A stretch of DNA of 64,000 nt from Gammaproteobacteria bacterium (GTDB lineage Bacteria; Pseudomonadota; Gammaproteobacteria; Eutrophobiales; Eutrophobiaceae): assembly GCA_028279365.1 (NCBI GenBank), contig JANQNX010000013.1, forward strand, positions 248,001 to 312,000, given 5' to 3'. Numbering within the stretch: position 1 is the stretch's first letter; each line of letters opens with the position of its first letter. The translations under genes and the position numbers were made by a program. A model generated the notes under the pieces. It ran no database searches. It was not told the origin of the DNA and worked only from the letters and a program-made list of their open reading frames with translations. This document shows, piece after piece, positions 1-64,000 of the stretch.

Positions 1-171
1 TGCATATTCAACAACGAGTGGAAGTTTTAATTCTTGCTCGGTGTTGGTCGTGTCTGCTTCTGAAATATCCTCGACACTTGCGGTTTTTTTGAAGAACAAA
101 CTATGGCATAGCCAAATCATGCCGCTAGAAAAAGTTAAAAATACCAGCAGTGCTGAAAAATCAAAATTCAT
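1..171 (-). CDS. lepB: Signal peptidase I, N-terminal part (cut by window edge)
   Basis: Leader peptidase that cleaves secretory signal peptides at the outer face of the inner membrane. Only the first 57 codons lie in the window. Visible are an N-terminal hydrophobic segment (about residues 6-27), a charged linker, and the beginning of the conserved LPLVVEYA stretch that opens the catalytic domain. The catalytic Ser and Lys are outside the window. The start ATG overlaps the lepA stop as ATGA (168-171), so the two genes are probably translationally coupled, which is the usual lepA-lepB arrangement in gammaproteobacteria. Identification rests on this context plus the short N-terminal match. Confidence 0.85.
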
Positions 172-1967
172 TTATCTTTCCCTACGTGCAAGATAGCCAT
201 GAAGGCCTCTTGAGGAATCTCAACAGAGCCAAACTGTTTCATGCGCTTTTTCCCGGCTTTTTGCTTTTCCAGTAATTTTCTTTTTCTTGAAATATCCCCA
301 CCATAACATTTGGCCGTGACGTTTTTGCGCATAGCCTTGACCGTCTGTCTGGCAAGTATTTTTGAACCAATGGCAGCCTGAATAGCGACTTCGTACATTT
401 GTCTTGGAATAAATTCCTTAATCTTCTCCGTTAATTCACGCCCTCTGATCTGGGCCAGGTCGTGATGGGCAATACAGGATAAGGCATCGACTCGTTCGTT
501 ATTGATTAATATATCCAGTTTGACCAATTTGGCTGCTTCAAAATGACTAAAGCTATAATCAAAAGAGGCGTAGCCACGACTTACAGACTTTAGCCGATCA
601 AAAAAATCAAGCACCACCTCGCTCATCGGCATCGCGAAAGATAGGGAAATTTGTTTTCCAAGATATTGAAGTTTCTTCTGCACGCCACGCTTTTCAATGC
701 ATAGGGTGATGACGTTACCCAGATAATCCTGCGGAACAAGGATATCGGCAACGATTATTGGCTCACGAATCTCCTGAATTTTATTCGGCGCAGGTAATTT
801 TGCCGGGTTATCGATACTAATAATCTCATCATTGGTCGTTAGCACTTCGTATATCACCGTGGGCGCAGTGGTGATAAGTGATAGGTTGTATTCGCGTTCG
901 AGCCGCTCCTGAATGATTTCCATATGCAACATACCGAGAAATCCACAGCGAAAACCAAAGCCCAGTGCTTGTGAGGTTTCGGGTTCATAATGCAAGGCTG
1001 CATCATTTAACCTGAGTTTTCCTAATGCCTCACGAAATGATTCATAATCACCGGAATCAACCGGAAACAGCCCGGAAAAAACTTTTGGGTTTATTTTTTG
1101 AAATCCTGGTAAGGGTTCTTTTGCCGGACTATCGGTTAGCGTCAACGTATCACCGACAGGCGCGCCATCAATATCTTTAATTCCCGCAACAACGTAACCA
1201 ACTTCACCGGTTTTTAATTGCTCTTGCGGTGTGCGTTTAGGCGTAAAGATACCAACCTGGTCGACCAAAAAATCACGCCCGGTCGACATGATCTTGATCT
1301 TCTTTCCGACCTCAAGCTGTCCATCGATAATTCTTACCAGTGATACCACGCCAAGATAATTATCAAACCACGAATCAATGATCAGAGCTTTGAGTTGTTT
1401 ATCCGGCGAACCATTTGGGGGCGGTATTTTTTTTACCAGTTCTTCCAATAGGTCTTCGACACCCAGGCCAGATTTGGCACTGACACGCAAGGCATGCTCG
1501 GCATCCAGTCCGATAATTTCCTCGATTTCATTGATGACTCTGTCCGGCTCGGCTGAAGGCAAATCAATTTTATTCAGCACTGGTAATACTTCGAGGTCAT
1601 TTGAAATAGCGGTAAAACAATTTGCCACACTCTGCGCTTCAACGCCTTGCGCCGCATCGACAATGAGCAAGGCACCTTCACAAGCGGATAAAGATCTCGA
1701 TACCTCATAGCTGAAGTCAACATGGCCTGGCGTGTCAATAATATTTAACTGGTAGATATTGCCGTCTTTGGCATTGAAATTAAGCGTCACACTTTGAGAT
1801 TTGATGGTGATGCCACGCTCACGCTCGATATCCATCGAATCAAGCACTTGTTCAGCCATCTCACGCTCTGTTAAAGCACCGCACTGCTGAATAAAACGAT
1901 CTGCTAACGTCGACTTGCCATGATCAATATGCGCAATGATGGAAAAATTTCTGATTAAATCCTGCAT
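168..1967 (-). CDS. lepA: Elongation factor 4 (LepA GTPase)
   Basis: Ribosome-associated translational GTPase, 599 aa, the normal family length. The G domain starts almost at residue 1: the P-loop AHIDHGKST is near residues 12-20, the G3 motif DTPGHVDF near 78-85, and the G4 motif NKID near 132-135. EF2-like domains II, III and V follow, and the LepA-specific C-terminal domain ends the protein ([15 protein letters not shown] region). It lies downstream of mucD and the glutaredoxin-like gene and is coupled to lepB by a 4-base overlap. Nothing unusual is seen. Confidence 0.97.
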
Positions 1968-2047
1968 TATGAGTAGGAATCGTAAATATCTTGGCTAAAC
2001 GCTGCAAAAGGCGCGATCTTATCTGATATCGGCAGTGGTATAAATCG

Positions 2048-2326
2048 TTAATTGTTATGCAGGGGAATATCGAACTGGCCATTTTTAAAATAGGCGTCGA
2101 ATTTATTCTCATCGAAAAAATGGCGACATATCTCATTATTTTCATGTAGCAACACGGGTATATCACCAACGTAACGTTGCAGCAATGATTGATCGGAATC
2201 GATATCAACCACCTCAACACTAAAATGGTACCTTATTTGGAGTAGACTCAGCTGTTGCTTCATGTCATCGCATAAATGACAGTCCTGACGGCTAATCAGC
2301 GTCAGGATGGGATGATTGTTACTCAT
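2048..2326 (-). CDS. Glutaredoxin-like protein (DUF836 type)
   Basis: A 92-residue thioredoxin-fold protein. A redox-type CHLC motif lies at residues 16-19, right after the first beta strand, and a cis-Pro context (DIPVLL) is near residue 55. This matches the small glutaredoxin-family proteins usually found between mucD and lepA in gammaproteobacteria. Its first 8 bases overlap the end of mucD (ATGAGTAA), indicating translational coupling. The substrate is unknown; a role in cytosolic thiol redox chemistry is inferred from the family only. Confidence 0.85.
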   Translation of the reverse strand: MSNNHPILTLISRQDCHLCDDMKQQLSLLQIRYHFSVEVVDIDSDQSLLQRYVGDIPVLLHENNEICRHFFDENKFDAYFKNGQFDIPLHNN

Positions 2327-3755
2327 CCAGCTTCAATGCAAGGAAAATAGGCCCTCCACGGCGCTGAATTAAAACAGGAATTGATTTGCCTTTGGGTAAT
2401 GACGTCATTAATTGACTAAAGTGTTCTGCATTTTTCACTTTGGTGTTGTTCATTAATAACAGCACATCACCACTTCGTATGCCGGCGGTTTCAGCCGGTC
2501 CGGAGCCAACTTCATCAATGAGCACACCATGATCCTCGATCCCCATTTCCTCTCGCTGTTGATCAGAAAGGTCTGACACATTCATATTAAGGGGATTATT
2601 TGAAGATTCTTGTTTTTTACCGGTATTTGTCGCAGCGACTTGTTCATCAGTCGGTAATTCAGAGATTTTAACCCGAATGGTTTTGTACTTTGATCGCCTG
2701 ATCACTTCTACCTGCACAACATCGTCAATCGCGGTACTGCCCACCAGTGGCGGTAAATCTGAGGAAAAGTTGACATTATTACCGTTAAATTTTGTCACAA
2801 TATCCCCCACTTCAATACCGGCCTTCTCGGCAGGCCCATCGGGTAATACTTTGGCTATTAATGCACCGTGAGGATGGTCCATATCAAATGATTCGGCTAA
2901 CTCTCGGGTGACGTCCTGTATTAGCACGCCCAACCAGCCACGAGTCACCCGACCTTTGTCTCTGAGTTGTTGATAAACACGTTCAACAACATCCACGGGG
3001 ACAGCAAATGACAAGCCCATAAAACCGCCGGTTCGGCTATATATTTGCGAGTTGACACCGATCACTTCCCCGTCGAGGTTAAACAAAGGACCGCCTGAGT
3101 TTCCAGGATTAATCGCAACATCTGTCTGAATAAACGGGACATAGTTTTCATTGGGAAGACTTCTGCCTATTGCACTGACAATGCCGGCGGTTACCGAATG
3201 GTCAAAACCAAAAGGCGAGCCAATCGCCAGCACCCATTCGCCAACTTTTAAATCAGAGGTTTTGCCGAGAGCTAACACCGGCAAATTGCTGGCATCTATT
3301 TTTAACACAGCAATATCACTGCGCTCATCTGAACCTATTAATTCTGCGACATACTCTCTACGGTCATTTAAGCGAACGATAATCTCATCCGAATCCTTGA
3401 CGACATGATGGTTAGTAATGACATAACCATCTTTGGAGATAATAAAACCCGAACCCAGTGAAGACCGTTCCGGTGAAGGTCCCTGTCCCTTGGGCAAATC
3501 TTCGAAATACTTTTTGAAGAATTCATAAAACGGGCTGTTTTCAGGAATATCGGGCAGATTAAATCCAGGCGGCATGCCACCGTGTGGGGATTGCTTGTTA
3601 CTGGTACTGATATTCACGACTGCCGCCGAGTTCGATTCCACCAGTTTGGTGAAATCGGGCAAATCTCTTGCCGTTGCTTGAAAACTAACTAGTACCAGTA
3701 GTAACGAACTGATAAGCGAAATGACATTACGATAAAATAATTTATACATATCCAT
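2319..3755 (-). CDS. mucD: Periplasmic serine protease/chaperone of the Do family (MucD/DegP)
   Basis: HtrA-family protease that degrades misfolded envelope proteins, 478 aa. An N-terminal signal peptide ends near ATA-RD (residue 29). The chymotrypsin-like domain carries the triad H117 (TNHHVV), D147 (SDIAVL) and S220 (NPGNSGGP). Two PDZ domains follow (about 270-360 and 385-475). It is the fourth gene of the rpoE-rseA-rseB-mucD cluster, so control by sigma-E is likely. The start could be this ATG or the one two codons later; neither has a strong ribosome binding site. Confidence 0.95.
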   Translation of the reverse strand: MDMYKLFYRNVISLISSLLLVLVSFQATARDLPDFTKLVESNSAAVVNISTSNKQSPHGGMPPGFNLPDIPENSPFYEFFKKYFEDLPKGQGPSPERSSLGSGFIISKDGYVITNHHVVKDSDEIIVRLNDRREYVAELIGSDERSDIAVLKIDASNLPVLALGKTSDLKVGEWVLAIGSPFGFDHSVTAGIVSAIGRSLPNENYVPFIQTDVAINPGNSGGPLFNLDGEVIGVNSQIYSRTGGFMGLSFAVPVDVVERVYQQLRDKGRVTRGWLGVLIQDVTRELAESFDMDHPHGALIAKVLPDGPAEKAGIEVGDIVTKFNGNNVNFSSDLPPLVGSTAIDDVVQVEVIRRSKYKTIRVKISELPTDEQVAATNTGKKQESSNNPLNMNVSDLSDQQREEMGIEDHGVLIDEVGSGPAETAGIRSGDVLLLMNNTKVKNAEHFSQLMTSLPKGKSIPVLIQRRGGPIFLALKLDE

Positions 3756-3807
3756 AGATGTAAATAATTGAAAATAAATACGACGACGTGATGTTAATCA
3801 GCGCAGA

Positions 3808-4782
3808 TTAAGGCTGTGAACGAACTGAATCAGCCATCTGTCTGACGGTTGATTTGGGGACTTCGCCAACGGCAGTAATCTGATACCCGTCTAACTGTAC
3901 AGCATAGGCATTCACTCCGCCATATTCGACAGAGCCCGGCTCAGGCGCATTTTTTTCCGGCATTTTTTCAACAAATACGGATACCATCGCCAAACCATCA
4001 GTGTAGACCAGATGTTCTACTGGTTCTTCACTGGTCACCATGGATTGACTGGCACGATCTCGCATTATAAAACCGGCTGGCATCCACGTTGCCTGCCATT
4101 GTATGTGATCAGATCGTGCAGCTTTTTCAGCATTAATATTATTAAAATAGGTAAAGTCATTAACTGGGTAGCTTGGTTCGAGTAGTGACTCATCAATATC
4201 GTCCTTTACGTCGAGCTGTGCAAACATTACTTGCTCGAGCGTGATTCCTTGTTGATTTTTGAGTTCTGATTTAAGCAATAACCTGGAATTTTTGTCGACC
4301 CATAACTGATAGCCATAACGAAAACTGTCTTTAGGTACAATATTCACTATCCAGGCATCAAGACCGGCGATACGGCCCTCGCCCACGACAGAGAAATTAT
4401 AAAAATCTGAGATTGTCTCAATCGGGTGCGGAATATAGGAAGAAATCAGTTTTCCGGTTCGGCTTTCATCGACGACAACCGTTTTGTCTTCAGGGAAATA
4501 GCATTTGACTTCTTTTTCATTTCTCACCACCTCCCGCGCATGTCCGGTCAATGAGATTAGCTTCTCAGACACACCTTCCTTGTCTGCTTTGTGAATAATT
4601 CTCATGGTATCGACCTGGGTGCCGGAACGATACATAAAAACCCCGTCGTAATTCAGTGAGCGACTCGCCACGGACATGTCATTGATCAATCCCTGCGGTT
4701 CAGGGCGACCATCATCAGCTAACGCTGAATGGCTAATAAAAACAATGAAAAGTTGTACTGCTAAATTAAAAACGTATTTCAA
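3808..4782 (-). CDS. rseB: Sigma-E regulatory protein RseB/MucB (periplasmic)
   Basis: Periplasmic sensor that binds the anti-sigma factor and protects it from proteolysis until envelope stress occurs. About 324 aa. The N-terminal lipoprotein-carrier-like domain (SVASRSLNYDGVFMYRSG) and the C-terminal domain (WMPAGFIMRD onward) are both present. I place the start at a TTG at 4782, seven bases after the rseA stop, because the signal peptide (hydrophobic core then SALA-DD) begins right there and AGGA lies about 11 bases upstream. An ATG at 4836 is in frame, but it overlaps rseA and lacks a ribosome site. No rseC/mucC follows; mucD comes next. Confidence 0.92.
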   Translation of the reverse strand: MKYVFNLAVQLFIVFISHSALADDGRPEPQGLINDMSVASRSLNYDGVFMYRSGTQVDTMRIIHKADKEGVSEKLISLTGHAREVVRNEKEVKCYFPEDKTVVVDESRTGKLISSYIPHPIETISDFYNFSVVGEGRIAGLDAWIVNIVPKDSFRYGYQLWVDKNSRLLLKSELKNQQGITLEQVMFAQLDVKDDIDESLLEPSYPVNDFTYFNNINAEKAARSDHIQWQATWMPAGFIMRDRASQSMVTSEEPVEHLVYTDGLAMVSVFVEKMPEKNAPEPGSVEYGGVNAYAVQLDGYQITAVGEVPKSTVRQMADSVRSQP

Positions 4783-4789
4783 CGTAATG

Positions 4790-5377
4790 TCATTCCTGTC
4801 GATTGCTCTGAGGTTCGATAGTGACAATTCTGACATAAGGCGGGATACCCGTCATGCCTGATGCACTTCGATATTCATTATGATTCACCAGGTAGCCATT
4901 CATACGCTGGCTAGATAAAGTTGCTGGCGTGTCAGATTTGATTGACGCAGGCAATACTTGTGATTCTCCAAAGCGAAATGTGTCAATAGTTTCGGCAGGA
5001 ATAGCTGTTTCATTATTGGCAATGGCCGGTGCAGCAGGAACGCCGACATTCCCATTATTATTGTTGCTGTTCTGGATGCCCAATATAGCCACCATCGCAA
5101 CGGAAGCGGCAATGGCAAAACCGGCCAGCGGTTTGAAATTGAAGGACGATTTCGATGACGGCGCCAGCACGGTAGGCTCATTCTGAAGCGCCTGACTCAC
5201 CCGCTCAGCCATACGCACATCCACCTGCTCAGTTAGCGAATCACGCAAGCAGTCACCAATCAGGTGATAACGCGACCAGGTATTCTGCATGTCTTCATCC
5301 TGAATTAATTTATCTAACGCTAGGCTGTCGTGTTCGTCGTCCATTAACGCAGAAATTGTTTGATTATTTTCACTCAT
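4790..5377 (-). CDS. rseA: Anti-sigma-E factor RseA/MucA
   Basis: Inner-membrane anti-sigma factor, 195 aa. The cytoplasmic N-terminal sigma-binding domain is clear (SALMDDE start, then LIQDEDMQNTWSRYHLIGD). One transmembrane segment (PLAGFAIAASVAMVAILG, about residues 84-101) is followed by a periplasmic tail with an Asn-rich linker. It starts 13 bases after rpoE with an AAGGCG ribosome site and is followed by rseB. The family is cleaved by DegS and RseP on stress, releasing RpoE; those proteases are not in the window. Confidence 0.95.
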   Translation of the reverse strand: MSENNQTISALMDDEHDSLALDKLIQDEDMQNTWSRYHLIGDCLRDSLTEQVDVRMAERVSQALQNEPTVLAPSSKSSFNFKPLAGFAIAASVAMVAILGIQNSNNNNGNVGVPAAPAIANNETAIPAETIDTFRFGESQVLPASIKSDTPATLSSQRMNGYLVNHNEYRSASGMTGIPPYVRIVTIEPQSNRQE

Positions 5378-5390
5378 AGATTTCGCCTTT

Positions 5391-5969
5391 TTAATTATCC
5401 AACAGGGGTTTCATTTCATTGTCGATTGCCTCACGCGCACGAAAAATACGCGATCGAACTGTGCCGATAGGACAGTCCATCACGCTGGCAATCTCTTCAT
5501 AACTCATACCTTCTACTTCTCTCAACATTATCGCTGACCGCAAATCATCCGGAAGGTTTTCAATCGCTTTAAGCACTGTCGCTTGCAACTCATCCTTCAT
5601 CAGGAGATTTTCCGGTGTCGCTTTCTCTTTTAGAGCATCCGCACCCTCAATTTGTTCAATTTCTGATACATCATAATCATTATCAGTCGGGCGACGTGCC
5701 TGGGAGGCAAGGTAGTTTTTCGCCGTATTGACGGCAATTCGATACAGCCAGGTGTAAAAAGCACTATCTCCGCGAAATTTTGGCAAGGCGCGGTAAGCCT
5801 TGATAAACGCTTCCTGTGTGACATCTAGCGCATCACTATGGTTCCTGACAAAACGGGATACGAGGTTAATAATGCGTTGCTGATATTTCAGCACAAGGAT
5901 GTCGTACGCTGCTTTGTCACCTTGTTTGACACGCTCGATTAATTCTTTGTCTGTTGTTGTTTTGGCCAT
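5391..5969 (-). CDS. rpoE: RNA polymerase sigma factor RpoE (AlgU/sigma-E)
   Basis: Extracytoplasmic-function sigma factor, 192 aa. Region 2 (DILVLKYQQRIINLVSRF to AFYTWLYRIAVNTAKNYL) binds the -10 element, and region 4 (LPDDLRSAIMLREVEGMSYEEIA, ending CPIGTVRSRIFRAREA) binds the -35. The start is supported by GAGG about 10 bases upstream. It is first in the rpoE-rseA-rseB-mucD cluster and divergent from nadB, the classic gammaproteobacterial order. In the 136-base gap to nadB I could not find a convincing GAACTT-type sigma-E autoregulatory promoter by eye. Confidence 0.97.
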   Translation of the reverse strand: MAKTTTDKELIERVKQGDKAAYDILVLKYQQRIINLVSRFVRNHSDALDVTQEAFIKAYRALPKFRGDSAFYTWLYRIAVNTAKNYLASQARRPTDNDYDVSEIEQIEGADALKEKATPENLLMKDELQATVLKAIENLPDDLRSAIMLREVEGMSYEEIASVMDCPIGTVRSRIFRAREAIDNEMKPLLDN

Positions 5970-6105
5970 CAGGCCGAACCTCGTTATGTTATTATCTTTA
6001 TTGAAAACAGCCTAAATATATAGCGGCAGAGCAGCTAAACCTTAAACATTATTAATCTATAATCAACAGTTTAGGTAAAAAAACGACAATACTACCTTAA
6101 GCCAG

Positions 6106-7737
6106 ATGCATGACCAACTACAACATGATGTATTGATAATTGGTAGCGGCGCAGCCGGCCTGAGCCTCGCATTAAAATTGGCCGATATTGCCACTGTTGC
6201 CGTACTATCGAAAGATTCCTTGATCGAAAGTGCGACATTGTATGCACAGGGCGGTGTATCGGCAGTGCTCGACGAGCGCGATTCGATTGATTCGCATGTT
6301 GAGGACACATTAATCGCAGGAGCTGGACTATGTGATGAAGATGTCGTCCGACACGTAGTTGAGCAGGCACAAGAGAGTATTAATTGGCTGGTTGACCAGG
6401 GTGTGGATTTTACCCGTGTCGATAATCAATCGGATCCTAACTCCCCGTTTCACCTGCATCAGGAAGGTGGGCATAGTCATCGCCGCATTATTCATGCCGC
6501 GGATGCCACCGGACGGGAAATCGAAACGACGCTGGAACAGCGTGTCATTACCCATCCTAATATCGAATTATTCGAGCATCACATCGCCGTCGATTTAATT
6601 AAACAAAACATCGGTAAACCTTCTTCCCAACGCTGTATCGGCGCATATGTGCTCGATTTAGAGACAAAGGCCGTTCATGTGTTTTGCGCAAAAAACACCG
6701 TATTGGCAACCGGTGGCGCCGGTAAGGCGTATCTCTACACCAGTAATCCGGATGCCTGTACTGGTGATGGCATAGCCATGGCCTACCGTGCCGGTTGCCG
6801 TATCGCTAATATGGAGTTCATTCAATTCCATCCTACCTGTCTGTATCATCCGCAGGCCAAGTCATTTCTTATCTCTGAGGCATTACGTGGAGAAGGTGCA
6901 AAACTAATTTTAGGCAATGGTGAGCGATTTATGCATCGTTACGATGCCAGGGAAGAATTAGCACCTCGGGATATTGTTGCACGCGCTATTGATAGTGAGA
7001 TGAAACGTCTGGGCGAAGACTGCGTTTACCTGGATATCACCCATCAACCTCAATCATTTATTGATGCGCACTTCCCAACAATTTCAGCAAAATGTAAGGA
7101 GTTTGGTATCGATATTAGCCGCTCACCTATTCCGGTGGTACCGGCCGCACACTATACCTGTGGTGGCATTATGATAGATATCGAAGGACAGACCGATGTC
7201 CCCGGACTGTATGCGATTGGCGAGGCAAGTTGCTCCGGACTGCATGGCGCAAATAGAATGGCGAGCAATTCATTACTCGAGTGTGTTGTTTATGCGCATG
7301 CCGCATATGATTCAATACGGCAATCTTTAGCCGCTGTTAATTTGCCGTCTGATATTCGTGCCTGGGATGAAAGTCGGGTGACCGATTCAGATGAAGAAGT
7401 GGTGGTAAGTCACAATTGGGATGAAATACGACGTTTCATGTGGGATTACGTCGGAATAGTCAGGACAACCAAACGCTTGCAGCGCGCACAGCATCGAATT
7501 CGCCTGTTAAAGTCTGAGATAACCGAGTATTACGGAAATTTCAGGATCAGTAAGGATTTGGTCGAACTCAGGAACCTGGCGGTCGTTGCTGAACTCATCA
7601 TTAATTCAGCGCTTAAGAGAAGGGAAAGTCGTGGTTTGCACTTTTCTGCCGATTATCCGGTTGCACATGTCTCCAAACAGGCGAAAAATACAATATTGCA
7701 GATTGACCAGCAAAAAAACGGGCATGTTGCAGCATAA
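6106..7737 (+). CDS. nadB: L-aspartate oxidase
   Basis: FAD flavoprotein that oxidises L-aspartate to iminoaspartate, the first step of de novo NAD synthesis. 543 aa, normal length. The dinucleotide-binding motif is [16 protein letters not shown] near residues 8-23. The succinate-dehydrogenase-type catalytic region contains MEFIQFHPT and the active-site stretch [11 protein letters not shown]; the C-terminal helical domain begins near residue 430. It is transcribed away from rpoE, as in Escherichia and Pseudomonas. nadA and nadC are not present here. Confidence 0.97.
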
Positions 7738-7887
7738 TTTTTATAAAAACAATTAGTTATAAAAAAAATTTAAAGTTAATTATTATTAAAATAATATTCG
7801 CTTTTAACTAAAATTAACTATATTAATTATCAAATTGGCATCAGTATTGCGTTAAACAACAATATTTATTGAGCAGATAAAACAATC

Positions 7888-8808
7888 ATGGCAACAGTGA
7901 CTAACATCAACGAGTCGAGTAAAAAAAGCGAGGCCAATACGCAGCTTATTGCATACCCGGAGCACATGACTGATGTCAGTGATATTTCTGTTCATGTGAT
8001 GGGTGTGCTACAGAGCACGCTGGAGTTAGAAAAATTAATCGAGCTGTTTGATGATGAACTGGTTGCTATTCTGCCACATGACAATATTGTCTATGCCAAT
8101 AAAGATGAAGGCATAGAATTTAGCATTGGTAAAAAGGCAAAACATGAATTGAATTACCGCCTGGTACTATTCGGAAAAGAACTGGGCGACCTGAAAATCA
8201 CCGGTAAAACCAAATTTCAGGAAAAAGATATTATCAAGCTGGAAAAGCTTATCTCAGCTTTAATCTATCCGCTTCGTAACGCCCTGCTCTACAAACAGGC
8301 AGTCGAAAGGGCCTACATGGATCCATTAACCGGGATAAATAATCGCGCTGCATTTGACAGAACCATTGAACAGGAGTTTGAGTTAGCAAAGCGACATGAT
8401 AACAACCTGTGCCTGATGATGTTGGACATCGATCACTTTAAAGGTATCAATGATAACTACGGACACCTTGTCGGCGATGCGGTGTTAAAAAGCTTTGCCG
8501 ACTGTATCTCTGACTGCATGCGTCGCAGTGACATCTTCTTCCGCTACGGTGGCGAAGAATTCAGCATTCTATTGCGAAATACACAAATTGCCGGTGCCAC
8601 ATTATTGGCAGAACGCATGCGACAGCGGATTGAATCACTGGAACTCGAATATGAAAAAATAAAGCTTTCAATTACGGCATCAATCGGTGTGGCCCAGCAG
8701 CTCGAACAGGACATTAACCGTTGCAGTCTTCTTGAACGCGCAGACAAATTGCTTTATCAGGCTAAAACAAACGGCAGAAACTGCGTTGTTTCGCAAGATG
8801 AGGTCTAA
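7888..8808 (+). CDS. Diguanylate cyclase with N-terminal GAF-like region
   Basis: Makes cyclic di-GMP from two GTP. 306 aa. The first 135 residues form a soluble, weakly GAF-like region without transmembrane segments. The GGDEF domain begins at DPLTGINNR (145-153), and the active-site loop is GGEEF at 221-225. An RxxD inhibitory site (R212-D215) lies the canonical five residues upstream, so the enzyme is probably active and product-inhibited. It is preceded by a 150-base AT-rich gap with no clear terminator after nadB. The input signal is unknown. A PilZ receptor candidate lies at 35414. Confidence 0.9.
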   Translation: MATVTNINESSKKSEANTQLIAYPEHMTDVSDISVHVMGVLQSTLELEKLIELFDDELVAILPHDNIVYANKDEGIEFSIGKKAKHELNYRLVLFGKELGDLKITGKTKFQEKDIIKLEKLISALIYPLRNALLYKQAVERAYMDPLTGINNRAAFDRTIEQEFELAKRHDNNLCLMMLDIDHFKGINDNYGHLVGDAVLKSFADCISDCMRRSDIFFRYGGEEFSILLRNTQIAGATLLAERMRQRIESLELEYEKIKLSITASIGVAQQLEQDINRCSLLERADKLLYQAKTNGRNCVVSQDEV

Positions 8809-8822
8809 GCCGAACAACCAGT

Positions 8823-11818
<2,996 letters not shown>

Positions 11819-11852
11819 ATCTGAACAGATAGTGACGGCAACATGTAATTAA

Positions 11853-14800
11853 TCAGGCAGTGGCTGCCATCTTTGCAGCTTCGTCAACATCAACAGAAAC
11901 AAGACGTGATACGCCTGCTTCATGCATGGTGACACCCATCAACTGTTGTGCAATCTCCATTGTGATCTTATTGTGAGTAATGAAAATGAACTGCACTTCA
12001 TCAGACATCGATTTGACTAATTGGCTAAAACGTCCGACATTAGTGTCGTCCAATGGGGCATCCACTTCGTCGAGTATACAAAAAGGTGCGGGATTCAACT
12101 TAAATATTGCGAATACCAGAGCGACAGCAGTTAACGCCTTTTCACCACCGGACAGTAAATGAATATTACTGTTCTTTTTACCAGGCGGTCGGGCCATAAT
12201 GGCAACGCCCGTCTGTAACAAATCATCCCCGGTTAATTCAAGATAAGCGTGACCGCCACCAAACAAACGCGGAAACATATCTTTGATATTGGTATTTAAT
12301 TCATCAAAGGTTTCTTTAAAGCGTGTACGAGTCTCTTTATCAATCTTGCGTATCGCGTTTTCCAGCGTGGTTAATGCTTCGATCAAATCTTTATGTTGAC
12401 TATCGAGATAGGTCTTACGCTCGGCGTTCTGCGTATATTCATCGATAGCAGCCAGGTTGATAGGACCTAAGCGCTGAACCTTACGCGCAATTGCCTCTAG
12501 CTTTTCATTCCAGTCCTGCTGATTAGCATCTTCATCTGACAATTGTTCAAGAATCGCTTCCGGCTTTTGTTCGTGAGCGTTTAATTGCTCCAGCACCGTC
12601 TCCAACCTGACCTGACAACTGTTTACATTGATGCGGGCTTTTTCAAGCGAAGCGCGTAAACTTTCCAGCCCCTGCTCCTGCTGTTGTCGCTGTTGTTCCA
12701 GTTCTCGCATTCGCTGTTCAATTGTCTGAACAGAGGTGCGAGCATCGGCAAGGTTTTTTTCCGCAACCAGCTTCAATTCAAGCGCCGACTCAATGTGTTT
12801 TTGCAATGTTTTGACAGGCTGTTCAGTTAAACTTAATTGCTGCTGTAATTCCGATATTCTTTTATTTAAATGTTCCAGTTGAAATTCATTACGCTTAAAA
12901 GCCTGTTCGTAAGACGCTTTTTTCGAACTAAACGATTCCAGTTGTAATGCAATGCCATGACTTTCCTCGTGCGTGCTTTGCCAACGTGTCTTGGCATCAG
13001 CAAGCGATTGACGATGTCTTTCTCTGGTCTCCGACAGTTCCTGTCTTTGTTGCAGGAAACGCTGCTTGTCTTGTTCAACGTGTCCTAATCGATCCGAGAT
13101 GGTCTCCATCTCCTGTTTATCTTTTTGTTCCTGCTGATCTAAGGAATCTAATTCGTCCAGGATTTGCTGACTGCGATTCGTACGTAGCTCATCTTCAGCA
13201 ATTAACGATGCCAGCTCTGTTTTGAGTTCGGTAATTAGCTGTTGTTTGGAAGAGATAGACGATTGATTATTGGCCAGATTTTTTTCAATTGTTTCAAGCT
13301 CGGATTCAGCTTGTTGGTATTGTTGTTCAAGCGACTGTAGCTCCTGTTCCGATTGTTGCATCCGAGACTTAAGCGAGCTTATCTCCTGTTCGCGCGCAAT
13401 GACGGTATCGACTGCAGCAGAAGAATGATTCACCAGTGCCCAATGATGACTTAACCAGACGCCTTGCTTGGTGACGATACTATGCGACTCAGGTAATTCG
13501 GGTAACATTTTCAGCGCATTATCTAGGCTATCTGCGACGTAAATAGTGTTTAACAAGGATGGTATTGAAACCTCAGAAGTCACGAAATCCAGTAATCTTG
13601 GCCATGATTTCGTCGCGGCATTGATACTTTTATCAGTGGTAGAGATTAAACCAAACTTACCTGGCGCCTCTGCCATCTTTTCCAGCTTGACCTGAAGTTC
13701 GTCAGTACAAAAATCATGTAAATGCGTCTTCGTGACTGTTTCCAGTGCATGCGCCCATTCATCTTCAATGGTGATCAGTTGAGATAAGCGCTTCATGTCT
13801 TCCATGTCATTTGCACTAAGCCAGGCACTCAACTCCTGATCTTCATCAATGATTGAACGCTGTGTTGTCTCTAACGATGTTAACTCACCCTTGATTGATT
13901 GCGAATCATGTCGAAGCTTGTTCAGTTTTTCTGAAAGTACACGGATCTGCTCACGTGAGGTTTTCAGTTGCTGCTGGTTATTTGTATATTCGTTTTCGAT
14001 AACTTGCAGCTGTTGCTCAGTTTCCCGTAGTGACTGTTCCAACTGAGGAATCTTTTCACTGCTATCATCATTTTGGTAAGCGTTATTTTCAGACTGCAGG
14101 TTGTAGCGTCTCTCCTTCAGGTCCTCGATACCGGTTTGCAGATGTTCAAATCGGGTTCGATCCACCTGTTCCTGGCGACTGAATTCAGTAAATGATTCAT
14201 TAAAACTGTCCCATTCAGATTGCCAGACTTGCATCGCTTCTTCCGATTGATTTAGCAACTCATAGGCCCGATTACTCTCGGTACGTGAGCCATCAAGCTG
14301 GGGTTCCAGCGTTTTCATCTCGGACAGTAATTTTTCATAATCAGCTTTGTCTTGTTTGTGCTGTTGTTCAGACTGTTCGTAATTGTGCTGTGCTTTTTGT
14401 AGTTCTTCTTCTATCGCCGTAATTTTTTCGCGCGTGTGTTGTAACTGTTGCTCATACTGTGAGATATCACTGCCGACTTTATAAAAGTCCGATTGTCGAT
14501 CGTTGAACAGCTGATTGGCCTCGCTTAATGTTTCTCGCTGCTTTTCAATTTCGGCTTCCAATTCTCTGACTTTGGCGACCGATGCCTCCAGAGTATTTTC
14601 TTTTTCTCTGGACTGTTCCTTCAGGCTGGTCATTTCCTTATTGAGATCTCGCCAATTAATCGCAAGTAATTCAGCGGTTAACTGGCGTTCTTCTTTTTTC
14701 AATTCCTTATAGCGTTCAGCCGCTTTAGCCTGACGTTGCAAATGATTGAGCTGTTTCTCCAGCTCATCACGAATATCATTCAGCCGTTCAATATTTTCTT

Positions 14801-15362
14801 TGGTATGTTTAATCCGGTTTTCCGTCTCCCTGCGCCGCTCACGATATTTTGAAATACCGGCTGCCTCTTCAATATAGACACGTAGTTCTTCGGGCTTCGC
14901 TTCAATCAGGCGGGATATCATGCCTTGTTCGATAATGGAATAACTTCGAGGACCCAGACCGGTACCAAGAAAAATGGCAGTGATGTCTCGTCGACGACAG
15001 CGAGTGCCGTTTAATGAATAGGTTGAGACGCCATCGCGATTGATTTGCCGTTTGATGGAAATTTCATTGTAACTGGCATATTGACCACCGAGTTTCTTCT
15101 CGGTGTTATCAAATACCAGTTCAACTGAAGCTTGTCCTACCGGTTGTCTTGCAGATGAACCACTGAATATGACATCGGTTAATGATTCACCACGCAGGTG
15201 TTTGGCCGAGCTTTCACCCATCACCCAGGTGACGGCATCGATGATATTTGATTTGCCACATCCATTCGGTCCCACGATGCCTACCAGGCTTCCTGGGACG
15301 ATGAGATTGGTCGGATCAACGAAAGATTTAAAACCGGAAAGTTTTATGTTGCATAAACGCAT
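11853..15362 (-). CDS. smc: Chromosome segregation protein SMC
   Basis: ABC-type ATPase that organises and segregates chromosomes. About 1169 aa from the chosen start. The Walker A GPNGCGKSN has its lysine at residue 37. Long Gln/Glu-rich coiled coils flank a hinge (about 510-660). The C-terminal head carries the signature LLSGGEKALTAVAL and the Walker B FCILDEVDAPLDD. I chose the ATG at 15362 because the family begins with MRL-NIKLSGFKSFVDP; an in-frame start at 15404 would add 14 non-conserved residues. No mukBEF is present in the window. Confidence 0.96.
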   Translation of the reverse strand: MRLCNIKLSGFKSFVDPTNLIVPGSLVGIVGPNGCGKSNIIDAVTWVMGESSAKHLRGESLTDVIFSGSSARQPVGQASVELVFDNTEKKLGGQYASYNEISIKRQINRDGVSTYSLNGTRCRRRDITAIFLGTGLGPRSYSIIEQGMISRLIEAKPEELRVYIEEAAGISKYRERRRETENRIKHTKENIERLNDIRDELEKQLNHLQRQAKAAERYKELKKEERQLTAELLAINWRDLNKEMTSLKEQSREKENTLEASVAKVRELEAEIEKQRETLSEANQLFNDRQSDFYKVGSDISQYEQQLQHTREKITAIEEELQKAQHNYEQSEQQHKQDKADYEKLLSEMKTLEPQLDGSRTESNRAYELLNQSEEAMQVWQSEWDSFNESFTEFSRQEQVDRTRFEHLQTGIEDLKERRYNLQSENNAYQNDDSSEKIPQLEQSLRETEQQLQVIENEYTNNQQQLKTSREQIRVLSEKLNKLRHDSQSIKGELTSLETTQRSIIDEDQELSAWLSANDMEDMKRLSQLITIEDEWAHALETVTKTHLHDFCTDELQVKLEKMAEAPGKFGLISTTDKSINAATKSWPRLLDFVTSEVSIPSLLNTIYVADSLDNALKMLPELPESHSIVTKQGVWLSHHWALVNHSSAAVDTVIAREQEISSLKSRMQQSEQELQSLEQQYQQAESELETIEKNLANNQSSISSKQQLITELKTELASLIAEDELRTNRSQQILDELDSLDQQEQKDKQEMETISDRLGHVEQDKQRFLQQRQELSETRERHRQSLADAKTRWQSTHEESHGIALQLESFSSKKASYEQAFKRNEFQLEHLNKRISELQQQLSLTEQPVKTLQKHIESALELKLVAEKNLADARTSVQTIEQRMRELEQQRQQQEQGLESLRASLEKARINVNSCQVRLETVLEQLNAHEQKPEAILEQLSDEDANQQDWNEKLEAIARKVQRLGPINLAAIDEYTQNAERKTYLDSQHKDLIEALTTLENAIRKIDKETRTRFKETFDELNTNIKDMFPRLFGGGHAYLELTGDDLLQTGVAIMARPPGKKNSNIHLLSGGEKALTAVALVFAIFKLNPAPFCILDEVDAPLDDTNVGRFSQLVKSMSDEVQFIFITHNKITMEIAQQLMGVTMHEAGVSRLVSVDVDEAAKMAATA

Positions 15363-15558
15363 GGAGCGATACAATACTAAAGTTATGCATGCCTGTCCAA
15401 ACAAAAAAATATTCTATATTTAACATTAAATAAATATAATAAATAATTGATTTATATATAAATATAATTATTAACAAAGTAAGCAAACCATACTTACAAA
15501 TTACGCTGAAATCAGTATGATGTGCGTCTTTAATTTAGCTATGTTTACGAGATAAACC

Positions 15559-15948
15559 ATGTCAGAACAGCCGAAAAATCACCTGGATACTTTCCCTAAT
15601 CCCAGTCCAAAACGTGACTTTACCATCCGCATAGATATTCCTGAGTTCACCTGTTTATGTCCTAAAACCGGTCAACCTGATTTTGCTGTTTTAAAGTTGG
15701 AATACGTTCCTGATGAGCGTTGCGTGGAATTAAAATCGTTAAAACTTTACATCGCCGCTTATCGGGACCTGGGGGCATTCCATGAAGCCGTGACGAATAC
15801 GATTCTGGATGACCTGGTAGCGTTAACTGCGCCGCGTTTTATGCGTTTGACCGGTGAATTCAATGTTCGCGGTGGCATTTACACTACCGTTATTGCAGAG
15901 CATATGCAGACTGACTGGCAACCCCCTGTCAACGTTACGTTGCCTTAA
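15559..15948 (+). CDS. queF: NADPH-dependent 7-cyano-7-deazaguanine reductase QueF (short form)
   Basis: Reduces preQ0 to preQ1 in queuosine tRNA modification. 129 aa, the single-domain (YkvM-like) form rather than the long Escherichia type. The catalytic cysteine is C34 in [11 protein letters not shown], and the substrate/NADPH motif is [20 protein letters not shown] (about 54-73). It is followed after five bases by cysZ, so the two are probably cotranscribed. The upstream gap is AT-rich; no preQ1 riboswitch was recognised in it. Confidence 0.95.
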
Positions 15949-15953
15949 TACTG

Positions 15954-16700
15954 ATGACTCAGTTCAAAGCTGGCTTTCAATACCTGCTTGGCGGCTTTAA
16001 ATTAATCGGCAAAGCAGGCATAAGGCTTTACGTACTTATCCCGTTATTGATTAATTCGTTGCTATTTACCGCTGTCATTGCTTATGGCGCCAATTTAATC
16101 AACGATTTGATCAATTATCTGGTGTCTCAATGGGCCTGGTTGGAATGGGTAAAATGGCTCATATGGCCTCTGTTTGTACTGGTTTCGCTGACCATTGTGT
16201 TCTTCTGCTTCTCTGTTGTCGCCAATCTTATAGGCGCACCGTTTAATGGTTTTTTATCGGAAGCAGTCGAACGTCATCTGTCAGAAACCAATGAAATCGA
16301 TAAACCCAGTAAAACATTACTTGAAGAGATAACGCTGGCGTTTAAGACCGAGTTTCAAAAATTTCTCTATTTTGCCGTACGTGCATTACCGTTACTGCTG
16401 CTGTTCGTTATTCCAGGCATTCAGCTTGGCGCACCAATGGTCTGGTTCTTATTCAGTGCCTGGATGTTAACGTTGGAGTACACGGAATACCCGATGTCAA
16501 ATCATGGTATTCATTTCAGCCAGCAACGCCGAACCTTATTCGCCAATAAACAGCTTGCTTTTGGTTTTGGCCTTGCTGCCATGCTATTGACCTTAATCCC
16601 GGTGATTAATTTCTTTGTCATGCCGGTCGCTGTTGCAGGTGCAACCAGGATGTATTACGAGCAAAACCAACTGCATGGTGAGGATGGTGGTAAATCATAA
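15954..16700 (+). CDS. cysZ: CysZ-like inner-membrane sulfate transporter (EI24/DUF540)
   Basis: Family of membrane proteins linked to sulfate uptake for cysteine synthesis. 248 aa. Hydrophobic segments lie near residues 22-45, 58-90 and 138-172, plus one near 200-228. The N-terminal FKAGFQYLLGGFKLI and the mid-protein GAPFNGFLSEAVE motif match CysZ. It is coupled to queF by a five-base gap. Transport of sulfate is known for the Escherichia relative; here it is inferred. Confidence 0.88.
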   Translation: MTQFKAGFQYLLGGFKLIGKAGIRLYVLIPLLINSLLFTAVIAYGANLINDLINYLVSQWAWLEWVKWLIWPLFVLVSLTIVFFCFSVVANLIGAPFNGFLSEAVERHLSETNEIDKPSKTLLEEITLAFKTEFQKFLYFAVRALPLLLLFVIPGIQLGAPMVWFLFSAWMLTLEYTEYPMSNHGIHFSQQRRTLFANKQLAFGFGLAAMLLTLIPVINFFVMPVAVAGATRMYYEQNQLHGEDGGKS

Positions 16701-16730
16701 TTGCCTAAAAGAAAGCTTTTGTAGTATAAA
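16701..16730 (+). promoter_or_regulatory. Putative sigma-70 promoter for dksA
   Basis: TTGCCT (16701-16706), an 18-base spacer and TATAAA (16725-16730) precede dksA by 34 bases. The spacer holds a small inverted repeat, AAAAG-aaag-CTTTT. A ribosome site GGAG lies about 8 bases before the ATG. The assignment is by consensus only. Confidence 0.5.
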
Positions 16731-16764
16731 TAGCGCCCTCATTTCAGACGGGCGGAGATAGGCT

Positions 16765-17499
16765 ATGGCTGCCAAGAAAAAAACAGCGAAAAAGAAAACA
16801 GCCAAGAAAAAAGTGGCGAAGAAGGCTGCGCCCAAAAAAACCAAGGCAAAAAAGAAAGTCGCCAAGAAAAAAGTCGCGAAAAAGAAAACGGCTAAAAAGA
16901 AAGCCGCCAAGAAAAAAGTTACTAAAAAGAAAACGACGAAAAAGAAAGTCGCCAAGAAAAAAGTCGCGAAAAAGAAAACGGCTAAACCCGCAACTAACAA
17001 GAAAAAAAGTAAAAGCATGTCAGCAGTTCCAAAAAAGAAAACGATAAAGAAAAAAGCCTCGAAAAAAGATGCACAAAAACCCATCGCGCCTTACCAGGAG
17101 AAAAAGGGCGAAGAATATATGAGTACTGAACAACTTGAGCACTTCAAACAGATTCTGCTTAATTGGAAAATGGATTTAATGAAAGAAGTAGACCGAACAG
17201 TTCATCACATGAAAGAGGATGCATCGAACTTTGCCGACCCTTCAGATCGAGCCACGCAAGAAGAGGAATTTGGGCTTGAGTTAAGAACAAGAGACCGCGA
17301 ACGAAAGTTATTAAGGAAAATTAATGCGGCATTATTGCGCGTCGAAGACGGTAGCTATGGCTATTGTGAGGAAACCGGCGAAGAAATTGGCATACGCAGA
17401 TTAGAAGCCCGACCGGTTGCGACACTATGTTTGGAAGCGCAGCAAAGACGCGAATTGGCAAAGAAACAATATCGCGACAGAGAGGATCGCGACAGATAG
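16765..17499 (+). CDS. dksA: RNA polymerase-binding factor DksA with a long lysine-rich N-terminal tail
   Basis: Secondary-channel regulator that works with ppGpp at RNA polymerase. 244 aa, versus about 150 for Escherichia DksA. Residues 1-108 are a histone-H1-like tail of xAKKK pentapeptides; by my count 55 of 108 are Lys. The DksA body starts at PYQEKKGEEYM (109-119). The coiled-coil tip DPSDRA keeps D158, D161 and A163. The zinc-finger positions read C201, T204, C222, A225, so only two of four Cys remain, as in the zinc-independent DksA2-type proteins. gluQ follows, the usual DksA neighbour. An internal ATG at residue 119 could give a tail-less form. Confidence 0.9.
   Translation: MAAKKKTAKKKTAKKKVAKKAAPKKTKAKKKVAKKKVAKKKTAKKKAAKKKVTKKKTTKKKVAKKKVAKKKTAKPATNKKKSKSMSAVPKKKTIKKKASKKDAQKPIAPYQEKKGEEYMSTEQLEHFKQILLNWKMDLMKEVDRTVHHMKEDASNFADPSDRATQEEEFGLELRTRDRERKLLRKINAALLRVEDGSYGYCEETGEEIGIRRLEARPVATLCLEAQQRRELAKKQYRDREDRDR
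16848..16986 (+). repeat. 48-bp direct repeat inside the lysine-rich tail of dksA
   Basis: A 48-base stretch at 16849-16896 recurs exactly at 16939-16986, a period of 90 bases or 30 codons. It encodes part of the xAKKK array. The surrounding tail DNA is built from imperfect 15-base units. In-frame duplication by slippage or unequal exchange would explain it, and tail length may vary between strains. Confidence 0.8.
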
Positions 17500-17550
17500 A
17501 TTAATAACACCCTATCCTCTGCATATCGATTGTAAATTACTACTTTGCTC

Positions 17551-18420
17551 ATGAGTTATCGTGGGCGTTTTGCACCATCCCCAACTGGCCCGCTTCACTT
17601 TGGCTCTATCGTCGCTGCCTTAGCCAGCTACCTTCAAGCACGTCATCATCAAGGTCAATGGTTAATTCGTATAGAGGACATTGATACACCTCGAGTTCAA
17701 GATGGCGCGGAAACAACCATACTGTCTCAACTGGAACAGCTTGGACTCAAATCCGACAGTGATATTAGCCGACAATCTGATTGTTTAGCATATTATCAAC
17801 ATGCACTGGATGCGCTTATCGAAGATGACATGCTCTATGCATGTCGATGTTCACGAAAGAAGGTAGGCGCTGGGCCTTATCCTGGCTATTGTCGCGAGGC
17901 AAAGCATCGTTACGAACAAAACACATCAATTCGATTAAAAGTCAGTCCGGAACCGATAGTCTTTCAGGATAAAGTACAACAACTGTTCTCACAGTCTTTA
18001 GAACAAGACGTGGGCGACTTTATTGTCAAACGATCGGATGGCTTGTTTGCTTATCATTTAGCCGTTGTCGTTGACGATGTCAGACATGGCATAACCGAGA
18101 TCGTACGCGGTGCCGATTTGCTGGATTCAACACCAAGGCAAATATATCTGCAGCAGTGTCTATCTCTCTCGACGCCAGAATATATTCATATACCGGTTGC
18201 GACTGATAAAACGGGAAGGAAACTCAGCAAATCCGATCAAGATGATATTGCAATAAACCATCGTCCTGTCGAAATATTACTATTTGCTTTAAGGTTTTTA
18301 GGTCAGGATTTACCGCCTCAAATGTTGAGAGGCAATCCTGAAAGCGTCTTAAGTTGGGCAATCGAGCATTGGGATATTGAATCCGTTCCCAAACAAACAT
18401 CACAACACATACAGGCTTAA
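17551..18420 (+). CDS. gluQ: Glutamyl-queuosine tRNA(Asp) synthetase
   Basis: Truncated glutamyl-tRNA-synthetase paralogue that attaches glutamate to queuosine in the anticodon loop of tRNA(Asp). About 289 aa, without an anticodon-binding domain, as expected. The signature RFAPSPTGPLHFGS is near the N terminus, zinc-ligand candidates are CRCSRKK and YPGYCR (about 99-115), and the KMSKS-like motif is KLSKSDQ. I chose the ATG at 17551; an in-frame TTG lies two codons upstream. The stop codon overlaps that of the convergent DAHP synthase. queF, another queuosine gene, lies at 15559. Confidence 0.94.
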   Translation: MSYRGRFAPSPTGPLHFGSIVAALASYLQARHHQGQWLIRIEDIDTPRVQDGAETTILSQLEQLGLKSDSDISRQSDCLAYYQHALDALIEDDMLYACRCSRKKVGAGPYPGYCREAKHRYEQNTSIRLKVSPEPIVFQDKVQQLFSQSLEQDVGDFIVKRSDGLFAYHLAVVVDDVRHGITEIVRGADLLDSTPRQIYLQQCLSLSTPEYIHIPVATDKTGRKLSKSDQDDIAINHRPVEILLFALRFLGQDLPPQMLRGNPESVLSWAIEHWDIESVPKQTSQHIQA

Positions 18421-19535
18421 TTACTATCGTATTTTTCTGCTAACTTGACGCGTTCCAAAAATGTGTTTCTGGCAATCGTCAGATCTTCTATCAACCATGC
18501 CAGCTCATTCATTTCCAAAGCCTGTGGTCCATCCACTAATGCTTTTTCGGGTGCTGGATGAAAATCCGCTAACACCATATTTGCACCTGCCAGTACGCCC
18601 TGCGCCGCGACATGCATCACGTCCAGTATTCCTTCCGGCCCCCGCTCTCTTGAACCGACAGAATGCGATGGATCAACGCAAACCGGCATGTGAGTCAGAC
18701 GTCTTACCACCGGCACATGGGAAAAGTCGACCAGATTACGATGTGGATCACCCATATTCGTCTTCATCCCACGCAGGCAAAATACAACGTTATGATTGCC
18801 TTCACTAGCCAGATATTCTGCTGCATTCAAGGATTCTTCGAGCGTAATGCCAAAGCCACGTTTAATTAACACGGGAAATCGTCTTTGTCTGCCGACCGAC
18901 TTCAGCAATTCAAAGTTCTGCGTATTGCGTGTACCAATCTGCAGCATGACGCCGGTGGGATTACCTGCGTTTTCCAGCGCATCATCAATTTCCTGAATAT
19001 GCACATCATGAGTTATCTCCATGGCAATCACCTTGATGCCATATTTACCAGCAAGTTCAAATACATAAGGCAGGCAATCTTTACCATAGCCCTGAAAAGA
19101 ATAAGGATTGGTCCTGGGTTTATAAGCCCCCATGCGAGTGCAATTGAGTCCTAACTCAGACACAGAGCGCATCATGATTTCGGCATGCTGTTTGGTATCA
19201 ACCGCACACAGTCCGGCAAATAAATGGAATTCATCCTGGCCGAAGCGTACACCGTTATAATCGAAATAGTTTTCTCTGACGTCGTCATTGTGACGACCTA
19301 GCACCCGATATTCTCTTGATACTCGAAATACTCGTTCAACTACAGGAAAATTGTGAATATCTTCCGGATCTATAGAAATGGTATCGCCAACAAGATAAAA
19401 CTCAGTCAGACGCTGTTGCTGCCCTATTTCTTCATGCATGCGCACGGCGATATCAGGCAAATTTTCCAGGTGATTGACGAAACGCTTGAACTCATTACTG
19501 GTCTTATCAGTATCAGGTTTCAGTATTACAATCAT
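18417..19535 (-). CDS. 3-deoxy-7-phosphoheptulonate (DAHP) synthase, class I-beta type
   Basis: Condenses phosphoenolpyruvate with erythrose 4-phosphate, the entry step of aromatic amino acid synthesis. 372 aa. A ferredoxin-like N-terminal region of about 100 residues precedes the TIM barrel, as in the AroA-I-beta/Bacillus-Thermotoga type rather than the Escherichia AroFGH type. Barrel motifs include FAGLCAVDT, GAYKPRTNPYSFQGYG, PVLIKRGFG and VDPSHSVGSRE. It stands alone, convergent with gluQ, and the stop codons overlap (18417-18420). The short N-terminal domain may mediate allostery, but that is inference. Confidence 0.88.
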   Translation of the reverse strand: MIVILKPDTDKTSNEFKRFVNHLENLPDIAVRMHEEIGQQQRLTEFYLVGDTISIDPEDIHNFPVVERVFRVSREYRVLGRHNDDVRENYFDYNGVRFGQDEFHLFAGLCAVDTKQHAEIMMRSVSELGLNCTRMGAYKPRTNPYSFQGYGKDCLPYVFELAGKYGIKVIAMEITHDVHIQEIDDALENAGNPTGVMLQIGTRNTQNFELLKSVGRQRRFPVLIKRGFGITLEESLNAAEYLASEGNHNVVFCLRGMKTNMGDPHRNLVDFSHVPVVRRLTHMPVCVDPSHSVGSRERGPEGILDVMHVAAQGVLAGANMVLADFHPAPEKALVDGPQALEMNELAWLIEDLTIARNTFLERVKLAEKYDSN

Positions 19536-19579
19536 TTTTCTGCCCGTAGTTTTATTATTTTTTGTATCATCATCACATA

Positions 19580-20254
19580 ATGATTAAAGCAAATAAGATA
19601 CCAGGATTTATCGCCCAAACCGTACTATTTTCAGTCTTTCTCTCATTCTCAAGCATTGTGAGTAGTGTGGATAAAATCACTATCAATGGCTTATTTCAAA
19701 ATAAGGCCATTGTCACAATAGATGGAAAACAGCGCGTGTTAAAGCAAGGCAAACCCAGCCCAGAGGGGGTATTGCTGATTGAATCTGACAGTGAAAAAGC
19801 GGTCATCGAGATAGATGGTAAGCGCGACACCTACAAACTTGGTACCCAGATCGGCAGTCGTTTTTCCAAACCCACATCAGGTAAATCGATCCTGATTGCG
19901 CCGGATCCGGGCGGTATGTACTCTATTAGTGGGTCAATAAATGGCGGCAATGTTGAGTTTGTTGTCGACACCGGTGCCAGTGCCGTTTCGATGAATAGTA
20001 ACGTCGCAAAACGTCTGGGCATTGATTATAAATTAATTGGCGAGGAAGGCATCAGCTATACCGCTTCCGGCAAAGATAAAATCTATATCGTCAATTTGAA
20101 GCGAGTCAGAATCGGGGAAATTGAGTTAAGAAACGTTGAAGGTGTCGTCCATGATGGCGATTTCCCGGTTATTACCTTACTGGGTATGTCATTCCTCGGG
20201 AAACTGGACATGAAACGCGAAGGACAGCTACTGGAATTAAAGAAAAAATACTAA
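19580..20254 (+). CDS. Retropepsin-like clan AA aspartic protease (secreted or membrane-anchored)
   Basis: About 224 aa. The N terminus has a hydrophobic signal-like segment (IAQTVLFSVFLSFSSIVSS, about residues 10-28). A middle region resembles a small beta domain (ITINGLFQNKAIVTIDGK). The C-terminal half is a single retropepsin-like domain with the catalytic motif VVDTGASAVSM and the closing TLLGMSFLGKLDM, as in the TIGR02281-type family. One catalytic Asp per chain means it must act as a dimer. The start is set at the ATG 19580; an in-frame TTG at 19562 is possible. The substrate is unknown. The 3' end overlaps the convergent adenosyltransferase gene by four bases. Confidence 0.85.
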   Translation: MIKANKIPGFIAQTVLFSVFLSFSSIVSSVDKITINGLFQNKAIVTIDGKQRVLKQGKPSPEGVLLIESDSEKAVIEIDGKRDTYKLGTQIGSRFSKPTSGKSILIAPDPGGMYSISGSINGGNVEFVVDTGASAVSMNSNVAKRLGIDYKLIGEEGISYTASGKDKIYIVNLKRVRIGEIELRNVEGVVHDGDFPVITLLGMSFLGKLDMKREGQLLELKKKY

Positions 20255-20811
20255 ACCGATTTTTTCAATCTTTCGCTATCCCAGAAAATCTCTTTGCCGT
20301 CTTTTAAGTGATTTAATGAACGCGCCATGACGAACAATAGATCAGAGAGTCGGTTAATATAACGCAAGGTCTCCGGGTTCACATATTCAGTTTGACCAAG
20401 CTTGACCATATGTCTCTCGCAGCGTCGACAAACGGTTCTTGCCATATGACATATCGAGGCAGGCAAGGAACCCCCAGGTAAAATAAATTCCTTTAATGGA
20501 GGCAAGTCTTCGTTATACACATCAATTAATTCTTCCAGCCGCTCTGTACATTCTGGAGATATCGATGCGTTTCCGGGGATAGCCAGTTCACCGCCAATAT
20601 CAAATAAGCGATGTTGAATATTTCTTAAATAGCCGGACACATCGGAAGGAATACCTGCTGCCTCTAATACACCCAATACGCTGTTCAGCTCATCGACCTC
20701 GCCCATCACATCAACGCGCAAACCGGATTTATCCACTCGATCACCATTTGCCAAGCCGGTTTGTCCATCGTCACCGGTTTTCGTGTAAATTTTTGTCAGT
20801 CTATTACTCAT
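20251..20811 (-). CDS. pduO: PduO-type ATP:cob(I)alamin adenosyltransferase
   Basis: Transfers the adenosyl group of ATP to cob(I)alamin, giving coenzyme B12. About 186 aa. The family signature KIYTKTGDDGQTGL is near residues 6-19, with VDELNSVLG following, and the C-terminal ARTVCRRCER plus NRLSDLLFVMAR helices. I chose the ATG at 20811; a TTG four codons upstream also fits. It is the last gene of the riboswitch-controlled B12 operon, 13 bases after the BtuF-like gene. No adenosylcobalamin-dependent enzyme is visible in the window, so its client enzyme lies elsewhere. Confidence 0.93.
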   Translation of the reverse strand: MSNRLTKIYTKTGDDGQTGLANGDRVDKSGLRVDVMGEVDELNSVLGVLEAAGIPSDVSGYLRNIQHRLFDIGGELAIPGNASISPECTERLEELIDVYNEDLPPLKEFILPGGSLPASICHMARTVCRRCERHMVKLGQTEYVNPETLRYINRLSDLLFVMARSLNHLKDGKEIFWDSERLKKSV

Positions 20812-20824
20812 TTTTGTACTCAAT

Positions 20825-21751
20825 TTAATTAGCAGTAAATTTTATTATCGGCGATAAATTCTCAGGTAATTTATGTATCGTTGGATGAAAGGCATGCGCC
20901 ATCAATTCCAGCCCTTCGACCAATCTTGGGCCCGGTCGGCTGAAATAAGCATTGCCGTCAGTGATGAAAACATTATTTTCCCTGACGGCTTTTAATTCGG
21001 TCCATCCTTTCCTTTCTATTAGGAAATTCATGTCTTCCAGATTTCTGTCTGTATCAAAGCCGCAACAAGCGATAAAGAGAATGTCCGGATCGGATTCAAC
21101 AATACTATCCCAGGTAATTTGAGAGGAAGGTTGATGTTTATTGCCAATAAGGTCGACACCGCCAGCATATTCTATCAATTCAGGTGTCCAATGCCCCGCA
21201 TTAAAAGGAGGATCGATCCATTCAAGAAAAATGACACCAGGTTTATCTTCATTAGTAATTTCTGTTTTTGTCGTCGTTTTGACAGACTCGACACGCTGCT
21301 TAAGTTGACTCACCGCATGTTCAGATTGATTGATATGATTCGTTTCTTTACCCACCAATAGCAGAGTGTCAAAGACATCCTGCAAGCTCATTGGCTCAAG
21401 ATTAACAATCTTTGCATTGGTATTTAATTCACAAACAGCGTCCGTTACTTCGGATGCGGCAACCGCACAAACCTCACATAAAGACTGTGTAACAATAACA
21501 TCAGGGCGCAGAGATTCCAGCACTTCAAAATCAAGATGATAGATTGCCTTTTCAGTCTGCAACTGCTGTTTAACCGCAATATCGATTTCAGCACTGCTTG
21601 CGTCTTTGGGGATCAAGCTTTTGGTTACGGGCGGCAAGTCTTTGACAAAATCAGGATAGTCACACTCATGACTGACCCCGACTAAATATTCACCCAGGCC
21701 TATTTCGCAGAGTATTTCTGTTGCACTGGGAAGTAATGAAACGATTCGCAT
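20825..21751 (-). CDS. BtuF-like cobalamin-binding protein without a signal peptide
   Basis: 308 aa with the periplasmic-binding-protein fold of BtuF/FhuD (COG0614). It opens RIVSLLPSATEILCEIGLG, contains RPDVIVTQSLCEVCAVAASEV and IFLEWIDPPFNAGHWTPEL, and closes YFSRPGPRLVEGLELMAHA. Unlike true BtuF it has no hydrophobic leader; the conserved fold begins at residue 1, so it is predicted to stay in the cytoplasm. It belongs to the five-gene B12 operon, but no btuC or btuD permease/ATPase genes accompany it. Cobalamin binding is supported by family and operon, not by a visible ligand residue. Confidence 0.85.
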   Translation of the reverse strand: MRIVSLLPSATEILCEIGLGEYLVGVSHECDYPDFVKDLPPVTKSLIPKDASSAEIDIAVKQQLQTEKAIYHLDFEVLESLRPDVIVTQSLCEVCAVAASEVTDAVCELNTNAKIVNLEPMSLQDVFDTLLLVGKETNHINQSEHAVSQLKQRVESVKTTTKTEITNEDKPGVIFLEWIDPPFNAGHWTPELIEYAGGVDLIGNKHQPSSQITWDSIVESDPDILFIACCGFDTDRNLEDMNFLIERKGWTELKAVRENNVFITDGNAYFSRPGPRLVEGLELMAHAFHPTIHKLPENLSPIIKFTAN

Positions 21752-21755
21752 TGTC

Positions 21756-22421
21756 TTATGTCGCCAACATGATATCAGTATATGAAAAGCCCTCTCTCAT
21801 TAACGATTCACCAACAGTAATAGCAATATCTGACTGAAACATCGGGCCAGCGTTGACAAAGGTATGAAACTCTCCATTTTCACCACAGGCATCGATATCC
21901 TCGTTAATGGAAGACAGGAAATGCGCATCAAATTTGCTGCCGGCAAAATCTGCCGATAGTTGCTTAGGATCAACACAAGTTAAATAGGCAGAGATGCCGC
22001 TTGCAATCATCTCATGTGCCAAAGCTTTTGTTGGAAGTCCCCAGATCGGGAATAAGGGCTGTAAGCCAGATCGTTTCATCAGCTCAATACGATACAAACG
22101 AATATCCTCCAGAAACAAATCGCCATAAGCAATATGTGTCACCTGATGTTCTGTTTTTAAGGTACTAAACATATTGAGAATCAGTCGTTCATAATCCTCG
22201 TTCGAACATGGCCAGGGAAGACCGACCTTAAACAACTTAAGACCGGCTGCTTTGGCTTGGGCATCCAACAATTCTTCTCTAACCGCATGCATCGCAACAC
22301 GATTAAACTCAGAGTTGATGGTCGTTAGCAAACCAACTAACTCAACGTTACTATCTTGTTGTAACTGATAGAGTGTCCAGGCAGAATCTTTGCCTGAACT
22401 CCAGGAAAGTACAGCTCGCAT
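21756..22421 (-). CDS. DUF71/COG2102 PP-loop ATPase, B12-salvage subgroup
   Basis: 221 aa. The PP-loop ATP-binding motif SWSSGKDSAWTLY lies at residues 6-18, as in diphthine-ammonia ligases. The family also has a bacterial subgroup that published comparative genomics ties to B12 salvage, probably amidation chemistry. The protein keeps AYGDLFLEDIRLYR and PLFPIWG, conserved in COG2102. Bacteria have no diphthamide, and the gene lies inside a cobalamin-riboswitch operon, four bases upstream of the BtuF-like gene. A role in processing an incoming cobamide is therefore the best inference; the exact reaction is unknown. Confidence 0.85.
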   Translation of the reverse strand: MRAVLSWSSGKDSAWTLYQLQQDSNVELVGLLTTINSEFNRVAMHAVREELLDAQAKAAGLKLFKVGLPWPCSNEDYERLILNMFSTLKTEHQVTHIAYGDLFLEDIRLYRIELMKRSGLQPLFPIWGLPTKALAHEMIASGISAYLTCVDPKQLSADFAGSKFDAHFLSSINEDIDACGENGEFHTFVNAGPMFQSDIAITVGESLMREGFSYTDIMLAT

Positions 22422-22434
22422 TACATACTAATAA

Positions 22435-22977
22435 TCAAGCGACATGCAAATCAGATTGTCTATCAAAGTAATGTCTAAGCCCTTCATAAGTACCGAATAA
22501 AACCGCCGAATAAAACAGATCGCCGGCCAAGGTATTACCATAAAAAGGAATCGCCATTACGTAGCACTGAATTAAGCCATCAGCTGTTAACGGGTAGTAA
22601 AGCCCGGTCGTCCAGAGCGCAAAATTTGATAACACAAATAATACGCTTGCGGATACGACTGCTGAACCTCCGATGCGCGTCACAGAGCGTGTCTTAGATA
22701 GCACGTAACGACCGACTAAGGCACTGATGGCAAAACTCACATAGACCGACAACATCACTATCGGTGTATAAAAACCGATAAAGAAATCACTAATTAATAG
22801 CGCAACAATAGGAATCAGCCAAGCTCGACGATTGGAGACATAAGCACCCGCAAATAACCCCAGCGCACCAATCGGAGCAAAATTCATAGGGTGAGGCACT
22901 AAACGAGTCAACACCACTAAAACCATTAAAAAGTAAAACAAGACATGTTTTTCATTTAATAATTTATTCATCGACAT
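22435..22977 (-). CDS. DUF6580 integral membrane protein, ECF S-component-like, candidate B12 transporter
   Basis: 180 aa, about six hydrophobic segments. Conserved-looking stretches are HPMNFAPIGALGLFAGA (29-45) and the GLIQCYVMAIPFYGNTLAGDL region (134-153) with a single Cys at residue 138. It resembles ECF S components and the DUF6580 family. A GGAG ribosome site lies about nine bases before the ATG. It is second in the B12 operon, directly after btuB, where an inner-membrane transporter is expected, and no ECF energising module is near. Cobalamin transport by a solitary S-component-like protein (as known for BtuM) is inferred, not shown. Confidence 0.75.
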   Translation of the reverse strand: MSMNKLLNEKHVLFYFLMVLVVLTRLVPHPMNFAPIGALGLFAGAYVSNRRAWLIPIVALLISDFFIGFYTPIVMLSVYVSFAISALVGRYVLSKTRSVTRIGGSAVVSASVLFVLSNFALWTTGLYYPLTADGLIQCYVMAIPFYGNTLAGDLFYSAVLFGTYEGLRHYFDRQSDLHVA

Positions 22978-23025
22978 TTTTAATTTCTCCGAAACAAAAT
23001 CTCTGTCTAGCTAATAAGCCTATTA

Positions 23026-24903
23026 TCATGGATTTAGGGCTAAATTAATACCCAGAAAACCGGCAATACCTGGATTGGTAAAGCTGAACACCTCTTCATA
23101 AGACTCATCCAGGAGGTTTTCAATTCGTCCTGAAAAAGAAATTGCATCGCTAAATTTATAGCTAGCTGCAAGATTAACCAGCGTATATGCGCCTAAATTT
23201 GCCCTAAACTGGGGTGTGGCAAATACAGTGTTCTTCTGCCTGCCGTTATAGTTTACGCCTAAGTTAAGGTTAGCTTTTTGATTCAGGAATGAATAATTGA
23301 TGTTGATATTACCCATGTGCTTTGGTCGTCTTACCAATTCAAATTGATTGGCATCACGGCTATTAGTAAATGTATAACCACCATTGATATCCAGGTTATA
23401 GACAGGTGAATAGCTAAATGCCATTTCCAGGCCTTGTATGGAATTTGTTCCAACGCTGTTAGTTACCGTGTTGTTTTGTCCTGTAATCAGGTCGGTAATT
23501 AAATTGCGAAAATAAGTTACATCGAAGCTTAACTGATCATTAAATAAAGACTGTTCAACACCCACATCCCAACCGCGAGATGATTCAGGCGTTAAATTTG
23601 GATTGCCTGTAAATGTCGGAAAATTACCGAACAATTCAGATACGGTAGGGTTTTTAACCCCCGTGCCATAAGACATATGTAGTCGAGAACCCGTTTCGAT
23701 CAAATTATATGCACCAGTCACACGATAAGTATTGGTGTCCTCAAAAAAATCATCAGTATCATCATGTCTCAAACCAGTCGAAACAAAAAATCGGTCAGCA
23801 ATGCTAACTCTGTATTCGCCAACATAACTTTTAGTGAGAAAACCGACCTGATTTCTGCCACCAATAAATGAGCCAGCAGCATTGTCGTCTTCATATTCAA
23901 AAAGAAAAGAAGCGTTATGCTCGATACTTGTTAACCTGTTGGTATCAAAACTAACGTCACTTTGAAATGCATATTTATCCTTGTCTCCGTCAAGAAAAGA
24001 TGCGCCAAAAGTCGATGATTGGAAATCACTACGATTTTTGGAAGTCTGGAAAGAAGCTGTATTTCTCCATTTGCCATCAAATAAAGATAAGCTTACTGTA
24101 CCCTTTTGATAAAACTGATCAGAATTGGTTTGATTGCCTGTCGCATCTGTAACAATACCACTAACAGAAGGATCCGTCTGTGTGACTGCTTTTACGACGC
24201 GACGCACATAGTTAATGTCAATATATTCATTTGGTGTCATGCCCAGCTTTAGGTCATAGACTCGATTATTGTGACTATCATCCTCATCACCTGAACGCGC
24301 TATGTTAGCGCCGTTTGTGCCCAACACTTCCGCATTTAAATTGAAATTAAACAAATCATTGCCATAAGCACCACCAAACGTTGTATGGTTTGTTGCAAAG
24401 GAACCACCTTCATAAGCCGCACGCACTTCTAATGGCCCTTTTCCTTTTTTAGTAATAATATTGATAACCGCACCAATGGCATCACTACCCCAAAGTGCAC
24501 TTTGTGCCCCGCGTAACACTTCTACCCGCTCAATATTATCAGCGGTCAAATTTGCAAACGCGAACTCAGAACCAAAAGCAGGATCGTTTACTTCGATACC
24601 ATCGATCAATACCAGAGTATGATTTGCTTCCGCGCCTCTTGCTCTAACTTGAGTTTGTGTGCCAAACGTACCACTACGTACTACAGATAAACCCGGTACT
24701 TCCCGTAATATATCGGGTAAAAATAACAGGCCGCGCTTTTCTATATCTTCCGATGTGATGATTGTCACGGCTGAGCCGACTGCCGCTTTTGAAACTGGTG
24801 TTAACGAAGCTGTTACTGTGTATTCACCTTTGTCTTCTATGTCATCAGAAAAGGCAGATGTAGATAGACTGGCTAACAATAAAACAGATATAAAACCTTT
24901 CAT
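23026..24903 (-). CDS. btuB: TonB-dependent vitamin B12 receptor
   Basis: Outer-membrane gated barrel for cobalamin, about 625 aa. A signal peptide (residues 1-20, ending TSAFSDD) is followed by a TonB-box-like TVTAS and a plug domain (TIITSEDIEKRG, then RGAQSALWGSDAIGAVINI). A 22-strand barrel region ends with the hydrophobic FLGINLALNP. The ATG at 24903 is preceded by GGGGAG; an in-frame start 11 codons upstream would not make a signal peptide. A cobalamin riboswitch lies directly upstream, which fixes the substrate better than the sequence alone. First gene of the B12 operon. Confidence 0.95.
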   Translation of the reverse strand: MKGFISVLLLASLSTSAFSDDIEDKGEYTVTASLTPVSKAAVGSAVTIITSEDIEKRGLLFLPDILREVPGLSVVRSGTFGTQTQVRARGAEANHTLVLIDGIEVNDPAFGSEFAFANLTADNIERVEVLRGAQSALWGSDAIGAVINIITKKGKGPLEVRAAYEGGSFATNHTTFGGAYGNDLFNFNLNAEVLGTNGANIARSGDEDDSHNNRVYDLKLGMTPNEYIDINYVRRVVKAVTQTDPSVSGIVTDATGNQTNSDQFYQKGTVSLSLFDGKWRNTASFQTSKNRSDFQSSTFGASFLDGDKDKYAFQSDVSFDTNRLTSIEHNASFLFEYEDDNAAGSFIGGRNQVGFLTKSYVGEYRVSIADRFFVSTGLRHDDTDDFFEDTNTYRVTGAYNLIETGSRLHMSYGTGVKNPTVSELFGNFPTFTGNPNLTPESSRGWDVGVEQSLFNDQLSFDVTYFRNLITDLITGQNNTVTNSVGTNSIQGLEMAFSYSPVYNLDINGGYTFTNSRDANQFELVRRPKHMGNININYSFLNQKANLNLGVNYNGRQKNTVFATPQFRANLGAYTLVNLAASYKFSDAISFSGRIENLLDESYEEVFSFTNPGIAGFLGINLALNP

Positions 24904-24908
24904 TACTC

Positions 24909-24952
24909 TTTCTCCCCGTGGTGCCCGCCGCACCATGCTTGTTATGCCGGGG
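24909..24952 (-). promoter_or_regulatory. Hairpin masking the btuB ribosome binding site
   Basis: In the mRNA sense, CCCCG (24952-24948) can pair with CGGGG (24918-24914), which is part of the GGGGAG ribosome site. An inner stem of six pairs (24919-24924 with 24930-24935, loop CCGCC) sits between them with a 12-base bulge. This is a plausible expression platform for translational shut-off by the upstream cobalamin riboswitch. Confidence 0.6.
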
Positions 24953-25034
24953 AAACAGAAAGGCAGAAAGATATGCAGGTTGAAGAATCAACCTGTCTCA
25001 TTGCCTTCGCAGCCGCCCGCAGCGTGAATGGTCG

Positions 25035-25222
25035 TATCGGGCCGGTATCCGGGCTTACGAGTGATATTTAAATCTGTTCTTTCACCTTCCCATATTCGTA
25101 ATAAATACAGTGGTATTAAGAAAGAACTTTTCTCGATTACCGTTGCGGGGGCAGCGTCGGAATTGAAACATCGCACCGACTTCCCGTTTAACACAGCTAT
25201 AAAAATAGCTGGCACCTGATAC
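25035..25222 (-). promoter_or_regulatory. Cobalamin riboswitch upstream of btuB
   Basis: In the mRNA sense the region shows the family landmarks in order: CAGGTGCCAGCT at the 5' end (about 25219-25208), GGGAAGTCGGTGCGA, then GACGCTGCCCCCGCAACGGT, then GGGAAGGTGAAAGA, and finally the B12 box AAGCCCGGATACCGGCC (about 25056-25039). These match the Rfam cobalamin element in sequence and spacing. Binding of adenosylcobalamin would lower btuB-operon expression. A second hairpin (24976-24995, 8-bp stem, loop of 4) lies between aptamer and gene, without a clean U tract. Confidence 0.93.
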
Positions 25223-25371
25223 TTTGAAAGCGGAATAATACTGAGTATGCTTAGCAAATTGCAAATAAAACATGAACAAGACTGCAAGACTGACCATCAA
25301 ACGATAGTGATTCATCTCTATTATTTTCGCGACATAACAATAACAGGTAGTCATTAAACAAGGGGATTTAC

Positions 25372-27057
25372 ATGCTTAAACTGACAAAAGAACACATTGT
25401 CGCAAAAGAAGGTTTTAATCGTTGGCTCATCGCGCCAGCGGCTTTGGGCATTCATTTATGTATTGGTTCTGTTTATGCCTGGAGTTTATTTAACCCCTAT
25501 TTGATTAAACGTGTGGGCGTTGTTACCAGTGCCGCAGATGACTGGAGCTTTGACAATGTCGTTATTATTTTCTCGATAGCCATTATTTTTCTTGGTCTAG
25601 CTGCAGCTATTGCTGGTAAATGGTTGGAAAAAGTTGGACCACGTATGGTCGGAGTTGTCGCCGCTATCTGTTGGGGTGGTGGTTTCCTTGTCGGTGGCTT
25701 GGGTATTTTATCCGGTCAACTCTGGCTACTTTATCTCGGTTATGGCGTGATAGGCGGATGTGGATTGGGCCTGGGTTATGTCTCTCCCGTAAGTACTTTA
25801 ATTCGCTGGTTCCCGGATCGCAGGGGTATGGCAACGGGTATTGCCATTATGGGTTTTGGTGGCGGTGCGATGATAGCGAAGTTTATGATCGACCCGTTAG
25901 TCAGATACTTTTACCGGACACCTGATTATCTGGGCACAACCGATTCAATCAATCTCATTACTGAAGCTGGTCGTCGTATGGCCGACATTGGCGGCACGAT
26001 GACCGAAGTGGTAGTAATTGGGGCAAATGAAATCAGCAAGATGCCGGTGCCGGGACCAGAGGGTGTTTATGTAGTTGGAACAGGAAGTGTCGGTGTCTCT
26101 CAAACCTTCTTCTGCCTGGGTGTAATTTATTTTATTGTCATGATGATCTCTGCCTTTTCTTATCGGGTCCCCACTGAAGGTTGGAAGCCTGCTGGATGGG
26201 AAGCACCGCCAGAAGATAAACAACATGCAATGATCACTCAGCATAATGTACATATTGATGAAGCATTGAAAACACCACAGTTTTATCAGCTCTGGATCAT
26301 GCTGTGTTTTAACGTCACCGCAGGCATTGGAGTGATTTCTATTGCCAAGACGATGATGAGCGAAATCTTTGGTACAACCTTGCCTGATACGGTGAATCCT
26401 GAATTTGCTGCGACCTATGTATTTATGATTAGTCTGTTCAATATGGTGGGACGTTTTTTCTGGGCCAGCACCTCGGACTATATCGGCCGAAAAATGACTT
26501 ATGCCATTTTCTTTGGTCTGGGCATCCTACTCTATCTATCAATCCCTTATACGGCTGCGCAAGTCAGTGCGAATCCTGCATTAATGTGGCTGATTGTTTT
26601 TTATGCCGCGACCATGATCATTTTTACCATGTATGGAGGCGGTTTTGCGACCATACCGGCCTACCTTGCTGACATCTTCGGCACGAAGTTTGTCGGTGGC
26701 ATTCATGGCCGTTTATTAACTGCATGGAGTGTTGCTGGATTTTTAGGACCGAAATTAATTTCATCGTTACGAGAAAATGCGGTAACGAAAGCTATTAATA
26801 ATCTGGTTGAGAAAATTGATCCCGCACTATTCCAGCAAACCTTTGGCGATAGCGTTGACAACCTCGATTTATTGGTAGAGACAAAAACGGTGACTATCGC
26901 CAAACTGATGGAGATCGCACCTGAAGGTACCTTAAACCCGACATCCGGGCTGTACAATCAAACCATGTACATTATGGCAACGCTATTGTTTATCGCCTTG
27001 ATAGCAAATCTGCTGATGCGTCCTGTAAACCCCAAGCACCACATGGCAGAGGATTAA
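25372..27057 (+). CDS. OFA-family MFS transporter (oxalate/formate antiporter-like)
   Basis: 561 aa, twelve predicted membrane helices. It opens with FNRWLIAPAALGIHLCIGSVYAWSLF, the typical OFA start. An MFS motif (WFPDRRGMATGIAIMGFGGGAM) is in the first half, and NMVGRFFWASTSDYIGRK in the second. A soluble insert of about 80 residues follows helix 6, and the C-terminal region also has an added loop (about 470-530). The ribosome site is AAGGGG. The gene lies between the B12 operon and metH on the plus strand. OFA members carry small carboxylates; the substrate here cannot be read from sequence, and any B12 or methionine link is only positional. Confidence 0.85.
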   Translation: MLKLTKEHIVAKEGFNRWLIAPAALGIHLCIGSVYAWSLFNPYLIKRVGVVTSAADDWSFDNVVIIFSIAIIFLGLAAAIAGKWLEKVGPRMVGVVAAICWGGGFLVGGLGILSGQLWLLYLGYGVIGGCGLGLGYVSPVSTLIRWFPDRRGMATGIAIMGFGGGAMIAKFMIDPLVRYFYRTPDYLGTTDSINLITEAGRRMADIGGTMTEVVVIGANEISKMPVPGPEGVYVVGTGSVGVSQTFFCLGVIYFIVMMISAFSYRVPTEGWKPAGWEAPPEDKQHAMITQHNVHIDEALKTPQFYQLWIMLCFNVTAGIGVISIAKTMMSEIFGTTLPDTVNPEFAATYVFMISLFNMVGRFFWASTSDYIGRKMTYAIFFGLGILLYLSIPYTAAQVSANPALMWLIVFYAATMIIFTMYGGGFATIPAYLADIFGTKFVGGIHGRLLTAWSVAGFLGPKLISSLRENAVTKAINNLVEKIDPALFQQTFGDSVDNLDLLVETKTVTIAKLMEIAPEGTLNPTSGLYNQTMYIMATLLFIALIANLLMRPVNPKHHMAED

Positions 27058-27127
27058 AGACATATGTTGAGATCTCGGCTAAATTGACTATTTGCTAGAG
27101 AGACATTGGCATTTCTCCCTAATAATA

Positions 27128-27156
27128 TTGGAATCGTGCAGATCATCGACTATACT
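27128..27156 (+). promoter_or_regulatory. Putative sigma-70 promoter for the SAH riboswitch-metH unit
   Basis: TTGGAA (27128-27133), a 17-base spacer and TATACT (27151-27156). Initiation near 27163 would place the riboswitch at the very 5' end of the transcript. Called by consensus match and by its position. Confidence 0.6.
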
Positions 27157-27173
27157 CTGCCGCCTTCAAATTC

Positions 27174-27245
27174 GTTCTGAGGAGCGCTGCGACAACAGTT
27201 TGCTGTTGCCAGGCTCAGACGCAATAGCTTAAAACCGCGCTCGCT
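27174..27245 (+). promoter_or_regulatory. S-adenosylhomocysteine (SAH) riboswitch upstream of metH
   Basis: The core matches the SAH riboswitch: TCTGAGGAGCGCTGCGAC, a hairpin CAACAG-TTTG-CTGTTG, then CCAGGCTCAGACGC. Helix P1 pairs 27176-27181 with 27214-27219. The pseudoknot pairs GAGCGC (27182-27187) with GCGCTC (27237-27242). Known members precede ahcY and metH and turn expression on when SAH accumulates, restoring methylation capacity. metH begins 23 bases after the element. Confidence 0.9.
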
Positions 27246-27267
27246 TAACTGAAACTAGACTAAGCGA

Positions 27268-30200
27268 ATGACGGACAAGACAACACAACTTAAATCCTTA
27301 ATGCAACAGCGCATCCTGATATTGGATGGCGCCATGGGCACCATGATCCAATCCTATAAGCTTGAGGAGGAAGATTACCGCGGTGAACGTTTCCGCTCTC
27401 ACCCCTGCGACGTGAAAGGTAATAATGACCTGCTTTCGTTAACTCGACCGGACATTATTAAGGCAATTCATGCCGCTTATTTCGAAGCCGGTGCCGATAT
27501 TGTCGAGACCAACACCTTTAACTCAACCTCCATTGCCATGGCGGATTACCAAATGGAAGACCTGGTTTATGAGTTAAATAAAGAAAGTGCCTTATTAGCC
27601 AGACAAACCGCCGATGAATTCGAACAAAATGATCCGGATAAGCACCGTTTTGTCGCTGGTGTATTAGGCCCGACCAATCGCACCTGTTCGATTTCTCCAG
27701 ACGTCAATAATCCCGGTTATCGGAACATCACCTATCAGGAATTAGTTGAGTCTTATACAGAAGCATTATCCGGACTCGTCGATGGTGGTGCTGATTTAAT
27801 TCTGGTTGAAACGATCTTCGATACACTTAATGCAAAGGCTGCATTGTTTGCCATTGATCAATATTACGAAGAACAAAATATCCCGCTGCCGATCATGATT
27901 TCCGGCACCATCACTGATGCCTCAGGCAGAACCTTGACCGGACAAACAACGGAAGCATTCTGGAACTCGGTCAGGCATTCGAAGCCCTTAAGCGTCGGTT
28001 TGAACTGTGCCTTAGGACCAAAGGATTTGCGGCAATATGTTGAAGAATTATCCACCGTTGCTGATTGTCACATCAGTGCACATCCAAATGCCGGTCTTCC
28101 GAATGAATTTGGCGAATATGATCTCGATCCTGGGGCCATGTCAGAGCATATCCAGGAATGGGCACAATCAGGGCTATTAAATATTGTTGGTGGCTGTTGT
28201 GGTACGACACCCGATCATATTAAAGCCATGCTTGATGTGGTTGAGACTGCGAAACCAAGAGATATTCCTGATTTAGCTGTTCATCAACGTCTCAGCGGTC
28301 TGGAACCATTCAACATCACCAGCGAGGTAAATTTTGTTAACGTCGGCGAACGCACCAATGTCGCCGGTTCACCGAAATTCCTGCGTTTGATTAAAGAAGA
28401 AGAGGACTTGGAAGCTGCATTGGAGGTCGCGCGACAACAAGTTGAAAACGGCGCACAGGTCATTGATGTCTGCATGGATGAAGGCATGCTGGAATCAGAA
28501 CAGCTCATGGCTGATTTCCTTAAACTGATTGCCTCTGAACCCGACATCAGCCGCGTCCCGATTATGATTGATTCATCAAAATGGAGTGTGATTGAATCCG
28601 GCTTACGCTGTGTCCAGGGTAAAGGCATTGTCAATTCAATCAGCCTTAAAGAAGGCGAAGAAAAGTTTACTCAGCAGGCGAAACTGGTTAAACGCTACGG
28701 TGCCGCTGTTGTTGTAATGGCATTTGATGAACAAGGCCAGGCCGACACAACTGAACGTCGTTATGAAGTCTGTAAACGCTCTTACGAAATATTGGTTAAT
28801 GATATTGGCTTTGCGCCTGAAGATATTATTTTTGATCCCAATATCCTGACTGTCGCAACCGGTATGGAAGAACATAACAACTATGCCGTTTCATTCTTCG
28901 AAGCGACCAAACTAATTAAAGATAACCTTTCGCATGCATTAGTTAGCGGCGGTTTAAGTAATGTATCCTTTTCTTTTCGCGGCAATAACCCGGTGCGTGA
29001 GGCCATGCATGCGGCATTTTTATATCACGGCATTCAAGCTGGCATGGACATGGGTATTGTGAATGCCGGACAACTTGGTATCTATGACGAGATACCCAAA
29101 GACTTACTGGTCTATATCGAAGATGTATTGATGAATCGCCGCGATGATGCAACCGACCGTCTGGTTGAATTTGCCGAGACGGTAAAAGCAGGCGCAAGCA
29201 AAGAGAAAAAAGTCGATCTCAGCTGGCGCGAGACCGCTGTTGCTGATCGTCTATCACATGCGCTGGTAAAAGGCATCGCTGATTATATCGAAGATGATAC
29301 TGAAGAAGCGCGCCAGCAGTTTGATAAACCGTTAGAAGTCATTGAAGGCCCATTAATGGATGGCATGAATGTCGTTGGTGATTTATTTGGCGCGGGTAAA
29401 ATGTTTTTACCTCAAGTGGTAAAAAGCGCGCGTGTCATGAAAAAAGCCGTAGCCTATTTGATTCCATTTATTGAAGAAGAAAAACAACGCTCGGGGGATA
29501 CCGGTAATAGTAAAGGCAAGATCATCATGGCAACGGTGAAAGGCGATGTGCATGACATAGGCAAGAATATTGTTAGCGTTGTTTTACAGTGTAACAACTT
29601 CGAAGTTGTTGATCTTGGCGTCATGGTGCCCGCGCAAAAGATCCTTGATGCGGCAAATGATGAGAATGCAGATATTATTGGTTTAAGCGGTTTGATCACA
29701 CCGTCATTGGATGAAATGGTACATGTGGCAAAAGAAATGCAGCGGCAGGACTTTTCTATTCCGTTGATGATTGGTGGTGCTACCACATCGCGTGCGCATA
29801 CGGCAGTCAAAATTGATCAAAACTATGAACAGCCTGTGGTGCATGTTAAAGATGCGTCGCGTGCAGTCGGCGTATCAACAAAACTGTTAAGCGCCGATTT
29901 GAAAAAGACCTTTGCTGATGAAATCACATCAGAATATGACATTGTTCGCGAGCGGCATAAAGGCAAGCAAGCCAAGACTAACTGGTTAAAGTTAGAACAG
30001 GCGAGAGAAAAACAACTTCAGATAGACTGGCAAGACTATACCCCGCCTGCACCTGAAAAACCCGGCATTCATGTTTTCGAAGATTATCCGCTTGCAGAAC
30101 TGGTGGACTATATCGATTGGACGCCTTTCTTCGTCGCATGGGAATTGGCTGGAAAGTTTCCACGAATACTGACTGACGAAATTGTGGGCGAAGAAGCGAC

Positions 30201-30999
30201 GCGTTTGTATGAAGATGCAAAGGTCATGTTGCAAAAAGTTGTTGATGAAAAATGGTTTAGCGCGAAAGGTGTGATTGGCCTATTCCCGGCCAATACAGAC
30301 GGTACTGATGACATTATCGTTTTCGATAATGATGATTATTCATCCACTTTGTTAACACTCCATTCGCTCAGACAACAGACACAAAAGCCGCCTGGTCAGG
30401 CCAACTATGCGCTGGCTGACTTTGTTGCCCCAACGTCTTCTAACAAACAAGACTATATCGGTGCATTTGCTGTCGCCTGTGGCTTTGGTATGGAAGCACG
30501 CATTGAAGCATATGAACGCGATCATGATGACTATCATGCCATTATGTTAAAAGCATTAGCAGATCGATTTGCCGAAGCTTTTGCGGAACGTATGCACCAA
30601 CGCGTACGCGAAGAATTCTGGGCTTATATTAGCGACGAGCAGCTAGATAATGAGGCACTAATTGCTGAAAAATATCAGGGTATCCGCCCTGCTCCCGGTT
30701 ATCCTGCTTGTCCGGATCATACTGAAAAACCATTAATCTGGGATTTGTTAAAGGTTGAGCAAAACACCGGTATTACCCTGACCGAATCCTATGCCATGTA
30801 TCCAACGGCAGCCGTCTCGGGTTTGTATTTTTCTCATCCCAGTTCACGTTATTTTGGACTGGGCAAAATCAACAGGGATCAGGTAGAAGACTATGCCAAA
30901 AGAAAACAGATGAGTTTGAGTGAAGTCGAGCGCTGGTTATCACCAAATTTAGGTTATGACCCTGATGATGTGACAACAGAGACAGCCTTAACCGGCTAA
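27268..30999 (+). CDS. metH: Cobalamin-dependent methionine synthase
   Basis: Transfers the methyl group of methyltetrahydrofolate to homocysteine through methylcobalamin. 1243 aa, full length. The homocysteine domain (about 1-330) holds NVGGCC-type zinc ligands ([13 protein letters not shown]). The pterin domain (about 355-615) begins [11 protein letters not shown]. The B12 domain carries the cobalt ligand H762 in [10 protein letters not shown]. The C-terminal activation domain (about 910-1235) has [15 protein letters not shown]. It is controlled by a SAH riboswitch just upstream, and the B12 uptake operon lies within 3 kb. Confidence 0.98.
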
Positions 31000-31123
31000 C
31001 ATACTATTAATGTGATTGCTTGTTGTATTAATTAGCAATAGCCTGTTGTCTATTGACTGTACCTAAAACTTCACTAAAGTTAAAACATAGTTCATCCCAA
31101 GCAATGATTGAAAGGAATTACCC

Positions 31124-32035
31124 ATGAAATACGATAATATTCTTCAAACAATAGGCGATACGCCACATATCAAAATCAATCGCCTGTTCAATGACAACAT
31201 TGAAGTCTGGATGAAAAATGAGAGTTTTAATCCCTGTAGCAGCATCAAGGATCGTATTGCGCTGGCCATGGTCGAGGATGCCGAGGCAAAAGGTCTATTA
31301 AAACAAGACACCGTCATTATTGAACCGACCTCAGGTAATACGGGTATTGGATTAGCATTGGTTGCAGCGGTAAAAGGCTACAAACTCATCCTGACCATGC
31401 CAGAGTCTATGTCAATTGAACGTCGAAAATATATGCAGTCGCTGGGAGCAGAACTGGTATTAACACCGAAAGAACTCGGCATGGGCGGCACCATAACCAA
31501 GGCAAAAGAAATGTACGAGGAACATCCTAATGCCTGGATGCCACAACAATTCCAGAATCAGGCCAACGCTCAGGTTCATCGCGATACTACCGCAAAAGAA
31601 ATACTAGCAGACTTCCCTGACGGTCTGGATTACATGATTACCGGTGTTGGCACCGGTGGTCACATTACTGGCTGTGCTGAAGTGTTGAAGGAAAGTTTTC
31701 CTGCGCTGCAGGTCTTCGCTGTTGAACCGGAAAAATCACCTGTCATTAGTGGTGGCGAAAAAGGTCTGCATCGTCTTCAAGGTATCGGTGCAGGTTTTGT
31801 GCCTGAGGTATTAAATGTTGATATTCTCGACGGCACGATTCAGGTTAGTGAGAAAGATGCGTTTGATATGGCGAGGCGTTGCGCCAAGGAGGAAGGTATC
31901 TTTCTCGGTATTTCCTCTGGCGCGACATTAGCCGCAGTTAAACAAAAACAAACTGCAATGGAAGCTGGCAGTAAGGTCATTATCTTTAGCTACGATACTG
32001 GTGAACGTTATCTTTCAATAGAAGACCTGTTTTAA
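31124..32035 (+). CDS. cysK: Cysteine synthase (O-acetylserine sulfhydrylase)
   Basis: PLP enzyme making cysteine from O-acetylserine and sulfide. 303 aa. The PLP lysine is K42 in [11 protein letters not shown]. The phosphate/substrate loop is PTSGNTGIG, the glycine-rich PLP phosphate loop is [10 protein letters not shown], and the C-terminal SSGATLAA motif is present. The ribosome site AAGGAA precedes the ATG. It follows metH by about 120 bases with its own TTGACT-type upstream sequence, so it may be a separate unit. A cystathionine beta-synthase role is less likely because of its short length and CysK-like motifs. Confidence 0.88.
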
Positions 32036-32046
32036 TCCAATGCCAC

Positions 32047-32078
32047 TCAGTCTGCCGCACATAAGTACGGCAGACTGA
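32047..32078. terminator. Hairpin between convergent cysK and a small secreted-protein gene
   Basis: An 11-bp perfect stem, TCAGTCTGCCG (32047-32057) with CGGCAGACTGA (32068-32078), and a 10-base loop. It lies between two convergent genes, so it could stop transcription from either side. The following T tract is weak. Confidence 0.55.
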
Positions 32079-32084
32079 ATCAGT

Positions 32085-32468
32085 TTAATAAAACTCCTTA
32101 CTTGTTCTGGGCGAGGTTACCCAAGGCTCATCCATTGGTGCCATATTCCGTTTTGGTTTCAGACAGAGTCCCATTGCAATACTCTTCGCTAATACAGGAT
32201 TATCAATCTGATTCTTCCAGACAAATTGCACCGCCTGAAACGAGCGATGTTTCATCGTATCTGTCATATTCGCCTGGTCAACTAAATCAAGCATACGAGT
32301 CAGATCAACACCACGCTGAAAACCATATGCTGCATGGTATGCCTCTGTGGCAAATAATTTACATGATGGAATGGTGTAGTTCCTGCTAGTGTAATCAACT
32401 CCTATTGCCATCGCTGGCGAGGTATTGAATACGCTTAAGCTAATTATTAAAACAATGGTATATCTCAT
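32085..32468 (-). CDS. Small predicted secreted protein of unknown function
   Basis: 127 aa. An N-terminal signal peptide is evident (hydrophobic IVLIISLSV then SPAMA-IGV, cleavage near residue 22). The mature part has two Cys (CKLFATEA and GLCLKPKR), which could form one disulfide, and ends in a polar tail. I do not recognise the family. It is the last gene before a hairpin convergent with cysK. The strong terminator at 32554-32582 separates it from the upstream genes, so it probably has its own promoter. Confidence 0.65.
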   Translation of the reverse strand: MRYTIVLIISLSVFNTSPAMAIGVDYTSRNYTIPSCKLFATEAYHAAYGFQRGVDLTRMLDLVDQANMTDTMKHRSFQAVQFVWKNQIDNPVLAKSIAMGLCLKPKRNMAPMDEPWVTSPRTSKEFY

Positions 32469-32553
32469 CTTACTTTCTCATTTTATTATGAGCCTCCTGT
32501 TGGTTAACGGTAGTGATAACCTCATTACCGGGTTTAAAAACTCAGCCAAAAAA

Positions 32554-32582
32554 AAACCGCAGGTTGTGCCTGCGGTTTTTTA
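32554..32582. terminator. Strong bidirectional intrinsic terminator
   Basis: Stem AACCGCAGG (32555-32563), loop TTGTG, stem CCTGCGGTT (32569-32577). A-rich sequence on the left and T-rich on the right give a U tract on both strands. It ends the minus-strand unit coming from 34561-32609. Confidence 0.85.
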
Positions 32583-32608
32583 ATGAAACTGATTGGTCTT
32601 GACTTAGA

Positions 32609-32707
32609 TCATTCGACTTTCTCAACGCGCAGGCGAGTATCTGGATCACACAGATAAGTGTGACGCCACATAATAAATACCGGCTTGTGCGTAGTCATAA
32701 TGTTCAT
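32609..32707 (-). CDS. Possible 32-residue small protein or small RNA unit
   Basis: In the 346-base gap between two called genes, an ATG at 32707 opens a 32-codon frame ending TGA at 32609. The peptide has MWRHTYLCDPDTRLRVEK in its middle. On the same strand TTGACT (32745-32740), a 17-base spacer and GAATAT (32722-32717) form a good promoter whose start would fall at about 32710, so the message would be leaderless. The strong terminator at 32582-32554 follows. A promoter, short frame and terminator together suggest an autonomous unit of about 160 nt. It could equally be a small RNA; the frame has no ribosome site. Confidence 0.35.
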   Translation of the reverse strand: MNIMTTHKPVFIMWRHTYLCDPDTRLRVEKVE

Positions 32708-32814
32708 GGGGGCGCGATATTCTGCTTGTTTATCGTTAAAGTCAAGTATTTGTCGGTTACGAATTCATCTAATGAGGTTAATATTAGGGCATTCAAGCTA
32801 AATACAAGCCCTGA

Positions 32815-33774
32815 TTAATGAATCCGTCCAGCTTGTTCCTCTGCTTCCGTTTTATTTCCGTACTTTTGCCAATAGCTTCGAGACAATTGACGCGCCGCTC
32901 GTAAATTCGAGGGGTTTAAACGGCTTTCCAACTTAATACGCAATGGTTGTGCTTTAATCATCCCCCCGGCAGCGGCAATCCCGGCCCAGGCATAGGCCTG
33001 GATGATATCAGCCGGCACAAGTTTCCCTTCATAGTAAAGCGTCGCCAGGAAATATTGCGCTGTCACATCTTTTGCCTGTGTCTGATTTTGCAACCACTGA
33101 AGTTTATCAACTGATTCGGGCAGCCCTACCCCACTTTCGTAAAGACTGGCAAGAATATCCTGGGATTTTTCAAACCCTTGATTGGCAGCCAATTGATACC
33201 AACGCATCGCTTGTTGATAATCTTGCTCAATGCCTCTTGCCTGATGGTACATCACCCCCAGGTCATGTTGAGCACTGGCCAGCCCTTTCAGCGCTGCTTT
33301 GCGATACCATTTAGCAGCTTCAACGTAATCCTGCGAAACACCAATACCATCATGAAACATATAGGCAAGATTAGCTTCTGCCTCAGGGTTGCCTTTTAAT
33401 GCCGCCTTGCGCGACCATTTCATGGCTTCCCAATAATCTTTTTTTAGCCCCTTACCCTGCAAATACATACTCGCTATTTTCACCTGAGCGGCAGCATTGC
33501 CACCTTCAGCCGCCTGTAAAAAAAGCGTCGATGCCAGTCTGGTATCTTGTTCTACCCCCAGGCCTTGTTCATACATTTGTGCCAATAACTGTTGCGCATC
33601 AGCATTGCCTGACTTGGATAACGGTTCAATATAAAGCAATGTTTGTTCGTAATCGCCTTCAATAAACGCTTCCTGCGCCTTATCAAACTCTGACTGACCA
33701 CAGCCAGCGACAAGCAACACAGTAATAAGAAATAAGGACTTATAAATCAAACTCTTGCAACAATCGCGCTTCAT
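32815..33774 (-). CDS. Sel1-repeat lipoprotein
   Basis: 319 aa. A lipoprotein signal (FLITVLLVAGC, lipobox Cys near residue 25) indicates membrane anchoring after cleavage. The mature protein consists of tandem Sel1-like repeats of about 36 residues (for example AEANLAYMFHDGIGVSQDY and SAQHDLGVMYHQARGIEQDY), at least six. Such solenoids mediate protein contacts. Its start overlaps the 3' end of the upstream PilW-like gene by 35 bases, so they are cotranscribed. The partner is not known. Confidence 0.85.
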   Translation of the reverse strand: MKRDCCKSLIYKSLFLITVLLVAGCGQSEFDKAQEAFIEGDYEQTLLYIEPLSKSGNADAQQLLAQMYEQGLGVEQDTRLASTLFLQAAEGGNAAAQVKIASMYLQGKGLKKDYWEAMKWSRKAALKGNPEAEANLAYMFHDGIGVSQDYVEAAKWYRKAALKGLASAQHDLGVMYHQARGIEQDYQQAMRWYQLAANQGFEKSQDILASLYESGVGLPESVDKLQWLQNQTQAKDVTAQYFLATLYYEGKLVPADIIQAYAWAGIAAAGGMIKAQPLRIKLESRLNPSNLRAARQLSRSYWQKYGNKTEAEEQAGRIH

Positions 33775-34561
33775 CAGTATCGGGAAAGGTATTTTTCAAT
33801 AACAAGGCGTAGCTTGACACGTCGTCATCATAACCAAGCTGGTGGCATATTTTAATGCCTAGCAACAGGCTCTTAGGAGTTTGTCTGGCATTAGCCTTGT
33901 ACCGTCGAAAATAGGCATGCGCACTTTCAAACTCGTTATTGTCGTAAGCAATACTTGCCATCTGTAGTAACGCGGGGGCAAACGCAGCGTTTTGCGATAA
34001 GGCCTCGTTAAAGTAGCGTTTTGCCAATAGCGTATCGTCGTTCAGCGAACATAGGCCAGCATTGGTCAAGGCAATTTCCGGAGAGTCATAAAAAGGGTTC
34101 TTAGCCGCACTCAAAAAAGCATCGAGTGCCTCCTCTCGTCTACCCCGACTACACAAGAAGGAACCGTAATTATTAAAGGTCGAGGCATCATCAGGATCCA
34201 GTCGTATTGCACGTTTAAAATTTTTCTCTGCCTCACCCATCTCTCCTAATTGCTGATAGAGCAAGCCTCTTACATTATAAACAGGGGCAAAATCAGGTTT
34301 CGCCTGCACCGCCTTGTCCAACTTCCGCAGCGCCGCTTCATAATTGCCCTGGCGTAGATATTCAACCCCCAAATTCATATTCGCTGTGGCAACCTCCAGC
34401 GCCTTGCCCTTATTATTAGCAGGGTTGTTCAAGTCCCTCTCTGCGGCATTGTAAGCGGCATTATTAACCGTAGTGCCGATTGCACCAATCGCGGCTATTG
34501 GTGAACAAGCACTAATCAGCAGCCCTATCTGAAACAGGCAAAACAGGTAAAGGCATTTCAT
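33740..34561 (-). CDS. pilW: TPR lipoprotein, PilW/PilF-like type IV pilus biogenesis factor
   Basis: About 273 aa from the ATG at 34561. A lipobox (LLISAC, Cys near residue 19) and then TPR repeats: NLGVEYLRQGNYEAALRKL, NVRGLLYQQLGEMGEAEKNF, NNYGSFLCSRGRREEALDAF. The C-terminal SLLLGIKICHQLGYDDDVSSYALLLKN closely resembles the end of PilF/PilW, which pilots the pilus secretin. A longer frame from 34639 would bury the signal peptide. The gene is not in its usual rlmN-ispG-hisS neighbourhood, and no other pilus genes are here, so the pilus role is inferred from the sequence only. Confidence 0.75.
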   Translation of the reverse strand: MKCLYLFCLFQIGLLISACSPIAAIGAIGTTVNNAAYNAAERDLNNPANNKGKALEVATANMNLGVEYLRQGNYEAALRKLDKAVQAKPDFAPVYNVRGLLYQQLGEMGEAEKNFKRAIRLDPDDASTFNNYGSFLCSRGRREEALDAFLSAAKNPFYDSPEIALTNAGLCSLNDDTLLAKRYFNEALSQNAAFAPALLQMASIAYDNNEFESAHAYFRRYKANARQTPKSLLLGIKICHQLGYDDDVSSYALLLKNTFPDTDEARLLQEFDL

Positions 34562-34658
34562 TACTGAATTATAAGTCGAAACCAAAAAAATTAGATAACT
34601 TAAGGTATCTGCGACATAATCTGGCTGACGCTGAAGCAACTATCTTCTAGGAATACCT

Positions 34659-34805
34659 ATGAGTAAAACGATTACAATTGAAATCAGTGAAGAAACCTAT
34701 AGTTTTTTGATGAGCAAGTCAGATGAGAGCGAAACAGTTGAAATGTTAGCGACTGAATACCTGGAACAAGGTATTAGTATTGAACAAACACTAAGACAGC
34801 AATAA
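34659..34805 (+). CDS. Small protein with ribbon-helix-helix-like N terminus
   Basis: A 48-residue frame. AGGA six bases before the ATG is a good ribosome site. The peptide begins with a short beta-type stretch, TITIEISEETYSFL, typical of ribbon-helix-helix or antitoxin-type proteins, followed by acidic helices. It lies between the divergent pilW-like gene and the DUF4124 gene, 40 bases before the latter. No toxin-like partner is adjacent. Function unknown. Confidence 0.6.
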   Translation: MSKTITIEISEETYSFLMSKSDESETVEMLATEYLEQGISIEQTLRQQ

Positions 34806-34845
34806 GCTCTGAAGACATCATCATTCCACTCAAGCATGCCTCGCC

Positions 34846-35322
34846 ATGATGAGACTGCTTATTAAAACCTGTCTGATTGCATTTGTGTTATACGCCGCGG
34901 GCAGCTATGTCAATTACCTATCCAATCCAATCTCAACCAATAACAAAAGCGCTAAAATTTTCTCTGACAATATCAAGCCTGCAGTTGATGCAGTATTGAA
35001 AAAAAACGAGCAAGTCGAAGAAACAACCGAATCAACAGCAGTCAAAAACATGTATCGTTGGCGTGACGAAAATGGCGTGATACACATCTCCAGCGACAAA
35101 CCCGAAAACAAAAACGACATGGAAATTATTTCCTACACCGAGCCTGAGCCGAAAAAAGACAATGCAGCAGAAGTCATTGAATACAAGCCGACCAATATTG
35201 AGCATGGCCCAATACCTGACAATATCTATTCACCAGAGGGCGTCAAACAGTTGATCGAACAGGCCAAGGCTATCAATCAGCAAATAAACACCGCAATTCC
35301 TGAGAGCGAACAGGCTCGATAA
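34846..35322 (+). CDS. DUF4124-domain membrane-anchored protein
   Basis: 158 aa. An N-terminal hydrophobic segment (LLIKTCLIAFVLYAAGSYV, about 4-22) probably anchors it in the inner membrane. After an acidic linker, a DUF4124-type motif MYRWRDENGVIHISSDKP is at about 69-86. The rest is polar and charged. DUF4124 proteins are common in gammaproteobacteria near envelope and pilus genes; their role is unknown. Confidence 0.75.
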   Translation: MMRLLIKTCLIAFVLYAAGSYVNYLSNPISTNNKSAKIFSDNIKPAVDAVLKKNEQVEETTESTAVKNMYRWRDENGVIHISSDKPENKNDMEIISYTEPEPKKDNAAEVIEYKPTNIEHGPIPDNIYSPEGVKQLIEQAKAINQQINTAIPESEQAR

Positions 35323-35413
35323 CATCTATACCCATCATTCCATGATTTAATTTACCTGATTCAACTTTTGCCGAATTTTGCCGATGCCATAAGAGAAACG
35401 TAGAGGCTCTGTT

Positions 35414-35776
35414 ATGCATCATCTTCAAGACCGTCGACACCAGCCACGTTACAACATCACTGAAGCAGTGATTAACGTGGAAGATAATAAGAATATTGGC
35501 TATACATCCAATATCAACGCCTTTGGTATGATGCTGGTCAGTAAAACACGCTATCCTGTAGAAACGGATTTGCGAGTCAAAATTCTTATCCCAATCAGTC
35601 ACAATGAGCGGGCACCTGTTACGCTTCAAGCGGAATGTTGCTGGGAGACAGAGATCAAGGGCGCGTCCTTGTTCCATTCCGGTTTTCGTTTCAACTACAC
35701 TAACCAAACAGAAGTACAATTCACCAAAATCCTGTTTGATTCAATCGACACAGAAGCAACCGGTCTTCCACATTAA
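35414..35776 (+). CDS. PilZ-domain protein, candidate cyclic di-GMP receptor
   Basis: 120 aa, a single PilZ domain. The N-terminal RxxxR motif is present (R8-R12 within DRRHQPR). The second motif reads SNINAFGMML, so the usual (D/N)xSxxG is NxNxxG with Asn replacing Ser. Binding is probable but not certain. The final GFRFNYTN matches the domain end. It stands alone upstream of the ccm operon. The diguanylate cyclase at 7888 could supply its ligand. Confidence 0.8.
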   Translation: MHHLQDRRHQPRYNITEAVINVEDNKNIGYTSNINAFGMMLVSKTRYPVETDLRVKILIPISHNERAPVTLQAECCWETEIKGASLFHSGFRFNYTNQTEVQFTKILFDSIDTEATGLPH

Positions 35777-35803
35777 AACAACGGATGTTCGATTAGCAGG
35801 ATA

Positions 35804-35860
35804 TTATTCACACATAAATCACTGTATTATTTACAGTAATTGAGTAAAAATCGTGAATAA
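35804..35860. other. Nested inverted repeat upstream of ccmA
   Basis: Outer arms TTATTCAC (35804-35811) and GTGAATAA (35853-35860); inner arms ACTGTA (35821-35826) and TACAGT (35832-35837). The structure ends 17 bases before the ccmA GTG. It could be a leader hairpin or a protein-binding dyad; no U tract follows, so a terminator is unlikely. Confidence 0.45.
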
Positions 35861-35877
35861 CATCCCTCAGGCTAACC

Positions 35878-36510
35878 GTGCCCAGATTCGAAACACAACA
35901 ACTCGAAAGTATCCGTCGTGACAACATCCTGTTTAAAGATATTTCTTTTAGTCTGGATCAAGGTGAACTGCTACAAATAGACGGGGTCAACGGCAGTGGA
36001 AAAAGTACACTATTACGCATTTGTGCCGGTTTGACTCTGCCCAATAGCGGTGCGGTTTTATGGGATAACACCTCAATAGATTCAAACAGACATCATTATC
36101 TCCAGAACATGACTTACGTCGGGCATCAAAATGGTGTGAAAGATGCCCTCTCAGTGCATGAAAATATACAGGTCATTCATGCCTTATCCGGCACATCGGA
36201 CGTTCTGGATTGTACAAGCACATTAAACCAGGTCGGATTGTCAATCGATGAAGATGTATTGCTGGGCAAATTGTCTGCTGGGCAAAAAAGACGCGTGGGA
36301 CTTTGTCGTTTGGTCCTTAATACATCGCAACTATGGCTGCTGGATGAACCTTTTACTTCGTTAGATATTGAAGGCAAAGCCTTGATTGAAAGGCTCATCG
36401 TTTCGCATTGCCAACAAGGCGGTATGGTCATCTTCGCGACACACCAGGCAATTGAAATAGAAGGCGCTGATATACGTCATATTCACCTAGGAAAGACGAA
36501 TGGCAACTAG
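35878..36510 (+). CDS. ccmA: Cytochrome c maturation ABC ATPase CcmA
   Basis: ATPase of the CcmABCD complex that releases haem-loaded CcmE. 210 aa. Walker A is GVNGSGKSTLL (about 38-48), the signature is KLSAGQKRRVGL, and Walker B is LWLLDEPFTSLD. Start is GTG. It opens the nine-gene ccm operon, and the next gene overlaps it by 11 bases. Confidence 0.96.
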   Translation: MPRFETQQLESIRRDNILFKDISFSLDQGELLQIDGVNGSGKSTLLRICAGLTLPNSGAVLWDNTSIDSNRHHYLQNMTYVGHQNGVKDALSVHENIQVIHALSGTSDVLDCTSTLNQVGLSIDEDVLLGKLSAGQKRRVGLCRLVLNTSQLWLLDEPFTSLDIEGKALIERLIVSHCQQGGMVIFATHQAIEIEGADIRHIHLGKTNGN

Positions 36511-37174
36511 ATTTACCCCTTTTATTTGCATACTGAAACGGGACCTGATCATTGCCTGCCGTAATCGTTATGAATTAATCAATCCGCTGCTGTTTTTTAT
36601 TATGGTAATCGTGCTGTTCCCGCTTGCCATGGGAACTGACCAGACGATGTTGCGTGATATCACTGCTGGCATGATTTGGGTCACTGCTCTGCTCGCTTCT
36701 ACCTTATCGTTAGACGCAATGTTCCGCACTGATTTTGAAGACGGCTCGGTTGAACAGCTGACGCTGTCAAATTACCCATTAACCTTATTGGTCGGCGCGA
36801 AGATTCTGGCCCATTGGCTAGTCACCGGCGTGCCACTCATCCTTGTTTCCCTGTTAGTCGGGTATATTCTGTCTTTGTCCTATGCAGCCCTGATGGCATT
36901 ATTTATAACGCTATTACTGGGTACGCCCATACTGAGTCTGATTGGTGCGATTGCAGTAGCATTAACAATTGGTTTAAGAGGTGGTATGTTATTGAGTCTG
37001 TTGATCCTGCCCTTGTATATGCCAGTGCTCATCTTTTCGATGCTGGCCGTTAACAATGCCAACGATGGTCTATCCATCTCAGCAGAATGTTATTTTCTGG
37101 CGGGATTGCTGGTATTGGCAATTACTTTAGCTCCGGTCGCTACAGCCGCGTCATTGAGAATCAGATTAAGTTGA
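36500..37174 (+). CDS. ccmB: Haem exporter membrane subunit CcmB
   Basis: Membrane partner of CcmA, 224 aa with six hydrophobic helices. FICILKRDLIIACRNRYELINPLLFF opens the protein, and MFRTDFEDGSVEQL is the conserved cytoplasmic loop. The start overlaps ccmA by 11 bases, and its stop shares bases with the TTG start of ccmC (TTGA). Confidence 0.95.
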   Translation: MATRFTPFICILKRDLIIACRNRYELINPLLFFIMVIVLFPLAMGTDQTMLRDITAGMIWVTALLASTLSLDAMFRTDFEDGSVEQLTLSNYPLTLLVGAKILAHWLVTGVPLILVSLLVGYILSLSYAALMALFITLLLGTPILSLIGAIAVALTIGLRGGMLLSLLILPLYMPVLIFSMLAVNNANDGLSISAECYFLAGLLVLAITLAPVATAASLRIRLS

Positions 37175-37926
37175 ACATTAAACGACAATTCCATTTATTT
37201 GGCTCACCAAAATATTTTTACACCATATCGGTCAAGCTCAGTTTTTGGTTGATGTTATTATCTTTAGTATTGTTCGCTGTCGGCCTTTATGGCGGACTGG
37301 TAATGGCCCCGGCAGACTATCAACAGGGTGATAGCTTTCGCATTATCTACATTCATGTCCCCTCGGCCTGGATGTCTCTATTTGTTTACATGGTCATGGC
37401 CATCTCGGGTGGTATCGGCTTGATATGGCATATGAAGATCGCTGAAATTGTTGCTCGCAGCAGCGCCCCGATAGGCGCGTCATTCACGTTTATTGCACTC
37501 GTAACCGGTGCGATTTGGGGTAAACCAATGTGGGGAACCTGGTGGGTCTGGGACGCCAGATTAACGTCAGAACTGATTCTATTATTCTTGTATTTGGGCT
37601 TTATTGCACTTCAGTCGGCTTTCGAGGATCGCCGCGTTGCAGCGAGAGCAGGTGCAATTCTGGCGTTAGTCGGTATCGTCAATATTCCCATCATTCACTA
37701 TTCCGTAGAATGGTGGAATACCCTGCATCAAGGTCCGACGGTGACCAAATTTGATTCACCGTCGATTCATTTAAGTATGTTGATTCCGTTGCTAATAATG
37801 AGTCTCGCCTTTACCAGTTATTATTTTTCTGTAATGTTAACCCGCTGTCGAAGTGAAATCCTTGAATATGAAGCAAACGCAAACTGGGTGAAAGAATTGT
37901 TAACAACTAAAACTGCATCGATATGA
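37171..37926 (+). CDS. ccmC: Haem-handling protein CcmC
   Basis: Inner-membrane protein that presents haem to CcmE, about 251 aa, six helices. The tryptophan-rich WWD motif is WGTWWVWDARLTSELIL. Conserved His are at HVPSAW and HYSVEWWNTLHQG. I start it at the TTG 37171, which overlaps the ccmB stop as TTGA; this gives the family-typical N terminus (HLFGSPKYFY). A longer frame from 37087 would overlap ccmB by 88 bases. Confidence 0.95.
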   Translation: MNIKRQFHLFGSPKYFYTISVKLSFWLMLLSLVLFAVGLYGGLVMAPADYQQGDSFRIIYIHVPSAWMSLFVYMVMAISGGIGLIWHMKIAEIVARSSAPIGASFTFIALVTGAIWGKPMWGTWWVWDARLTSELILLFLYLGFIALQSAFEDRRVAARAGAILALVGIVNIPIIHYSVEWWNTLHQGPTVTKFDSPSIHLSMLIPLLIMSLAFTSYYFSVMLTRCRSEILEYEANANWVKELLTTKTASI

Positions 37927-38075
37927 ACGAATTTATTGAAATGGGTGGCTATGGGAAGTTTGTCTGGTCCGCTTATGCAATTTGGTTAATTGTCATGGTC
38001 ATTAACTACGTGCAGCCAATGATCAGGGAAAAGAAAACCGTTAACGAACTGAGTAAACGTTTAGGTCTCAAATAA
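37923..38075 (+). CDS. ccmD: Haem exporter accessory protein CcmD
   Basis: Small 50-residue membrane protein that stabilises the CcmABC-CcmE complex. It begins NEFIEMGGYGKFVWSAY, a typical CcmD start, has one membrane helix (about residues 14-31) and a basic cytoplasmic tail. It is coupled to ccmC through an ATGA overlap and followed by ccmE after three bases. Confidence 0.92.
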   Translation: MNEFIEMGGYGKFVWSAYAIWLIVMVINYVQPMIREKKTVNELSKRLGLK

Positions 38076-38078
38076 GTC

Positions 38079-38534
38079 ATGACACCAAGAAAAAAACGAA
38101 TAGTGACAGCGCTCAGTATAGTAATGGGAATGGCTGTTTCTGCCGGTTTAATTCTAACTGCGTTTGAAAAAAACCTGCTTTACTTCTATAGCCCGTCACA
38201 AATAGTGGCAGGCGAAGCCCCAGCGGCAAGGGCATTTCGCGTCGGTGGGTTAGTACAAGAAGGCAGCGTTGAACGCGACCCTCAAAGTCTTAAAGTCAGT
38301 TTTGTGTTAAGCGACACATTACAAAACGTGACAGTGAATTACGAAGGTATCTTGCCAGATCTATTTCGTGAAGGTCAGGGAATTGTAGCCAATGGCAAGC
38401 TTGATCAAAACGGTATCTTCCAAGCCAGTGAAGTATTGGCAAAACATGATGAAAATTATATGCCGCCAGAGGTGATGGATGCACTGGCAAAGGCAGGGGC
38501 AGACATTCCTCATGAATATAAGGCGGTAGAATAG
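38079..38534 (+). CDS. ccmE: Haem chaperone CcmE
   Basis: Periplasmic haem chaperone anchored by an N-terminal helix, 151 aa. The OB fold starts at FRVGGLVQEGSV. The covalent haem ligand His lies in LAKHDENYMPPEV near residue 129, followed by the Tyr used as axial ligand in the family. It lies between ccmD and ccmF with three- and six-base gaps. Confidence 0.96.
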   Translation: MTPRKKRIVTALSIVMGMAVSAGLILTAFEKNLLYFYSPSQIVAGEAPAARAFRVGGLVQEGSVERDPQSLKVSFVLSDTLQNVTVNYEGILPDLFREGQGIVANGKLDQNGIFQASEVLAKHDENYMPPEVMDALAKAGADIPHEYKAVE

Positions 38535-38540
38535 TCATTT

Positions 38541-40520
38541 ATGATTCCTGAAATTGGACAACTTGCGTTAGTTCTTGCTCTGGTGATTGCGCTGGTACAA
38601 ACCGTATTACCAATTGCCGGTGCTCAGTTTCATATTCATAACTGGATGTTGCTTGCCCGCCCTACTGCACGGCTGCAATTATTTTTTATGCTCATTGCAT
38701 TCTTCAGTCTGGTCTGGTCGTTCATCGATCACGATTTTTCTGTCGCCTATGTCGCCAATAATTCAAATAGCCTGCTTCCTATTCATTACCGCATCTCTGC
38801 CGTCTGGGGCGCTCATGAAGGCTCATTATTATTATGGGCCTTGATATTAAGTCTATGGACGGTAGCGGTCAGTATTTTTAGTCAACGTTTACCGCTGGCG
38901 TTTATTGCCCGTGTGATCGGCGTGATGGGTTCCGTCAGCATCGGTTTCCTATTGTTTATGTTATTAACCTCCAATCCATTCGATCGTTTAGTCCCAATGC
39001 CGGTTGATGGGGGTGATTTAAATCCGTTATTGCAAGACCCCGGATTAATTATTCACCCGCCCATGTTGTATATGGGCTATGTCGGTTTTTCTGTTGCCTT
39101 TGGTTTTGCCATTGCTGCCCTGCTTGGCGGCAATCTCGATACCAGCTGGGCGCGCTGGTCACGCCCCTGGACGATCATGGCCTGGGTATTCCTGACCATT
39201 GGAATCGCACTCGGTAGTTGGTGGGCCTATTATGAACTTGGCTGGGGTGGCTGGTGGTTTTGGGATCCGGTCGAGAATGCGTCATTCATGCCCTGGTTGA
39301 TCGGAACCGCACTGATACATTCTCTGGCCGCGACGGAAAAACGCGATGTATTTAAAAACTGGACAGTGCTACTGGCAATCTCTGCGTTCGCTCTCAGTCT
39401 GCTTGGTACCTTCCTGGTACGCTCCGGTGTCTTAACCTCAGTGCATGCCTTTGCTAGCGATCCCACTCGAGGTGTGTTCATTCTGGTATTACTCGGCATT
39501 TATATCGGTGGTTCATTGTCGCTGTATGCATGGCGAGCTCCGGGGACACTCACCAGTGGAAAATTCAGCCTGTTTTCCAGAGAAACATTCCTGTTATTTA
39601 ATAGCGTCTTTTTAGTCGTGGCCATGTTGACCGTATTACTTGGTACCTTGTATCCACTGGTTACCGAAGCTTTGAACATGGGTAAGCTTTCAGTTGGCGC
39701 ACCTTATTTTAATGCCGTATTTATTCCACTAATGCTGCCGATTGTTTTTTTAATTGGCATCGGTTCGATAGTTCGCTGGCGTAACGACAAACTCGATCGC
39801 GTCATCAAACCATTAATATGGCTGCTGCTGGTTAGTATTATTGCTGCCGTCATTATTGGACTCATCTTCGTTGATAGCGCATTACTGAAAACTATCACCG
39901 GCATTGCGGCAGCAAGCTGGATCATTCTAACCAGCTTATCTGCGGTTCGTGCCAGACTAAAAAATCGTAAAAACAAACTGGTGGCTTTGGCTAATTTGCC
40001 CAGGGGATTTTATGGCATGACCATTGCCCACATCGGCTTTGCCGTATGTATCATCGGCATTACCATTACCAGCAATCATAGCGTTGATATTCATGAGCGC
40101 ATGGCGGCCGGAGATAGCATTGAGTTTGCCGGCTATCGATTTACATTGGATAGTATTCGTGAGGTTAATGGACCGAACTACAAGGCAACCGAAGCCAGTG
40201 TGTCAGTCACAAAAGATAACGTGCCGGTGACGGTGTTGAATACACAAAAACGCATCTATGCGGTAAGGAATATGCCAATGACGGAAGCAGGTATCGATTC
40301 CGGTCTGACAAGAGATTTGTATGCGTCTCTGGGCGAACCGTTAGACGCTCAGGCCTGGAGTATCCGCTTGTATCATAAACCTTTCGTTAATTGGATCTGG
40401 CTCGGTGCAGTCCTGATGGCTTTGGGTGGCCTGTTTGCTGCCAGTGATCGTCGTTATCGTCTATCAGTGAAAAAACCTCAAACTATTACGGCAAGCGACA
40501 ACAGCGTCATTGTAAAGTAG
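38541..40520 (+). CDS. ccmF: Haem lyase subunit CcmF
   Basis: Large inner-membrane component of the haem ligase, 659 aa, about fifteen helices. The WWD domain reads WGGWWFWDPVENASFMPWL (about 233-251). Conserved features include AVWGAHEGSLLLW and, near the end, the periplasmic domain (HSVDIHERMAAGDSIEF). It works with CcmH and CcmI to attach haem to apocytochromes. Confidence 0.97.
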   Translation: MIPEIGQLALVLALVIALVQTVLPIAGAQFHIHNWMLLARPTARLQLFFMLIAFFSLVWSFIDHDFSVAYVANNSNSLLPIHYRISAVWGAHEGSLLLWALILSLWTVAVSIFSQRLPLAFIARVIGVMGSVSIGFLLFMLLTSNPFDRLVPMPVDGGDLNPLLQDPGLIIHPPMLYMGYVGFSVAFGFAIAALLGGNLDTSWARWSRPWTIMAWVFLTIGIALGSWWAYYELGWGGWWFWDPVENASFMPWLIGTALIHSLAATEKRDVFKNWTVLLAISAFALSLLGTFLVRSGVLTSVHAFASDPTRGVFILVLLGIYIGGSLSLYAWRAPGTLTSGKFSLFSRETFLLFNSVFLVVAMLTVLLGTLYPLVTEALNMGKLSVGAPYFNAVFIPLMLPIVFLIGIGSIVRWRNDKLDRVIKPLIWLLLVSIIAAVIIGLIFVDSALLKTITGIAAASWIILTSLSAVRARLKNRKNKLVALANLPRGFYGMTIAHIGFAVCIIGITITSNHSVDIHERMAAGDSIEFAGYRFTLDSIREVNGPNYKATEASVSVTKDNVPVTVLNTQKRIYAVRNMPMTEAGIDSGLTRDLYASLGEPLDAQAWSIRLYHKPFVNWIWLGAVLMALGGLFAASDRRYRLSVKKPQTITASDNSVIVK

Positions 40521-40531
40521 ATATCAACATT

Positions 40532-41062
40532 ATGTTGCGTTACTCACTGCCCTTGTTGCTGTTTATCGGTCTCGTTGTTTTATTTTTATTTGGCCTGCAA
40601 AACGATCCCCGTAAAGTACCCTCTCCGCTAATTGATAAACCGGCGCCGGATTTTTCCCTACCGAGCCTACACACGCCTGATACAACCATCAGCAAATCCG
40701 ATTTATTAGGCAAGGTGACATTGATTAATGTTTGGGCGTCGTGGTGTGCTGCCTGTCGCATTGAACATCCACTATTTGTGAAGACGGCGAAGAAAGAATC
40801 ACTATCGATATATGGATTGAATTATAAAGATAAACGCGACGATGCGCTGCAATGGCTAGAACAGTTAGGTGACCCCTATATTGATAGCGCATTTGATCAG
40901 GCTGGCACTACCGGTATTGACTATGGTGTTTACGGTGTGCCAGAAACATTTATTATCGATAAACAAGGTGTGATTCGTTATAAACACATCGGCCCGGTCA
41001 ATCAAAATCAGTTAGACGAGATTATCCTGCCGCTTGTAAAAGAACTCGAAAAAGCATCATGA
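40532..41062 (+). CDS. ccmG: Thiol:disulfide oxidoreductase CcmG/DsbE
   Basis: Membrane-anchored periplasmic thioredoxin that keeps apocytochrome and CcmH thiols reduced. 176 aa: an N-terminal helix (about 4-22), then the thioredoxin fold with active site WASWCAAC (Cys near 72 and 75) and the family-specific GVYGVPETFIID near 130-141. Overlaps ccmH by four bases. Confidence 0.95.
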   Translation: MLRYSLPLLLFIGLVVLFLFGLQNDPRKVPSPLIDKPAPDFSLPSLHTPDTTISKSDLLGKVTLINVWASWCAACRIEHPLFVKTAKKESLSIYGLNYKDKRDDALQWLEQLGDPYIDSAFDQAGTTGIDYGVYGVPETFIIDKQGVIRYKHIGPVNQNQLDEIILPLVKELEKAS

Positions 41063-41520
41063 AATACGTGTTGCTATTCTGGCTCTGCATCTTGTCATCG
41101 GTATTTGCCGCTGACATGCCAGTCGAATTTGACAATGAGCAAAAACAGGCACGCTACCATGCCTTACTTGAAGAAATCCGTTGCCTGGTTTGCCAGAATC
41201 AATCCCTGGCGGACTCCAGTGCCGGCCTTGCCCAGGATTTACGCAATGAAATTTATGATATGGTACAGCAAGATCAATCTGAACAGGCGATTATGCAGTT
41301 TCTGGTCGATCGGTACGGTGATTTCGTTCTGTATCGTCCAAGATTACAAAGCAATACCTGGCTGCTATGGACGGGGCCCTTTATCGCACTAATCATCGCA
41401 GTTGTGATTGTCTTCGTTATTATTAAACGTCAGTCAAAGGCATTATCACAACGGCTTGAGCTCAGTCCTGAACAAAAGCAAAAGCTTGAACAGCTAATTG
41501 ACAATAACGAGAAGTCATGA
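41059..41520 (+). CDS. ccmH: Cytochrome c maturation protein CcmH (CcmL type)
   Basis: Thiol-reducing part of the haem ligase, 153 aa. Signal-anchor N terminus (SSVFA-AD), redox motif RCLVCQNQSLADS (Cys near 35 and 38), and a C-terminal membrane helix (about 102-122). It is the short form, with the TPR part encoded separately by ccmI. Overlaps ccmG by four bases (41059-41062) and ccmI by four (41517-41520). Confidence 0.95.
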   Translation: MKYVLLFWLCILSSVFAADMPVEFDNEQKQARYHALLEEIRCLVCQNQSLADSSAGLAQDLRNEIYDMVQQDQSEQAIMQFLVDRYGDFVLYRPRLQSNTWLLWTGPFIALIIAVVIVFVIIKRQSKALSQRLELSPEQKQKLEQLIDNNEKS

Positions 41521-42740
41521 TGACGATACTATTTTGGATGATCGCATCATCATTTATCTTACTTGCGTTGTTTATCATTATGCGGCCGTTCATGAGGAAA
41601 ACAACAACTGCTGACGAACCGGAGAATATAACGACAGACAATATTGCTTATCAGCAGTGGTTAGCAGAGTTACAAACTGATATCGATAATGGCAATATTG
41701 GTATTGAGGACGCAGAAAACAGCAAAAAAGAAATGCAGCTGGCTATACTGCAACGCCAAAACCAAACGGATTCTTTGGCACCACATAACAATGAACGCTT
41801 AAGCAAACCGTCCCTTCTAGTTCTGATTACCTTTATTCCGGTATTGGTGGTGAGTATCTATAGCTATCTTGGTCGCCCTGATCTGGTTAACACAGGAAAT
41901 TTAGTGACGAATAATACCGACGTTACGCCCGAACAAATTGAACAAATGGTTGCCTCCCTGGAACAACGTCTGCAGCAACAACCTGATGATACAGAAGGCT
42001 GGTTAATGCTATATAAATCGAGCATGGTACTGGAACGTTTTGAGCTGGCTGTCACGGCAGCTGAAAAACTTAATACCTTACTTGGTGATACGCCTGAGGT
42101 ATTGCTACGTTATGCTGATGCGTTAGCGATGCTGAATAATCAGAGTCTGTCTGGCAAACCCAGGGAGTTAATTGAACGCGCGCTAGTGCTTGAACCAGAC
42201 AACCCCAGTGCCTTATGGTTTGCCGGACTCGCCGCGTTTGGTGATGCGGATTATCAACAAGCCCTCGATCATTGGCAGTTATTATTACCATTGATTAAAG
42301 ATGATGCTGATGCGAAACAGCAATTAGCCAATATGCTTAGTGAAGTTAAAGCTCAATTATCAGGTGGCGCAACCGACGCTAGCCCGGACAATTCAGTCAC
42401 AATAACAGCAACGGTATCGGTCGCGGCTGAACTTCAAGACAGTATTAATCCGGAAGATACCGTTTTTGTTTTTGCCAGGGCCAATGATGGTTTACCCATG
42501 CCTGTCGCAGCAGTCAAACGTCGTGCTGCTGACCTGCCCTTCACCATCACGCTTAATGACTCACAGTCATTACGCCCGGACAGAAAGCTTTCCTCTTTTA
42601 GCAGTTTGAGATTAGCTGCACGCGTGTCAAAGAGTGGTGATGCCATAGAGAAGCCCGGCGACTTAACAGGCAGAACAAATGCCGAAGATATCAACCAAGA
42701 GACCCGCTATGAAATTGTGATTAGTGAACGAGTTGAGTAA
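41517..42740 (+). CDS. ccmI: Cytochrome c biogenesis factor CcmI
   Basis: Apocytochrome chaperone of the ligase, 407 aa. Two N-terminal membrane helices (about 4-24 and 98-117) flank a cytoplasmic loop. A periplasmic TPR region follows (AEKLNTLLGDTPEVLLRYADALAML and nearby). The C-terminal domain has FVFARANDGLPMPVAAVKRR, typical of CcmI/CycH. Last gene of the ccm operon, convergent with the response regulator. Confidence 0.93.
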   Translation: MMTILFWMIASSFILLALFIIMRPFMRKTTTADEPENITTDNIAYQQWLAELQTDIDNGNIGIEDAENSKKEMQLAILQRQNQTDSLAPHNNERLSKPSLLVLITFIPVLVVSIYSYLGRPDLVNTGNLVTNNTDVTPEQIEQMVASLEQRLQQQPDDTEGWLMLYKSSMVLERFELAVTAAEKLNTLLGDTPEVLLRYADALAMLNNQSLSGKPRELIERALVLEPDNPSALWFAGLAAFGDADYQQALDHWQLLLPLIKDDADAKQQLANMLSEVKAQLSGGATDASPDNSVTITATVSVAAELQDSINPEDTVFVFARANDGLPMPVAAVKRRAADLPFTITLNDSQSLRPDRKLSSFSSLRLAARVSKSGDAIEKPGDLTGRTNAEDINQETRYEIVISERVE

Positions 42741-42750
42741 AAAACAGGGC

Positions 42751-43179
42751 TTAGTTGCAAAGAAAGTCATCCAGCTTCTGTTTCAGCAACTCGATATCAA
42801 GATCTCCCTTTAACAGAAAGTCCTTAACAAAATGATAGGAAAATGCTTTTTCCTTTTCTTCCACCAGATCAGAAGAAGTAAACATCATAAAGACAATAGA
42901 TTCATACTCCGGATTATCTTTTTTCAGCGCTGAAAATTTTTCCAAAAATTCAAAACCGTCAATTTTTGGCATGTTGATATCGAGAAAAATGACAGCCGGC
43001 GGGAAATCATCACTATATTCCTCTTTCCGAGCCTGATAATCCTTAAGAAAATCGAGCGCATCCTGTCCGTCATTAGCCTCGAACACGCGACCTTCATGGC
43101 CGGTTTTTTTTAGCAAGCGACTTAATATATAGCGATCCAGCTGATTATCATCAATGATTAGTACCGATGCATGTTTCAT
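42751..43179 (-). CDS. Single-domain response regulator (receiver)
   Basis: 142 aa, a stand-alone receiver. Acidic pocket D10-D11 (LIIDDNQ) and phospho-acceptor D67 (IFLDINMPKIDG). A basic insertion lies at DYQARKEEYSDDF (48-60), as in the Rcp1/CheY-like receivers that work with phytochrome-type and hybrid kinases. No output domain. Its start overlaps the kinase stop by four bases, so the pair is cotranscribed. The downstream target is not visible. Confidence 0.9.
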   Translation of the reverse strand: MKHASVLIIDDNQLDRYILSRLLKKTGHEGRVFEANDGQDALDFLKDYQARKEEYSDDFPPAVIFLDINMPKIDGFEFLEKFSALKKDNPEYESIVFMMFTSSDLVEEKEKAFSYHFVKDFLLKGDLDIELLKQKLDDFLCN

Positions 43180-44690
43180 AGTCTATTGGGTATTAACACC
43201 TCAAATCGTGTGCCGTCTTTGTCAGTGAAAATCGTATGCTCTGCCTTAAGATTATCCAGATGCTTTTTAACAATCGTTAAGCCCATGCCACTACCTTCGG
43301 CGGCATTGGCATGAAATCGTTTGAAAGGTTTAAATATATCATTTTTATAGTTTTCTGGAATACCCACGCCATTATCTTCAATAATAATAACAAATTTAAA
43401 TTTATCGACCTTGACAGCGATATTGACAAAACGCTCCGGTTTTTCCGGATTGGAGTATTTCACGCCATTTGTGATCAGGTTTTCCAGTATTTGTATCAAA
43501 CGAATTTTTTCTGTTTTTATCATGCCTGACTGGGCTTCAACAACATTGATAGAAACCCGATGCCGCTCAATCAGGGCGGCATGCTTATTGACAATATCCT
43601 CTACAATTTCTTCTACATTGACCTCGACAACATCAACGTCCTCTTGCAGGTCAGCTTTGGTTAAATCAAGGATATCCGTAATCAGGTTTTCAAGTTTGGT
43701 CGATTGTTCCAGTATCTTGATTGCGTTATGTTTTGCTTCCTGCAGTTCACCATTGTCAATATCTTCCTTGATAAAACGTGACAGTCCTTTGATGGTTAAA
43801 AGCGGCGATTTGAGATCGTGTGACGTTCGATAAGCAAATTGAGAAAGTTCTTCTGTGCGACGTTTTACCACCGCTTCAATGACGTTTTTCTGGATCGATA
43901 AAGAACGCACAAGAAACGCAGATAAAATAAACAAAAACACTAACAAAATACTGATAAGCCTATGATCACGAATATCTTGTAATGACAGGTGTTTCTCTTC
44001 AAGCACTGCTAAATAGGAAAACTCAATATTATCAAACGTATTTAACACATAGCGTATTTTTTGTAATTCTGTTTTAGAAGCCTTGTAAGACGACAACAGC
44101 AGTTCATTGTTAGTAAACCGATATTTATAGCTCTGCTTCCTAGCTTTGTCCGTGACGATAAAATATTCGCTATAAAATGGTTCGGTACTGCGAAGCAGGA
44201 TTGAGCTCAATACAGATATTAATACTACATAGGCGCCTTCTCCGCTTTGGCTAACAGAATATTTTGAGATCAACAGCTTTGGATCGCTACTGTCAAACAT
44301 CTTAATCGGTTCTGTATAAGTAAAATTTTTACACAGCTGCCTGGCTTTTTCCCGATAAGCAAAAATATAATCGTTCTGAGGCTTAACCAGACAGGCGCTC
44401 AATAGTTCATTTTTCTCAAATAGATTAAGACTGAACTGCTTGAACTCTTCGTCAGTAATATCATTTGATGCTTGAAACAGGTTGTCGATAATCGACAACA
44501 TGCTGTAATGATTGGTCAAACGGTTTTTGTAGATAATGGAAGATTTTTCCGATGCTTCGGTAAATTTAGAAACATCTTTTTGCTTAATGATGTTGGAGGT
44601 GATGTTAAAATACGCGTAGGAGAAAACAACACCCAATAAGACAATGATAGCAAACAGTATATCGCCGAGATGTCTTCTTCCATTATTCAC
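43176..44690 (-). CDS. Membrane sensor histidine kinase
   Basis: 504 aa. Two membrane helices (about 10-30 and 245-263) enclose a periplasmic sensing region of about 210 residues with two Cys (about 100 and 120). No HAMP domain is obvious. HisKA carries H291 (TSHDLKSPLLTIKG), and the HATPase domain has ILENLITNGVKYS and IIEDNGVGIPENY. Starts with GTG, ten bases after a strong AAGGAG. Partner of the adjacent single-domain regulator. Signal unknown. Confidence 0.92.
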   Translation of the reverse strand: MNNGRRHLGDILFAIIVLLGVVFSYAYFNITSNIIKQKDVSKFTEASEKSSIIYKNRLTNHYSMLSIIDNLFQASNDITDEEFKQFSLNLFEKNELLSACLVKPQNDYIFAYREKARQLCKNFTYTEPIKMFDSSDPKLLISKYSVSQSGEGAYVVLISVLSSILLRSTEPFYSEYFIVTDKARKQSYKYRFTNNELLLSSYKASKTELQKIRYVLNTFDNIEFSYLAVLEEKHLSLQDIRDHRLISILLVFLFILSAFLVRSLSIQKNVIEAVVKRRTEELSQFAYRTSHDLKSPLLTIKGLSRFIKEDIDNGELQEAKHNAIKILEQSTKLENLITDILDLTKADLQEDVDVVEVNVEEIVEDIVNKHAALIERHRVSINVVEAQSGMIKTEKIRLIQILENLITNGVKYSNPEKPERFVNIAVKVDKFKFVIIIEDNGVGIPENYKNDIFKPFKRFHANAAEGSGMGLTIVKKHLDNLKAEHTIFTDKDGTRFEVLIPNRL

Positions 44691-45068
44691 GTTTCAATAG
44701 CTCCTTCGATATGCCTCCGGATAGCCATCATGTTTTTAAAACTGTGAATAACAATGCAACAAACACAAAGCCAACTAGCAAGTTAGCACCTGTCGTTTGG
44801 ACATACTCGGTAACAGTGCAAATTTTCATAGCGAAATCATCTCGGGCCAACCCTATATCGTTAAGCCCTTTTTTATTTTTATCTCAAGCCATTCGAAATC
44901 TAACGGCCTGCTTGCCTGTTTCTTTAATCGTACTCTTTTAATCTCCCGAAAAAAACGACTGTTAGCATAATTCCGGATAGATCTGATTGCTATTGCTAAG
45001 CAAGCAGTGATTGAAGATAATCTGTTTCACCTTAGCCTGCCAAAATCAAAACCAGGAAACAATAAACA
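44691..45068. other. Intergenic region of 378 bases with one doubtful short frame
   Basis: Between the divergent histidine kinase and ettA. On the minus strand a 33-codon frame (44728-44829) ends in a hydrophobic stretch (NLLVGFVFVALLF), but it has no clear ribosome site. The plus-strand frame across the same bases looks non-coding. No terminator, riboswitch or tRNA was seen. It must hold promoters for both flanking genes. Confidence 0.4.
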
Positions 45069-46733
45069 ATGGCTCAATATGTATACACGATGAACGGTGT
45101 CGGTAAGATTGTTCCGCCGAAACGTCAGATTTTAAAAGATATTTATCTGTCTTTTTTTCCTGGAGCAAAAATTGGTGTCTTGGGTCTGAACGGCGCCGGC
45201 AAATCCACCCTGTTAAAAATCATGGCTGGCATTGATAAAGATATCATTGGTGAAGCACGGCCAATGCCTGACATCAAAGTTGGCTACCTTCCACAAGAAC
45301 CGGAACTGGATTTGGAAAAAGACGTACGTGGTAATGTGGAAGACGGCCTGCGCGAACCGCTGGATGCGTTGGCTGGCCTGGAAAAAGTGTATGCCGCTTA
45401 TGCTGAGCCGGATGCGGATTTTGACGCGCTGGCAAAAGAACAGGAGAAACTTGAAGGTGTTGTCCAGGCCTGGGACGCAGAAAACCTCGACAATACGCTT
45501 GAACGTGCTGCTGATGCATTACGACTGCCGCCTTGGGAATCGAGTATTTCAACCCTTTCCGGTGGCGAAAAGCGACGTGTCGCATTGTGTCGTTTATTGT
45601 TATCGCGACCGGACATGTTGCTTTTAGACGAGCCGACCAACCATCTTGATGCAGAGTCAGTCTATTGGTTGGAACAGTTCCTTGCCGACTTTAACGGTAC
45701 CGTCGTTGCCGTTACCCATGATCGATACTTCCTGGATAATGTTGCCGGCTGGATCCTCGAGCTGGACCGGGGTGAAGGTATTCCTTTTGAGGGGAATTAT
45801 TCTGACTGGCTAGCTAATAAAGAAGTCCGGCTGGAACAGGAAGAGCGTGCCGAAACGGCCAGACAAAAAGCCATTAAGCAAGAACTAGAATGGGTTCGCA
45901 CTGCTCCGAAAGGCCGACATGCTAAAAGTAAATCACGCCTGGCCCGGTTTGAAGAAATGAATTCTCAGGAATTTCAAAAACGCAGTGAGACCAATGAGAT
46001 TTATATCCCTCCCGGCCCAAGGCTGGGTGATTCCGTGATCGAATTTAGCCAGGTACAGAAAAAATTTGATGACCACCTGCTGTATGAAAACCTGAGCTTT
46101 TCCATCCCCAAGGGATCGGTAGTCGGCATTATTGGCGGCAATGGCGCCGGTAAATCCACACTGTTTCGTATGATCGCCGGATCAGAGCAGCCCGATGCCG
46201 GTGAAATTAAGACTGGTGAAACGGTTAACGTCGCTTACGTTGAGCAAACCAGAGAAAATCTTGATGATGACAAAACCGTTTGGGAAGCCGTGTCCGATGG
46301 GCTCGACAATATCCTGATCGGCAATTATGAATTAAATTCGCGCGCTTATGTCGGTCGCTTTAACTTTAAAGGCACCGATCAACAAAAACGGGTTGGCGAT
46401 CTGTCTGGTGGTGAACGTGGTCGTCTGCATCTGGCAAACACACTCAAACAAGGCGGCAACGTATTATTACTGGATGAACCGTCTAATGATTTGGATGTTG
46501 AAACATTGCGTGCACTGGAAGAAGCCATCCTCGCCTTCCCTGGCTGCGTGCTGGTGATATCTCATGATCGGTGGTTCCTGGATAGAATTGCGACACACAT
46601 TTTGGCGTTTGAGGATGATGGAGAGATCGTTTTCAACGAAGGTGATTTCAGCGAATATCATGAAGACTTTGTAAAACGTAAAGGCAGTGAAGCGCAGCCC
46701 AAGCGTATGAAATACCGTCGTTTGAAAACCTGA
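45069..46733 (+). CDS. ettA: Energy-dependent translational throttle ABC-F protein EttA
   Basis: ABC-F ATPase that binds the ribosomal E site and gates translation by ATP/ADP ratio. 554 aa, two ABC domains. First: Walker A GLNGAGKSTLL, signature TLSGGEKRRVAL, Walker B MLLLDEPTNHLD. Second: GGNGAGKSTLF, DLSGGERGRLHL, LLLDEPSNDLD. The arm and inter-domain linker (KGRHAKSKSRLARFEEM) are typical, and the protein ends near the second domain without extension. Confidence 0.96.
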   Translation: MAQYVYTMNGVGKIVPPKRQILKDIYLSFFPGAKIGVLGLNGAGKSTLLKIMAGIDKDIIGEARPMPDIKVGYLPQEPELDLEKDVRGNVEDGLREPLDALAGLEKVYAAYAEPDADFDALAKEQEKLEGVVQAWDAENLDNTLERAADALRLPPWESSISTLSGGEKRRVALCRLLLSRPDMLLLDEPTNHLDAESVYWLEQFLADFNGTVVAVTHDRYFLDNVAGWILELDRGEGIPFEGNYSDWLANKEVRLEQEERAETARQKAIKQELEWVRTAPKGRHAKSKSRLARFEEMNSQEFQKRSETNEIYIPPGPRLGDSVIEFSQVQKKFDDHLLYENLSFSIPKGSVVGIIGGNGAGKSTLFRMIAGSEQPDAGEIKTGETVNVAYVEQTRENLDDDKTVWEAVSDGLDNILIGNYELNSRAYVGRFNFKGTDQQKRVGDLSGGERGRLHLANTLKQGGNVLLLDEPSNDLDVETLRALEEAILAFPGCVLVISHDRWFLDRIATHILAFEDDGEIVFNEGDFSEYHEDFVKRKGSEAQPKRMKYRRLKT

Positions 46734-46742
46734 TTTTTATCA

Positions 46743-47477
46743 GTGGCGAACAAATGTAACAAGGAGATCAACTCATTCAATTTTGAGCCGGGTCGGGTTA
46801 TCGCCAGAAAATATATTATTGATAAACTACTCGGCTCAGGCTGGGAGGCGGAGGTTTATCTGGTACATGAACGTAGCACCGGTATTGAACGCACTGCCAA
46901 ATTCTTCTTTCCACAACGTAATGTCAACGATCGTGCCGTTAAATTTTATGCACGAAAACTGCACAAACTGCGAAAATGCCCTGTCGTCATTCAGTACTCT
47001 GCGCAGGAAACTGTCACTTATTGCAGGACACCGATTTCCGTCTTGATCTCGGAATATGTTGAGGGTGAGTTATTAACCGAGCATTTAAACGCGCAACGCG
47101 GCAAACGTTTATCGCCGTTTCAGGCATTACATTTGCTTTATTCTCTGGCCAAGGGTATCGAATCCATTCATGCTGTCGGTGAGTATCACGGTGATTTACA
47201 CACTGATAATATTATTGTGCAAAACATTGGCCTGGAGTATCAGTTAAAGATTATTGATATGTTTCAGTGGAATGACTCAAAACGCACGAACATACGTAGC
47301 GATGTGATGGACTTGATTCGTATATTTTATGATGCCCTGGGTGGGCAAAAACATTACGCAAAACAACCGAAAGAAGTTAAAGCGATTATTTGCGGTTTAA
47401 AGCACTCGCTGGCACTAAAGAAATTCAGCAGCGCGGGCAAATTACGCCAATACATAGAAAATATGAATTGGGACTAA
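46743..47477 (+). CDS. Atypical Hanks-type protein kinase
   Basis: 244 aa, soluble. Gly-rich loop LGSGWEAEVYLV (30-41), ATP lysine K53, catalytic loop HGDLHTDN (149-156) with D151. The metal-binding DFG is DMF (172-174), and the catalytic loop has GD rather than RD, so it is a non-RD kinase resembling lipopolysaccharide-kinase or aminoglycoside-kinase relatives. The C lobe is short. GTG start, nine bases after ettA. A PP2C phosphatase follows after 12 bases, suggesting a reversible phosphorylation pair. Confidence 0.8.
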   Translation: MANKCNKEINSFNFEPGRVIARKYIIDKLLGSGWEAEVYLVHERSTGIERTAKFFFPQRNVNDRAVKFYARKLHKLRKCPVVIQYSAQETVTYCRTPISVLISEYVEGELLTEHLNAQRGKRLSPFQALHLLYSLAKGIESIHAVGEYHGDLHTDNIIVQNIGLEYQLKIIDMFQWNDSKRTNIRSDVMDLIRIFYDALGGQKHYAKQPKEVKAIICGLKHSLALKKFSSAGKLRQYIENMNWD

Positions 47478-47489
47478 AAATCCAGATTG

Positions 47490-48305
47490 ATGAACAATCC
47501 AATTGAAAAACCCGTAACGCGATTTGATGCGCGTGATGAGCAACCGGAATATCTGACTTTATCAAATGGCGAAGCAGTGTGTTTTTCTGCTCGCTCCCCT
47601 ACTAAAGATACACCGAATGAAGATGCATTAGCCGTTATCCCGGTGGATGAACAAACAACGGTAATGGTAGTGGCTGATGGCATGGGCGGCATGCCTGCTG
47701 GTGAACAAGCAGCGAGAGTCATTGTTGAATCCATTATTGATGCCTGCAAAACAAAAACAGAACAGCAATTAATACGGGATGTGATTCTAACGGGAATCGA
47801 TCAGGCCAACGCTCGTATTCTTGATCTAAAAACAGGTTCCGGTTCAACCGTGTCCGTTGTAGAAATATCCCGCAACCATATTCGCACTTATTATGCCGGT
47901 GACTCCTTGATTTTACTCACCAGCAGCCATGGCACGATAAAACACTTACCGATGTCGCACTCCCCTATCGGCTACGCGCTCGAATGTGGTGCTATCGAAC
48001 AAACACCGGCAATGGAACACACTGAACGCAACCTGATTTCAAATTATGTTGGCAGTCATGATATGTATATCCATATCGGTCCTGTCATCGAACTGGCACC
48101 GCAGGACACACTCATTATCGCCAGCGACGCGTTATCAGACAATTTATATGAGCAGGAAATCAGCGATTTTATTCGCACTGGCACAATGCTGGAAAGTGTC
48201 AATGAGATGATTCGAAGTTGTCGACATAATATGCTGGAAACCATGCCGAATCGCCGTTGCCATCCTGACGACTTTAGCTTCATCTGTTTCAGACAGCATA
48301 GCTAA
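47490..48305 (+). CDS. PP2C-family protein phosphatase
   Basis: Metal-dependent Ser/Thr phosphatase, about 271 aa. Motifs: TPNEDALAVIP (metal Asp), VVADGMGGMPAGEQAA, a SGSTVSVVEI strand and YYAGDSLILL. The later Asp pair is DALSDN and HPDDFSFI. A TTG lies one codon before the chosen ATG. It follows the atypical kinase by 12 bases; reversing its action is inferred from this pairing. The target is unknown. Confidence 0.88.
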   Translation: MNNPIEKPVTRFDARDEQPEYLTLSNGEAVCFSARSPTKDTPNEDALAVIPVDEQTTVMVVADGMGGMPAGEQAARVIVESIIDACKTKTEQQLIRDVILTGIDQANARILDLKTGSGSTVSVVEISRNHIRTYYAGDSLILLTSSHGTIKHLPMSHSPIGYALECGAIEQTPAMEHTERNLISNYVGSHDMYIHIGPVIELAPQDTLIIASDALSDNLYEQEISDFIRTGTMLESVNEMIRSCRHNMLETMPNRRCHPDDFSFICFRQHS

Positions 48306-48385
48306 GTCAGTTTTTTGTTTCTCCCTGTCAACCGAATGCCGGTTGCTGCGTTAATAGACTTGTTAACCATAAACAGGAGAACAAA

Positions 48386-48754
48386 ATGAAACCAGCATCA
48401 CTTATGCTAACCAGCCTTGTACTATTTAGCTCTTATGTTATCGCCGATGACATGGTTCAGACTAAATTTCAACAAAAGTTGATAAATCAGCTTGATCTGA
48501 CTGAGGAACAAATTGCACCGGTTGAATCGATCATGGCCGAACAAAAGGAAAAGCGAAAAGCCATTATTGAGTCGATGAAAACACAAATGGAGGCGTTACG
48601 AAGTGAAACTCAAACAAAGCTAGCAACGGTATTAAATACTGAACAACTTGCAAAACTGGAGCAGCTACATGAGGAACGTAAGGAAAAACGTGAACAGCGC
48701 AGAAAACAATGGAAAGAAAATCGTATAAGCAAGCTCGAAACAGATAGTGAATAG
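48386..48754 (+). CDS. Spy/CpxP-like periplasmic protein
   Basis: 122 aa. Signal peptide to about residue 20 (VIA-DD). The mature part is charged and helical, with LDLTEEQIAPVESIMAEQ and LNTEQLAKLEQLHEERK, which fit the LTxxQ-type repeats of Spy/CpxP/ZraP chaperones. A clear AGGAG ribosome site precedes it. Envelope-stress or metal-related chaperone function is a family-based guess. A strong hairpin follows. Confidence 0.7.
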   Translation: MKPASLMLTSLVLFSSYVIADDMVQTKFQQKLINQLDLTEEQIAPVESIMAEQKEKRKAIIESMKTQMEALRSETQTKLATVLNTEQLAKLEQLHEERKEKREQRRKQWKENRISKLETDSE

Positions 48755-48774
48755 CGTTTGAATTTTACACGATA

Positions 48775-48801
48775 AACCCCCGAGCCGAGATGCCGGGGGT
48801 T
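48775..48801 (+). terminator. Hairpin after the Spy-like gene
   Basis: AACCCCCG (48775-48782) pairs with CGGGGGTT (48794-48801) around an 11-base loop. The stem is strong but the following bases (TGTGTCACTG) are not U-rich, so termination efficiency is doubtful. Confidence 0.5.
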
Positions 48802-49136
48802 GTGTCACTGATGGTGACATATAATCAGAGCAATATTGCTCTTAATCATTAAGTGTAGTCCATATTTTTTTAAATTCAGTATGCATTTTTCATATTAAGA
48901 CCGAGTCAGCTGCGACAATTTGTCTATTTCCAGGCTAACTTGTTGAATGTAAATTCAATTATCAAACAAATTATTTAACATGAAGTATTAATGATTAATT
49001 CCTATCAATAAAGCCAGGTTAATTAGCTATAAAACATAGTCTTCCTGCATTCTTTGAAACATTGAAAACATCTAAAAAATAGCTAAATCTCGCAATTTTT
49101 AGCCACTTACTCTCAATGATTCATGTTTATTAGTCA

Positions 49137-49164
49137 TTGTTTTTAAACAACTTCTCTTTATAAT
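49137..49164 (+). promoter_or_regulatory. Putative promoter giving a leaderless DUF2946 message
   Basis: TTGTTT (49137-49142), a 16-base spacer and a perfect TATAAT (49159-49164). The DUF2946 ATG begins at 49171, only six bases after the -10, so transcription would start at or next to the A of ATG. There is no ribosome site. Confidence 0.5.
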
Positions 49165-49170
49165 CCACGC

Positions 49171-49620
49171 ATGGCTTATTTTAGACATCTACATACAAAA
49201 AGAAGACTCGCGCTTTTGCTCTTCTTTGGCCTGTTGTTACGCTCTTTTGTTGCGCCAGGCTACATGCTTGACACCAAGCCAAGCAATGGTGATTTATTTT
49301 CAGTCATATTATGTAGCGGGCCTGCCGGTATCAACGCAATCGATGCTATTCAGCCCTTGGTCGACTCTCACTCTGATCATCAGCATAATGATTCCGTCTC
49401 AGACCATAAGCACCATGACAATGCAGCGCAAGAGCATGCGTCTTCAACTTGTGGTTTCTGGTCTACCAGCAGTCAGTTACTAGTCACCGAAGTCGATTTT
49501 TTCGCTATTCCGGAACCAGCATTACAACAACAGGTCATTCTCTATCAAACACATTCCTCTGAACGTTCATTAAGAACAAATCACACCGTTCGTGCACCGC
49601 CTATCTCCCCGTTAGTGTAA
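49171..49620 (+). CDS. DUF2946-family His-rich protein
   Basis: 149 aa. Begins with a basic stretch and a signal/membrane segment (LALLLFFGLLLRSFVAPGYML, about 13-33), then C49, a His-rich loop (HSDHQHNDSVSDHKHHD, about 67-83), STCGFWS, and a C terminus with RAPP typical of DUF2946. The usual second Cys of the CPxC motif is absent (CGFW). DUF2946 genes often precede copper-type TonB receptors, as here (80 bases upstream), so metal handling in the envelope is likely. Confidence 0.75.
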   Translation: MAYFRHLHTKRRLALLLFFGLLLRSFVAPGYMLDTKPSNGDLFSVILCSGPAGINAIDAIQPLVDSHSDHQHNDSVSDHKHHDNAAQEHASSTCGFWSTSSQLLVTEVDFFAIPEPALQQQVILYQTHSSERSLRTNHTVRAPPISPLV

Positions 49621-49700
49621 TTCAAGTTTAATTTTTCAAACGCACCTCGAACTATTCGAGTGTGTATTTCGTATCTGTAAATATCTTTAAGGGAGTCACT

Positions 49701-51827
49701 ATGCGTGATTACAAAACGCTCTATGCGAGCACGTTTCTTTTAACATTATTTTATCTGCCTCAGGCTATTGCCGATCATCCTCAAGAACTACCAGATCTGA
49801 CCGTTGCTGGCCGCGCTGAAGGCGGTTTTAAACAAAGCCACATCGGCCCTGAGTCTATCCCCTCCGGTTATGTTGGCGCATCAGAACTGCTGCGTAACGT
49901 TCCCGGTGGTAATTTCAACTTCAACGGAGCGATTAGCGGTCAAACCCAATATCGCGGCTTATTTGGTACACGCATGAACGTCAGGGTTGATGGCGCCTAT
50001 ATTAACTCGGGTGGGCCGAACTGGATGGACCCGCCGTTACATTACCTGCCTAAGACACTGGTTGAATCGATTGAAGTTGAACGCGGCATCCCTTCTGTTA
50101 GTTCAGGTTCGAGTATCGGTGGTTATGTTCAGGCAAAAACCAAATCGAGTAAATTTACCGACTCTGCTAACTTTGAATCGCAAGGTGATATCGAAATTGG
50201 CGGCCACACAGTTGATGACGGCTATAACATTGGTGGTCTATTAGGCTTGGCTAATAATCAACATCGCTTTCATTTCCTTGGCAGCCGCGATGAAGGTAAC
50301 GATTTTGAGTTTGGCGATGGAGACATCAATGGTAGTAGTTACGAGCGTGATAATTTTGGTGCGGGCTATGGTTTTCGCACAGGCAATAATGAGCTGGCAG
50401 TAAATTATCGTCACCAGGATACGGGACCGACCGGAACTCCGGCGCTGCCACTGGATATCGTGTTGTTTAATACCGAACTATTTAATGCAAAATATAATAC
50501 CAAAGTTGGCGATGTTGCTATCGATACCACCTTGTATTACACCGACGTCGTCCATCAAATGAATAACTTTTCCTTACGACCTGCGCCTGACTTCTTTACC
50601 CCTCCGGTAACAGGCGATGACCGTCGCGTTATTGACGCAACGTCAGACAGTATCGGTTATTCAATTCAGGCGACTATGCCGTTTATGCAGGGCGATCTGC
50701 GTTTTGGTTTTGATGGCAACTTTAATGATCACGACGCCGTCGTATCCGATCCGGATCAAGCCTCATTCTCGGTTACCAATTTCAACAATGTTGAAAGTGA
50801 TAACTACAGTTTGTTCGCTGAAACGGAGCAATCTCTAAATTCACGCCTCGATCTTGAACTGGGTCTGCGCTATACCCGTGTCACAATGGATGCCGATGAT
50901 GTTTCGGCAACGGTAACACCAATGGGCACTGCCGGACCTACTGCAGCATTAAGCTCGGCCTTTAATGCATCAAATCGTGAACAGACGGATGATAATATTG
51001 ATTGGGTAGCGGAGCTGGATTATGCCGTCAGCGATCATTTATCGGTGGAGTTGGGTGCGGCACGCAAGACGCGTTCGCCTTATTATGTCGAACGCTATTT
51101 GTGGATTCCGCTCGAGGTAAATGCCGGCTTGGGTGATGGCAATGTCTATGTTGGCGACGTCAATCTCGACCCCGAGGTATCCCACCAGTTGGAATTTGGC
51201 TTTGATCTTCATCATCATCATTATTATTTCTCACCACGTGCTTTCTACCGCCTGGTCGATGACTACATTCAGGGAACGGCATCAACTAATGCGTCGGTGC
51301 TAACCGTTGCAAATTTAAATAGTGACTCGACCCCGCTTGTGTTTACCAATGTCGATGCAGAACTTTATGGTTTCGATGCCGACTGGGGTTACGCTTTTGA
51401 TAATCAATGGCGTTTAAATGGTGTGATTAGTTATGTGCGCGGTAAACGTCGCGATATCGACGATAATTTGTACCGTATCGCACCGTTGAACAGCAGAGTC
51501 ACATTAACCCATGAACGAGAAACCTGGTCAGCCTCAATCGAAGGCGTATTTGTCGCCAGACAACATGATATTTCCGATGAGATCGTCAGCAATGAGAGTA
51601 GAACACTTAATGGTGATACCCCGGGTTATATGCTAATGAATATTGCTGCTCAATGGCGTCCGGCCAAGGGAATATTCATCAATAGTGGTGTCGGAAACCT
51701 TTTTGACAAGGATTACATCGACCACCTGAGCGGATTCAACCGTAACAGCGCCAGTGATGTGCCGGTTGGTTCCAGGTTGCCGGGTTTGGGCCGCAACCTG
51801 TTCGCGACACTAACCTATCAGTGGTAA
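49701..51827 (+). CDS. TonB-dependent outer-membrane receptor, copper (OprC)-like
   Basis: About 708 aa from the ATG at 49701, which has a strong AAGGGAG ribosome site. Signal peptide ends QAIA-DH. Plug domain: ELPDLTVAGRAEGG, NVPGGNFNFNGAISGQTQYRG, and WMDPPLHYLPKTLVESIEVERG, whose MDPP motif recalls OprC-type copper receptors. A barrel of about 22 strands follows, with a His-cluster DLHHHHYYFS, ending LFATLTYQW. The DUF2946 gene just upstream supports copper as ligand; other metals or metallophores remain possible. Confidence 0.82.
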   Translation: MRDYKTLYASTFLLTLFYLPQAIADHPQELPDLTVAGRAEGGFKQSHIGPESIPSGYVGASELLRNVPGGNFNFNGAISGQTQYRGLFGTRMNVRVDGAYINSGGPNWMDPPLHYLPKTLVESIEVERGIPSVSSGSSIGGYVQAKTKSSKFTDSANFESQGDIEIGGHTVDDGYNIGGLLGLANNQHRFHFLGSRDEGNDFEFGDGDINGSSYERDNFGAGYGFRTGNNELAVNYRHQDTGPTGTPALPLDIVLFNTELFNAKYNTKVGDVAIDTTLYYTDVVHQMNNFSLRPAPDFFTPPVTGDDRRVIDATSDSIGYSIQATMPFMQGDLRFGFDGNFNDHDAVVSDPDQASFSVTNFNNVESDNYSLFAETEQSLNSRLDLELGLRYTRVTMDADDVSATVTPMGTAGPTAALSSAFNASNREQTDDNIDWVAELDYAVSDHLSVELGAARKTRSPYYVERYLWIPLEVNAGLGDGNVYVGDVNLDPEVSHQLEFGFDLHHHHYYFSPRAFYRLVDDYIQGTASTNASVLTVANLNSDSTPLVFTNVDAELYGFDADWGYAFDNQWRLNGVISYVRGKRRDIDDNLYRIAPLNSRVTLTHERETWSASIEGVFVARQHDISDEIVSNESRTLNGDTPGYMLMNIAAQWRPAKGIFINSGVGNLFDKDYIDHLSGFNRNSASDVPVGSRLPGLGRNLFATLTYQW

Positions 51828-51861
51828 TTAGTCTCTAGTCAGTAATTCTTCTTAAACTAAG

Positions 51862-51887
51862 ACAGGTCGCCCTGAAGGGCGGCCTGT
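51862..51887 (+). terminator. Hairpin after the TonB receptor gene
   Basis: ACAGGTCGCCC (51862-51872), tetraloop TGAA, then GGGCGGCCTGT (51877-51887): 11 pairs with one G-T wobble. The U tract is missing, so it may act as a mRNA 3' stabiliser or weak terminator. Confidence 0.55.
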
Positions 51888-52000
51888 TACAGATACTCGC
51901 AATTGTATTGTCCTTTTGGCTGAACTCAGTTGATTCACCTTTGTCTAGATAAAGGTATTTAGACTCATCCCAAATAAAAAACAGTAATTCAGGAATAAAA

Positions 52001-54091
52001 ATGGCGGAAGATTACCCTAGAGATGCACTCGAACCCGGTTATCAATTACTTTGGTACAAGATTGATAAAGTGCTAGGTGAAGGTGGGTTTGGCATGACCT
52101 ATCTGGCGCATGACGTAAATCTCGACAAACTAGTTGCAATCAAGGAATACCTTCCATCAGACATGTGCCGGCGACAAGACGATAAAACGATTTCGCCAAA
52201 TACCAAATCGCTGGAAGATTTTGAAACTGGTTTAACCCGTTTTATCCGGGAAGCTCGCACCATTGCTAAATTTGATCATCCTCACGTCGTCAAAGTCACG
52301 AACGTTTTTGAGGAAAACAATACGGCTTATATGGCGATGGCCTATGAAAAAGGTAAAGATTTAAAAAGTTATATTAACCCCAGAAAAACCCTGGATGAAG
52401 ACCATCTGCTATCGTTAATGTTACCGATCCTTGAAGGACTGGAATATGTACATAACACCGGCTTTATTCATCGTGATATCAAACCTGGCAATATCATGAT
52501 CCGCGAAGATGGGAGTCCGGTATTGATCGATTTTGGCTCAGTGCATGACACGAAAAGAGCAAAAGAAGCCGTCACTACCCTGGTTTCACCTGGCTATACG
52601 CCGCATGAACAATATGTAGGGAAATCTGATGCCCAGGGCCCCTGGACGGACATCTATAGTCTGGGCGCTACCTTGTATCGTTGTGTCTGCGGTACGCATC
52701 CAGTCGATGCGATTACCCGTGGTAGCGCATTAATTAAACAACAACCCGATCCATTACACCCTGCCAGTGAAATAGCAAAGGGGAAATATACAGAATCATT
52801 CTTGCTAGCCATTGATCACGCACTCGCTTTCAATGAAAAAGAGCGACCAAAAAATATCAGCGATTGGCGCTCGGAATTAATCGGCAATAAAACAGTTACA
52901 TTTTCGACATCTCGTTATACAGGCACGGTTAATAGCACTTACACAACGCATACTAAAACCGGTGATACAGTACAGTTAAATTCATCAGCTGATGGAAAGA
53001 AGTCAGGAGGCACAGCTAAGTATACAATCGCGGCGGTTATTATTGCATCGATTACTGCAGCCTTCCTGTTCACAAGCAACAAGGGCGGTAATTCACCAGA
53101 TATAAATATCTCTTCCACCTCAAAAGTAACGCCTATTGAAACCCCGACCGAAACGACTATTGAGACAGCAAAAACTGAAGATAATCGTCCTATCACGGCA
53201 ACAGCAACTGTTCTAAAAGAAGCGTTAAGTGAATTTTCGGACTCATTAAAAGATGGAACATCTGGACCTTCACTCGTCGTCCTCCCAAAAGGAACAATAG
53301 AAATTGGTAGTGATGAATCTGAAAAAGGACATCGACCAGATGAATGGCCAAAAACAGCTGTAACTATCGAACAGACTTATGCTATCGGCAAGACAGAAGT
53401 GACGGTCCGTGATTTTAGAAAATTTGTTTCAGCTACAGCTTATCTGACCGAAGCAGAACTCGATACGTCCAGAGGCTGTCGAACATTTGAAGATGGTTGG
53501 GGTTGGTCGGCTGGACGTTCATGGAAAGACCCAGGCTATAAACAAACAGAAAAGCACCCTGTGGTTTGCATCAGCTGGAATGATGCACTCGCTTATGTAA
53601 ACTGGTTATCGGCACAAACCGGTTTTGACTACCAGCTTCCTTCAGAAACATTATGGGAATATGCAGCCCGTGCAGGCAAGCAAGATACGCGTTTTTGGGG
53701 AGATAAAAAAGCCTGTGATTATGCCAATGTCTCAGACTTCACTCGCGCACAAATGCACAGCCTGACCATATCTGAAGAGAATATTTTTCCATGTGAAGAC
53801 GGATTTACTTACAGTGCAGAAGCTGCTTCATTCGCACCAAATGATTATGGGCTTCACGATACGCTGGGCAATGTATGGGAATGGACTGCAGACTGTTGGG
53901 TTGATAGTTATTCAAATATAGATACTAGTGGCGCGACAAGAAACACAAACAATTGTAACAACCGCATCTATCGTGGCGGTTCATGGGGTAACTTGCCGGT
54001 ATTGGTTAGAGCTGCAAAACGCTTGACCGATCCATCCAATTATCGTTATTACAATTTAGGTTTCAGAATTAGTCGAATTATTGAAGGATAA
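52001..54091 (+). CDS. Transmembrane Ser/Thr kinase fused to a SUMF1/formylglycine-type domain
   Basis: 696 aa. Cytoplasmic Hanks kinase (about 15-290): GEGGFGMTYL, ATP lysine K48, HRDIKPGN with D159, DFG at 177-179, activation loop SPGYTPHEQY. A single membrane helix (about 341-358) follows a Thr/Ser-rich linker. The extracytoplasmic part (about 425-695) is a SUMF1/EgtB/PvdO-like domain: WPKTAVTIEQTYAIGKTEV, LPSETLWEYAARAG, YGLHDTLGNVWEWTADCW, IYRGGSWGNLP, GFRISR. Whether the outer domain is a sensor or an enzyme is unknown. AGGA ribosome site. Confidence 0.88.
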   Translation: MAEDYPRDALEPGYQLLWYKIDKVLGEGGFGMTYLAHDVNLDKLVAIKEYLPSDMCRRQDDKTISPNTKSLEDFETGLTRFIREARTIAKFDHPHVVKVTNVFEENNTAYMAMAYEKGKDLKSYINPRKTLDEDHLLSLMLPILEGLEYVHNTGFIHRDIKPGNIMIREDGSPVLIDFGSVHDTKRAKEAVTTLVSPGYTPHEQYVGKSDAQGPWTDIYSLGATLYRCVCGTHPVDAITRGSALIKQQPDPLHPASEIAKGKYTESFLLAIDHALAFNEKERPKNISDWRSELIGNKTVTFSTSRYTGTVNSTYTTHTKTGDTVQLNSSADGKKSGGTAKYTIAAVIIASITAAFLFTSNKGGNSPDINISSTSKVTPIETPTETTIETAKTEDNRPITATATVLKEALSEFSDSLKDGTSGPSLVVLPKGTIEIGSDESEKGHRPDEWPKTAVTIEQTYAIGKTEVTVRDFRKFVSATAYLTEAELDTSRGCRTFEDGWGWSAGRSWKDPGYKQTEKHPVVCISWNDALAYVNWLSAQTGFDYQLPSETLWEYAARAGKQDTRFWGDKKACDYANVSDFTRAQMHSLTISEENIFPCEDGFTYSAEAASFAPNDYGLHDTLGNVWEWTADCWVDSYSNIDTSGATRNTNNCNNRIYRGGSWGNLPVLVRAAKRLTDPSNYRYYNLGFRISRIIEG

Positions 54092-54096
54092 ATTTA

Positions 54097-55707
54097 TTAA
54101 CTTTTTTCAACCAAATTTGACATTCGATTCTGCAAATTTTCTCCAACGCGAGTTAACTCTGAAACAATATTTCGTAATTCATCACAACCTGCATAAGTCT
54201 TATCTGCAATATTACTAATATCCTTTATTTCGCTATTCAGGTTTGTCATTGATCGACATTGATGCTCTGCAGTATTGGATATCTCATTATTCATTTCAGA
54301 TATTCTTGAAATTTCCTCGACAACATTTTGAATACTTGAACGAGCGTGCCTCGATTGTTCAGCACTTTTATTACTAATTTCCAATCCTGCTTCTATTGCT
54401 GATGACGCCTGATTACTTCCATCGCGTAAACTTTCAATCATTTCCTGAATTTCACAAGTCGAATCTTGTGTTCTGGAAGCCAGCGTTCTAACTTCATCGG
54501 CAACAACAGCAAAACCTCGACCCTGTTCACCAGCACGAGCAGCCTCTATAGCCGCATTTAGAGCCAGCAAATTAGTTTGATCTGCTATATCTCGAATCAC
54601 ATTTAAAACATTACCAATATTATCGGTTTCATTTTCGAGTTTCTTTATTACATCAAATACATTATTGATGTTGCCAACCATTTCATTAACGATATCATTT
54701 GTCTTTGCTACTTCAGCATCGACATTATTCAGATCTTGATCAGCCTTGTTAGCACCTGTAGCTGCTTGTCCAGCGTGATCATTCATAGTAATTAATTGCT
54801 GCTCTGCATTCTCTACTCCAGCGACTACTTCTTCAGTTGCACTTTTTTGTTTAATTATATTATGTGTTGCTTCCTCACTAACCGAGCTTAATTGCCTTAC
54901 TGCATGGTTTAAAACATTTAATTCTTCATTGATATCAACAAGCTCTGAACGCTCTTCCATTTTCGATTTGAAATAGGCTAATGCATTTGCCATTTCTCCA
55001 AGTTCATCGCTTCTATTCAGCCCTGGAACATCAGCGGCAAGCTTGTTTTCAGCCAAATCAAGCATTGTTCTTTTCAATGCGCCAATGGGTTTCGACAGAT
55101 TATTTGAAAGCCAGAGAGCAAGGCAAAGTGATATCAATATGCTTGCAACAAATAAGGTAATAGATTGTTTCTTTATTTCCAGCGTTTTTGCTTCAGTTTC
55201 ATTTCTGGAACTAAGACCATCTTTCACCATCGCATCGACCAGGACATGCAGGTCATCTTTAATAATACTCTCCAGTTTATTCATTTCTATAGCAGAAGGA
55301 ATTTGAGTGCTTGGGGAGATACCTAACAACACCTTTGCATTTTCCAACCAACGTTCTGAAGAAACCTCTATCTCGGTTATAAGTTGGTCTTGCTCTTTTT
55401 TACCTGAGGCTTGTTTTAATCGTTTAATATGTTTTTTAAATATCGAGTACCCTTCATCCAACTCTACTAAAACATCTTTACTATTAACAGGAGTTGTCAT
55501 CGCCAAAATAGCATTCATTTTTTCACTGATATCTCTGAATGACTCCCATGAAGCCCTGGAATGATCAATCGCAGTTAATGGTTTATCAAACACTTCAATA
55601 GTTTTTCTACTAACATCATTCAGTGTAAGCATTAATTGTAAAATAATAGCGGATGAAACAACGATGACGGCCAGAAAGCTCAGTAGTAACTTTTTTCGAA
55701 TTGACAT
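54097..55707 (-). CDS. Methyl-accepting chemotaxis protein
   Basis: About 536 aa from the ATG at 55707, where the signal-anchor helix begins ([19 protein letters not shown]). The periplasmic region (about 30-185) looks like a four-helix bundle. The second helix ([16 protein letters not shown]) is near 190-206, followed by a HAMP domain and the signalling tip, with [19 protein letters not shown] and [15 protein letters not shown]. It starts ten bases after the mauG-like stop, so the two are probably cotranscribed. Its stop lies five bases from that of the convergent kinase gene. Confidence 0.92.
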
Positions 55708-55717
55708 GATTAAATAC

Positions 55718-56749
55718 TCAGTTAGGCAGAATGGGTAAGGCCACAACATTATTATTTCCGGTTAATGATTCCAGAAACAAAATAATTTCTCTAATCTCTT
55801 TTTGATTTAAATCTAAAGGCTGCATCTCTTTGCTGAGAGATGGTCTTTGCACACCACCACCGATATAATGTGCCATGACGCTTTTCAGATTAGCTAAACT
55901 TCCATTATGCATGTAAGGTGCTCGCTGAGAGATATTTCTAAGTCCAGGTGTCTTGAAGGCATGTGACTGTGAAGAAATATTGGTTATCGCTGCCCTTCCC
56001 TCGTCATAATCGAAAAGACCGATATCATGAAATTCATTATCAGTAAAGTTCCAGCCAGTATGGCAAGCGATACATTTTGCCTTCCCAACAAATAATCGAA
56101 AGCCGGATTTAGCCTCTTCACTGATGGCAGTTTCATCACCGGCAATCCATTTATCAAACGGCGCCTCGCTGGAAATTAGTGTGCGTTCATAAGTTGCAAT
56201 CGCCTTAAGCACATTATTTTCAGTCAAGCCTTCCTTTGGAAAGGCCTGTTTAAACCATTGATTGTATTCTTCTATTTGAGACAGTCTTTGAACAATCACA
56301 TCCATTGTATTAGCCATTTCCTTGGGGTCTTCAATCGGTCCTCTTGCCTGTGCCTCCAGGGAGTCAGCTCGGCCATCCCAAAAGAAATGTTTGCCCCAGG
56401 CAAGATTTAGAACAGTGTTAGCATGTCTGGGTAATTCAGTATTTTGTGAGCCAAGAGCCTTGGCAAATGGGACTTCCCAACCAAAAGACGGATTATGGCA
56501 ACTTGCACAACTAATGTTTTGTCCCTTGCTCATCCTCTGATCAAAAAACAGCATTTTTCCTAACGCTGCTTTTTCAAGTGTATAAGGGTTATCGGCAGGG
56601 AACGGTATCGTTTCTGGACGAGCAAATTCAGTTAGAACTATTTCTTTTTGCTCATCATCAGCATGAATAAAAACAGGAAATAATAACAGTAAGAAAATAG
56701 ACGCTCTTTTCAACATTTGTTGCCGGCTCTCGATTAAAGTTTTAATCAT
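55718..56749 (-). CDS. MauG/CcpA-type dihaem cytochrome c peroxidase
   Basis: 343 aa, periplasmic. Signal peptide ([15 protein letters not shown]). Two c-type haem sites: CASCH with C81, C84, H85, and CIACH with C226, C229, H230. Family motifs: [51 protein letters not shown]. Reduces hydrogen peroxide or oxidises a partner through a high-valent dihaem state. An alternative start at 56716 would also give a signal peptide. It needs the ccm system encoded at 35878-42740. A chemoreceptor gene follows directly. Confidence 0.9.
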
Positions 56750-56886
56750 TTATATCGATTAGTCTGGCAAAAACTTTAACAAAACTTTAATAATTGTTAT
56801 TCGTTACCCAATAAATAATATGTTTTAAAATTAGAAAATCCTGTTTTTGCAGGGAATTCAGACAGGCAAGAGCGTTAAATTAGCGA

Positions 56887-57837
56887 CTAGTCTGCAACAG
56901 TCAATTCCATATTGTGAGAACTTTCTGACGAACCCTTCATATCTTGTGAGTCATGCCCATGCGTGGATTCCATACTGTGAGAACTTTCTGACGACCCTTT
57001 CATATCATGTGAGTCATGCCCATGCGTGGATTCCATACTGTGAGAACTTTCTGACGACCCTTTCATATCATGCGAGTCATGGCCTAGTGTTGATTCCATA
57101 CTGTGAGAACTTTCTGACGACCCTTTCATATCATGCGAGTCATGGCCTAGTGTTGACTCCATACTGTGAGAACTTTCTGACGACCCTTTCATATCGTGTG
57201 AATCATGACCCAGGTTAGATTCCATACTGTGTGAAGCTTCAGAAGAACCCTTCATGTCATGTGAGTCATGACCCAGGTTAGATTCCATACTGTGTGAAGT
57301 TTCAGAAGAACCCTTCATGTCGTGTGAGTCATGACCCAACGTGGATTCCATACTATGCGAATTCTTTGGCTCTAATTTTGCGGATGTCGATGACTGCTTT
57401 TTTTGTACTGGTGACGCTTTAGCCTTAAGAAAACGCTTGTTGTCAAATGTGTCCAGGTTCATCAACACCGTATAAGTTCGGGAGAGTTTGGCGTCTTCAG
57501 TAGAGAGATCGATAACAACATCCAGATAAAGCTGGTTAATGTTTTGACTGGACTCCAGCCATACATAGTGCTTTTCTGCCTTGTCGGTGAATAACGATGC
57601 AGAAATAGACTCGATTCCCGGTTGATAATCTAATCCCATGCTATGGTAAGCATAAGGTTCGGCAAGCTTCACCTGATTAATATCAGCCATAGAGTCACCA
57701 TGAAAATAAATCGGCACCCTTGCCTTGAAGGGTTCATTAAAAGAAGACATCAACTCAATCTCACCAAGACTGGCTGCTGTCACAACATTAGAAAAAAACA
57801 AACAGGTTGAGAGTAAAACGGGCTGATAAATTTTCAT
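56887..57837 (-). CDS. FimV-N-domain protein with a His/Met-rich tandem-repeat tail
   Basis: About 316 aa from the ATG at 57837, where a signal peptide begins (ending VVTAASLGEIEL). Residues 22-130 match the FimV N-terminal domain: SLGEIELMSSFNEPF, VKLAEPYAYHSMGLD and SRTYTVLMNLDTF. A short basic linker leads to seven 21-residue repeats (160-306; consensus SHSMES-LGHDSHDMKGSSE) and a partial eighth. The LysM and long coiled parts of true FimV are missing. His and Met spaced as HDSHDM suggest metal binding. Function unknown; a mauG-like gene lies 137 bases downstream on the same strand. Confidence 0.8.
   Translation of the reverse strand: MKIYQPVLLSTCLFFSNVVTAASLGEIELMSSFNEPFKARVPIYFHGDSMADINQVKLAEPYAYHSMGLDYQPGIESISASLFTDKAEKHYVWLESSQNINQLYLDVVIDLSTEDAKLSRTYTVLMNLDTFDNKRFLKAKASPVQKKQSSTSAKLEPKNSHSMESTLGHDSHDMKGSSETSHSMESNLGHDSHDMKGSSEASHSMESNLGHDSHDMKGSSESSHSMESTLGHDSHDMKGSSESSHSMESTLGHDSHDMKGSSESSHSMESTHGHDSHDMKGSSESSHSMESTHGHDSQDMKGSSESSHNMELTVAD
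56890..57360 (-). repeat. 63-bp coding tandem repeat, seven full copies plus a partial
   Basis: Seven units of exactly 63 bases (56920-57360) and a 30-base partial unit (56890-56919) encode the His/Met-rich tail. Units vary in sequence; neighbouring copies 4 and 5 (by protein order) differ at one base, suggesting recent duplication. Not a CRISPR: units are contiguous, without spacers, and keep the reading frame. Confidence 0.92.
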
Positions 57838-57976
57838 CGGGTATATCGCGTCTATTATTTGTTTCGTTATTGACATGACGCAACACACTTAGTTCGCATT
57901 ATTCCGGGCAGGTTGTCACATTTCTGTCATCTAAACCGCTTACCCTTGCTTGCGTATTCAAAAGACGCAAACGACT

Positions 57977-59137
57977 ATGAAAATCCTGATGATCTCGGAC
58001 GTCTATTTTCCGAGAATTAATGGCGTTTCTACCTCAATCAAAACCTTTCGCGAAGAACTCAAACAGCTCGGTCACAGTGTGACATTAATTGCCCCAGAGT
58101 ATCCGGCTACATACGAAGATGAAGCCGATATTATTCGTGTTCCATCCCGCTACTTGCCCATCGATCCTGAAGACCGGATTATGAAGCGCGGTGAAATCGA
58201 TCAATTAGCCGATCAATTACAGGAAACAGCATTTGATTTATTACACATACAGACCCCCTTCATAGCCCATTACGCAGGTCTGTCATTGGCGAAACGTTTG
58301 GGCATTCCCAAAGTCGTCACCTACCACACTCATTTTGAAGAATACCTGTATCATTATCTTCCTTATGCGCCAAAAGGCATGATGCGGTTTGCCGCCCGTT
58401 GGTTTAATCGACAACAGTGTAATGCTGTTGATTCGATTATCGTACCCTCGATAGCCATGCTCGATATCTTACGTGAATACGGCATCCATAAACCGCTCGA
58501 GATCATAGCGACCGGTATTGATGATTCCTTTTACAAACCAGGCGATGGCGTCAGCTTTCGGGAGAAGCACGGTATTCCCACTGAGAGACAAGTGTTAATT
58601 CACATCGGACGACTGGCTCATGAAAAGAATATCGAATTCTTGCTCAGCATGCTGGTCGAGTTAATTAAACAAAAACCTGACGTATTACTGGTCATCGCGG
58701 GTGAGGGACCGGCAAGAGAACACTTGATTGAATTAAGTGTATCGCTCGGACTTTCCGATAATGTGCTATTTGTCGGATACCTGGATCGCGACACTGAGTT
58801 GCACGATTGCTACTGTGCCGGAGATATTTTTGTGTTTTCGTCTAAAACAGAAACGCAAGGGCTGGTGCTGTTGGAAGCGATGGCGCAAAAATTACCTGTC
58901 GTATCACTATCAGTCTTGGGTACTAAAGACATCCTCGATCATGCTGAAGGTGCCGCTGTAATAGCGGAAGAAAGTATCCACGACTTTTCCAATAAAGTTA
59001 CCGAGCTATTGGATAACCCTGCACAACTAAAGACGATGTCCGAACAGGCGTTTAACTATGCGAAAACCTGGTCCTCTCGCGCATTTGCCGAGAAAAAACA
59101 GGCGTTTTACCAGAAAACCATTCAGCAGTCGGCTTAA
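57977..59137 (+). CDS. GT4-family glycosyltransferase
   Basis: About 386 aa from the ATG at 57977 (MKILMISDVYFPRINGVS). Two Rossmann domains of the GT-B fold; the donor-binding part has LIHIGRLAHEKNIEFLL and the E-x7-E motif ETQGLVLLE. It resembles retaining enzymes that make glycolipids, such as diacylglycerol glucosyltransferases. The acceptor cannot be read from the sequence. A glucokinase gene follows after 12 bases. Confidence 0.85.
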   Translation: MKILMISDVYFPRINGVSTSIKTFREELKQLGHSVTLIAPEYPATYEDEADIIRVPSRYLPIDPEDRIMKRGEIDQLADQLQETAFDLLHIQTPFIAHYAGLSLAKRLGIPKVVTYHTHFEEYLYHYLPYAPKGMMRFAARWFNRQQCNAVDSIIVPSIAMLDILREYGIHKPLEIIATGIDDSFYKPGDGVSFREKHGIPTERQVLIHIGRLAHEKNIEFLLSMLVELIKQKPDVLLVIAGEGPAREHLIELSVSLGLSDNVLFVGYLDRDTELHDCYCAGDIFVFSSKTETQGLVLLEAMAQKLPVVSLSVLGTKDILDHAEGAAVIAEESIHDFSNKVTELLDNPAQLKTMSEQAFNYAKTWSSRAFAEKKQAFYQKTIQQSA

Positions 59138-59149
59138 TTCAGCTTTAAT

Positions 59150-60106
59150 ATGCGCATGAACATACTTGCGCTAGATATTGGTGGTACCTCCAGTCGTTTT
59201 GGACATTGCGTAACTAAAGATGCCGGGGGTTATGAGATTGTTAATATGATGATGTTAGAAACACAGCGCCAGGATGTTCAGAGCTTTCAGGATTTACTCA
59301 GTTGCTTTGAGTCTGAGAAGCCCTCACCTTTTCTTGATGTTGATGACTATGACCTCATCGCGATTGCCATCGCCGGGCCGGTTATCGAACAGCGCGCTTA
59401 TCCACCAAATATTAAATGGAATATAGATCTGCGAGACTACAACTTCTGCAAGGTAAGCATGATCAATGATTTTGTTGCACAAGCCCACGCGCTTTATATG
59501 GATAAGCCTTCGTCGTTGACTAACTTGAGAGTACCAAAAAGTAACAATATCTCTGCGGATAACAAACTCAGTGCAGTGCTTGGACCGGGAACCGGCTTCG
59601 GTAACTGCACTGTGCTCGATAACGGCACTATACAAAAATTTATTCCATCTGAATTCGGTCAAACGAATTTTCCCTTTCTGGTTACGGAATTTGATCTGGC
59701 CGATGACATGCGACAGGCGATCAACGTGTCCTATTTGACTTACGATCATATTCTAAGTGGAACCGGCTTAAGTTTTATACATGCTTACTTCAGTCAAGAA
59801 CAGTTGGAACCGGCCGCTATTTTTGAACAGGAATGCGAACAAACATTACATCAGTTCGCAGTTTTTCTGGGACGCGCGTGCCGAAATTTATGTTTAGCAA
59901 ATTGCATCAATGATCGCCTTATTATCAGCGGCGGGATCATTGCGAAGCACGGTACAAAGATAGTCTCTGATGCTTTTTTTAGGGAATTTGATGATTGCCC
60001 GTCACATAGTGAATTACTCGGGCAAATCCAGATACAGATTAACCATAACGAGTACTGTGGGCTGGAGGGAATTTTGCATTACATCACTACAAAAAATGCG
60101 CAGTAA
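59150..60106 (+). CDS. glk: Glucokinase (Glk family)
   Basis: Phosphorylates glucose with ATP. 318 aa. Phosphate-1 motif ALDIGGTSSRFG at the N terminus; sugar-binding and catalytic INDFVAQAHAL (catalytic Asp near 105); adenosine region AVLGPGTGFGNC and LSGTGLSFIHAY; closing LIISGGIIAKHG. It is transcribed directly after the glycosyltransferase. Confidence 0.88.
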   Translation: MRMNILALDIGGTSSRFGHCVTKDAGGYEIVNMMMLETQRQDVQSFQDLLSCFESEKPSPFLDVDDYDLIAIAIAGPVIEQRAYPPNIKWNIDLRDYNFCKVSMINDFVAQAHALYMDKPSSLTNLRVPKSNNISADNKLSAVLGPGTGFGNCTVLDNGTIQKFIPSEFGQTNFPFLVTEFDLADDMRQAINVSYLTYDHILSGTGLSFIHAYFSQEQLEPAAIFEQECEQTLHQFAVFLGRACRNLCLANCINDRLIISGGIIAKHGTKIVSDAFFREFDDCPSHSELLGQIQIQINHNEYCGLEGILHYITTKNAQ

Positions 60107-60214
60107 TCTGAGCAATATTGTCTGTAAATATAGACACATACGCAAACTTGCTGCATTGCACAAATATTCGTATAATACGCGAAAAATTAATGACTTAAGT
60201 CAACTGAGGTTAAC

Positions 60215-61978
60215 ATGTATTTAGATGACATGAATGAAATGGTAGATCAGGTTACTGATTCCAGTCGCACCATGACAAAAGATTTCATTGAATCCGGACT
60301 GGATGCCATGCATCAGGCCAACCCGTTTATTTTCAATGCGCCACTTTTGGACAATTGGAAAAACATCCTGGAAAAAAATTCAGATTATATAAACGAACAA
60401 TATGACATTATTAACAATCTCTTTCGTTTATTTCATTACACCACGTTTCGTAGTCTAGGTTTTGATGCTGAGCCGGTAATTTCACCGGATAAATCCGATA
60501 GACGTTTCTTCGATGAAAGCTGGAACGAATATGCAGCGTTCGATCACATCAAACAATTTTATTTATTGGTATCAAAGTTCATTCATAACTCCAGTCTGGA
60601 AAACTTCCAACTTGATGAGAAAACCATTCATAAAATCGATTTTTATACCAATCAATGGCTGGATGCGATGTCTCCGTCCAACTTTGCTGCAACCAACCCA
60701 ACCGTATTAAAAGAAACGGTCGATAAAAAAGGCGAAAATCTTATCCAGGGTGCTAAAGCACTGATTGAAGATTTTTCTCGCGGCAAAGGCCAGAAATTAT
60801 TGACTCGCATGACCGACTTCGAATCATTTGAAGTTGGCGAAAATATCGCGACAACGGCAGGCAAGGTCATTTACCAAAACGAGTTAATGCAACTGATTCA
60901 GTATGCACCGACTACCAAGACCGTTTACGAAACGCCATTGCTGATCGTACCACCGTGGATCAACAAGTTTTATATCCTGGATCTGCGTAAGGAGAACAGC
61001 TTTATCCAATGGGCTGTCGATCAAGGCTATACCGTGTTTATTATTTCATGGAAAAACCCGGATAGTTCGTATAAAGACACACAGTTTGAAGATTACATGC
61101 TAAAGGGTGTGTTAACGGCAACTGATCAAATCAAGAAAGAAACCGGTATCAGTGATGTAAATACCATTGGTTATTGTATCGGCGGTACTCTGCTTGCCTC
61201 AACAAATGCTTATCTGGCGAAAAAACGCAAGAAACCTATCAAAACGTCGACCTACTTCACCACCATGGTGGATTTTGAACATCCTGGGGATCTCGGTGTT
61301 TTTATTGATGAAGAACAGTTGAACTCACTTGATGCCAGCATGGAAAAAGACGGCTACCTGGATGGCACGACCATGGCAAGCGTATTTAATATGTTACGTG
61401 CCAATGACCTAATCTGGCCATTCTTTATCAATAATTATCTATTGGGTAAAGAACCGACTGCATTTGATCTACTTTACTGGAACTCGGATTCAACCCGACT
61501 ACCAGCAAAAACGCATAGCTATTATCTGCGTAACTGCTACATGAAGAATCTGTTGCGTGAGCCGGATGCACTGGAGATGGACGGCACGCCACTCGACCTG
61601 GGTAAGATCAAGATACCGACCTATTTCATTTCAACTCGTGATGATCATATTACGCCATGGAAATCGACCTACCAGGGTGCGAAACTGATGTCAGGCCCAA
61701 CGCGTTTTGTATTAGGTGGTTCGGGCCATATTGCCGGTATTATCAACCCGCCTGTGAAAAACAAATACGGCTATTGGACCAACGATGAAATTGATGAAAA
61801 CCCCGATAACTGGTTAGAGAATGCCGAATACACTGAGGGTTCCTGGTGGCCGGACTGGAATAACTGGTTAAAGAAACATTCCGGTAAAAAGATCACGGCC
61901 CGCAAGCCTGGAACTAAGCTAAGACCGCTGGAAGATGCCCCGGGTAGTTATGTAAAACATCGAATCGTTCCTGATTAA
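60215..61978 (+). CDS. phaC: Class I poly(3-hydroxyalkanoate) synthase PhaC
   Basis: Polymerises (R)-3-hydroxyacyl-CoA into storage polyester granules. 587 aa, the class I length. Alpha/beta hydrolase with the synthase lipase box GYCIGG; nucleophile C321, candidate catalytic D477 (TRDDHITPW) and H505 (GSGHIAGI). The N-terminal domain is helical. GAGG lies six bases before the ATG. No phaA, phaB or phasin gene is adjacent. A strong terminator follows. Confidence 0.93.
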   Translation: MYLDDMNEMVDQVTDSSRTMTKDFIESGLDAMHQANPFIFNAPLLDNWKNILEKNSDYINEQYDIINNLFRLFHYTTFRSLGFDAEPVISPDKSDRRFFDESWNEYAAFDHIKQFYLLVSKFIHNSSLENFQLDEKTIHKIDFYTNQWLDAMSPSNFAATNPTVLKETVDKKGENLIQGAKALIEDFSRGKGQKLLTRMTDFESFEVGENIATTAGKVIYQNELMQLIQYAPTTKTVYETPLLIVPPWINKFYILDLRKENSFIQWAVDQGYTVFIISWKNPDSSYKDTQFEDYMLKGVLTATDQIKKETGISDVNTIGYCIGGTLLASTNAYLAKKRKKPIKTSTYFTTMVDFEHPGDLGVFIDEEQLNSLDASMEKDGYLDGTTMASVFNMLRANDLIWPFFINNYLLGKEPTAFDLLYWNSDSTRLPAKTHSYYLRNCYMKNLLREPDALEMDGTPLDLGKIKIPTYFISTRDDHITPWKSTYQGAKLMSGPTRFVLGGSGHIAGIINPPVKNKYGYWTNDEIDENPDNWLENAEYTEGSWWPDWNNWLKKHSGKKITARKPGTKLRPLEDAPGSYVKHRIVPD

Positions 61979-61988
61979 TGCACCTCTG

Positions 61989-62023
61989 CCCTCCCTGTTT
62001 TACCAGGGAGGGGTCTTTGTTTT
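61989..62023 (+). terminator. Intrinsic terminator after phaC
   Basis: CCCTCCCTG (61989-61997), loop of six, CAGGGAGGG (62004-62012), then GTCTTTGTTTT. A nine-pair GC-rich stem with a T-rich tail. Confidence 0.85.
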
Positions 62024-62075
62024 ATCATCAAGCGTTAATAATAATTTCATAAATCTTTTATATAAGGAGAACCTT

Positions 62076-62357
62076 ATGAGCAAAGCATCTGCGCGTCATA
62101 TTCTGGTCGACACTGAATCTGAATGTGAATCGCTTAAACAAAAAATAAACAATGGTGAAGACTTTGCCGAAATAGCCAAAGCCCATTCCACTTGTCCATC
62201 CGGGCGTAAAGGTGGCGATTTAGGTGAATTTGGCCCTGGCCAGATGGTAAAGGAATTTGATGAAGTCGTATTTAGTGGTGAATTAAATACCGTACACGGA
62301 CCGGTTAAAACGCAGTTCGGTTATCACTTACTGGAAATCACCAGCCGCGAAGACTAA
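62076..62357 (+). CDS. ppiC: Parvulin-type peptidyl-prolyl isomerase PpiC
   Basis: 93 aa cytosolic parvulin. It opens SARHILVDTESECESL and continues CPSGRKGGDLGEFGPGQMVKEFDEVVF to QFGYHLLEI, the full PpiC pattern. No signal peptide. Strong AAGGAG ribosome site. The HAD gene follows after 17 bases. Confidence 0.95.
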   Translation: MSKASARHILVDTESECESLKQKINNGEDFAEIAKAHSTCPSGRKGGDLGEFGPGQMVKEFDEVVFSGELNTVHGPVKTQFGYHLLEITSRED

Positions 62358-62374
62358 CAACAGCAGGCAAGCCA

Positions 62375-63052
62375 TTGAAAGAAACACTGATCGTACTGGA
62401 TTTTGATGGCTTGCTTGTTAACTCTTATGCGTTATTAAAAAGCACCTTCGACAAACTCGGGCTGGACATTGGCGAACAACAACGCTTCCAGAACCGACGT
62501 AAGTTTTTAAAGTATATTGGCGGTGGTCGTGAGATCATTGGCAACCTGGTCAATATCTCCATACCGAAAAAATCCTTAATCCGCGAACAATTAACTGACA
62601 CTTACAATAACGAAGGAAAAGTGTTCCCGGAGTTTGTTGAATTCACTAACGAGTTAATTGACGCACCCAATATTCATGTTGGGATTATCAGTCGTAATTT
62701 TACCCATCATCCGGGCAAGACTATTCGGCAGGTGTTAAAAAATAGCAAAATCAATGAATCATCTATTGATTTCGTCATACCTGTCTCGGTCGGCGTAAAA
62801 AAAATGAATGTGCTGGAAGGCATGAAGTCATCAGCATATAAACACTGCCTGTTTGCCGCCGATGAAATTGGAGATTACAAGGCCGCCCATGAAACTGACT
62901 ACGAACATATTTTTATGGCCAGCTATGGGTTTGATACACGAGAACGGCTGATGCACAAAGGTGAAGTGCCTGAGGGTATTATTTTTGACTCACCGAGAAA
63001 ACTGGTCAAACGGATGAATAAAACCTTAATGAAACTGAATCAGTTATTCTAA
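62375..63052 (+). CDS. HAD-superfamily hydrolase
   Basis: 225 aa. HAD motif I LIVLDFDGLLVNS near residues 5-17, motif II-like VGIISRNF, and the acidic motif near LFAADEIGDYKA. TTG start with AGG seven bases upstream. It may be a phosphatase; the substrate is unknown. Follows ppiC closely and is convergent with the sugar-dehydrogenase gene. Confidence 0.8.
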   Translation: MKETLIVLDFDGLLVNSYALLKSTFDKLGLDIGEQQRFQNRRKFLKYIGGGREIIGNLVNISIPKKSLIREQLTDTYNNEGKVFPEFVEFTNELIDAPNIHVGIISRNFTHHPGKTIRQVLKNSKINESSIDFVIPVSVGVKKMNVLEGMKSSAYKHCLFAADEIGDYKAAHETDYEHIFMASYGFDTRERLMHKGEVPEGIIFDSPRKLVKRMNKTLMKLNQLF

Positions 63053-63063
63053 ATCTGTATTGT

Positions 63064-64000
63064 TTAACTTGCCGGCTTTAGTCGGTAAATCGCCCCGTTT
63101 TGTTCGTCAGTAATCACATATATCAAACCATCAGGTCCCTGCTTCACATCGCGAATACGCCCGAGCTTTCCATTCAACAAACGTTCTTCATGCACAACCT
63201 TATTCCCTTTCATCTCTAACCGGGCAAGCTGTCCAAACTTTAACGAACCCACAAAAGCATTACCCTGCCAATCCGAAAATTGTTCGCCGTCATAAAATAG
63301 TAAGCTGGACGTGGCAATCGACGGTACCCAGTAATGTACCGGTTGTTCCATCCCCGCTTTTTCCGTCCCTTCACCGATATCCGTGCCGGTGCCATAATTT
63401 TTGCCATAGGTAATCACCGGCCAGCCATAATTCTTACCAGCTTGCATGAGATTTAACTCATCGCCACCTTGCGGCCCGTGTTCAACCGTCCAGATAGCAC
63501 CACTATCCGGATGCATAGCCATGCCCTGCATATTACGATTACCCCAGGTATAGATTTCCGGTTGTGCGCCTTGTTTATTGATGAATGGATTGTCGGTCGG
63601 GATTGAGCCATCAGCCTTGACGCGAATTAATGAACCCGCATGGTCTGACAAGTCTTGTGCCCGATCCATTTCACCACGATCGCCTAATGAAATGTAGAGA
63701 TCACCCTGCTTATCAAACTGCAAGCGAGAACCAAAATGATAGCCCGATTCATTTTTAAAATTGAGACTGAAGATCACAGTCGCATCTTCAAGCCGATTAT
63801 CCTGCAGCCTGGCTTTTACAACTTCGGTTCCAACTCCATCTTCATTCACACCCGCATAACTAAGATAAATCAACTGATTCGATTCAAAGTTCGGGTCTAA
63901 CGCGATATCAAGTAAACCACCCTGACCAAAGGCACGTAATTTTGGCAAGCCTTTTATCGGTTTTGATACCACACCTTGTTTTACTTTACGCAAATATCCC
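63064..64000 (-). CDS. PQQ-dependent soluble aldose sugar dehydrogenase (Asd/YliI type), N terminus outside window
   Basis: At least 312 residues, reading off the right edge, so the start and any signal peptide are missing. Six-bladed beta-propeller of the GDH-B/Asd family: GGLLDIALDPNFESN, SGYHFGSRLQFDKQGDLYISLGDRG, NRNMQGMAMHP, WTVEHGPQGGDELNLM, NYGWPVITYG. These match the PQQ- and Ca-binding blades. It oxidises aldoses in the periplasm in known members; PQQ biosynthesis genes are not in view. Confidence 0.88.
   Translation of the reverse strand, partial: GYLRKVKQGVVSKPIKGLPKLRAFGQGGLLDIALDPNFESNQLIYLSYAGVNEDGVGTEVVKARLQDNRLEDATVIFSLNFKNESGYHFGSRLQFDKQGDLYISLGDRGEMDRAQDLSDHAGSLIRVKADGSIPTDNPFINKQGAQPEIYTWGNRNMQGMAMHPDSGAIWTVEHGPQGGDELNLMQAGKNYGWPVITYGKNYGTGTDIGEGTEKAGMEQPVHYWVPSIATSSLLFYDGEQFSDWQGNAFVGSLKFGQLARLEMKGNKVVHEERLLNGKLGRIRDVKQGPDGLIYVITDEQNGAIYRLKPAS

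Follow-up and report, generated by a model that had tools for sequence, protein, structure and literature searches.

The window, a 64,000-nucleotide stretch of gammaproteobacterial DNA, carries on its minus strand a gene that joins a FimV_N domain to a His/Met-rich repeat tail, with the following features:

56887..57837, minus strand: gene for the FimV_N–His/Met repeat protein, 316 aa; Pfam FimV_N E 1.4e-19
57772..57837, minus strand: predicted signal peptide, about residues 1-22, MKIYQPVLLSTCLFFSNVVTAA, read from the sequence
57457..57771, minus strand: FimV_N Ig-like domain, residues 23-127 (Pfam PF25800), with beta strands predicted over 21-127
56920..57360, minus strand: seven units of 63 bp / 21 aa, residues 160-306, from Tandem Repeats Finder and unit reading
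56890..56919, minus strand: partial final unit SHNMELTVAD from unit reading, adding one H-x-M

The open reading frame starts with an ATG at 57837 and ends with a stop codon at 56887-56889, giving 316 aa. A GTG upstream would add 17 residues; we prefer the ATG because the homologue described below begins right at its own signal peptide. Reading the signal peptide by eye, we saw no lipobox with G, A or S before Cys, and the Pfam scan of the 316-aa protein returned no LysM at E-values up to 0.1 and nothing beyond residue 127, the protein terminating after its hydrophilic repeats. The original prediction, a secreted-type FimV_N domain followed by seven 21-residue repeats and not by LysM, was thus correct in its architecture and exact in its coordinates. 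No convincing promoter or terminator signals were detected for the gene, and its base composition (GC 0.43, against 0.435 for the window) gives no sign of recent foreign origin. An antisense open reading frame at 56847-57218 was rejected as a by-product of the repeat. Elsewhere in the window, a protein that appears DksA-like by eye (16765-17499) has a long N-terminal Lys/Ala repeat, its coding sequence there being an imperfect tandem array (16771-16986).

AlphaFold, run on a two-row alignment, predicts a beta-sandwich at residues 21-127 with moderate confidence and an unstructured tail. Compared with PDB folds, the N-domain resembles generic Ig-like and adaptor-appendage domains (best Z 7.3). 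Its Foldseek match to CopC (6nfs) is weak (E 0.04), unrelated Ig-like folds scoring equally well; CopC is absent from the VIA-align list of the same fold comparison, and the predicted mature N-terminus has no His, the residue that serves as N-terminal ligand in the CopC fold. The fold matches of this modelled domain say nothing about metal, and a sequence search of the PDB found no relative of the protein.

Tandem Repeats Finder places the array at 56904-57361 (7.3 copies, 90% matches, score 573), with the period of 63 bp that had been predicted. The encoded unit reads S-H-S-M-E-S-T/N-L/H-G-H-D-S-H-D-M-K-G-S-S-E-x and holds three His, two Met and four acidic residues, in agreement with the earlier estimate of about three, two and several; unit 6 has four His, and unit 7 has gained one His and lost another to Gln. 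Each unit contains two H-x-M motifs except unit 7, in which the second His is the Gln. Altogether, the 157-residue tail contains 23 His, 15 Met (9.6%), 48 Ser and 30 Asp+Glu, with 14 H-x-M and no HxxM motifs, and no stretch of the window's other long open frames is as rich in His+Met. Units 4 and 5 differ by a single base, and assembly could have altered the copy number of seven.

A codon-wise comparison among the seven units gave pS of 0.63 and pN of 0.05 (pN/pS 0.08). By a minimal count there are 21 silent and 5 replacement changes, although in the absence of selection roughly 80% of changes should be replacements (binomial P 2.9e-11, approximate because each column is counted as an independent event). 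Neither Met column varies across the seven units, and the shared His columns are constant too but for the single His-to-Gln change in unit 7, their codons varying silently between CAC and CAT. Since homogenisation at the DNA level would have erased silent changes as well, this pattern points to selection at the amino-acid level, and the protein sequence of the repeat is under purifying selection.

The next match to the protein in the window's own genome is a true FimV of 1176 aa, encoded by a separate gene, and FimV genes are common across the 53 family genomes and 369 class genomes that we searched. Among the matches listed in these genomes, a short protein joining FimV_N to a His/Met tail occurs in G021 only (WLWS01000001.1), a gammaproteobacterial MAG labelled MH-Pat-SR, an assembly obtained from the marine sponge Mycale hentscheli (PMC7157528). 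The known sequences with this architecture number two. The G021 homologue has 209 aa (FimV_N E 2.8e-27), and its tail comprises 3.5 units of 18 aa, SHSMESHSMEATLDKGND, with seven H-x-M motifs, the full units differing from one another by silent changes only. Aligned units of the two proteins have SHSME, T-L-G and D-S-H-x-M in common, such that an ancestral SHxM(E/K)-type unit appears to have been amplified separately, into 7 x 21 residues in the window and 3.5 x 18 in G021. H-x-M was kept although the units differ in length, which is what one would expect if function lay in the motif.

Wider searches of plasmids, phages, IMG/VR and about 85,000 species genomes gave no relative but G021, using pattern scans that reach close relatives only. 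Searches with both parts of the protein had been proposed in the original prediction; the tail alone, queried against the 369 class genomes without G021 as a positive control, recovers only the window's own gene. Short FimV_N proteins elsewhere were considered as relatives and rejected, as they consist of the N-domain only, lie between asd and fimV and have no His/Met tail. Such N-domain-only proteins, of 131-143 aa, stand in this position in several relatives and are apparently a recurrent companion of FimV:

L120, 2369-2764: N-domain-only FimV_N gene
L121, 1682-2113: N-domain-only FimV_N gene
L122, 2076-2495: N-domain-only FimV_N gene

A further stand-alone FimV_N protein, of 135 aa, is encoded away from fimV at L118 2976-3383, with a PP2C-type phosphatase fragment about 2.5 kb away. 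The same N-domain with other tails or none, which the original prediction had set against its metal reading, thus exists in FimV and the N-domain-only proteins, and the N-domain accordingly lends no support to a metal role; the tail of the homologue, for its part, keeps H-x-M.

Directly preceding the homologue in G021, and separated from it by 27 bp, is a gene for a 725-aa fusion in which a Ser/Thr kinase is followed by a hydrophobic segment and a domain of the FGE-sulfatase type (PF03781). Its orthologue lies in the window:

52001..54091, plus strand: Ser/Thr protein kinase–TM–FGE-like (PF03781) fusion, orthologous to the gene adjoining the G021 homologue

The two fusions share 57-58% identity over their full length. 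In the window, the kinase fusion is located 2.8 kb from the FimV_N–His/Met gene and on the opposite strand, with a chemotaxis receptor gene and a di-haem peroxidase-like gene in between. When all window open frames were compared with the 19.5-kb G021 locus, the kinase fusion and the FimV_N gene were the only matches. Full-length orthologues of the kinase fusion and the FimV_N–His/Met gene occur in the same 2 of the 53 family genomes (Fisher P 7e-4, a statistic resting on two genomes), and no further full-length kinase-fusion orthologue was found in the 369 class genomes at the same stringency. A genome of the same genus (G001) has neither gene, and in G058 the glycosyltransferase and HAD-type neighbours from the window stand side by side without the pair. 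The kinase and FimV_N–His/Met genes are inherited together; this link is a genetic association only, from which we infer a functional one.

The next-best kinase–FGE gene (40%), in G015, was rejected as a second case of the pair, as it belongs to an array of such genes with no FimV_N protein. In this array (L113, G015:C1:3414000-3433900), five or more large genes that fuse a Ser/Thr kinase to FGE-like domains, some of them to two, follow one another head-to-tail. True formylglycine-generating enzymes carry paired Cys at a characteristic place. In our alignment reading, the FGE-like domains of the kinase fusions have no paired Cys there, and are therefore likely to bind rather than to catalyse.

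The association could mean that the kinase's FGE-like domain recognises the FimV_N protein as ligand or partner, the repeat tail then serving for binding or as a spacer and having nothing to do with metal. The exact co-occurrence of the genes, and their being the only window genes with matches at the G021 locus, speak for such an interaction, yet the co-occurrence is one of two genomes, and a spacer hardly explains a fixed H-x-M kept through separate amplification, so that we consider this rather unlikely. A variant in which the two genes form a mobile module, the protein loading metal and acting as a periplasmic ligand that reports copper or Met oxidation to the kinase, strikes us as distinctly improbable.

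In G021, a gene for a secreted MsrA (TIGR00401 E 1.9e-57) begins about 29 bp downstream of the FimV_N homologue. Scavenging of oxidants with recycling by Msr enzymes has been proposed for Met-rich proteins of the MrpX type, MrpX itself being secreted, rich in Met and encoded close to a methionine sulfoxide reductase gene (MsrP). The Met residues of the tail could likewise serve as a sink for periplasmic HOCl, peroxide or similar, recycled by MsrA, a possibility favoured by the MsrA gene in G021, by the di-haem peroxidase-like gene adjoining the window copy and by the conservation of Met in every unit. However, Met makes up less than a tenth of the tail and is outnumbered by His (23 vs 15), scavenging needs no His at a fixed distance from each Met, and the window copy has no adjoining Msr gene, both MsrA genes of the genome being located elsewhere. 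The likeness to MrpX in having an Msr gene close by is seen in the G021 homologue; in contrast to MrpX, His exceeds Met, the enzyme is MsrA and not MsrP, and a kinase gene is linked. A role as oxidant sink therefore seems to us fairly improbable.

The two copies share no neighbouring metal-resistance gene, no sil/pco operon genes were recognised among the window neighbours or at the G021 locus, and CopB (PF05275) is absent from the protein (by Pfam) and from the whole genome. Five kb from the FimV_N–His/Met gene, the window contains a DUF2946 gene with a His-rich loop (HSDHQHNDSVSDHKHHDN; 49171-49620) and a TonB receptor gene (49662-51827) whose best NCBIfam match, the copper receptor TIGR01778, is well below cut-off. 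This pair is missing at the G021 locus and is hence weak evidence for a metal context. The copper or silver binding suggested in the original prediction thus has no conserved adjoining metal gene to back it, while the predicted architecture and the His/Met reading are upheld by a homologue that keeps H-x-M. The original prediction did not include the two associations seen in relatives, with the kinase–FGE fusion gene and, in G021, with the secreted MsrA. Upstream of the DUF2946 gene, and close to the kinase–FGE fusion, 46743-48754 holds a kinase-like gene, a PP2C phosphatase gene and a gene for a small exported protein that is Spy-like by eye.

The tail might instead buffer borderline divalent metals (Zn, Ni, Co, Cu(II)), mainly through His and Asp, with Met incidental or adding softness. 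The H-D-S-H-D clusters and the four acidic residues per unit would suit such a buffer, as would the DUF2946/TonB-receptor pair, given that a Caulobacter Zur study lists DUF2946 genes among those down-regulated, one of them beside czr/zntA efflux genes (PMC4176598). In the G021 homologue, however, the H-D cluster is reduced and SHSME predominates, which leaves H-x-M as the conserved part; we judge a divalent-metal buffer unlikely.

As in FimV, one of the FimV/HubP/TspA landmark proteins of the cell pole, a signal peptide is followed here by the FimV_N Ig-like domain (PF25800, E 1.4e-19), which is present in FimV and absent from the HubP of Vibrio and Shewanella. Unlike FimV and HubP, the protein has no periplasmic LysM and its tail is a low-complexity repeat; unlike FimV, it has no TM after the domain, no acidic cytoplasmic region and no C-terminal TPR. 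In P. putida FimV, the FimV_N domain is required for correct placement (PMC12918733). With SilE and PcoE the protein shares a periplasmic location (here predicted), disorder and repeated His/Met-rich motifs, but the SilE motifs are MxxHx5-6HxxM and HxxMxxxHxxM (PMC5008109), their HxxM/MxxH elements having an i to i+3/4 spacing, whereas here there are 14 H-x-M, no HxxM and an additional folded FimV_N domain. The N-terminal domain of PcoB/CopB and the internal segment of CopI likewise join a disordered His/Met-rich segment to a folded domain, and these segments are needed for copper tolerance in PcoB and CopI (PMC12509749; PMC13308877); the folded part there is an outer-membrane barrel or a cupredoxin. 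By membership features, the protein is outside both FimV/HubP and SilE/PcoE, and it would work as a His/Met metal sponge.

We favour, at about even chances, an envelope sponge that binds Cu(I)/Ag(I), with Met perhaps kept reduced by Msr enzymes. The protein would be exported via Sec to the envelope, where its folded FimV_N Ig-like domain (23-127) would tether it to some partner, and the disordered tail would offer 14 S-H-x-M half-units to a soft thiophilic metal, with His imidazole and Met thioether as ligands for most likely Cu(I) and possibly Ag(I). The tail would then work as a sponge or buffer, holding more metal the more repeats it has. The Met residues would need to be in the reduced state, which the secreted MsrA beside the homologue could ensure, and the protein would belong with the membrane Ser/Thr kinase, whose FGE-like domain is placed beyond the membrane and which it may contact. 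In its favour stand the His/Met content of the tail with its 14 H-x-M, the selection on the repeat sequence, the H-x-M of the homologue, the MsrA gene there and the predicted lack of structure in the tail. In SilE (PMC5008109), PcoB (PMC12509749) and CopI (PMC13308877), the disordered periplasmic segments rich in His and Met bind or handle Cu/Ag, and under copper stress E. coli MsrP maintains the Met of the copper chaperone CusF in reduced form (PMC9302797). A metal sponge would account for the fixed His–Met spacing, for the drift elsewhere between lineages and for the usefulness of MsrA. Against it, the abundant Ser and acidic residues of the tail would also suit Zn/Ni or a hydrophilic spacer, no metal-resistance neighbour is common to both copies, the H-x-M spacing is not that of SilE, the likeness to CopC is weak and the known sequences are two. 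The metal reading is plausible but based on composition and analogy.

The claim that no described family has this architecture agrees with the open-access full-text literature, in which we found no paper describing a FimV_N–His/Met protein. Disordered His/Met sponges are known; the FimV_N scaffold, the strict H-x-M repeat and the pairing with a Ser/Thr kinase are, as far as found, undescribed. If copper is bound, the repeat number would provide a natural series relating capacity to copies, and the pairing with the kinase would offer a candidate case of a bacterial eukaryotic-type kinase that senses metal or redox state.
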